DNA of 38,393 bases from Chloroflexota bacterium (GTDB lineage: Bacteria > Chloroflexota > Dehalococcoidia > Lucifugimonadales > Australimonadaceae), in contig VXQP01000016.1 in the NCBI GenBank assembly GCA_009838965.1, positions 1-38,393 on the forward strand, in the 5' to 3' direction. The notes under the pieces were generated by a model that saw nothing but the letters and a program-made list of their open reading frames with translations, made no database searches and had not been told where the DNA came from. The translations under genes were made by a program, and so were the position numbers. Of the stretch, positions 1-38,393 are shown one piece after another (position 1 is the stretch's first letter; every line of letters starts with the position of its first letter).

Positions 1-2
1 AG

Positions 3-710
3 GTTCAGCGGGGCATCGACGTGCTCATCTGCCACCCGAGGCTGGTGCAGACCGGCCTCGACCTGATCGATTTCCCCACCATCTGCTGGTACGAGACGGA
101 CTACTCGGTCTACACGATGCGGCAGGCCTCGCGCCGGTCGTGGCGCATCGGCCAGAGCCGGCCGGTGCGGGTCGTGTTCATGGCCTACAGGAACAGCCTG
201 CAGGCCGATGCCCTGAAGCTGGTGGCGAAGAAGCTTCAGTCCTCGCTGGCGGTGGAGGGCGAACTGCCGGAGGACGGACTCGCCGCCTACGGCGACGACG
301 GAGACGACCTCATGCTCGCGCTGGCGCGGAAGATCGTGAACGGCGATGAGGATGAAGCGGAGACGGTGGAGGCGGTCTTCGCGGCTGCGCGGGACGCCGA
401 GTCCACCGCCGAAGAGTACCTGGTCGACGACGGCTGGAAGTCAGCGGACGTCGAGCCGGAGACCGCCGTGGTCGACGGCAACGCCATCGGCATCGAACCG
501 GCGGTCGAGCCGTTCCCAGGCAACGGCAGCCGCGACGAGGACCGGGAGCCGCAGCAGACGCTGTTCTCCTGGGCCGAGTTCATGGCCGATGGGCTGGTGA
601 GGCCGAAGGGCCGCAGCCGCAAGCCGCGGCCCGCGAGCCTCTCCATGTTCGAGTGGGCGCTCGGCATGGAGCGGGAGCGAGAGACCGAAATCGTGGCAGC
701 GTCAGAGTGA
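3..710 (+). CDS. SNF2-type helicase, C-terminal part (5' end outside window)
   Basis: The reading frame is open from the window edge, so the start lies upstream. What remains is the end of the second RecA-like domain of a superfamily 2, SNF2-like helicase. The stretch CHPRLVQTGLDL is motif V-like, and RRSWRIGQSRPV, about 30 residues later, is the motif VI region that binds ATP at the domain interface. A long acidic, low-complexity tail of about 120 residues follows. It ends with two short hydrophobic motifs, QQTLF and SLSMF, that resemble sliding-clamp-binding peptides. Helicases with this kind of tail are, as I recall, usual in integrative elements and phage-like islands, which fits the neighbours. 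The substrate and system cannot be stated from the C-terminus alone. A DISARM-type or element-replication role are both possible. Confidence 0.75.
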   Translation, partial: VQRGIDVLICHPRLVQTGLDLIDFPTICWYETDYSVYTMRQASRRSWRIGQSRPVRVVFMAYRNSLQADALKLVAKKLQSSLAVEGELPEDGLAAYGDDGDDLMLALARKIVNGDEDEAETVEAVFAAARDAESTAEEYLVDDGWKSADVEPETAVVDGNAIGIEPAVEPFPGNGSRDEDREPQQTLFSWAEFMADGLVRPKGRSRKPRPASLSMFEWALGMERERETEIVAASE

Positions 711-723
711 CGGCGTTGGGTGA

Positions 724-792
724 GGGGATGCCGCCGGTTACAGCCGGCGGTATCCCCGGCATTGGGGCGTCTACCGATTCCGCCACTGCCCC
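724..792 (-). other. tRNA-Leu-like remnant with strong hairpin
   Basis: Read on the minus strand from about 792, the sequence GGGGCAG is followed by TGGCGGAATCGGTAGACGC, a close match to the D-arm of bacterial tRNA-Leu. The anticodon arm is too short, and the T-arm region lacks the TTCGA loop, so this is not a working tRNA. The 3' half forms a 14-bp hairpin at 724-757 with one G-U pair and a 6-nt loop. On the plus strand the same hairpin lies 13 nt after the helicase stop and could act as a terminator, although no T-tract follows. It is probably a decayed tRNA or a relic of an attachment site. Confidence 0.4.
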
Positions 793-890
793 ACTCGTCC
801 TCGTGATTCTACCACCGGTTCGCCGTAACACCCTTGACGCATGCGCGGCCCTCGTGGGACGCTCAGCCTGAACTAATCAGGAGGTGGCTC

Positions 891-1079
891 ATGCCTCGAG
901 AATACAAGCTCATCGTATGGTGGGCCGTGCTCGCGGCCCTGCTATCGCTGGGCGTGCTGCTGGTGGCCTCATGGACTGAGGTCGATGTGTCCGTGGGTCG
1001 GGCGATCCTGGTCAGTATGGTCGGCAGTGCATTCCTGCTTGGGGTGCTCCTCGCGGGCAATAAGGCCCGGCGCCGATGA
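891..1079 (+). CDS. Small two-helix membrane protein, unknown function
   Basis: A 62-residue protein. I chose the ATG at 891 because AGGAGGTG sits 4 nt upstream; a longer reading frame from 834 has no comparable ribosome binding site. The sequence has two hydrophobic segments, roughly residues 8-26 (WWAVLAALLSLGVLLVAS) and 36-54, joined by a short loop (WTEVDVSVGR) with both charges, and ends in a basic tail, NKARRR. The positive-inside rule suggests both ends face the cytoplasm. I recognise no family. It sits between the helicase and the restriction operon on the opposite strand, in a mobile-element context. Confidence 0.6.
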   Translation: MPREYKLIVWWAVLAALLSLGVLLVASWTEVDVSVGRAILVSMVGSAFLLGVLLAGNKARRR

Positions 1080-1164
1080 TTCAAGCTGAGACACTACCGA
1101 AGCGAAAAGCGGAACCCCACCTTGGGTTTGCACGCTCGGGTCGTAGTATCACGAGGCACAGGGG

Positions 1165-1257
1165 GTGCGAGATGATGGACAAGACCTAAAGGACCTATCC
1201 TTCTTTGCAGCGACCGTCGTGGTAGCACTCATCATAATCGCGGTATACAGCGCATAG
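1165..1257 (+). CDS. Putative 30-aa single-pass membrane peptide
   Basis: A GTG start is preceded by GAGG at a 7-nt distance and opens a 30-codon frame. The product has a charged N-terminus (MRDDGQDLKDL) and one hydrophobic helix of about 17 residues (FFAATVVVALIIIAVYSA). The charge-then-helix layout is typical of small toxic or regulatory membrane peptides, but no family can be named from so few residues. No convincing gene is seen between its stop and the end of the PIN gene at 1463. Confidence 0.35.
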   Translation: MRDDGQDLKDLSFFAATVVVALIIIAVYSA

Positions 1258-1462
1258 GCTCTCCTTCATCTCCAGAAGAGCATTGACGACGTGATCGTCC
1301 GGTCTATCGCAAGAGTTCCTCAGAGTCGCACCCTCTCGATGAAGAGCGACGAAGAGCAGGGAGTAACGAGGAAGGATTGCTCAGAAGCATCGCCTCCAAG
1401 AAACCCAGTTCCTAACCGTTTGGATGAGCTTCGACCCATTGGATATCCACCTTGGGGAGCCA

Positions 1463-1936
1463 TCAAGGAATCGGATCGTGCCACCGCAGACCTGAGAACC
1501 TCGCGAAGTCCGAGTCGTGCGTGTGGAGGGTCGCGTCTGCTTCCATCGCCAACGCCGCGATATGTGCGTCAGGAACCAGCCCTGGGCCGGTTCCTGGAAC
1601 GGACAGGTTCTGGTGGAGGTAGTCCAGGTGACTGTCGCCAGGATTGAGCATGGCAACGTGCGGATACCCAAGCCAGCCTCTCACGTGGCCTGCCGCGTCG
1701 GAGGGGGATAGTGGGGATGTCACTATGCGGCTATTGGACATGATTCGGATGAACCCGGTGGCGACGGCCCAGGGTATTCCGACAGGTTCATCGTCACGCA
1801 TCAGTCCTTCCCACCACTCCCGTGCCGTGGCGTGCAGGTCAGCACCGTCGTTGTAAGCGTAGACGAGCAGGTTGATGTCCGGCACGATCACGTCACACGT
1901 CAGCCTGCGCACGAAGGTGACGTTCCGTGTCTTCAT
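1463..1936 (-). CDS. PIN-domain ribonuclease, VapC-like toxin, last gene of the hsd operon
   Basis: A 157-residue PIN protein. VapC-type PIN enzymes are Mg-dependent endoribonucleases that use clustered acidic residues. Here these are D20 (VPDINLLVYAY), E40 (AREWWEGL), D123 (VPDAHIAALA) and D141/D143 (THDSDFARF). The motif set matches the VapC subgroup that ends in DFARF..GLRW..P, so the active site looks intact. The chosen ATG overlaps the end of hsdR by about 44 nt. A GTG at 1891, one base after the hsdR stop, would start the protein right at the first strand of the fold and is also plausible. No VapB-like antitoxin lies next to it, which is unusual. It is transcribed in line with the restriction operon and is probably part of it. 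Confidence 0.8.
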   Translation of the reverse strand: MKTRNVTFVRRLTCDVIVPDINLLVYAYNDGADLHATAREWWEGLMRDDEPVGIPWAVATGFIRIMSNSRIVTSPLSPSDAAGHVRGWLGYPHVAMLNPGDSHLDYLHQNLSVPGTGPGLVPDAHIAALAMEADATLHTHDSDFARFSGLRWHDPIP

Positions 1937-4900
1937 CTTCGAGAACCTGCTTCATGGCCTTGGGGTCGTCCATACCCGGCTTCAAGGTGCTTCGGTTGGG
2001 AACCAGTCGAAAATCGGGTGGGGATACTTCGGGCACACGTGCTGCTTCTGCCTTGGCCTCAGCATCTGCTAGGCTGTCCACCGGTTCCCGCTCAACGTAC
2101 GTTCTGGCGAAGTTCATCTCCGAAACCCACTTGTTGAACGATTCGTTATCGTTGAACTGCTTGAACAGTTCGGCGTGATCGGTCAACAGGGCCGTGATGA
2201 CCCGCAGCAACGCTCTGTCATGCTCGATACGGGCGTTCTGCCGGTCAGAGTTGGCCATGGCGTTCCGATACGCCCTGTCCGCTGCCACCTTCCACGGCAA
2301 CTCTTCGGCGATGACCTTCAGAATTTTGTCCTGGTCCTTCCAGTCGATGTTCCCGAACCGTTCATTGAACTCCCTGATGATCTTAGAAAGCCGGTCCATC
2401 TCCCGTTCAGATTGGTGTCCAACGCCCTCGGCAGGGACCGGGCCGACCTCCCTGTTCTCGTCGGCCAGTTGAATGGACCGCATTGCCTGCTTCTCCGCGC
2501 GGTAGCTGTCCATGTCGATGGCTCCGAGGATACCCTGCGAGAGATCGTCCTCTTCAGGAGCGGGTAGCTTGGGCACGAGGAACGTCAGGAAGATCGAGAG
2601 CTTCTCCCACGCCACTTGTGTATAGGGGAGCACGGCTACCAGGAAGGCATACGTACGCAGGAAGGCCTTGGCCTTGCCCTTGAATTCGACTTGCCCTGCC
2701 TCGTCCAGCCGCTCCCTGTACTCGGCGACACAGATGTCGAGGATGGGATCGAGTTGCTCGCGGCTGGCTCCCGCGAGGAACCGCTCTACCAACTCTTCGA
2801 CCTGTTGAGGGCTGTAGACCTGGGTGCCGTCCAACGCGGCCTTCAGGTCGTGCAGCCTGTTGGGGTCTGTCTCCTCCGACAGTATGGTCGTGCGGTAGTA
2901 GGGGGCGAAGGCGTCCTGGATGGTGTCGGCATCGTTGGCGAAGTCGAGCACGAATGTATCCTTCTTATTGGGATTAGCGCGGTTGAGGCGGGAGAGGGTC
3001 TGCACAGCCTTCACTCCCGACAGCGGCTTGTCGACGTACATCGTGTGCAGCAGCGGCTCGTCGTAGCCCATCTGGAACTTGTCTGCACACACTAGGAAGC
3101 GGTACGGCTCCTCCTGTATCCACTCGGCGATCAGGTTCGACGGAAAGCCGTTCAGGCGCGCTTCACTGACCCTCTCCCCACCGTATTCGGGCTCGCCAGA
3201 GAAGGCCACAATAGCCTTGTATGGGCTCTTTCGTTCAGACAGATAGTCACGTATAGCGTAGAAGTAGGCGATTGCACGGTGGATGCTACTGGTCACCACC
3301 ATGGCCCGCGCCTGCCCGCCGATCTTCCGCTGCCCGGCAGCATACTCATGGAAGTTGTCCACCATGATCTCAGCCTTCTTGCGGACCGCGTGGTCGTGCT
3401 CCTCCACGTAACGGCGCAGCTTCCTTCCAGTTCTCCTCACGTCGAACTCAGGGTCGCCCTCCACCGTCTTTATCAAGCGGTAGTAGCTGTCCACGGGTGT
3501 GTAGTGCGCCAGGACGTCGACGATGAAACCCTCCTGGATGGCCTGCTTCATGGTGTAGGAGTGGAACGGCTCGTGTTTCGTCCCCCCACCCTCGGGGACC
3601 GCCACGCCGAAGAGCTCCAGCGTCTTGTTCTTCGGCGTGGCGGTGAAGGCGAAGTAGCTGGCGTTCGACAGCAGCCGCTTGCTCTCCACGATGCGGTTGA
3701 TCCTGTCTTCAGCGGTATCTTCCTCTTCTTCGCTGCCCCTGCCTCCCAGCGCCTTGGACATGGACGCCGACGTCCGGCCGCCCTGGCTCGAATGCGCCTC
3801 GTCGATGATGATGGCGAACCTGCGCTCCCGGTGCTCGGTGCCAATCGCGTCCAGGATGAACGGGAACTTCTGCACCGTGGTGATGACGATGCGCTTGCCC
3901 ATGCGCAACAGTGCATGCAGCCCCTTGGAGTTCTCGGCATGGCCCACTATGGAGCCGACCTGCGCGAACTGCTTGATCTCCTCCCTGATCTGCTTGTCCA
4001 ACAGCCTCCGGTCCGTCACAACGACGACCGTATCGAAGACGTTCTCACCGCCCCGCTCCAGGCCAATCAGTTGATGTGCCAACCAGGCGATGGACTTGGA
4101 TTTGCCGCTGCCCGCCGAGTGCTGAATCAGGTACCTGAGCCCTACTCCCCTATCGGATGCATCCGCCAGCAGCCGCCGTACCACTTCCAGTTGGTGATAG
4201 CGCGGCCATATCTGCTCCCGCTTCTTGCGCCCGCTCTTCTCGTCCTTCGTCTCCACGATCTGGGCGTAGTTCTCGATGATGTTCGTAAGGCTGGCCCGTG
4301 TGAGGGTCTCCTTCCACAGGTAGTCGGTCTTGAGGCCATCGGGGTTCGGCGGGTTGCCGGCGCCGTCGTTCCAGCCCTTGTTGAACGGCAGGAACCACGA
4401 TTCCTTACCACGCAGGTGCGTGCAGAACCGCACCTCGTGCTCGTCCATGGCGAAGTGGACGAGGCAGCGGCCGAGTTCGAAGAGTCTCTCCCTCGGGTGT
4501 CGGTCGCGCTTGTACTGCTCCTCGGCATCAAAGACCGTCTGTTTCGTCAGGCTGTTCTTCAGTTCGAACGTGGCGACCGGGAGGCCGTTGATGAACAGGC
4601 AGAGGTCCAGCGCGAGATGAGTGTTATCGGTGCTGTACCGGAGCTGCCGCGTCACGCTGAACCGGTTCAGTCCGTAGAGCATGCTCGCCTTCTCGTTCCC
4701 CGGCGAAGGCGTGCCGTAGAGGAGGTCGACTTGGTGCGGCCCGTGCTTGATGCCGTTGCGTAGGACGTCGACCGAACCTCGCTTCGTAGTCTCGCTCTGT
4801 AGTCGCGCCAGGAACTTGGCGCGCGTGGGGCTGTCCTGTCCTAGGTCCAATGCCTCTGCAACCTTCGGTTGCGTCCCTACGAGGAAGGCAGACAGCTGCC

Positions 4901-5075
4901 CCAGGTCCACGCAGTACTCCGGGTCGTAGTCATGGGGGTCGCCGCATATCCAGCCCGCGCCGTAGGCCGCAGGACGCTCCGTCATCATGCTGCGGCCCGG
5001 AGAATCGCAAGGCGCACCCGTCAGCGCTTCAGAGATGAGGCGTTCAAGGCCCCTCTCGCTTGTGTCGGTGGTCAC
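1893..5075 (-). CDS. hsdR: Type I restriction enzyme, endonuclease/translocase subunit R
   Basis: A 1060-residue HsdR, the motor and nuclease subunit of a type I restriction-modification complex (R2M2S). It translocates DNA using ATP and cuts far from the recognition site. The N-terminal PD-(D/E)xK nuclease shows D157 and E171-x-K173 (VATFELKN). The SF2 motor follows with Walker A at about 318-326 (HSAGSGKS, K325), a DEAH box at 425-428, a TAT motif near 478-480, and motif VI (TLSRLNRANP) about 200 residues later. The C-terminal part would contact HsdM/HsdS. The GTG start at 5075 comes one base after the stop of the upstream DUF5615 gene, so translation is likely coupled. Length and motifs look complete, with no frameshift. 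The gene is separated from hsdS by a toxin-antitoxin-like pair, which is unusual. Confidence 0.95.
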   Translation of the reverse strand: MTTDTSERGLERLISEALTGAPCDSPGRSMMTERPAAYGAGWICGDPHDYDPEYCVDLGQLSAFLVGTQPKVAEALDLGQDSPTRAKFLARLQSETTKRGSVDVLRNGIKHGPHQVDLLYGTPSPGNEKASMLYGLNRFSVTRQLRYSTDNTHLALDLCLFINGLPVATFELKNSLTKQTVFDAEEQYKRDRHPRERLFELGRCLVHFAMDEHEVRFCTHLRGKESWFLPFNKGWNDGAGNPPNPDGLKTDYLWKETLTRASLTNIIENYAQIVETKDEKSGRKKREQIWPRYHQLEVVRRLLADASDRGVGLRYLIQHSAGSGKSKSIAWLAHQLIGLERGGENVFDTVVVVTDRRLLDKQIREEIKQFAQVGSIVGHAENSKGLHALLRMGKRIVITTVQKFPFILDAIGTEHRERRFAIIIDEAHSSQGGRTSASMSKALGGRGSEEEEDTAEDRINRIVESKRLLSNASYFAFTATPKNKTLELFGVAVPEGGGTKHEPFHSYTMKQAIQEGFIVDVLAHYTPVDSYYRLIKTVEGDPEFDVRRTGRKLRRYVEEHDHAVRKKAEIMVDNFHEYAAGQRKIGGQARAMVVTSSIHRAIAYFYAIRDYLSERKSPYKAIVAFSGEPEYGGERVSEARLNGFPSNLIAEWIQEEPYRFLVCADKFQMGYDEPLLHTMYVDKPLSGVKAVQTLSRLNRANPNKKDTFVLDFANDADTIQDAFAPYYRTTILSEETDPNRLHDLKAALDGTQVYSPQQVEELVERFLAGASREQLDPILDICVAEYRERLDEAGQVEFKGKAKAFLRTYAFLVAVLPYTQVAWEKLSIFLTFLVPKLPAPEEDDLSQGILGAIDMDSYRAEKQAMRSIQLADENREVGPVPAEGVGHQSEREMDRLSKIIREFNERFGNIDWKDQDKILKVIAEELPWKVAADRAYRNAMANSDRQNARIEHDRALLRVITALLTDHAELFKQFNDNESFNKWVSEMNFARTYVEREPVDSLADAEAKAEAARVPEVSPPDFRLVPNRSTLKPGMDDPKAMKQVLEDEDTERHLRAQADV

Positions 5076-5076
5076 G

Positions 5077-5412
5077 CTATCCCTCGTCTCTCATCAAGAT
5101 GGGGACTTCCCGTACTTCTCCCGGCTGTATGCCTACCAACGCCTCTCGAACAACCGCTGTTCGCCGCGATATACGATTCCAATCGGCGTTCATCAGTACC
5201 ACTACGGCAATTCGTCCGTTCGACAAATTCTGTTGGTATCGGAGGTTCTGGTCGGTGGTGATCAACACCTCGAAACCGGCTTCTTCGGCTCTATCCAGCA
5301 AGTCCCCGTTGGACAAAGCGTCCCAGCCGTGTTCTCTGGCCTCTTCGACTTCATGGTCAGGGAGGCGGCGGCGCAGTTGCCTGGGGGTCCCGTTATCGAA
5401 CAGGATGCGCAT
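5077..5412 (-). CDS. DUF5615 PIN-like protein, probable toxin of a type II TA pair
   Basis: About 111 residues, starting at the ATG at 5412 (a TTG at 5418 is possible). The sequence fits DUF5615, a PIN-like (Mut7-C-related) fold. It begins MRILFDNG with an early Asp, continues with HGWDALSNGDLLDRAEE, and has the TTDQNLRYQQNL strand-helix motif with a second Asp. These acidic positions are the expected metal-binding residues. In many genomes DUF5615 genes lie directly behind DUF433 genes, and the pair is predicted to act as ribonuclease toxin and antitoxin. Here the reading frame overlaps the DUF433 gene by 20 nt, which supports such a pair. RNase activity is inferred from family, not shown. 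Confidence 0.8.
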   Translation of the reverse strand: MRILFDNGTPRQLRRRLPDHEVEEAREHGWDALSNGDLLDRAEEAGFEVLITTDQNLRYQQNLSNGRIAVVVLMNADWNRISRRTAVVREALVGIQPGEVREVPILMRDEG

Positions 5413-5641
5413 CGGCAACCACGAGATCGGCGCGGAGTTCCTGCGCCGTGAACGCCAGAACCGCGCTCACCTCGGATTCGGATACTCCTCCAAACCAGTC
5501 GATGAATTCATAGATGGTGGCTCCTCCCGCCAGATTATCGAACAGAACGTATAGGGGCAGACGCGTGTTCTTGAACACCCACGCCCCGCTCACCTTGCCG
5601 GGGATTTGCTCAACCGTCGGGCACTTCGACCAGTTAATCAT
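5393..5641 (-). CDS. DUF433 protein, probable antitoxin partner
   Basis: An 82-residue protein with the DUF433 pattern. The N-terminus runs CPTVEQIPGKVSGAWVFKNTRLPL, and the middle, LFDNLAGGATIYEFIDWFGGVSESEVSAVLAF, is the helical DNA-binding-like part found in VapB-like antitoxins. Its start codon overlaps the hsdS stop by 4 nt (ATGA). It has an unusually strong ribosome binding site (AGGAGGTGA) inside the end of hsdS, so it should be translated at a high rate relative to its neighbours, as expected for an antitoxin. It probably neutralises the downstream DUF5615 protein and may repress its own transcription. Confidence 0.8.
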   Translation of the reverse strand: MINWSKCPTVEQIPGKVSGAWVFKNTRLPLYVLFDNLAGGATIYEFIDWFGGVSESEVSAVLAFTAQELRADLVVADAHPVR

Positions 5642-7089
5642 ATGCTCACCTCCTCTGCGATTGCAGGTTCTTCCTCGGCATAGTGGATTGTTTCGGCCAA
5701 GCCGTTCTGCTGTGGGTCGCCTTGTCCTATCGGTTCATGGTCGTCGGCATCTTCGAGCAGTTGCGCCGCCACTTCGCGCACGTCCAGCTTGCCCGTCACC
5801 ACGTCAGAGATGAGCCGGGTGCGGTACTCCTCGACCAACTCAACTTGGCGGCGGGCGCGGGTGATGGCGGCGTCTATGCCGTTGATGGCCTTGTCGACAT
5901 ACTCAATGATGGCGTCTTGTTCAGCTTTGGGTGGGCACAGTAAGGGAATATCTAGGAAGGATTCGGCGTAAAGCCGCAGCCTTGAGTGGGTGATGCCAGT
6001 TGATCGAGCAGCATAGTTTGCCCTGTATGCCTCTGTCCGGAGTATGAAATCAACGTAATCAGGGTTTAGTCTCTCATCTCGAATCGGGCGGTAGACGCCA
6101 TAGGATGGGCTGACAAGGCCACTCTGCCGAGCGACTCCCAAGGCCGCCATGTATGCCCACATGGTGTTGATAACGATGTCTCCGGGCCTGCATATCTTGT
6201 AGCCGATATTGGATTCGGATCGGAACATCGTGACTGTATTCTTCCGTAGAGTCACCCCCGTGATGTGTGATACCGACATCAAGGCTTCTTCACCAGTGGC
6301 TGATCGTTCATCTGTTACCCGATAGAAGAACTTGGCACGCCGCACCTCCCAGTGCTCTGACACGTCGCCGAGCCACTCGACGCCGGAGGGCTTGAGGCGG
6401 ACGATGGGGTCGAGGCCCCGGGTGACAACTTGGGTGATGATGGCCCGCCTCTCTTCCTCTAGCAGCGCGATGAGCTTCCGCTTGACAGCGACGTACCGCC
6501 GGATGCGCCGGTCCACGTAATCGAGGTACCGCACGATGGCTCGTTGCTCGGAAAGGGGTGGGAGGGGAATCTGAACGGATCGGATGCCCGCGTGAGTGAG
6601 GCCATACCTCGTCACACCATTCGCCTTCACATGAAACTGGTAGGCAACCACCCTACTCCGAAAGGTCAGGGCTAGATATGCACCTAGCACCTCGTTGGAA
6701 GGGCGTAGCAAGGCCAAATGGTAGCCAGCGAGAAGGTCATGAGCTGATTCCACCACCAGAGAGGGAATGCCGATGTCGTCCCAAGCCTCGGAGTCTTTCG
6801 TGATAAGGACATCGCCGGGCTCTAGTCTGAATCTCTCAATCTCGTTCCACGAAGCTGTTGCATTCATGAAGGGCATGGCATCAGTGATGCGGTCATTCTT
6901 ATAGACATCGACGTAGTTGCAGAGTCGAACAGGCAATTCGTTCTCCTTGGTGTGCTTATCAACATTACTGACACGCATGTCGGCGACGGAGCGAATCCGC
7001 CTAATCTCCCAGCGCTCAGGCACGTCTTCCAGCCACTCGACACCGGAGGGTCGGTAGGAAGGGTAGGACTTGAGCCTCTCCATTGTCAT
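5638..7089 (-). CDS. hsdS: Type I restriction-modification specificity subunit S
   Basis: A 483-residue HsdS that sets the DNA sequence recognised by the methylase and restriction complexes. The layout is two target recognition domains, each opened by a similar segment (PSYRPSGVEWLEDVPERWEI near residue 10 and LKPSGVEWLGDVSEHWEVRR near 233). Each domain is followed by a helical spacer: PPLSEQRAIVRYLDYVDRRI with its coiled coil around 175-225, and PPKAEQDAIIEYVDKAINGI near 390. The recognised site would be bipartite; its sequence cannot be read from the protein. The start overlaps the preceding 494-aa gene by 4 nt (ATGA). Two distinct recognition domains and an intact frame argue that it is functional. 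Confidence 0.93.
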   Translation of the reverse strand: MTMERLKSYPSYRPSGVEWLEDVPERWEIRRIRSVADMRVSNVDKHTKENELPVRLCNYVDVYKNDRITDAMPFMNATASWNEIERFRLEPGDVLITKDSEAWDDIGIPSLVVESAHDLLAGYHLALLRPSNEVLGAYLALTFRSRVVAYQFHVKANGVTRYGLTHAGIRSVQIPLPPLSEQRAIVRYLDYVDRRIRRYVAVKRKLIALLEEERRAIITQVVTRGLDPIVRLKPSGVEWLGDVSEHWEVRRAKFFYRVTDERSATGEEALMSVSHITGVTLRKNTVTMFRSESNIGYKICRPGDIVINTMWAYMAALGVARQSGLVSPSYGVYRPIRDERLNPDYVDFILRTEAYRANYAARSTGITHSRLRLYAESFLDIPLLCPPKAEQDAIIEYVDKAINGIDAAITRARRQVELVEEYRTRLISDVVTGKLDVREVAAQLLEDADDHEPIGQGDPQQNGLAETIHYAEEEPAIAEEVSI

Positions 7090-8570
7090 TGCCGAACGTC
7101 GCCTGTTTCAGCCATATTCGAATGGCCTATCTTCACTTGAGAAGAATCAGTTGTACGTCCCAAAAACGCAAATAGAGCGACGAAGAGGTCTGGAGCCACT
7201 TCAAGAAGTTCCCTATCTGTCGTCATTAGATCAACATCCTGAGGCGCTTTGTGTGGTTTTTGCACGTGGAATACAGAGTTTCTATGGTCAGCCAGGCTCT
7301 TGAGCCTAGCTGACGTCCCAAACCCATCCAATGGCATAATACGCATCGAATCATCATTTGCCGATGCATCACGATATAATCTCAATGGCTCATATACCAA
7401 GGCATATACCACTCGATACAGGGACGCACAGTCGATAATTCTTCTCACACCAGATGAACGTAAGGAACCGAGGAGTCGATCCACAAATGCTTCTCCTTGT
7501 TCATCTTCATGAATCTTCCGTTGCTCAGCAATAGCATGTTTTCCGAAAATGGTTGTTGCCTCGTTATCCAGAATGGCAGCAGTCATCATCATTCGGAACA
7601 ACGTTTGTCCGTTCTCGACAAAGGGTCTGACGAATCTGGTATTGTCGCCATGTATGCCATTTGGCCCCATCTCCAGCATTGCAGACAACAAAGAAATGTC
7701 CACCGGGGTCTGGAGAGGCTCCAGATGTTCAATTTGTCGTTCAGCAGTCGCCGGTCTTACTTCGTTCATACACCGGGCAAGTACCCGCGCTGCCTTGAGT
7801 TGCCTCGGACTCGGCACCCAGCCTCTCACTTCTTGTGGCAAAGCCTTCCTTGATTTCAGAACATCCTTTACTTGAACAGTCAGTTGCTGAATGCCTTGTG
7901 AGTCTTCGAACTTTGCCATTCTAGCGGCGTTCAATTCTGTAAAATAGTACAAGCAGAATAAGCGTTGCTCCTCCGGCAGACAGTCAAGAATCGCCTCGCT
8001 CTCATTGCGCAGTCTTTCCTTCAGCCCAACCAGATAGGTGTTCAGACAGTGCTGGAGTTCAGGTGCGAGGTTGTATGAATTATCTTGACCCAAGAAATCA
8101 ACTTCAGCATCAATACCGGCTTTGCCCGGATGCAGATAGGAGTCTCTGAATCCTCCCAGCCTTTCGATATACTCCGACCGGGCATTGAGATATTCCGAAA
8201 ACGGACTGTCTAAACAATAGTCTGAACGTTCACAGTAACGCCGATAGAAGTCAATCTCTGCATGTAATATGGCGAGATAAACCATCATCGGCAAACCCGT
8301 TGCTAATCCAACAAGTGCTCGATTCAAGTCGTCTACGTCTTGTCCCTGATCACTGAGCATCTTGTCTTGGACCCTTCGTATCCAAACTGCATTGCAAGGA
8401 GTGTTGCCAGCGGGGTCGCAATAATCGATGGCATCAGCTAGGTGGGCCATGTTCCGCCACACAACTTTGCGGACGCCCTCCAAAATCATGGTTCTGTGGT
8501 AGAACAAGTTCCGATAGCAATTGACGGCGTGGTCAAGCTGGCTAAGCTCTAGTTGCGCAAGATCAGGCAT
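7086..8570 (-). CDS. Unrecognised protein with three HEPN-like RNase motifs, embedded between hsdM and hsdS
   Basis: A 494-residue soluble, mostly helical protein that I cannot place in a named family. Three R-[ND]-x3-H motifs stand out: R20-N-LFY-H25, R142-D-SYL-H147 (followed by PG) and R430-N-SVF-H435. HEPN ribonucleases use an R-[N/D/H]-x3-5-H motif, usually at the end of a helix, and often pair two domains to build the active site. The motifs near each end would suit a protein with two HEPN-like lobes. The gene starts 12 nt after hsdM with AGAGG upstream, and its stop overlaps the hsdS start, so it is co-translated with the restriction system. Sampled lines are near 48% G+C against about 65% in hsdM, a sign of separate origin. 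An abortive-infection RNase guarded by the HsdMS complex, in the manner of PrrC, is the most attractive idea but unproven. Confidence 0.7.
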   Translation of the reverse strand: MPDLAQLELSQLDHAVNCYRNLFYHRTMILEGVRKVVWRNMAHLADAIDYCDPAGNTPCNAVWIRRVQDKMLSDQGQDVDDLNRALVGLATGLPMMVYLAILHAEIDFYRRYCERSDYCLDSPFSEYLNARSEYIERLGGFRDSYLHPGKAGIDAEVDFLGQDNSYNLAPELQHCLNTYLVGLKERLRNESEAILDCLPEEQRLFCLYYFTELNAARMAKFEDSQGIQQLTVQVKDVLKSRKALPQEVRGWVPSPRQLKAARVLARCMNEVRPATAERQIEHLEPLQTPVDISLLSAMLEMGPNGIHGDNTRFVRPFVENGQTLFRMMMTAAILDNEATTIFGKHAIAEQRKIHEDEQGEAFVDRLLGSLRSSGVRRIIDCASLYRVVYALVYEPLRLYRDASANDDSMRIMPLDGFGTSARLKSLADHRNSVFHVQKPHKAPQDVDLMTTDRELLEVAPDLFVALFAFLGRTTDSSQVKIGHSNMAETGDVRQ

Positions 8571-8582
8571 TCTTGCTACCTC

Positions 8583-10541
8583 TCACGCTTCACCGACAAT
8601 CTGCACGAGCAGCCCGTCCGTCTCGTGCTCTAGAGCCAGAATGTCGGCTCGTATCTCTTCCAATGAGCGTAAGGGCTGGGGCTTGTAGAAGTGACGAGTG
8701 AAGCTGATCTCGTAGCCTAGTTTCACGCTGTCGGGGTTGTACCAGGCATCTGGGGCGTAGGGCAGCACCTCTCGGCGCAGGAAGTCCTCTACGCCGCACT
8801 CCTCCAGCAGCGGCACCTGCTCGGTATCCCGCAAGTCAACGTCCGGCTCGTACTCAACGACTCCGGGCCTGCCCTTGACGGAGGCGGAGAACAGCCCTCG
8901 GACCGGGTCCGCCTCGACACCTGCGTTGTGAACCTTCCTGATGACCGGTGGCGCCGTCTCCGAGCGCTCGTGCTCTTCCCTGAGCGCCTTGATCTCCTTC
9001 GCGGTGTGGGCTCGCTCCGGGTCGATACCCTCGAGCCGCAGAGGACGCTCGACAATCACCTTCCAGTAACCGAAGGCCTCGTTGGGGAATATCTTGGACT
9101 GGTCCGTCTCGTTGAAAGCGAAGAACGCGTTGCAGATGCGCCGGATGTCCTCCTCTGACAACTCGCAGTTCTTGCTGCCGAGGTTCTTGCGCAGTGGCCG
9201 GTGCCACTGCGTAGCGTTGATGAGTTGCACCTTGCCCCGGCGGTGGGCCGCCTTTCGGTTGCTGCACACCCAGACGTAGGTGGCGATGCCGGTGTTGTAG
9301 AACGTGTTGAGGGGAAGCGCGACGATGGCCTCCAGCCAGTCATTCTCAATGATCCAGCGGCGGATGTTGCTCTCGCCCTGGCCTGCGTCGCCGGTGAACA
9401 GCGAACTGCCGTTATGCACTTCGGCGACGCGGCTGCCCAAGGGCGTATCCCGCTTCATCTTGCTCAGCATGTTGGCCAGGAACAGCATCTGGCCATCGCT
9501 GGATCGGGTGACGAGGGAGAAGTCAGGCTCTCCGCCGTGCTCCACGACGAAGCGCGTATCAATCATGCCGGACCTGCCGCCCATGTGGTCCAGATCACTC
9601 TTCCAGCTCTTGCCATACGGCGGATTGGAGAGCATGAAGTCGAACTCGTGGGCGGGGAACGCATCATTGGCGAGCGTGGAACCGAACCCTATGTTGTCCG
9701 CCCCGCTTCCTTCGCCCTTCAGGAGAAGGTCGGCCTTGCTAATGGCGTAGGTCTCAGGGTTGACCTCCTGCCCATACAGGTGAATGGAGACCTCTTTGCC
9801 TTGATCCTTCGCCAGTTGCGTCAGCGTCGCCTCAGCTACGGTGAGCATCCCGCCAGTGCCGCAGGCGCCGTCGTAGACGAGGTAGGTGCCGGACCTGATT
9901 TCCTCGGCAACGGGCAGGAATACGAGGTTTGCCATCAACTGCACGACATCGCGTGGCGTGAAGTGCTCTCCGGCCTCTTCGTTATTTTCCTCGTTGAAGC
10001 GCCTGATGAGTTCCTCGAAGACGGTGCCCATGGCGTGATTGTCCAGACCTTCCAGGCGGATGGAGCCCGTCTCGTTCAACACAGGGTGCGGGCTGAGGTT
10101 GACTGCGGGATCGCAGAACTTCTCCACGAGGAAGCCCAGCCTGCCTGTATCCACGAGCGTTGGGACCTGGTTGCGGAACTTGAACTTGTCCAGGACCTCC
10201 TGGACATTAGGCGAGAACCCGTCGAGGTATGCTTCGAAATCGGCCCTCAGCTGTTGGTTGCGTCCGCGGGAAGTGAGGTCACGGAGCCGGAAGGGAGAGG
10301 TGTTGTAGAAGGCCTCACCCGAGGCCTGGCGCAAGGCGGCGTCTTGGTTGGTGACTCCCGCTTCATCCATCTGCGCCTTCATGGCGAGGACGGCGCCCTT
10401 GGTCGGCTCCAGCACCGCGTCGAGGCGGCGGATGACGGTCATCGGCAGGATGACGTCGCGGTACTTCCCCCTGACGTAAACGTCACGCAGGACATCGTCG
10501 GCGATGCTCCATATGAAGCTGCTGATGTTGAGGCTGCTCAT
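8583..10541 (-). CDS. hsdM: Type I restriction-modification DNA methyltransferase subunit M
   Basis: A 652-residue N6-adenine DNA methyltransferase subunit. The N-terminal helical domain (ISSFIWSIADDVLRDVY) is followed by the FTPRDVVQLM segment typical of HsdM near residue 194. SAM-binding motif I (DGACGTGGML) lies at about 224-233 and catalytic motif IV, NPPYG, at 306-310. With HsdS it methylates the host recognition site and, with HsdR, forms the restriction complex. It is longer than the E. coli subunit (529 residues), with an extended C-terminal region of about 120 residues that may interact with HsdS. It is the first gene of the operon. The ribosome binding site before the ATG is weak (GGGACG). 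Confidence 0.95.
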   Translation of the reverse strand: MSSLNISSFIWSIADDVLRDVYVRGKYRDVILPMTVIRRLDAVLEPTKGAVLAMKAQMDEAGVTNQDAALRQASGEAFYNTSPFRLRDLTSRGRNQQLRADFEAYLDGFSPNVQEVLDKFKFRNQVPTLVDTGRLGFLVEKFCDPAVNLSPHPVLNETGSIRLEGLDNHAMGTVFEELIRRFNEENNEEAGEHFTPRDVVQLMANLVFLPVAEEIRSGTYLVYDGACGTGGMLTVAEATLTQLAKDQGKEVSIHLYGQEVNPETYAISKADLLLKGEGSGADNIGFGSTLANDAFPAHEFDFMLSNPPYGKSWKSDLDHMGGRSGMIDTRFVVEHGGEPDFSLVTRSSDGQMLFLANMLSKMKRDTPLGSRVAEVHNGSSLFTGDAGQGESNIRRWIIENDWLEAIVALPLNTFYNTGIATYVWVCSNRKAAHRRGKVQLINATQWHRPLRKNLGSKNCELSEEDIRRICNAFFAFNETDQSKIFPNEAFGYWKVIVERPLRLEGIDPERAHTAKEIKALREEHERSETAPPVIRKVHNAGVEADPVRGLFSASVKGRPGVVEYEPDVDLRDTEQVPLLEECGVEDFLRREVLPYAPDAWYNPDSVKLGYEISFTRHFYKPQPLRSLEEIRADILALEHETDGLLVQIVGEA

Positions 10542-10961
10542 GTCGTCCCACGCTCTGCCTCCACATTACTACCAGAGCGTATGGGCGGGCAACGTAACTG
10601 GCTCACCGAGACTCACCGAGCGCGCTCGGCTACGTGCCATCGTCCGGCGCGTCCTCAGACGGGCACGGATACTCGCCGGACAAGCAGAAGGTGGACTGAC
10701 TGCCTTGGAACAGGGCTGAGGGCTGTCAAAAAGGCTAGGGCGCTTGGAGTCCATGACTGGCGATGTGGCAGTCGTACCTTGCTCCGCCCGTTAGGGATGC
10801 TCTGAATAACCCGTCAACGTTGAGTTGAGCGGATAGACGTGGCTGAGGTGGGGCATCGGTGGCGACGACTGGAGTCGGAATCAGGGGCCGGATGGCTCGT
10901 GATTCTGCTCTCTGGGAAGTGCGATTGCCCTTCTCAACTGCTCGTGGGCGCATTACTCCCA
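10542..10961. promoter_or_regulatory. Upstream region of the hsd operon with palindrome and repeats
   Basis: No convincing gene is present. The segment contains two copies of CTCACCGAG (10602-10610 and 10612-10620), the second running into a perfect 14-bp palindrome, CCGAGCGCGCTCGG (10616-10629), 75-88 bp before the hsdM start. This could be an operator for the restriction operon. On the minus strand a weak -10-like TAGTAA lies at about 10570. From about 10793 the sequence (GGGATGCTCTGAATAA) looks like the terminal repeat of an IS5-type element that goes with the transposase remnant next to it. Confidence 0.3.
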
Positions 10962-11160
10962 TCATGACGCCGGCAGGAGACGCTCAGCCCTCATCAGGTT
11001 GGCCATCCCGAACAGCACGGCCAACCGCTGCGTGTTCTTATACAGGCCCCGATAGCGAACCTTTGCGTAGCCGAACTGTCGCTTCACGTACAGGAACGGG
11101 TGCTCAACCTTCGCCCGCACCGACGCCTTCTGCTTCTCACTCCGCGCCTCGGTGCTACTC
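10962..11160 (-). pseudogene. IS5-type transposase remnant (C-terminal fragment)
   Basis: The translated segment RAKVEHPFLYVKRQFGYAK, followed by VRYRGLYKNTQRLAVLFGMANL, is the conserved C-terminal end of IS5-group DDE transposases, including the glutamate of the catalytic triad in VEHPF. Upstream the frame continues for about 45 residues with no transposase similarity, so the N-terminal and central catalytic parts are gone. It is a decayed insertion sequence just upstream of the hsd operon and marks past rearrangement here. It cannot encode a working transposase. Confidence 0.75.
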
Positions 11161-11551
11161 TTTGTCGTGCTGGGGAAGGCGGGGTGGAGGGCAACCGACC
11201 TAGATGACGAGAAGACTGACTCCGCTTTCACTTGCGGTTTCGGTGTGCTCCTCCTAGCACTTGGAACAGTAGCCGCAGTCGCCGCCATAGGAAGCGCCGC
11301 GCCCCGATAGCGTATCCCGCTGTTACACAGAGCGCGTAGGGCATCAAGGCCGTCGCTGCATTGCCTGCCGATTCAAGCATGGGGGGAGTATGCCGCCCCA
11401 ACCGTGATTGGGAGCCGCCCGCCCCGCACCCGCCTACAGAGAGGACGGCGAGTGTTCCCCCGAAGCGGACGGCATGAGACACCTTATGCTCACGAGCGCG
11501 AGCGCGTACTGTAAACCTCGCCGAACATCGGCCCAAGGTCCAGTAGATTCA
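11161..11551. other. Intergenic stretch without a clear gene
   Basis: I see no well-supported gene. On the minus strand a short frame from about 11380 down to 11228 would encode a 50-aa peptide with one hydrophobic helix (ALMPYALCVTAGYAIGARRFL), but no ribosome binding site precedes it. The rest appears to be junk flanking the transposase remnant. Confidence 0.3.
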
Positions 11552-11866
11552 TCATCCGCCTCCGGCAACGCGCAGGGCAAACGACGACGCACTGGCGACG
11601 CCGACTGTGACGAGAACGAGCCGCGCCCATGCGTAGGCACGGCTCAGCACAACGTCCGTGTATTCCTGATTGGCCCGCCGTATCGCCTTCTGAATGATGA
11701 GCAGGTGCGCCGCTGGGGCCTGTTGTTCATGGGCCAGCATGTAGAGGATTTCATAGACCTTCTGCCATTTGTACCCCGCGCTGAAGGGCATTGGCGGCAG
11801 GTCATCGAACTCTACCAGCAGCAGACGCGCCTCCTCTTGCCACTGGCCCTTAGTTGGGTCGTGCAT
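11552..11866 (-). CDS. Small protein with C-terminal membrane helix, unknown
   Basis: A 104-residue protein from the ATG at 11866, which overlaps the end of the preceding membrane-protein gene by 17 nt. The N-terminal part is amphipathic and soluble-looking (KWQKVYEILYMLAHEQQAPAA, then HLLIIQKAIRRA). The C-terminus has one hydrophobic helix (AWARLVLVTVGVASASSFAL). I recognise no family. It is the last of four or five tiny minus-strand genes between 12.6 and 11.5 kb that seem to be transcribed together. Confidence 0.5.
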   Translation of the reverse strand: MHDPTKGQWQEEARLLLVEFDDLPPMPFSAGYKWQKVYEILYMLAHEQQAPAAHLLIIQKAIRRANQEYTDVVLSRAYAWARLVLVTVGVASASSFALRVAGGG

Positions 11867-12059
11867 CGCCGACTGGCTCTGCTGTCCTCTGTCTGGCCCG
11901 CTGCTCCTCAAGCGATTTGAGGAGCTCGGCGGGCACTGCGGCAGCGGCCTTCTCCCTACTGCGCAACTCCCACTGTATCCACACCATCAATATCCCCGCA
12001 CCCAAAGCGATCCCCGCGCACACTACCCCTATCACGAACAGCACATCGCTTACGCTCAT
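11850..12059 (-). CDS. Small single-pass membrane protein, unknown
   Basis: A 69-residue protein. The ATG at 12059 is preceded by GAGATGAGG. An N-terminal hydrophobic helix (VLFVIGVVCAGIALGAGILMVWI, about residues 6-28) is followed by a charged cytoplasmic-type tail with a possible short coiled coil (ELLKSLEEQRARQR). Upstream in-frame codons to 12257 overlap the zinc-ribbon gene and are not needed. The family is unknown. It lies 22 nt after the zinc-ribbon gene and overlaps the next gene, so it is likely operonic. Confidence 0.5.
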   Translation of the reverse strand: MSVSDVLFVIGVVCAGIALGAGILMVWIQWELRSREKAAAAVPAELLKSLEEQRARQRTAEPVGDARPN

Positions 12060-12081
12060 GGCCTCATCTCTCTTGCGTTTC

Positions 12082-12267
12082 TCACGCAGCGGGGACGCGC
12101 ACGCCGTTGACGCGGCGGAACTGGAAGGGGCGATCCCAGCTGGGACTCTTGCATTTGGGGCATACGCGCGGTCGCTCGGTGCTCTGCGGGTTGTTCGGCA
12201 CCCATACGTACCCGCACCGGCAGCGGTAGCCCCTGACCATAACCTCGCCAGTCTCATCCTTGCTCAT
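12082..12267 (-). CDS. 61-aa zinc-ribbon-like protein
   Basis: A start with AGGAG 9 nt upstream opens a 61-residue protein with four cysteines in a zinc-ribbon layout: C16 and C18 in YRCRCGYVW, then the CPKCKSPSWDRP knuckle. The wording (W.P...RP..CPKCKSP.WDRP) is a recurrent small zinc-ribbon type in Chloroflexota and their mobile elements. A nucleic-acid-binding or scaffold role is likely, but the specific function is unknown. It is preceded closely by a 42-aa gene and followed by small membrane-protein genes. Confidence 0.65.
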   Translation of the reverse strand: MSKDETGEVMVRGYRCRCGYVWVPNNPQSTERPRVCPKCKSPSWDRPFQFRRVNGVRVPAA

Positions 12268-12291
12268 CGCTGATCACTCCTGCACTATACC

Positions 12292-12420
12292 CTATCGCTT
12301 ACTCTTCAGTATAAGGTACATAGTATCGTTCACTTCCATCACGATATGCTTCTTCCCCTTGAGCCGATGCACAGACGAGTTGACCCGAATCTCATCTACA
12401 ACATAAGCATCCCTGACCAT
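12292..12420 (-). CDS. 42-aa protein, possible partner of the zinc-ribbon gene
   Basis: The ATG at 12420 has a consensus GGAGG six nucleotides upstream, so translation is credible despite the length. The product is small and basic, with the segments DEIRVNSSVHRLKGKKHIVM and EVNDTMYLILKSKR, predicted to be mostly beta. No family is recognised. Its stop lies 24 nt before the zinc-ribbon start, so the two are probably co-expressed. Confidence 0.5.
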   Translation of the reverse strand: MVRDAYVVDEIRVNSSVHRLKGKKHIVMEVNDTMYLILKSKR

Positions 12421-12607
12421 GCCTAGCCTCCAGATGTTGATGTTTGCAGAACCAGCGGCCCCCACGCAGCACCTCGACCTCGCCGTTCCTAATCCTGCGA
12501 CCCGGCGTTGAGAGCGATACCTCCAGTTCCGTGCCGCCACATCCTTCGACACCCATGGCGTCCATCTCGTCGGCCTGGCTCGCGGGAAGCCCCGTCCTCG
12601 TCCTCAC
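12392..12607 (-). CDS. Possible 71-aa protein, unknown
   Basis: A frame from a GTG at 12607 has protein-like composition (LPASQADEMDAMG, then TELEVSLSTPGRR, then GEVEVLRGGRWFCKHQHLE). It overlaps the start of the 42-aa gene by 29 nt. There is no good ribosome binding site at the GTG. A different frame just upstream also looks coding for about 20 residues (MRYLNCEDEDG), so this may be a frameshifted remnant. Support is weak. Confidence 0.3.
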   Translation of the reverse strand: MRTRTGLPASQADEMDAMGVEGCGGTELEVSLSTPGRRIRNGEVEVLRGGRWFCKHQHLEARHGQGCLCCR

Positions 12608-12801
12608 AGTTGAGGTATCGCATCGTCTTCTGGGAGGAAGTGGTGTCCAAGAGCTTGCCGCCCAGTAGGTAGCTCCCCACAGTTCTACTGACCGCCGGCA
12701 GATAGGCCGTTGGGAGATAGCCTACGGAGCTACAGCGCCACCACCCACTCGAAGGTTCGCAGTACAGTACCGCTTAGCCCACCAACCGGTACGGTGACTA
12801 G

Positions 12802-15800
12802 ATGAGCGATTCCCCTGACCGTGGCACGAATCTGCTTGCGCGCGCTAGGCAAGCCGCCGATCAAATTTTCGACGTGAGAGACGGCGATCCGCCTCCCATC
12901 TACGACGAGCCGCGTGAGATCAAGGCAGCCAATGCTGCGATTGGCCGTTTGGCCGAACGCTTTGAAGACCTTCCAGGTCGCATCAGGAGCGCATTGGACG
13001 CTGCCCGTGACAACGCGGGCCTGCTTTCGGGAGATCGTCTCCAAGGTCTTGCTGAAATCGTCCAGAATGCTGACGACGTAAGGGCCTCGGAGGTCAGATT
13101 GCTCCTCAGGCCGAATGACCTCCTCGTGAGTCATAACGGAGACCCTGTTCAACTCCACCATGTGGTCGGTCTGGCTACGCCTTGGCTCAGCACCAAGGGG
13201 GAAGAAGCAGGTGCTATTGGCCGGTTCGGAATCGGGCTTATGACGCTCCGGTCACTGTCACAGACGCTTGAGGTTCACTGCTCTCCATACCACGTGCGGC
13301 TGGGTGCTCCTACCATCGCGTCAATCGAACCGCCGGACCTACCAGTTGGATTCAATCAAGCAGGTTGGACCACGCTTCGGATTCCTCTCAGTGACAGGCC
13401 TGTGAGTCTAGAGGAGGTAGTGAGGTGGCTTGAACAGTGGGACGATTCTGCGCTGCTGTTCCTTCGCCATGTCTCGCGAGTAACCCTGCTCACCCCCAAA
13501 AGCGAGCCACTTCGCGAACTCACGCTCTTTCGTTCCAGTGAGGCGGACTTGCTGGTTGACAAAAGCTCAGGGACTAGGAGGACTGTAAACCGGCAGCGCA
13601 TAGAGGCAAGCGATGGTCGCTCATGGGTGGTCTATAACACAGACGCGCCAACACCCTCCCAAGTTTCTCGAGCTCGGAAAGCGACTGATTCCACAACTCC
13701 TATCGCTGTCGCACTCCCGCTCAGCCCCCTCCATGCGGGCAAAGTGTACGCAGGGCTCCCTGTGGAGACCACTCGCACGCCCTTGTTTGTGAATGCTCAG
13801 TTCGACCCACTTGCAGGGCGAACGGGGTTTGCTGACAACGAATGGAACGCGGAGCTTGTACCTCTTGTCGCTGAACTCTGGACAGAAGCCGCACTCGACC
13901 TCTTCACTCGCAGCCCGCGCGTGGCTTGGCACGCAGTGCCCATCACCAACTCTCTTGAGAGAGACACTGCGTCCCCACTCATCCGCTCTCTTGAGCGGGC
14001 AATCGTCGAGCGTGCATGGCAATGGATCGCACCCCAGCTCTCGTTCCCTGTGACTGGCCAAGGCCACGTTCCCCTCTCTGACCTGGCAGTGGAGGCACAA
14101 CCACTTGAACGGATACTTACTATGGATGAGACCGCGCGTCTGGCGGGGCTCCCTGCAACACTCCCTACCAAAGTCCGAGACACAGGAGGAAGGTGGAGAG
14201 TTGTTCTGGACGACTGGCGATCAGCCGGTGCCGATATACCCAAGCCCGTGACTGTTGAGCAAGCCCTCGATCTAGTGGGGGATGAGGCTCGTCCTCCCAA
14301 CTCGACAATCGCACTGGTAGCGGCGGCGCTAGAAGACGGACTTAGCGAGCGCTTGGGTGAGTTGCGATGCGTGATAGCCCAAAACGGGCGCCACCTAGTG
14401 CCCCCCTCCAACGAATCGCCGGAGGCCGTAGCAGCCCAAGCAACACCCTTGGGCGAACAACTCGGCATCGTCACCATCCTTCATGATGCTCACCTTCGTG
14501 ACTCCAAGGCCGCTCGTACAGTGCTCAGATGGCTTACGCAGTGCGGGGCTCTCCTAGATCATTCTGATGACCGAGCCTTGGTTCGCCGGTTGGCCCATGC
14601 TGGCCAGTCGGGGCAGCAGGCGATACAACTCACTGACGCGCAGGTACAGGCCCTCCGCGACACCTTCGAACGAATCGACCCTGCTGAACGAGGCTCCCTC
14701 GGTGCCGACGTCGGTCGCGCGATATCCTTGGAAGCGTACACCTACCACGGGAAAGACCGCAGGGCAACTTGGACGCGGCCTGCGGAGGCATATCTACCTC
14801 GGACGATTGATCACGGAACTGACAGCCTTGCCGCCGCCGCCCAGCGGACACCGGGCCTCTCGTGGATGAGCGATCGCTATGAAACCGTCTTGCGCTCACC
14901 TACAGGCCGTAGCGGGATGGGAGCACTCAGGTTCTTAAGGTTGCTAGGTGCAGAGACGGTGCCGCGTCCTGATTTACACCCGAACCTCTTCAGACGCTAC
15001 AGCGATAATCGTCTCGGCCTGTATATTTCGGTTTCCGGCGGTCCTGAAGCACGTCGCAAGGCGATGGCGGAGCGTCGTGCTACTTACACGCTTCAAGACT
15101 CCCATAATCCCGCCTTACAGGCCATAGTTGAAGACATCTCCCGCGAGCAAAACAAGAGTAAGCGCCGGAAGAGGGCAAGTGCACTTATCTCAACACTGGG
15201 ACGCGGATGGGATCGTCTTCTGAGCGACTTTGCTGAGGTCGAATCCGCTTGGGACGACTACGTCTGGCATCTGCGAGGGCAAGTCCACGCTTTCTGGCTC
15301 TGGCAGGCGGGTGACGTCGCATGGCTTGACGATGAGCGTGGCAATCCTCGCCGACCTAGCGATCTGCGCATCCGAACATCAGGAACCATTGCCATCTATG
15401 GCAAGGACTCACCCGATTACCTCCACCGGGATTTTGCACAGTCCAGCACACGTGTGTTGGACATGCTAGGTGTCTCCAGTGATCCCAGGCGCTCGGAGCT
15501 AGTAGACCGACTCAAACAGCTACAGGAAGAGCGAAGGGGCGAACAGCCAAACACTAACCTAGACTTGGAAGTTGCGGTTGTATACCAGGCACTGGCACGC
15601 GACTTAGCGAAGGCATCCCGCTCCGACCTCACGGAGGCCCAACTGCGCCAAGAGTTCCAGCGCGCCAGTCTTGTTCTCACCAAGCAAGGCTGGCGTCCCC
15701 CGGCTAACGTTCTAGCAGGCCCTCCCATATTCGGTGAATACAGGGCTTTCGCGCCATCCGTGGAAGGCACCGAGCGACTGTGGAACGTCCTCAAACTCAG

Positions 15801-17292
15801 CAAACCCTCCGCCGAGGACTGCCTGAAGGTACTCCAAGTGATTGCCCGCCAGCGAAGTGAGGAAGAGGTCGTCTTGCTCGAAACCCTGCGCGCACTCGCC
15901 ACACACTATGACCAGGGGAACATACTGCAACCTCGCCAACTCATGAAACTAGCCTTGTGGACCAGCAAGGGCTGGATGCGTGACCGTCCAGTGTACGCAA
16001 CGGACGACCCCGTCTTGGCAAAGGGGCTGAGGACTCAGCTTCCACTATGGGAACCCGGCGGAGACCTTAGCCAATTTCGGGCTCTACTCGGCCCATTGGG
16101 CATCAAGGAAATCCGTGCCGCTGATACTGCAGTCATTGATCCGATGCTCGCAAATGAAGACCCACGGTCAACTGACCTGTTCCGGTCTGCACTAAGGCTG
16201 CTTCGGGAGGACCTCGCGCGGAACGCCCCTCAACTCACCGAGGGCATGGCAGTCTCTTGGGACAGCCTTGAAGAGTTCACCGTGAGCACTCACCCGTCCC
16301 TCGCGTTACGTGTACATGTGGTCACGGACAAGACAGACCAGACGTACATCGCAGAGGTTGACGCGAAGGTTGATGAGGCCAGTCGCCAAGTGTTCGCTAG
16401 ATCCGCTGAACTGCTCTCACGAGTAGATGGCGGCGGGCGAGCACTCGCAGCGCTTTCCAAAGGAGACTCACGCCTTTTTGCGCAGGCATGGAGAGCTGCT
16501 TGTGACCAAGCCGAGGAAGGAATAGAGGCACGTCGCATAGAACTCGCGCAGCAACGCGCTATGCGCGAGGAGCAGGAATTACACGCACGGCTGGTTGATT
16601 TTCAAGAAATGATTGCAGCAAGAGCGGCTCGTGGTCCTGTTAGAGAATCTGCGAACTCAGCATCGCCGACAAATAGAACCACAGGCCACAAGAAAGCCGC
16701 AGACCTCGGCGCACCTCGCAGGTTGGTAGACCCAGACTCGTTTGTCCTCGTCGATCCCAGAGGGCGGATTGACAAGACAGGCAATACTGGCAAATCGACA
16801 AGTCTCAACAGCGGTCTCGCCAAACCGAGGACAGGCGTACCTAGTCCGCGCAATAGCTCTCCTCTTCCTGGGTACTCTGGTCTGGACAAGGAGGATGTAG
16901 GACTAAGGTTTGTCAAGAAGGTGCTGAGTAGTGACGGCAAGGATATTGTGGACCTCCGAGCACAACGTGGAGTAGGGGCCGATGCAATCGACGATATGGA
17001 GAACTTCTACGAGCTGAAGGTCAGTGCGGGAACAGAGCCTGACCAAGTGACGCTGACGAACGCTGAGGTACAGCGCGCACTCACTACGTCTAACTTCTTC
17101 CTCATCGTTGTCTCAGAAGTTGAGGGCACTAACGCCCATCCAACCGTACGCGTGATTGTCGACCCTTTGAAGCAATTGCAAACAACGGACAGAGGAAGCA
17201 TCACTTTGTCAGGAGTACGTACTGCAAAGAGCCTCGTCTACAACTTTGCGCCCGTTAGCGATTCGGCACCGCCGAGTAGTGAAGAAGGCTAG
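12802..17292 (+). CDS. Giant GHKL (sacsin/NOVEIN-like) ATPase with C-terminal DUF3883/PD-(D/E)xK nuclease-like domain
   Basis: A 1496-residue single-gene protein. The N-terminus carries an HSP90-type ATP-binding fold in the sacsin/NOVEIN style: N-box LAEIVQNADD (about 84-92, with E85 and N89), a G1-like VSHNGDPV (110-116), and a G2 lid, GAIGRFGIGLMTL (137-149). About 1,100 residues without clear motifs follow, including charged helical stretches near 1230-1270. The C-terminus (about 1355-1475) matches DUF3883: GLRFVKKVL, then GVGADAID, then FYELKV with E1404 and K1406. This is a nuclease-like D...ExK arrangement. Similar proteins occur in bacterial defence islands and are thought to be ATP-gated nucleases or scaffolds. 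The ribosome binding site is weak (GGTGA). It is divergent from the tiny-gene cluster and convergent with katG. The roles are inferred from the domains. Confidence 0.8.
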   Translation: MSDSPDRGTNLLARARQAADQIFDVRDGDPPPIYDEPREIKAANAAIGRLAERFEDLPGRIRSALDAARDNAGLLSGDRLQGLAEIVQNADDVRASEVRLLLRPNDLLVSHNGDPVQLHHVVGLATPWLSTKGEEAGAIGRFGIGLMTLRSLSQTLEVHCSPYHVRLGAPTIASIEPPDLPVGFNQAGWTTLRIPLSDRPVSLEEVVRWLEQWDDSALLFLRHVSRVTLLTPKSEPLRELTLFRSSEADLLVDKSSGTRRTVNRQRIEASDGRSWVVYNTDAPTPSQVSRARKATDSTTPIAVALPLSPLHAGKVYAGLPVETTRTPLFVNAQFDPLAGRTGFADNEWNAELVPLVAELWTEAALDLFTRSPRVAWHAVPITNSLERDTASPLIRSLERAIVERAWQWIAPQLSFPVTGQGHVPLSDLAVEAQPLERILTMDETARLAGLPATLPTKVRDTGGRWRVVLDDWRSAGADIPKPVTVEQALDLVGDEARPPNSTIALVAAALEDGLSERLGELRCVIAQNGRHLVPPSNESPEAVAAQATPLGEQLGIVTILHDAHLRDSKAARTVLRWLTQCGALLDHSDDRALVRRLAHAGQSGQQAIQLTDAQVQALRDTFERIDPAERGSLGADVGRAISLEAYTYHGKDRRATWTRPAEAYLPRTIDHGTDSLAAAAQRTPGLSWMSDRYETVLRSPTGRSGMGALRFLRLLGAETVPRPDLHPNLFRRYSDNRLGLYISVSGGPEARRKAMAERRATYTLQDSHNPALQAIVEDISREQNKSKRRKRASALISTLGRGWDRLLSDFAEVESAWDDYVWHLRGQVHAFWLWQAGDVAWLDDERGNPRRPSDLRIRTSGTIAIYGKDSPDYLHRDFAQSSTRVLDMLGVSSDPRRSELVDRLKQLQEERRGEQPNTNLDLEVAVVYQALARDLAKASRSDLTEAQLRQEFQRASLVLTKQGWRPPANVLAGPPIFGEYRAFAPSVEGTERLWNVLKLSKPSAEDCLKVLQVIARQRSEEEVVLLETLRALATHYDQGNILQPRQLMKLALWTSKGWMRDRPVYATDDPVLAKGLRTQLPLWEPGGDLSQFRALLGPLGIKEIRAADTAVIDPMLANEDPRSTDLFRSALRLLREDLARNAPQLTEGMAVSWDSLEEFTVSTHPSLALRVHVVTDKTDQTYIAEVDAKVDEASRQVFARSAELLSRVDGGGRALAALSKGDSRLFAQAWRAACDQAEEGIEARRIELAQQRAMREEQELHARLVDFQEMIAARAARGPVRESANSASPTNRTTGHKKAADLGAPRRLVDPDSFVLVDPRGRIDKTGNTGKSTSLNSGLAKPRTGVPSPRNSSPLPGYSGLDKEDVGLRFVKKVLSSDGKDIVDLRAQRGVGADAIDDMENFYELKVSAGTEPDQVTLTNAEVQRALTTSNFFLIVVSEVEGTNAHPTVRVIVDPLKQLQTTDRGSITLSGVRTAKSLVYNFAPVSDSAPPSSEEG

Positions 17293-17331
17293 CGCCATAG
17301 GGGGATTGTTCGATTCGAGCCCTAAACACCA

Positions 17332-17357
17332 GAGGGGAGGCCGTATGGCCTCCCCTC
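17332..17357. terminator. Hairpin between convergent genes, likely bidirectional terminator
   Basis: GAGGGGAGGCC and GGCCTCCCCTC form an 11-bp perfect stem around a GTAT loop. It lies 39 nt after the stop of the giant ATPase gene and 31 nt before the end of katG, which is read in the other direction. No T-tract follows on either side, but the stem is strong and the position fits termination of both transcripts. Confidence 0.65.
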
Positions 17358-17388
17358 CTGCATGCCTGCGTCGTTACGGGACTTCCGT

Positions 17389-20980
<3,592 letters not shown>

Positions 20981-21023
20981 CGCCTTACACCGCCGCTCTG
21001 ATAGCAGTCTCTATCCCGACCGG

Positions 21024-23147
21024 TTACTCGATAGGATTGAGCGTTATCCCCGCCACGTCCGGCTGGCCGAGTGGGTTCATCTGGAAGCCCTGCACTCGCG
21101 GACGCAACAGCACGTAGTCCTTGAAGTGGAAGAGCGGGAAGAGGCCCGCTTCGTCGATCAGCAGTTGCTCCGCCTCGCCGTACATGCTCAGCCGGATCTC
21201 GCGGTCCCACTCGGCGCGTGCGCCCTCGATGAGCGTGTCGAATTGATCGTTCACGAATCTGCCATCGAGCGGTTGAGTGTGCAACAGCAGGTCCAGGAAG
21301 TTCTCCGGGTCCGGATAGTCCGCCACCCAGCCACTGTGCCACACGTTCCCCACGACGTTCTCCAGCGAGTAGTAGAACACGTCCGATTCGTGCAGTTCCA
21401 CCTGCACGTCCACGCCCAGTTCCTCCTGCCACGCCGCGACCACGAACTGGACCATCTCCGTAGGTTCACCGTCCACGTCGACGGCGCTGAACACGACTTC
21501 CGGGAAGTCGTCGGCGTACTCCGACTCGGCGAGCAGCCGGCGCGCCTCTTCCGGATCGTAGGGGATGCCACGAAGCGACTCCGAGTAACCGGGCATGCCC
21601 GGCGGCAGAAGCCCTTTGGCGAGTTCTACGTTCCCGTCGTAGACCACCTCTATCAGCCGCTCGCGGTCGAGCGCCATCAGGAAGGCGCGCCGGACATCGG
21701 GATCGTCGAACGGCGGCTGCGCTCCATCGACTCCGAGGTAGATGGTTATGAGCTGATCGAACTCGCTGAGCTGGCTGCTCAACGACTCGCTCTCCCGCAC
21801 GAAACCGAGCGAGCCGGTGCCCACGGGTATGGCATCCCACGCGTCCGAGAGGTACATCGCCAGTCCGCCGACACCGGGCAACGCGGCCAGGGGTGAGACC
21901 ACGTACTCCAGTGCCGCCGGGCTGTGATAGCCGTTGAAGCGCTGAAGAACGACGACCTCTTCCCTTTCCCACCGGGCCAGCCGGTAGGGGCCGGAGCCGT
22001 TGATGTCGTCACTCATCCACCAGTCGAAACCGAGCGGCTCGACGGTGCGCCGGTCGACGATGGCGGCGGAGGGATACGTCAGTTTCGCCAGGAAGTACCC
22101 TTTGGGCTCGTCTATCGTGATGCGAATGGTGCGCTCGTCCACGACCTGCACGCCGGAGACCTCCTCCGCTTCTCCGTTGAGCTTCTCGGTGACACCCACG
22201 ATGTCGCCCAGATAGGTGGGCGCCGTCTCGCTGTTGAGCGCAGCGTCTGCAGCGCGCTCTATCGAGTACTTGAAGTCTTCAGCGGTGATAGGGGTCCCGT
22301 CGTGAAACGTTATGTCGTCGCGCAGGGTGAAGGTGTAGACCAACCCTGTCACGTCGACTCTGAAATCCTCGGCGAGGTCGGGCTCGATACTGAAGTCGCT
22401 CGATATCCGGACAAGGCCACTGAACAGGCTCGTTACGAAGAAGTGCGAGGTCGTCTCCCTGGCGATAGCGGGATCGAGCGTCGTGGGCTCTCCGAGCGGC
22501 ATGGTGAACGCACTGTCGCGGGGCACGCCGTAAGGCTCAGGAGGGAAACTCCTGAAGCTCGCCAGCATGGTGTCGATCGTTTCCTCCTGCCGCTCGACCT
22601 CGGCCAGCGGTGCTATGACCACCAACAGATAGAGCAACTCGCCGCGCTGCATCACCTGCATACGCCGTACGTCAGTACCGCCTTCCACCTCGTAGAGGAT
22701 GTCTGCGCGCTCGGCCGTTGTGCCATCGTCCAGCGTCACGGCGCCGGTGCGCTCCACCCGCGGGTTCCCTTCCTCCGGTGTGAGGGACGGAATGGCCGCC
22801 TCGATCTGCTCGCTCAGCGATCCTGCGGATGCCTGCCGGGAGAGCAGCAACATGCGTGAGATCCCCTCGCCGTCCTGGACGACCAACCAGGCGCCTTCCC
22901 CTCCGGTCGGTGTTATCGACCACTCTGCGGGGTAATAGAGCGATATCCCCAACTCCTGGCTCACGAATGGGACGAACCCCTCAGGCACCGGGTCGGGAGT
23001 GGGAGTTGCCGTCGGTTCCGGGGTTGCGGTTGGGGTCGGGGTCGGCGTGGGTACCGGCGTTGCGGTCGGCTCAGGTTCTCCCGAACAGGCGGGCGCCCCC
23101 ACGACAAGCAGCATGAGAAGGACAGGCGCAAGAACACGCTTCAACAA
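21024..23147 (-). CDS. ABC transporter substrate-binding lipoprotein, family 5 (peptide/opine/nickel type)
   Basis: A 707-residue extracytoplasmic solute-binding protein. The start is a TTG at 23147 placed 7 nt after TAGGAG; upstream in-frame codons lack such a site. The signal peptide (LLKRVLAPVLLMLLVVGAPAC) ends in a lipobox-like cysteine. A Pro/Thr-rich repetitive linker (TATPVPTPTPTPTATPEPTA) then leads to an extra domain of about 170 residues before the family-5 fold. That fold is marked by TLDPAIARETTSHFFVTSLF and YTFTLRDDITFHDGTPITAEDF. The extra N-terminal domain is unusual for this family. No permease or ATPase genes adjoin it, so partner genes are elsewhere. Ligands of this family are peptides or similar compounds. 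Confidence 0.9.
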   Translation of the reverse strand: MLKRVLAPVLLMLLVVGAPACSGEPEPTATPVPTPTPTPTATPEPTATPTPDPVPEGFVPFVSQELGISLYYPAEWSITPTGGEGAWLVVQDGEGISRMLLLSRQASAGSLSEQIEAAIPSLTPEEGNPRVERTGAVTLDDGTTAERADILYEVEGGTDVRRMQVMQRGELLYLLVVIAPLAEVERQEETIDTMLASFRSFPPEPYGVPRDSAFTMPLGEPTTLDPAIARETTSHFFVTSLFSGLVRISSDFSIEPDLAEDFRVDVTGLVYTFTLRDDITFHDGTPITAEDFKYSIERAADAALNSETAPTYLGDIVGVTEKLNGEAEEVSGVQVVDERTIRITIDEPKGYFLAKLTYPSAAIVDRRTVEPLGFDWWMSDDINGSGPYRLARWEREEVVVLQRFNGYHSPAALEYVVSPLAALPGVGGLAMYLSDAWDAIPVGTGSLGFVRESESLSSQLSEFDQLITIYLGVDGAQPPFDDPDVRRAFLMALDRERLIEVVYDGNVELAKGLLPPGMPGYSESLRGIPYDPEEARRLLAESEYADDFPEVVFSAVDVDGEPTEMVQFVVAAWQEELGVDVQVELHESDVFYYSLENVVGNVWHSGWVADYPDPENFLDLLLHTQPLDGRFVNDQFDTLIEGARAEWDREIRLSMYGEAEQLLIDEAGLFPLFHFKDYVLLRPRVQGFQMNPLGQPDVAGITLNPIE

Positions 23148-23218
23148 GGGGGGTCTCCTATATGGGTACTCTCGGCACGCCCTTCTCGAACCGGGCGTCA
23201 CCCACAATTTTACCCTAT

Positions 23219-23242
23219 CCCGCCCTGTCGGCCATGGGCGGG
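23219..23242 (-). terminator. Hairpin after prfB
   Basis: CCCGCCC and GGGCGGG form a 7-bp GC stem with a 10-nt loop, starting 7 nt beyond the prfB stop codon. In the direction of prfB it is followed by ATAGGGTAAAATT, which has no real T-run, so termination may be weak. Confidence 0.4.
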
Positions 23243-23249
23243 AGGCACA

Positions 23250-24357
23250 TCAGTCCTGCTCGCCTTCCACGCTGGAGAGGAGGTAGGCACGCATGAATCC
23301 CTCCAACTCTCCACCGAGGACGAGGTCGGGGTTCGTGGACTCGAAGCCGGTGCGATGGTCCTTGACCATCTTGTACGGGTGGAGCACGTAGCTCCTGATC
23401 TGGCTCCCCCATCCCGCAGATACGTGCTCGCCCTTGAGCGCCGCCCGCTCCTCTGCGCGCCTGCGCATCTCGACCTCCATGAGCCGTGCCCGGAGGATCT
23501 TCATCGCCACTTCGCGGTTCTGGAGCTGCGAGCGCTCGTTCTGGCAGGAGACAACGATGCCGGACGGTATGTGCCGGATGCGAACGGCCGTAGAGTTCTT
23601 CTGCACGTGCTGGCCGCCTGCCCCGCTCGCCTTGAAGACGTCCATCTCGATGTCGTCCGGGTTGATCTGTACTGCCACGTTGTCTTCCGCTTCCGGCAGC
23701 ACCTCTACGAGCGCGAACGACGTATGGCGCGCATGGGCCGCGTCGAACGGGGAGAGGCGCACGAGCCGGTGTACGCCGCGCTCCGCCTTCGCATAGCCAT
23801 ACGCATAATCCCCGGAGATCTCCAGCGTCGCGCTCTTGACGCCTGCCTCCTCCCCGGCGGAGAGGTCCAGCACCTGCGCCTTGAAGCCGCTCTGCGCAGC
23901 CCAGCGCGTGTACATGCGCAGCAGCATCTCGGTCCAGTCCTGCGCGTCCGTGCCGCCTTCACGGGCGTGGATGGCAAGTATCGCGCTGCGGTCGTCGTAC
24001 TCGCCGGAGAGCACCAGCAGCAACTCGCGTTGTTCCGCCTCGGAGAAGATGGCTGCGCTCTCCTCCGCAAGCTCCTCTGCCATCGAAGCATCGTCCGCCT
24101 CGATGGCCATCTCCAGCAGTTCGACGGTGGAGCGGATACGGGACTCGAAGCTGCGCCAGCCGTCGACGGAGGCGCGAAGGCGCGAGAGCCGCTGCATGAT
24201 GGCCTGCGCATGCTCCGGATCGTCCCAGAGACCAGGTTCGGCCGCCTGCTCCTCTAACCGTTCGAGTTCCGATTCCTGGCCGGGGAGGTCAAAGCCGCAC
24301 CATGATGCCGGCGATATGCCCGGCAAGATCGGTGAGGCGCTGTCGAAGTTCTTCCAT
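23250..24357 (-). CDS. prfB: Peptide chain release factor 2, with programmed +1 frameshift
   Basis: RF2 reads UAA and UGA stops and triggers peptide release. The gene begins at the ATG at 24357 (GGGAGG upstream) and encodes 22 residues (MEELRQRLTDLAGHIAGIMVRL) ending at CTT TGA. The in-frame UGA is at 24291-24289. A +1 shift on CTTTGAC continues as DLPGQESELERLEEQ, giving about 368 residues, the normal RF2 length. CTT-TGA-C is the known autoregulatory slip site, and a weak Shine-Dalgarno-like GGTG lies 3 nt upstream of the CTT. The peptidyl-transfer motif GAGGQHVQ and the RF2 codon-recognition tripeptide SPF (RLSPFD) are present. Read without the shift, the gene would be mistaken for one starting MPGISPAS. 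It lies upstream of and divergent from tRNA-Pro. Confidence 0.96.
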
Positions 24358-24469
24358 CAGGTATGCTCCCTCCCGCCAGCCAGCGGATTCACTCGTCATT
24401 CTACCATCCCCGCAAGACCCTCCTGTGATGGACGAGGCGCGGCGGCCTGTGCTACGCTCGCTGCACGGC

Positions 24470-24546
24470 CGGGGTGTGGCGCAGTCCGGAAGCGCACCTG
24501 CATGGGGTGCAGGGGGCCGTTGGTTCAAATCCAATCACCCCGACCA
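24470..24546 (+). tRNA. tRNA-Pro(GGG), CCA encoded
   Basis: A 77-nt cloverleaf. The acceptor CGGGGTG pairs with CACCCCG, followed by A and an encoded CCA. The D-arm is GGCGCAGTCCGGAAGCGC. The anticodon stem CCTGC/GCAGG encloses the loop ATGGGGT, with anticodon GGG that reads the proline codons CCC and CCU. The T-arm contains GGTTCAAATCC. The structure is complete. The nitroreductase-like gene starts 25 nt later on the same strand, so the two may share a transcript. Confidence 0.95.
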
Positions 24547-24570
24547 TTCCACCCTTTCACCGGAGAACAC

Positions 24571-24999
24571 ATGACTACATCCGGCAGTGGCAAACCTGCG
24601 TGGGTGCTGGAACACCTGGAACGCTACATCGCGACTGACGGCGAGGACGGCCACATGTGGCGGGGCACGCCCACGCTCCTGCTCACGACGACGGGCCGCA
24701 AGTCCGGCAGGGAGGTTACGACGCCGCTCATCTACGGCGCGCACGGGGGCAGTTGCATCGTCGTAGCCTCGCGCGGCGGCGCACCGGACCACCCGCAGTG
24801 GTACTACAACCTCAGCGCGAACCCCTCTGTCCGCGTACAGGTAGCCGCCGACAAATTCGACGCTGTTGCGCGCACTGCCAGCCCTGACGAGAAGCCCGAG
24901 CTGTGGCAGCTCATGGCCGGCATCTACCCGCCCTACGACGAATACCAGGCGAAGACCGAACGGGTTATCCCCGTCGTCATCCTGGAGCGGGCCAGCTAA
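24571..24999 (+). CDS. Deazaflavin-dependent nitroreductase-like protein (DDN/Rv3547 family)
   Basis: A 142-residue protein with the pattern of the F420-dependent DDN family, a small split beta-barrel. Marker segments are the TGRKSGREVTTPLIY strand pair, the GGAPDHPQWYYNLSANPSV motif that binds the deazaflavin, and the PPYDEYQAKTERVIPVVIL end. Members reduce quinones, nitro compounds or enones with F420H2. The ATG at 24571 follows GGAGA; longer in-frame extensions run through the tRNA and the antisense of prfB and are not coding. The presence of this gene implies that the host makes F420, in agreement with the LLM oxidoreductase at 35-36 kb. The substrate is unknown. Confidence 0.92.
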   Translation: MTTSGSGKPAWVLEHLERYIATDGEDGHMWRGTPTLLLTTTGRKSGREVTTPLIYGAHGGSCIVVASRGGAPDHPQWYYNLSANPSVRVQVAADKFDAVARTASPDEKPELWQLMAGIYPPYDEYQAKTERVIPVVILERAS

Positions 25000-25027
25000 C
25001 TTTCCCCGATAGACACCACGAACGAAG

Positions 25028-25060
25028 AGAGAGGCCGGTTTCTAGTCCACCGGCCTCTCT
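25028..25060. terminator. Strong hairpin between convergent genes
   Basis: AGAGAGGCCGGT and ACCGGCCTCTCT make a perfect 12-bp stem with a 9-nt loop. It lies 28 nt after the nitroreductase-like gene and 40 nt before the end of the HTH gene on the other strand, so it should terminate both. Confidence 0.7.
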
Positions 25061-25099
25061 GTAGTGTTGCCTCGGATTGATGCTGACTGTGGATGCGGG

Positions 25100-25411
25100 T
25101 CAGGCCGCGAGCGGCATCGTCTGCATCCTGCGGAGCGCTCGGTGCACGGTGCGAACGCTGATTCCGAACCTGCTCGCCACTTCGAAAACGTGCAGGTTCT
25201 CGTACTGGTAGGCCCATGCGATCTCCTCGTCCCGCTCCCGCAGTTTGTAGGCCTGGTACCAGGCAGGGTCATCGAACTTACAGCGCGGGAGAGGGCAGTC
25301 CAGACACGACATCGACGCCTCACAGCCCGTGTCGGTGTAGCGCATCTGCTCCGGCAGCCCGTCCATGACTGGTTCGTCGCGCCTTCGTCCTGACTTCGTG
25401 TATATGCTCAT
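25100..25411 (-). CDS. Small four-cysteine helix-turn-helix protein
   Basis: A 103-residue protein; GGAGG precedes the ATG at 25411. Four cysteines (C30, C36, C39 and C44, in GCEASMSCLDCPLPRCKFDD) could bind zinc or an iron-sulfur cluster. The spacing is reminiscent of, but not identical to, WhiB-type proteins. A C-terminal helix-turn-helix follows (about 76-95: EVASRFGISVRTVHRALRRM). It is probably a DNA-binding regulator. It lies 76 nt after the terminase-like gene, on the same strand and with no terminator between, so it is likely in the same LexA-controlled transcript. Proteins of this wording are, as I recall, common in Chloroflexota genomes and phages, without assigned function. Confidence 0.75.
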   Translation of the reverse strand: MSIYTKSGRRRDEPVMDGLPEQMRYTDTGCEASMSCLDCPLPRCKFDDPAWYQAYKLRERDEEIAWAYQYENLHVFEVASRFGISVRTVHRALRRMQTMPLAA

Positions 25412-25487
25412 CGCTTCCTCCTTCTGGTCATTCCGTCTCATAACGGCTATCCATGCGTTCTCGGATCCATAAGTCCAGGCAACACCC

Positions 25488-26798
25488 TCAGGACGCGATA
25501 GCCATGGGGAACGCCATCTGTTGTTCTCCCGCCTGCTCTGCGTCCTCACTTGCGAGCATCGCGATCCCCTCCAGGAATCCTTCGTCCTGTCCCTCCACTG
25601 CAACAGTGAACCCACGCCCTTCGCCGACGCGCAGCACCGCCCACTCCATCTCACGCCGCAGCGCCCGGTACTCCGGGGAACCGTCCGGTGCATAGAAACC
25701 CACTCTTCCCGTGAGCGCTGCCGCGATAACAGCGGACGATTCACGCTCACGCTGCCGCGATGTTTCAGTGAACCACTGCACATGGCCCTGCTGCAGGCTC
25801 CGCTGCAGCAGATCCCTCATTCGGCCGTCATCACGAGATGTGCGCACACGCACGAGCACGCTCTCACATGGCCAGGTCTTCTCCACGAAACGCTTCAGCC
25901 CTGCCACGAGCGTCGCTTCGTCTGCCGCCTCCGCCCATTTATGGTCTAGCACCCGCAATCCACCAGCCGTGCGCGAGGCCACAGAAGCGACTGCTGTCGC
26001 CGGAGAATCGACCATGCCCACTGCTCGTGTCACGACGATAGATGCCACGAGCCTGTCGGCCACGGCGAGCCTTCGAGGTCCACCGGTCCCGAACAGGTCG
26101 CGCAGACGCTCGCGCGGGAACGCCGAGGCGCCTCCGGAGACAGGGCGAAGCGCGTACGCCGTCTCGAACTCCGGGTGCATGTCGCCGAGCCATCCGCGTT
26201 CGGCCTCGACGCGTGTCGCATAGCCCTGTAGTTCCGCTTCCGCACGCTCCAGTGGCACACGGAAGTGTCTCCAATCGCCTCCAGCGGCAGCGGCCTCCTT
26301 GTTGGCGAGTTTCACGTGCTCGAACGGAGTCTCTCCGTTCCACGGACGACCGTAGAGGACGACCGTCGCGCCGGACGCGCCCGCCATCTCCTGCAGGCGC
26401 GCTACTTCCGCAGGACGGAGGAGGTGGGCATCGACGACCTGGATCAGTTCGAATTGCCCACGTACGTGCTCCAGATCATCCGGCGCCGCGTACAGCACCT
26501 GCGCGCGCCCCAACCGTACGCATGCGCTCTCGTCAGACCACAATCCCTTCAGCGAACCTGCTCGCAGGTGACTGACGAGCCGTTGCTTGACGTCCGGTTG
26601 CCCGTCCGGAACGACGCGGAGCAGTGCCCCGCCCGCGTTCAGGTTCACGCTCATCACCAGCATCTCCAGTTGAGAGGCCAGTTCGTTCACTCCTGCACCG
26701 AGCGGCATCTCGACGGTGAACACTGAGCCTTGCTGTTGCAGCACGTCAGACGTGACCGCTGTTGCTATCTCGCGCTGATATGTCGTTGGCGTCTTCAT
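25488..26798 (-). CDS. Degenerate terminase-large-subunit-like protein under LexA-type control
   Basis: A 436-residue protein. The N-terminus (TYQREIATAV, then FTVEMPLGAGVNELASQLE at about 27-45) lines up with phage terminase ATPases of the type E-M-x-R-Q-x-GKNELSAQLE. The Walker A lysine is replaced by valine (GAGVNE), and the Walker B region is IQVVDAHLL instead of VDEAQ. The middle (WLGDMHPEFETAYALRPVSGG, about residues 198-218) matches the terminase segment before the nuclease domain. The C-terminal domain has the order of an RNase H-like nuclease but lacks the expected Asp cluster. Both activities therefore look lost, while the frame is intact, which suggests reuse for a new role. No other phage structural genes are near. 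The start has GGGAG upstream. Family assignment is by memory of motifs and is tentative. Confidence 0.55.
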   Translation of the reverse strand: MKTPTTYQREIATAVTSDVLQQQGSVFTVEMPLGAGVNELASQLEMLVMSVNLNAGGALLRVVPDGQPDVKQRLVSHLRAGSLKGLWSDESACVRLGRAQVLYAAPDDLEHVRGQFELIQVVDAHLLRPAEVARLQEMAGASGATVVLYGRPWNGETPFEHVKLANKEAAAAGGDWRHFRVPLERAEAELQGYATRVEAERGWLGDMHPEFETAYALRPVSGGASAFPRERLRDLFGTGGPRRLAVADRLVASIVVTRAVGMVDSPATAVASVASRTAGGLRVLDHKWAEAADEATLVAGLKRFVEKTWPCESVLVRVRTSRDDGRMRDLLQRSLQQGHVQWFTETSRQRERESSAVIAAALTGRVGFYAPDGSPEYRALRREMEWAVLRVGEGRGFTVAVEGQDEGFLEGIAMLASEDAEQAGEQQMAFPMAIAS

Positions 26799-26814
26799 TC
26801 CACTACTCCCGGCA

Positions 26815-26826
26815 GAACGTATGTAC
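26815..26826. promoter_or_regulatory. Third, imperfect LexA-like box
   Basis: GAACGTATGTAC differs at one position from GAAC-N4-GTTC. It lies just after the predicted transcription start and before the ribosome binding site of the terminase-like gene. It could add to repression or be chance. Confidence 0.35.
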
Positions 26827-26838
26827 TACGCTGCAGGC

Positions 26839-26867
26839 ATACTAGAACGCCTGTTCTGTTCTGTCAA
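26839..26867 (-). promoter_or_regulatory. Consensus sigma-70 promoter of the terminase-like gene
   Basis: On the minus strand TTGACA (26867-26862, six of six) and TAGTAT (26844-26839, five of six) are separated by exactly 17 bp. The transcript would start near 26832 and give a leader of about 34 nt. A LexA box fills most of the spacer, so repression by promoter occlusion is expected. Confidence 0.8.
26845..26856. promoter_or_regulatory. LexA (SOS) box 1
   Basis: GAACGCCTGTTC keeps both GAAC and GTTC arms of the Gram-positive-type LexA operator. It sits inside the -35/-10 spacer of the promoter. Confidence 0.75.
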
Positions 26868-26876
26868 CACCGTTTA

Positions 26877-26888
26877 GAACGCATGTTC
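26877..26888. promoter_or_regulatory. LexA (SOS) box 2
   Basis: GAACGCATGTTC is a perfect fit to GAAC-N4-GTTC, with RNRY-like centre bases. It lies 32 bp from box 1, about three helical turns, on the same face of DNA. It is upstream of the -35 and could also act on the divergent SDR gene. Confidence 0.8.
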
Positions 26889-26974
26889 CGCATTTCTTGA
26901 GCGCCTCCCGTGCGGTTGCCGTCCGGTTGCGCAAGGCGTAGGTTGTCCGACGCACATCGCACGGGAACAGGTGA

Positions 26975-27790
26975 ATGACACTCGAGGGCAAGGTCGTGGT
27001 GATTACCGGCGGGGCGAGAGGTATGGGCCGCGCCTACGCGCACGGCTTCCTCGACGAAGGTTGCCGCGTCGTCTGCGGCGATCTCTCATGGAGCGGGGAC
27101 GGCGCAGAGGAGACGCAGGCCGTCGTAGAGGCGGCAGGAGGGCTTGCCGTCGAACTCGACATCACGCGCGACGACCACATCGAGGCGGCGTTCGCAGCAA
27201 CGATGCAGCGCTTCGGGACGGTGGACGTGCTGTTGAACAACGCGGGGATGCGGCAGCGGCACCTCATCCCCCCACACGGCATCGGCAAGGTGTTGGGCGT
27301 GCAGCCGGAGGACTGGCGGCGTATGTTCGACGTCAATGTCTTCGGCACCCTCGCCATGATCCGTACCTTCGTGCAGCCCATGCTGGAGAAGCGCGCGGGG
27401 AGCATCATCAACGTCTCCACTACCGGGACGGACCCGCGCTGGTACCGGCCGCACAGCCGGGAGCAGCCCTACATGGCGTCGAAGTCCGCGCTCACGAACC
27501 TCTCGCTCTACCTCGCGAACGAGATTGCGGAGTACAACGTCGCGGTCAACGTGCTGTTCCCTCCACACGCCGCCACGACCGGCACGCGTGAGCAGGACAT
27601 CATCCGCAAAGAGCACGGCATCATGGCGGCGGGTGCGGTCCCGCTGAAGCCGGAGACGGTGGTGCCGCTCGCCAAGTTCTTCGCCGCACAGACGGCATCG
27701 ACTGGCGTCACCGGGAAGGTCATCTACGCCGCGGACTGGAACCTCGAGCACGGCCTCGGCGGGCCGGACGAGTGGCTATCCGAAGGCTGA
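26975..27790 (+). CDS. Short-chain dehydrogenase/reductase
   Basis: A 271-residue classical SDR, an NAD(P)-dependent oxidoreductase with a Rossmann fold. The cofactor motif TGGARGMG is at 11-18, LNNAG at 87-91, and the catalytic S148 (INVSTT), Y166 and K170 (YMASK) are in place. An insertion after LNNAG (MRQRHLIPPHGIGKVLGVQPED) is longer than usual. The substrate is unknown. The ATG follows GGGAACAGGTG. The arylsulfotransferase-like gene begins 10 nt later, so the two form an operon and may act on one pathway. Its promoter region is shared with the divergent LexA-controlled unit. Confidence 0.92.
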   Translation: MTLEGKVVVITGGARGMGRAYAHGFLDEGCRVVCGDLSWSGDGAEETQAVVEAAGGLAVELDITRDDHIEAAFAATMQRFGTVDVLLNNAGMRQRHLIPPHGIGKVLGVQPEDWRRMFDVNVFGTLAMIRTFVQPMLEKRAGSIINVSTTGTDPRWYRPHSREQPYMASKSALTNLSLYLANEIAEYNVAVNVLFPPHAATTGTREQDIIRKEHGIMAAGAVPLKPETVVPLAKFFAAQTASTGVTGKVIYAADWNLEHGLGGPDEWLSEG

Positions 27791-27800
27791 GGAGCGAATC

Positions 27801-28877
27801 ATGGGCTGGACGATCCATCACCCCAACGGACTGCTCTACCACGACCCGGGGCAGGCGTTCCAGGGCTATACGCTCGTCTCGATGTCGGGAGGCAAGGACG
27901 CCTTCCTCATCGACATGGCTGGCCGCGTCTGCCATCGCTGGCATCGAGAAGAGGGCATCGCCTACGGGTTCCTGCTGGAGAACGGCAACCTGCTCAGCCG
28001 GACACGCGCGAGCGGAGGATTCATTCCGCCCTCCGACCAGCCCACCGGCATCCTGGAGCTGGACTGGGACAGCAACATCCTGTGGCAGTACTGGGATCCC
28101 TACGTGCACCACGACTTCGAGCGGCTGCCGGACGGGAACACGCTCATGGTGCTCTACGACCTCATGCCACAGGACATCGCGCGACGTGTGCGCGGAGGAC
28201 GGGGAAGCCTCGAGGAGCCGATGTACGGGGAGGTCGTGCGCGAGGTGGATGAAGCGGGAGCAACCGTGCAGGAGTGGAGCATGTGGCAGCCGCTGGAGCC
28301 CGAACAGGACGCCATCTGCCCGCTGGAGGAGCGCCACCAGTGGCTGCACCAGAACGCGCTGAACCTGACGCCGGACGGCGACCTGCTCGTCAGCTTCCGC
28401 CAGATCGACACGGTGGGCATCGTCAGCCGCGAGACAGGGCAGTACACGTGGAAGTGGGGGCCGGGCGAGATTTCGCACCAGCACCACCCGACATTCCTGC
28501 CCAACGGGCGCGTCCTGATGTTCGACAACGGGCCGCATCGCGGCGGGGCGACGTACTCGCGCGTCCTCGAGGTGGAGCCGGAGAGCGGGCGCATCGCATG
28601 GCAGTACACGGGCTCTCCGCTCATCTCGTTCTACAGCTACCACATCAGCGGCGCGGAACGGCAGCCGAACGGCAATACGCTGATCTGCGAAGGCGCGCCG
28701 GGGCGGCTGTTCGAGGTGACGCCGGACGGCGAGGTCGTGTGGGAGTACGTCAACCCGCACCGCATACCGGAGGGCGCGCCAACGGGTTCGGGCGGCCCGA
28801 ATTCCGTCTTCCGCGGACACCGCTATGCACCGGACCACCCGGCGCTCGCCGGTCGAGACCTGACGCCGCTCGATTAG
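27801..28877 (+). CDS. Arylsulfotransferase (ASST)-like beta-propeller protein
   Basis: A 358-residue protein built of repeated short beta-blades, each with a pattern such as LENGNLL, LPDGNTLM, TPDGDLLVSF, LPNGRVLMFDNG and QPNGNTLICEG. This is characteristic of the arylsulfotransferase/PQQ-like propeller family (Arylsulfotran_2 type). Several conserved histidines (WHREEG, YVHHDFERL, HQWLHQNAL, ISHQHHPTF) could be catalytic or metal-binding. No signal peptide is seen, so it seems cytoplasmic, unlike periplasmic ASST. The ribosome binding site is GAGGAG. Its stop codon overlaps the stop of the convergent DUF1501 gene. Sulfotransfer is the family role, but many members are untested. Confidence 0.85.
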   Translation: MGWTIHHPNGLLYHDPGQAFQGYTLVSMSGGKDAFLIDMAGRVCHRWHREEGIAYGFLLENGNLLSRTRASGGFIPPSDQPTGILELDWDSNILWQYWDPYVHHDFERLPDGNTLMVLYDLMPQDIARRVRGGRGSLEEPMYGEVVREVDEAGATVQEWSMWQPLEPEQDAICPLEERHQWLHQNALNLTPDGDLLVSFRQIDTVGIVSRETGQYTWKWGPGEISHQHHPTFLPNGRVLMFDNGPHRGGATYSRVLEVEPESGRIAWQYTGSPLISFYSYHISGAERQPNGNTLICEGAPGRLFEVTPDGEVVWEYVNPHRIPEGAPTGSGGPNSVFRGHRYAPDHPALAGRDLTPLD

Positions 28878-30136
28878 TACGCCGCTGCCCCGGGCACGAA
28901 CAGCGGCAGGCGCTCGAAGCGGCCTCCGAGCACGGCCTTGGACGGCGCGCCCAGCCAGCCCTCCAGCACCGAGGCGTACACCTGCCGGAAGTCGGTCGTG
29001 AACCGGAGGTTGTTCTCGTTGAGGGAGGCGAGGCTGGGGCGTTCGCCGTAGAGGCCGCCCGCCACCGGCGCTCCCGCGACGAACATCGGCCCTGCGGAGC
29101 CGTGGTCGGTGCCATCGCTCGCATTGCCGGTCACCCGCCGCCCGAACTCCGACCACGTCAGCATCACCACGTCGTTCGCGTGTCCATGCGCCTGCAGGTC
29201 CCGGTAGAAGGCGAGCATGGCGTCAGCTGTCTCGGCGAGCAGGCTCTCGTGCCGACCTTCCTGTGCCGCGTGCGTATCGAAACCGCCTATCTTCACGTGC
29301 CCCACGCGCAGGCCGAGGTCTGCATCTATCGCCTCGGCGATGAGCCGGAGTCCCTGCGCAAGGCCTGACTCCCCGTACTCGACGGCAGGCTGGTATCGCG
29401 CGTGCGCACGCTGCACGGCGTCGGAACTACGCTGCGCCGCCTGCAGGGTGTTGTCGAGCAGCGCGCCGAAGCGCGTTGCCTGCGGCACGGACGCGTACAG
29501 TCGCAGGAGTGCGTCCGTCCGCGCCTGCCGGTTCCACTCGTTGCGCGGGTCGTCCTGGAACTTGTAGGCGTCGACGCTCTCCACGAGCGGCACGGTGACG
29601 TTCGACGTAAGGAGCGCCCGGGGCATCCGCTTGTCCGCTGCCAGCGCGAGGAAGGCGTGCTCCTGCCCTGCAGCGATGCCCTCCAAGTAGCGCCCGAGCC
29701 AGCCCTCGTAGTCCCTCCTGTCCGTCTGCGCCATCTGCCAGATGTCCATGGACTCGAAGTGCGAGAAGCTCTGGTCCGGGTAGCCGACGCCCTCCACCAC
29801 GGCGAGCACGCCCTCGTCCCACAGTTCCTTGAACGCGGTGAGACTCGGATGGAAGCCTGCCTGCCCGTCGATGGCGAGCACGTCGTTCTGCGGTATGGCG
29901 AGGCTTCCGCGCAGGTCGTAGTATCTGCGGTCATTCGCGGGGACGACGGTGTTCAGGCCGTCGTTCCCTCCAGCCATCTGCACGATGACGAGCGTGCGGT
30001 TGCCCATCGGCGCAGCGTTGGACTGCTGTTCGTGGATGGCGGCTGCGACGGCCCGGCTGAAGACGGCGGGCATGGCCGTCGCCGCGGGGACGGCCACCAT
30101 GCTCGTCTTGAGGAACTGACGCCTGCTGATCAACAT
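28874..30136 (-). CDS. DUF1501 protein with Tat signal
   Basis: A 420-residue protein. The N-terminus, LISRRQFLKTSMVAVPAATA, is a twin-arginine signal, so the folded protein is exported. The body fits DUF1501, a sulfatase/alkaline-phosphatase-like fold: VIVQMAGGNDGLNTVVP near the start, SHFESMDIWQ in the middle, VGHVKIGGFDTHAAQ, and VVMLTWSEFGRRVTGNASDG, then TDHGSAGPMFVAGA near the end. The Asp/His residues are typical metal ligands. The ATG at 30136 is preferred, since GAGGGG precedes it; a GTG at 30151 overlaps the upstream stop. DUF1501 genes almost always follow DUF1800 genes, as here. The function is not established. Confidence 0.92.
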   Translation of the reverse strand: MLISRRQFLKTSMVAVPAATAMPAVFSRAVAAAIHEQQSNAAPMGNRTLVIVQMAGGNDGLNTVVPANDRRYYDLRGSLAIPQNDVLAIDGQAGFHPSLTAFKELWDEGVLAVVEGVGYPDQSFSHFESMDIWQMAQTDRRDYEGWLGRYLEGIAAGQEHAFLALAADKRMPRALLTSNVTVPLVESVDAYKFQDDPRNEWNRQARTDALLRLYASVPQATRFGALLDNTLQAAQRSSDAVQRAHARYQPAVEYGESGLAQGLRLIAEAIDADLGLRVGHVKIGGFDTHAAQEGRHESLLAETADAMLAFYRDLQAHGHANDVVMLTWSEFGRRVTGNASDGTDHGSAGPMFVAGAPVAGGLYGERPSLASLNENNLRFTTDFRQVYASVLEGWLGAPSKAVLGGRFERLPLFVPGAAAY

Positions 30137-30147
30137 CGCATCGCCCC

Positions 30148-31695
30148 TCACATCACCTGGAAGTCCGGCGACGCGAGCATGAGATAGACGACGTTCCTGA
30201 GCTTCCGGTCGAGGGACACGTTCCCCATACCGTCCAGGAACGCGGTCAGAATGTCTCGGCCAGCACCGTTGAGACGTCCACCGAGGAGCAGGTCAGCAAA
30301 GAAGTCGACGATCTCGGCGGACGTTCTCAGCCCCCGCCCGTCGACCAGGTCCGTCGGAGTGAACCGCAATCTGTTGGCGCGCGCCTCCGCTATCTTGCCT
30401 GCCATGTTGACGCGCTGCAGCAACGCCGAGCTGTTGATCCAGGTCACGCCTCCCGGCCACCCGGCGACGTTCGGCGGCATAAAGATCTCCTGCCCCATCT
30501 GCTCGATGGGCTTGTCGAGCGGCCTGAAGTCGGTCTCGACGGCGAGCGCGCGCACAGCGCCCACCGCGAGCTCAACCGGCGACTTCACGAGTGCGCCCCT
30601 GGCCCTGCTGCTGTAGAACTCGTCGGACTCGAGCATCGCCCGCACGACGGGGCGTATCTCCGTGCCGTTCCTCCTGAAGACGTCCGCGAGGCGTTCGATC
30701 ACCTCGGGTTCGGGGTCCGGGTACGCGAAGAACGTCCAGAGGCGGTTGCAGATGTACTCGGCGGCCGCAGGCTGCTCCATGATGATGTCCACGATGTCGT
30801 CGCCGTCGAACCTGCCCCGGCGCGCCAGGAACGTCTTGCGCCCATTGTCGTGCTGCTTCGCGTTGACGTAGAACCCTCTCTTGCGGCTGAGCTGCCAGCC
30901 GGTGAAGGCCCGCGCAGACTCGCGGACGTCCTCCTCGGTATAGTGGCCGATGCCCAGCGTGAACAGCTCCATCAGCTCGCGGGAGTAGTTCTCGTTCGGG
31001 GCGGCCTTCTTGTTGGAACGGCTGTCCAAGTAGGTCATCATGGCCGGATCGCGGGAGACCGCCTTCAGCAGCTCGTCGTACCGCCCCATCCCCCACTCTC
31101 GGAAGAGGCGGTTCTGCTCGATCATGTACGGCCCCTTGCCGACGATCCTGAACGAACTGGTCAGGATGCCGTGCCAGAAGAAGGTCATCTTCTCCTGCAG
31201 CGGTCGGGCGGTGTAGGCCATACGCTGAAGCCACCACCGCTGAAGCTGGTTGAGGCTCTGCTCCAGGTCCAGCTCCTGCGCCGCGAGCCGCTCTTCGAGT
31301 GCGCCGTCGTCGATGTCGTCGAAATCGACCAGGTGGTCGATCGTGGCCTGCAGGCCCATCTCGCGGAAGCGCGCCAACTCGCCGGGCGACGCTCCGAGCC
31401 CGGCGCGCCAGAGCAGGTGGCTGACGCGCGCCGCCTCGTCCAGTGGGGCGTTGTCCTGCTGCAACAGGTTGGGAACCGGAGGGGTCGAGCCGTCTTCGGA
31501 GCTGTTGAACGGGGTGGGGCCGGGGAAGCGCGTACCTCCGGCTGCCGGGGCCGTCCGCGGGGTGGCGGCGATGAAGACCGGTGCGGTTGCGGCGGTCAGG
31601 CCGAGCAGCGCGGCGCGCGCCATGAAACTGCGCCTGCCCATCCCGAGGGTCAGGACAGGATCAGCCCGCTCATCGGTCGGTGATCCATCGCTCAT
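30148..31695 (-). CDS. DUF1800 protein with Tat signal
   Basis: A 515-residue protein starting at the ATG at 31695 (GGAGAGG upstream). A longer frame to 32289 is only the antisense of the Rieske gene. A twin-arginine signal ([20 protein letters not shown]) indicates export. The DUF1800 core shows [57 protein letters not shown], and [11 protein letters not shown]-terminal [10 protein letters not shown] motif is also typical. The biochemical role of the family is unknown; it is often paired with DUF1501. It lies 38 nt after the Rieske gene, with a REP-like hairpin between. Confidence 0.93.
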
Positions 31696-31699
31696 ACGA

Positions 31700-31733
31700 G
31701 CCTCTCCCCGCCTCCATTGTAGAGGAGAGGGGG
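31700..31733. repeat. REP-like hairpin, variant copy
   Basis: CCTCTCC and GGAGAGG form a hairpin right after the Rieske stop. Its downstream edge, GGGGTCAGGCC, resembles the edge of the two hairpins at 33.7 and 35.05 kb. It is probably a divergent member of the same family or an intercistronic terminator. Confidence 0.4.
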
Positions 31734-33011
31734 TCAGGCCATGGCAGCCATGAGCTGCGGGACGCGCGGGTTCTCTTTGAACGGCTTGTCCGATTCGAGG
31801 AGCGCCGACCATGACCGCACGCCGAAGTGCTCGCCGGTGGACGCCGCGAGCGGCTCGACGCCGTCGGCGAGCGCCTTGGCATCCCGGAGCAGGCGGCGGC
31901 GCATCGTGATGATGGGGATGTCGCTCGTGCCAAGGTGCTCGCGCGTGCGGTCGGCGAGCGCGCCCATCCCCTCGACGACGGCGGTGTCCTGCTCGCGGAC
32001 GCCGACGATGCCGCTGAGCAGGTCCGTGTTGCGCTGGAGGTAGCGGTCCTGCATGAAGTGGTTCGCCTTCGTGGCGCGCAGGCGTCCCGTGTCCGGGTCG
32101 ATGGTGGCGATGTGGGGCATGGGGCCGTGCTGCACGTTGTCGCGCTCGCGCTGCAGGAGCTCCTCGGTGGGCGACCAGATGATGCACCAGACCTGCGTCT
32201 GCACGTCGTTGATGGGCACCCACATGTGGCCATGGGCGCGGCGGAGTTCCAGGTCCGTCGGGATCATGGTGACGTAGGGCATGAGCCACTGGTTGATGCG
32301 CCAGTAATCGTGGGCGGGGTCGCTGGTCGTGCGCTGTGCGGCGAGCATCATGCCGTAGTCGGTCGTCTCGACGACCCAGCGGGGCGAGGTGTCGTAGAGG
32401 AGAAGGTCGCTGTCCTGGCGGGAGATGGAGGCGTCACGGAAGAGCGACCCCCGGTGAAGGAAGCCGACGTGGCTGGAGTCGATGTCGCCCTCCAGCGCCT
32501 GCACCCAGTTGCACTCCTGGTTGTAGCGGACGATGTTCCGCATCTCCGGGGTGACGCCAACCCATTCGATGTGGGGCAGGCCCGGCATGATCTCCTGCGG
32601 GCCCATGTAAGCCCAGAGGATCCCAGCCATCTCGCGGACGGGGTAGGACTTCGCCGATATCTTGTTCTTGAAGTTGGAGCGGGCGGGTTCGGACGGCATC
32701 TCCATACACGCGCCGGTGCTGTCGAACTTCCAGCCGTGGTAGATGCAGCGGAGACCGTCTCCCTCGTTCTTGCCGTAGTAGAGCGGAGTGCCGCGGTGAG
32801 GGCAGAAGTTCTCGAACATGACATAGCGCCCCTCGCCATCGCGGAAGACGATGAGCTTCTCGCCGAGCAGTTCGACCTCAACCGGGTCGCCTGCGACAGG
32901 CTCGACCCTGGAAGCCTCGATGAACGGCACCCAGAAGCGCCTGAACAGGTCGCCCATCATCGTGCCAGGTCCCACCTGTCCCAGAATGGTGTTGTCCTGC
33001 AGGCTCAGCAT
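31734..33011 (-). CDS. Rieske non-heme iron oxygenase, alpha subunit (phthalate-dioxygenase-like)
   Basis: A 425-residue ring-hydroxylating oxygenase. The Rieske [2Fe-2S] ligands are C70-x-H72 (CPHRG) and C89-x2-H92 (CIYHGW). The mononuclear iron site is marked by GDIDSSHVGFLH (about 175-186), with H181 and H186. The overall length and wording are of the phthalate 4,5-dioxygenase / O-demethylase group, which attacks aromatic acids or ethers and needs a separate reductase, not present here. The ATG is preceded by AAGGAGA. It is the first gene of the Rieske-DUF1800-DUF1501 unit. Such oxygenases are numerous in marine Chloroflexota that degrade recalcitrant organics; that link is inference. Confidence 0.93.
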   Translation of the reverse strand: MLSLQDNTILGQVGPGTMMGDLFRRFWVPFIEASRVEPVAGDPVEVELLGEKLIVFRDGEGRYVMFENFCPHRGTPLYYGKNEGDGLRCIYHGWKFDSTGACMEMPSEPARSNFKNKISAKSYPVREMAGILWAYMGPQEIMPGLPHIEWVGVTPEMRNIVRYNQECNWVQALEGDIDSSHVGFLHRGSLFRDASISRQDSDLLLYDTSPRWVVETTDYGMMLAAQRTTSDPAHDYWRINQWLMPYVTMIPTDLELRRAHGHMWVPINDVQTQVWCIIWSPTEELLQRERDNVQHGPMPHIATIDPDTGRLRATKANHFMQDRYLQRNTDLLSGIVGVREQDTAVVEGMGALADRTREHLGTSDIPIITMRRRLLRDAKALADGVEPLAASTGEHFGVRSWSALLESDKPFKENPRVPQLMAAMA

Positions 33012-33051
33012 GGCTGCTGTCTCCTTCCGCCGACGGCGCCTGCCTACGGCA

Positions 33052-33100
33052 GCCTGCCTCTGGCAGGGGCACGATACGAATCGCGCCGCTCACTCGTCAA
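33052..33100 (-). promoter_or_regulatory. Putative promoter and leader hairpin of the Rieske operon
   Basis: On the minus strand TTGACG (33100-33095) and TATCGT (33076-33071) are 18 bp apart and match sigma-70 elements moderately. Between this and the start codon, CCTGCC and GGCAGG with a 3-base loop form a small hairpin in the leader (about 33052-33066). Confidence 0.4.
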
Positions 33101-33123
33101 GGCGCGCAAGCCGTCCGGGGAGT

Positions 33124-33714
33124 TCAGCAGGCGAGGGCGATGAGGAGGCTGTTGCGGGTCTCCGCGCTCATGGGGTGGATGAGCTCGCGGCGCTCGAGGT
33201 GGGTCCTGAGTGCGCCGTCCAGGAAGGCGAGGACGCCCTCGTGCAGGTTGCGGTCGGCGGCGGCGCGCACCTCCGGCTGGAAAGGGTACGCCTTCTGTTT
33301 CATGGGGTCGAGCTTGTCGGCGACGAAGACCACCTGCCCCACCGGCGCGAGGTCAGGGTGCGCGGTGGTGTGCCAGTGCACGCCCTCCAGCACCTCCGGA
33401 TCGTCTACCGCGCCGTCCTCTTGGAGCCACGCCGCGCCTACCGGGCCGTGGAGCAGGATGGGAGCGGCGCGCTCGACCGCGTTGACCAGTATGCCGAGGC
33501 GCTCCGCCTCCTCGATAAGCATCCGACCGGGGATGTGGCGAGCGATGTCGTGCGCGGCGGCGGTGAGGTCGGCGGTGGCGGGATCGAGCGCGTGGGCTGT
33601 CGCGAGTTCGCGGGCGATGCCGCGCACGCGCTCGACGTGTGCGCGCAGGCCGTCCGGCAGGGCGTCGAGGCGCGCCGTAAGCGTTGGAGGGAGGTTGGCG
33701 GTTATGGGGTCCAT
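33124..33714 (-). CDS. HD-domain hydrolase, YqeK-like
   Basis: A 196-residue HD-superfamily phosphohydrolase. The HD pair is in AAAHDIARHIPG, with further metal-ligand motifs LLHGPVGAAWL and HWHTTAHPDL...VFVADKLDP. These match YqeK, a symmetrical diadenosine tetraphosphate hydrolase. I prefer the ATG at 33714, because the upstream ATG at 33726 lies within a REP-like repeat. In many bacteria yqeK lies next to nadD or rsfS; here it is followed by no such gene. Instead, HIT (another dinucleoside polyphosphate-type enzyme) is its upstream neighbour, which may be a functional link. Confidence 0.85.
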   Translation of the reverse strand: MDPITANLPPTLTARLDALPDGLRAHVERVRGIARELATAHALDPATADLTAAAHDIARHIPGRMLIEEAERLGILVNAVERAAPILLHGPVGAAWLQEDGAVDDPEVLEGVHWHTTAHPDLAPVGQVVFVADKLDPMKQKAYPFQPEVRAAADRNLHEGVLAFLDGALRTHLERRELIHPMSAETRNSLLIALAC

Positions 33715-33718
33715 CTTC

Positions 33719-33760
33719 ACCCCCATCCTAGCCTTCCCCCGTCAAGGGGGAAGGGACCAG
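33719..33760. repeat. REP-like element, copy A
   Basis: CCTTCCCCC (33732-33740) and GGGGGAAGG (33746-33754) form a 9-bp hairpin with loop GTCAA, flanked by CACCCCCATCCTAG and GACCAGG. It begins just beyond the HIT stop codon, and a close copy is at 35.05 kb. It may also terminate HIT transcription. Confidence 0.75.
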
Positions 33761-33761
33761 G

Positions 33762-34109
33762 TCAGCCCATGGAGCCTAGGCGTCGTCCGGCGAGGATGTG
33801 GAGGTGGAAGTGCGGCACTTCCTGGCCGGAGTCGAGGCCCTGGTTGGCGATGAGGCGGTAGCCGGTCTCCGCGACGCCGAGGTCGCGGGCTATGCCGGGC
33901 GCAACTTCGAAACAGCGGGCGGCAGCGGCGGCGAGGGCCGGGTCCGCGTCCGAGAGGGCCTCGACATGCTCGTACGGTATGACGAGGACGTGAGTGGGCG
34001 CCTTCGGGTTGATGTCCCGTATGGCGAAGACCGTGCCGTCGTCGTAGATCTTTTCGGCGGGGATGTCGCCCTGCGCGATCTTGCAGAAGATGCAGTTGGG
34101 GTCGAACAT
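33762..34109 (-). CDS. HIT-family nucleotide hydrolase
   Basis: A 115-residue histidine-triad protein. The active-site motif PHFHLHIL (H-x-H-x-H, around 100-107) is complete, as is the N-terminal CIFCKIAQGDIPAEKIYDD pattern of the Hint group, which includes two zinc-type cysteines. Hint proteins cleave nucleoside phosphoramidates and AMP-lysine-type bonds. The ATG at 34109 is chosen; a GTG two codons earlier is possible. It is followed by a REP-like hairpin and the YqeK-like gene. Confidence 0.93.
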   Translation of the reverse strand: MFDPNCIFCKIAQGDIPAEKIYDDGTVFAIRDINPKAPTHVLVIPYEHVEALSDADPALAAAAARCFEVAPGIARDLGVAETGYRLIANQGLDSGQEVPHFHLHILAGRRLGSMG

Positions 34110-34137
34110 GGCCACCGTGTGCCTTGGGGGGCGCTCT

Positions 34138-34185
34138 GATTCACGCCCTCGCGGGAATGACGGAGGAGGGCGGGAACGACGGGAT
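34138..34185. repeat. Short GC-rich repeat-like segment
   Basis: The sequence between HIT and the RAM gene (including CTCGCGGGAATGACGG and GCGGGAACGACGG) is like intergenic repeats with GCGGGAA-cores that are dispersed in many genomes. Two similar half-units, GCGGGAATGACGG and GCGGGAACGACGG, occur 22 bp apart. Its family is unproven. Confidence 0.35.
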
Positions 34186-34191
34186 AAGGGG

Positions 34192-34431
34192 CTAGTCGCC
34201 GACGGCGAGACAGGTGACGGTGCGGACGATACCGCCGATGGTGTGGACGCTGCCGGTGACCGTGTCGCCGACGGAGCTGAGGTCGTCGGCCTGGACGACG
34301 CAGATGACGTCGTAGGGGCCGGTAACGACGTCGACGGACGTAACGCCGTCGACCTTGTGAAGGGCGCTGACGACGTCCTTGGTCTTGCCGACGGTGGTCT
34401 CTATGAGCACGAATGCTTTGGTGGCGGCCAT
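34192..34431 (-). CDS. Stand-alone Lrp/AsnC ligand-binding (RAM) domain
   Basis: A 79-residue protein made of only the RAM (regulation of amino-acid metabolism) alpha-beta fold: AFVLIETTVGKTKDVVSALHK, VDGVTSVDVVTGPYDVICVV, ADDLSSVGDTV. The N-terminal helix-turn-helix of Lrp/AsnC regulators is missing and there is no sign of truncation. Stand-alone RAM proteins form rings and bind amino acids; their partners are mostly unknown. The start is ATG with AAGGAG upstream. Confidence 0.85.
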   Translation of the reverse strand: MAATKAFVLIETTVGKTKDVVSALHKVDGVTSVDVVTGPYDVICVVQADDLSSVGDTVTGSVHTIGGIVRTVTCLAVGD

Positions 34432-34519
34432 GTATGTCTCCTTGTGAACGTGGCGCCGCTGAGCGGCGGAAGGATGATAGCAGTTGAGCGGTGCGCCGCA
34501 AGGTGGAGAGAGGCGGTTG

Positions 34520-34924
34520 TCAGACCTCTGTCGCCACGCCGTTCATCACCGCGCCGAACTCTTCCGCCAGCCGTTCGCCGATGGGATGCGGCGCCTCGGC
34601 GGCGCTGAAGACGCCGGGGAGGTGGTAGAAGACGTTCCGCGCCATGTGCTTCGTGTTGATGAAGTAGACGGGCTTGTCCAGCGCAAGCGCCATACCGACC
34701 TCCACCAGCGAAGCTGCATAGAGCAGGTCGGGGTCTACGTTGACGAAGAGCAAGGCGTCGGCGTCTCTCACTCCCTCCATGTCGTCGATGGCCTCGGCGC
34801 GTCCGCCGACCGCCTGGGCCATCGTCCAGTCGTGGGTTATCTCGTGCCCTGCGGCCACGACGCAGCGCTGCGCCAGGCGCACCCGCTCCTTGTCCTCGAA
34901 CTTTCCGGCAACGTAGAACTTCAT
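34520..34924 (-). CDS. Nucleoside 2-deoxyribosyltransferase-like protein
   Basis: A 134-residue protein. The ATG at 34924 has GGAGG upstream. The order FYVAGKFEDKE, then VAAGHEITHDWT, then DADALLFVNVDPD, then ASLVEVGMALALDKPVYF matches the nucleoside 2-deoxyribosyltransferase / DNA-hypermodification-like fold. The E of the VEVG motif is the probable catalytic glutamate and D/N residues bind the nucleoside. It may salvage nucleosides, or be a DUF4406-like relative. It is followed by the RAM gene. Confidence 0.8.
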   Translation of the reverse strand: MKFYVAGKFEDKERVRLAQRCVVAAGHEITHDWTMAQAVGGRAEAIDDMEGVRDADALLFVNVDPDLLYAASLVEVGMALALDKPVYFINTKHMARNVFYHLPGVFSAAEAPHPIGERLAEEFGAVMNGVATEV

Positions 34925-35033
34925 CCGGCCTCCGTGGGGCATAACGCGAGCGCGAGTAACGCGCCTGTTCATTCTATGCGGTGGGACGGATGTCCGGGGA
35001 AGGAGCGTGTGGCACGAATCCAACCCTGAACTG

Positions 35034-35076
35034 CACCCCATCCTAACCTTCCCCCATCAAGGGGGAAGGGATCAGG
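35034..35076. repeat. REP-like element, copy B
   Basis: CCTTCCCCC (35047-35055) and GGGGGAAGG (35061-35069) form a hairpin with loop ATCAA, nearly identical to copy A and in the same orientation, including the flanks CACCCCATCCTA and GATCAGG. It lies directly after the LLM gene stop codon. Confidence 0.75.
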
Positions 35077-35079
35077 CCG

Positions 35080-36039
35080 TCAGGAGGAGGAGCGGGCGAG
35101 GTTCGAGAGGAGGGAGAGCGTGCGCTCGCGGGATGCGGCGGCGTCCGGCCCTGCGGCGACGATGGAAACGATGATCTCGCTCGCACCGAAATCGAACAGC
35201 TCGGCGACACGTTCGCTGACACGCTCCTCGCTGCCGGACAGCACAACGCTCTCGATCATGCCGTCGCTCCAGCCCTCGAGTTGCGCGGCCTCGGGGAACC
35301 CCGCCTCCGCGAACATCGCCTGGTAGAAGGGCATGCGGGGGTAGTTGGCAAGCTGCTCGCGGGCAGCGGCTCGGACCTCGTCGGCGTCGTCGTGAACGCA
35401 CATCGGCGCGTGGACGATGAGCGGCGGGCACGGCCGTCCCGCGCGTTCGGCGCCGCGCTGCAGCGCAGGGAGGGCGACGTCGCGCAGGTAGACGCCGGGC
35501 GACACCCAGCTGATCGCGCCGTCGGCGGCCTCCCCGCACAGCTCATATGACTTCGGGCGCAGGGCTGAGGCCATCACGGGCACGTCCGGCACGGGCGCGG
35601 GAAGGCTCACGTTCGCGCGGTAGATGCTGCCCTCGAACTCGACTGCGCCGGTGTGCAGCAGCGTGCGTGTGACGGTGAGGTATTCGCGGAGCGCCGTCAG
35701 CGGCGTGCGGTAGTCGGCGCCGAAGACGGTGGTCATGGGTCGGATGTGGCTGGGCCCGATGCCGAACCGGAAGCGGTTGCCCGATAGCTGCGCGGCGACC
35801 TGCACCTGCTGCGCAGCGGCGACGGGGTGCCGTCCCCACGTCGGCACGATGCAGGTGCCGAGCAGGATGCGCTCGGTACGCGCTCCGGCGGCGGCCATGA
35901 GCGTGATGCCGTCCAGGCTCGCGCCGCCGACGGTGAGCCAGGCGGCGTCGATGCCGCGCTCCTCGCTGTCCTCAATGCGTGCTAGCACCGCGTTGCTGTC
36001 GCCGCCCATGACGGCAAGGCCGATGGTCCCTGCTCCCAT
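35080..36039 (-). CDS. LLM-class F420-dependent oxidoreductase
   Basis: A 319-residue luciferase-like TIM-barrel flavin/deazaflavin oxidoreductase. The motifs are GIDAAWLTVG near the start, RILLGTCIVPTWGRHPVAAA with the segment for cofactor binding, GNRFRFGIGPSH, PVMASALRPKSYELCGEAADGAISWV, and GASEIIVSIVAAG near the end. Members use F420 or FMN to oxidise small molecules; the substrate is unknown. It fits with the DDN-like gene in suggesting F420 use. The start is ATG at 36039, with AGGA upstream. Confidence 0.93.
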   Translation of the reverse strand: MGAGTIGLAVMGGDSNAVLARIEDSEERGIDAAWLTVGGASLDGITLMAAAGARTERILLGTCIVPTWGRHPVAAAQQVQVAAQLSGNRFRFGIGPSHIRPMTTVFGADYRTPLTALREYLTVTRTLLHTGAVEFEGSIYRANVSLPAPVPDVPVMASALRPKSYELCGEAADGAISWVSPGVYLRDVALPALQRGAERAGRPCPPLIVHAPMCVHDDADEVRAAAREQLANYPRMPFYQAMFAEAGFPEAAQLEGWSDGMIESVVLSGSEERVSERVAELFDFGASEIIVSIVAAGPDAAASRERTLSLLSNLARSSS

Positions 36040-36098
36040 GCGTAGTCCTCCGTTCAGTCAGTGGTGTTGTGCGGGGAGAGTGTAACCGCTCGCGCGGA

Positions 36099-36911
36099 CT
36101 ACGAGGAGCGCCGGCGGAACCTGCGCCAGGCTATGGACAGCACGAGCATGGCCACGGCGACGAGCACGATGGCCCCGCCGCCCGGGATGTCCCGGTAGAA
36201 GGCGAGCGCCAGTCCGGTAACGGTGCTGATGATTCCTACGATCGATGACACGATGATCGCGGTGCGCAGGCTGTTCGTAACTCCCTGCCCGACGAGGACG
36301 GGGATGACGATGAGCGCGCCTACCAGCAGGACTCCCATGATCCGCATGGCGAGCGTGATGGTGGCTGCGGCCAGCACTGCAAGGCCGAGGTTGACCCAGT
36401 CCACCTTGATGCCGGAGACACGGGCAAGCGCGTCGTCGAACGAGGTCTGCGCGAGTTCGGTGAAGAATGCAGTTACGCCGACGACCACGAAGAACGCCAG
36501 GCCTGCAAGGAGCCAGAGGTCCAGCTCCGTGATGGTGAGGATGGAGCCGAAGAGGAAGCTGAGCAGGTCCACGTTGAACCCCTGCGCGGCGCTGATGACG
36601 ACCACGGCCGCCGCGAGCGAGGAGTAGAGCGCAACGGCGAGGACGGCGTCGCCGGGGAGCCTGCCGCGCGAGCGCAACAGTTCCATGACAACGGCGGCGA
36701 TGGTGACGGCAATGAACGTGGTGAGTGTCGGGTAGACGTTCACCGCGAACCCGACAGCAACGCCGAACAGCGCAACGTGCGCGAGCGTGTCTGAGAGGAG
36801 CGAGAAGCGTCGCAGCACCAGGAACGTGCCGAGCACGGGCGCAAGTGCGCCTACGAGGACGCCGCCGATGAGGGCCCGCACCATGAACTCGTATTGCAGT
36901 ATGGCCGGCAT
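36099..36911 (-). CDS. znuB: Zinc/manganese ABC transporter permease
   Basis: A 270-residue integral membrane protein of the ABC-3 family with about eight hydrophobic helices. The conserved cytoplasmic segment LVLRRFSLLSDTLAHVALFG contacts the ATPase, and the family segments DLLSFLFGSILTIT and RIMGVLLVGALIVIPV are present. It moves Zn2+ or Mn2+ across the membrane together with the downstream-listed ATPase and lipoprotein. The ATG at 36911 is 4 nt after the ATPase stop; upstream in-frame codons overlap that gene. The metal cannot be told from the permease alone. Confidence 0.92.
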   Translation of the reverse strand: MPAILQYEFMVRALIGGVLVGALAPVLGTFLVLRRFSLLSDTLAHVALFGVAVGFAVNVYPTLTTFIAVTIAAVVMELLRSRGRLPGDAVLAVALYSSLAAAVVVISAAQGFNVDLLSFLFGSILTITELDLWLLAGLAFFVVVGVTAFFTELAQTSFDDALARVSGIKVDWVNLGLAVLAAATITLAMRIMGVLLVGALIVIPVLVGQGVTNSLRTAIIVSSIVGIISTVTGLALAFYRDIPGGGAIVLVAVAMLVLSIAWRRFRRRSS

Positions 36912-36915
36912 GGGA

Positions 36916-37731
36916 TCAGCGGTGCGCGAGCCGGTCGAACCCGTCGTGGCGGGGGGCGTCTTCGCCGTGGGCATGGTGGTCGTGATGCACGCCGTGGTGG
37001 AGCACTTCGACCGGAAAGCCGTAGAGCCGCACCAGGTCATCCTCAGTCAGCTCATGGGGCGGGCAATGGCACAGGAGCGTGCAGTTGATGCATGCCACGG
37101 TGCAGGCCTCGCGCATGACAGCGCCGACGTCGTGGGAGATGATGAGAATGGTGACGCCGCTCTCGCGCAGCTGGCGGAGCAGCATGTAGACCTCTTCCCC
37201 TCCCTGAGCGTCCACTCCGGCGATGGGCTCGTCCATCACGAGCAGGTCCGGCTTGCGGATGAGGGCGCGGGCGATGAGTGCGCGCTGCTGCTGGCCGGTG
37301 GAGAGCTCGCCGATGCGCCGGCGTTTGAAGTCCATCATGTCGACCGCCCGCAGGACGCTGTCAACGTCGGCGCCATTCTTCCGGCTCCAGAAATCGAACG
37401 GCGAGAAGCCGGTGTACCGTCCGTGCGCCACGACCTCGCCCACCGTGATGGGGAACATGGCGTGGATGCCGGTGGAGACCTGCGGGACGTAGCCGATGCG
37501 GTGCCAGTCCCTGAACCGCTCGATGTCGGTCCCGAAGACGCGTACGCTTCCACTGTCCGGCTTGATGAGCCCGAGGATGACCTTGACAAGCGTGCTCTTG
37601 CCGCTGCCGTTGGGCCCGACGATGGCCGTGAAGTCCCCACTCTTGATGCGCAGCGTCACGCCGTGCACCGCGGGGGCGCCCGCATAGGTGTAGGAGACCT
37701 CCTCCAGTTCAACTGCCAGCGTATCGTCCAT
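36916..37731 (-). CDS. znuC: Zinc/manganese ABC transporter ATPase
   Basis: A 271-residue ABC ATPase. Walker A GPNGSGKST is at 39-47, signature LSTGQQQR at 143-150, Walker B LLVMDEP at 163-169, and the switch histidine is H200. It energises uptake of metal by the znuB-type permease. The C-terminal region is unusual: a cysteine cluster (C210, C214, C217, C221, C223) followed by a histidine-rich tail (HHGVHHDHHAHGEDAPRHDG). These could bind metal and sense or buffer it in the cytoplasm. It lies 48 nt after the substrate-binding gene and 4 nt before the permease gene. Confidence 0.94.
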   Translation of the reverse strand: MDDTLAVELEEVSYTYAGAPAVHGVTLRIKSGDFTAIVGPNGSGKSTLVKVILGLIKPDSGSVRVFGTDIERFRDWHRIGYVPQVSTGIHAMFPITVGEVVAHGRYTGFSPFDFWSRKNGADVDSVLRAVDMMDFKRRRIGELSTGQQQRALIARALIRKPDLLVMDEPIAGVDAQGGEEVYMLLRQLRESGVTILIISHDVGAVMREACTVACINCTLLCHCPPHELTEDDLVRLYGFPVEVLHHGVHHDHHAHGEDAPRHDGFDRLAHR

Positions 37732-37779
37732 ATCCGTTCTCTACTTCAGTCGCCCGGCCGGAACAGTGGGCCGGTCCAG

Positions 37780-38393
37780 TTACGAGCATTCCATCGCGGC
37801 CCGCAGGCTCTTCAGGTTGTCGCGCATCAGACCGAAGTAGTCTCCGTGCTCGTCCAGCTCTGCCTGGGTTATGCCGTCCATCGGGTGGATCGTGTATATG
37901 CTTGCGCCGGTCTCGGCGGCGAGCACCTGCTCGTACGAACCGGAAAGCACAGGCTCCACGAGTATGGCTCCCAAGCCGAGGTCGTTGATGCGGTCGGCGA
38001 TGCTCGCGAGGCGCTGCGGCGATGGCTCTGCGTCGGGAGAGAGACCAGCCACCGGCACCTGCTCAAGGTCGTACGCCAGTGCGAGATAGCCGTATGCGGC
38101 GTGCGACGTGACGAACTCGCGGTGGACGCACGAGCTGAGGCCCGCCTCGAACTCGGCGTGCAGCGCCCGGAGCTCGGAAGAGAGCGTGGCGAGGTTCGCC
38201 CGGTAGACGTCGGCGCCCTCGGGGTCCGCCTCGATCAGCGTCCCGGCGATGCGCTCCGCCTGGGTGATGGCGCGCAGCGGGTCGAGCCAGAAGTGCGGAT
38301 CGAACTCCCCATGTGCGTGCCCGTGCTCGTCCTCGTGCGCGTGTTCGTCCTCGTGCCCGTGCTCGTCCTCGTCCTCATGGGCGTGCTCGTCCT
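37780..38393 (-). CDS. znuA: Zinc/manganese ABC transporter substrate-binding protein (5' end outside window)
   Basis: The frame runs open from the window end, so the N-terminus and signal are missing. The 204 visible residues belong to the ZnuA/cluster A-I metal-binding family: HGEFDPHFWLDPLRAITQAE, then CVHREFVTSHAAYGYLALAY (a metal-ligand histidine in the conserved FVTSHAAYGY), ASIADRINDLGLGAILVEP, and GASIYTIHPMDG. A His/Asp/Glu-rich repeat (units like DEHGHEDEHAHE) near the window end is the flexible metal-gathering loop typical of zinc-type members and supports zinc rather than manganese. It is first of the three transport genes. Confidence 0.93.
   Translation of the reverse strand, partial: DEHAHEDEDEHGHEDEHAHEDEHGHAHGEFDPHFWLDPLRAITQAERIAGTLIEADPEGADVYRANLATLSSELRALHAEFEAGLSSCVHREFVTSHAAYGYLALAYDLEQVPVAGLSPDAEPSPQRLASIADRINDLGLGAILVEPVLSGSYEQVLAAETGASIYTIHPMDGITQAELDEHGDYFGLMRDNLKSLRAAMECS

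Follow-up and report, generated by a model that had tools for sequence, protein, structure and literature searches.

The LexA/SOS regulon, the terminase large subunit (TerL) and the gene transfer agents (GTAs) are the closest described systems to the locus analyzed here. The palindrome GAAC-N4-GTTC is the LexA box of the Gram-positive type. The Dehalococcoidia include cultured members; SAR202 bacteria, which abound in deep ocean waters, are difficult to cultivate, and to our knowledge little has been learned about their response to DNA damage. In Alphaproteobacteria, LexA has been linked to GTA regulation, by report in R. capsulatus and by prediction in D. shibae (PMC6473078). Caulobacter survives DNA damage with the help of a GTA (PMC9632790). 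Our literature search, which covered open-access journal papers, returned no GTA paper for Dehalococcoidia, only passing co-mentions with Chloroflexota; thus, the novelty of a GTA link in this class is provisional.

Here we analyze a promoter at positions 26839-26888 of the window, i.e., the whole 38,393-nucleotide stretch under study, which belongs to a Dehalococcoidia genome (G000) of 3.01 Mb in 106 contigs. We propose, with a probability of roughly 0.8, that this is a LexA-repressed promoter of a two-gene unit, encoding a degenerate terminase large subunit (pseudo-TerL) and an HTH protein, and that the unit descended from an SOS-controlled, phage-derived packaging cluster.

Results

The promoter is of the sigma-70 type and lies on the minus strand (TTGACA-17-TAGTAT, 26867..26839). 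A promoter scan found it to be the sole sigma-70-like site between 24900 and 27000, and it is kept in the same-genus relatives L006-L010. Read along the minus strand, the order is TTGACA-GAACA-GAACAGGCGTTC-TAGTAT, and the 12 spacer bases next to TAGTAT are LexA box 1, GAACAGGCGTTC (26845..26856), which has the same position in the relatives. Box 2, GAACATGCGTTC (26877..26888, minus strand), is exact and is located 32 bp upstream of box 1, which corresponds to 3.05 turns at 10.5 bp per turn. A third, imperfect box, GTACATACGTTC (26815..26826, minus strand), is located 30 bp downstream of box 1, between the promoter and the start codon of pseudo-TerL at 26798. The preliminary description of this DNA had reported one GAAC-N4-GTTC box in the 17 bp spacer, a second perfect box 32 bp away in helical phase and a third imperfect box downstream, and this layout was accurate in coordinates and in sequence. 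It is kept in 5 same-genus genomes and recurs in further genera of this family as well as in a second family of the order. Box 2 is imperfect in L007 and L009; the third box has one mismatch in the nearest relatives and is missing in L009/L063.

The same description held that the operator set exceeds what chance would give, and this holds for the paired, in-phase placement on one promoter, but hardly for the number of boxes. The 38 kb window contains two exact GAAC-N4-GTTC sites, boxes 1 and 2, compared to a mean of 0.59 in the shuffled window, and at least two sites appeared anywhere in 9 of 100 shuffles; taken alone, this count is weak evidence against chance. A pattern search of the genome found 58 exact boxes versus 22 matches to the reversed control pattern, and the expected number of box pairs no more than 50 bp apart in the whole genome is approximately 0.06. 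An extended motif, RGAACANNCGTTCTA, which was built from this promoter and the promoters of its relatives, has exactly two perfect matches in the genome, both of them at this promoter. On the basis of the pair expectation, the extended-motif matches and the box density in a second family (f2, see below), we reject chance as the origin of the paired boxes.

The genome encodes a single strong LexA with a DNA-binding domain, in which an Ala-Gly cleavage site (AAG) and a Ser/Lys dyad can be read from the sequence. The lexA gene has its own box, AGAACGTTCGTTCTA, just downstream of a -10-like hexamer and before the lexA start. A host LexA with a differing motif, a concern raised in the preliminary description, is thus not suggested by the sequence. 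The comparison with recA and lexA proposed there gave a divided outcome: lexA carries a box, whereas recA has no exact GAAC-N4-GTTC within ~500 bp upstream, and for this reason the LexA regulon of this genome may be unusual. One exact box is present within the recA coding region (L104 / L058, own recA). Another box, GGAACATTAGTTCTA, precedes a radical-SAM gene (L033:1501-1515; G000:C68:46229) whose score for TIGR03916 (putative DNA modification/repair) is lower than the curated cut-off.

The operator at 26839-26888 matches the motif at the host lexA, overlaps the promoter and is conserved in relatives. Given that the genome encodes a LexA and that lexA carries the same box, LexA control of this promoter is very likely. 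The strong induction by DNA damage put forward in the preliminary description is still a prediction. If the boxes served another palindrome-binding repressor, of a phage type or the HTH protein itself, the joint travel of the HTH gene and the operator at most loci would be expected; however, the same box occurs at lexA and before the repair radical-SAM gene, and the motif is that of a Gram-positive-type LexA, which makes a repressor other than LexA highly improbable.

The first gene downstream of the promoter (25488..26798, minus strand; 436 aa) had been described as a gene of unknown function. It can now be identified as a degenerate TerL homologue, followed by an HTH gene. Direct sequence searches of Pfam, PHROGs and PDB with the 436-aa protein produced no matches, and the TerL identity was reached only through intermediate relatives. 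A profile of six close relatives of this protein detected relatives, many of them full-length (E about 1e-50), in 213 of 393 Dehalococcoidia genomes; pseudo-TerL is homologous to the intact TerL across the ATPase and nuclease domains. The intact relatives contain GGKNE (Walker A), LLEVDEAQD (Walker B) and the RNase H motifs, and are weakly but consistently tied to TerL (Terminase_6C, PHROGs 38, 5909 and 5713). In pseudo-TerL, the Walker A motif is changed from GGKNE to GAGVNE (Lys replaced by Val), the Walker B motif from VDEAQ/VDESQ to VDAHL (Glu replaced by Ala), and the RNase H Asp residues are gone (AGIDLAG > ASIVVTR, VVDATG > VRVRTS). The Walker A Lys is missing in all genera examined of the window's family (f1). 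The AlphaFold model from six sequences is poor (mean pLDDT 44.7), and the fold assignment therefore rests on homology. No relative of pseudo-TerL or of the G342 TerL was found in a pattern search of viral contigs.

The HTH gene (25100..25411, minus strand) begins 76 bp past the pseudo-TerL stop and encodes a Cys-rich protein of 103 aa with a CxxCPLPxC motif; it is a neighbor of TerL or pseudo-TerL in most relatives. The HTH protein of G342 is similar to phage late activators (phrog_836, E 1.6e-5). A stable hairpin with a 12-bp stem follows the gene (25028..25060, minus strand; MFE -26.2 kcal/mol, z -4.4). It has no good U tract and is absent from the consensus terminator scan; it is likely to be the end of the transcription unit, but is not a classical U-tract terminator. 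We infer that pseudo-TerL and HTH are co-transcribed as a two-gene unit; the HTH gene could also have a separate promoter of its own. The surroundings of the operon in f1 are host genes (yqeK, prfB and others), partly common to several genera. The adjoining prfB (release factor 2) has the classical CTT TGA C programmed frameshift site (24280-24358 of the window, minus strand).

In closer pairs, the dN/dS values are 0.15-0.35 for pseudo-TerL and 0.04-0.12 for the HTH gene (mostly <0.12); values against L009 are higher, up to about 0.5. The strongest selection in the unit is on the HTH gene. The pseudo-TerL reading frame is open in nearly all genomes, and the dN/dS values indicate that it is under purifying selection.

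The intact TerL is accompanied by genes for a TerS-like protein, a small TM coiled coil, the HTH protein and a portal (phrog_64, SPP1_portal). Several of these cassette loci also encode a scaffold-like coiled coil, together with a major capsid protein (phrog_212, E about 1e-77). Among the 393 genomes of the class, the portal is found in 184 and the capsid in 170. The TerS-TerL-HTH-portal cluster is present in about half of the Dehalococcoidia genomes, usually in a single copy (e.g., L127:3872-10985, L148, L125), and some genomes extend it with scaffold-like, capsid and connector genes. Relatives of the capsid are encoded on at least 248 IMG/VR stretches, mostly 4-16 kb contigs, and some of these may be pieces of host DNA that were entered as viral. 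The class-wide cluster is a candidate GTA or domesticated prophage.

Intact TerL cassettes of other families are also preceded by the order -35, box, -10. The 1.8-kb regions upstream of TerL, 73 kb in total, contain 17 exact boxes versus 11 in the other 426 kb, a ~9-fold enrichment (binomial p = 3e-8, not an exact probability since the loci are related). In about half or more of the sampled intact cassettes, these 1.8 kb contain no exact box, and LexA control of the cluster in its intact form thus appears to be common, but not universal. The TerL distances follow the RecA distances (rho 0.67 for 21 genomes, reached in 0 of 2000 permutations), and a HIT-yqeK neighborhood recurs and adjoins some intact cassettes, too. 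Together with the partly shared host neighbors, these results tentatively favor vertical descent and domestication of the cluster.

Neither portal nor capsid was detected in G000 or in any f1 genome searched, and on this gene content f1 cannot make particles from the cluster. An intact GTA in the window genome was rejected on the same grounds. Depending on the lineage, the TerL remnant has 436-504, 204-217, 222-279 or 175 aa. A sister genus has the 204-217 aa remnant, with a spacer box and an imperfect upstream box 32 bp away. In f2, the dead TerL of 222-279 aa (175 aa in genus g3) is followed by the HTH gene, and the operators mostly consist of two boxes 18-20 bp apart. A box is present within the tested range at 27 of the 30 f2 loci, and 21 loci have two; the 15 kb around the gene hold 50 boxes compared to 4 in 90 kb elsewhere at the same loci, ~75 times the background density. 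The genomes of g3 (L324, L325) are streamlined (1.3-1.5 Mb), and their 175-aa remnant is under two boxes 18 bp apart. These comparisons indicate that the operator predates the dead enzyme, and point to an order-wide, LexA-controlled pseudo-terminase/regulator operon, which is likely to be what remains of a GTA-like domesticated prophage.

Such an operon could also be a decaying prophage or GTA remnant that serves no present function, with the operator as a leftover. The loss of the particle genes and of every catalytic residue is consistent with decay, and so is the shrinkage of the protein between lineages, from 436-504 to 175 aa. Conversely, the reading frames are open in nearly all genomes with dN/dS well below 1, and the operator is kept across two families despite the shrinkage. 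We consider decay unlikely.

Discussion

The LexA-repressed unit proposed here would function as follows. With LexA dimers on two or three boxes in helical phase, the -35/-10 region would be covered and RNA polymerase blocked; following DNA damage, self-cleavage of LexA would allow pseudo-TerL and the HTH regulator to be made. A SAR202-type ocean bacterium probably switches on the pseudo-TerL/HTH unit upon DNA damage. The ancestral state would be an SOS-controlled TerS-TerL-HTH-portal cluster with scaffold-like and capsid genes, widespread in Dehalococcoidia, in which the HTH protein may activate the later genes. Families f1 and f2 would have lost the particle genes and the catalytic centers of TerL, whereas selection would have kept the operator, the TerL remnant and the HTH gene, and here the HTH protein would have different targets.

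The dead TerL may be a partner of the HTH protein or a decoy of packaging motors. The decoy version, which as to output is a sub-case of the LexA-repressed unit, assumes that the SOS-induced dead terminase joins or competes with TerL or TerS of induced prophages or infecting phages and blocks packaging. Both active sites are lost while the TerL N-terminal domain is retained in f1 and f2, and induction of the dead terminase would coincide with prophage induction. However, no intact TerL of the same family as pseudo-TerL was found elsewhere in the same genome, and selection is strongest on the HTH gene; a decoy role is therefore rather doubtful, although worth considering. The most likely output of the LexA-controlled unit is an SOS-induced HTH regulator, with the dead TerL as its partner or as a decoy.

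A broader possibility, which we advance tentatively and at somewhat less than even odds, is that the Dehalococcoidia have a class-wide, LexA-controlled GTA, and that the SAR202-like families made its terminase and late regulator a stand-alone damage-response unit, with the terminase catalytically dead. If the proposed reading is correct, the SOS output here would be a domesticated packaging protein and a regulator, with no classical repair gene, kept in dozens of genomes. It would also point to a possible LexA-driven GTA in Dehalococcoidia and to a testable connection, beyond the Alphaproteobacteria, of DNA damage with gene transfer.

Compared to the Gram-positive-type LexA/SOS regulon, the locus shares the palindrome, its position in the core promoter and the box at lexA; the differences are that the strongest operator of the genome is on a pseudo-terminase unit and that recA has no exact box. 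Compared to TerL (Terminase_6C; PHROGs 38, 5909), there is full-length homology via the intact Dehalococcoidia TerL, whereas the Walker A Lys, the Walker B Glu and the RNase H Asp are lost, in a genome family that has no portal and no capsid. Compared to the GTAs (RcGTA, CcGTA and the D. shibae GTA), the lineage is another one, the cassette promoter itself contains the LexA box, the window's family has lost the particle genes, and the Dehalococcoidia cluster is a candidate known from its gene content; common to both are phage-derived packaging and capsid genes in a host context and the link to LexA.
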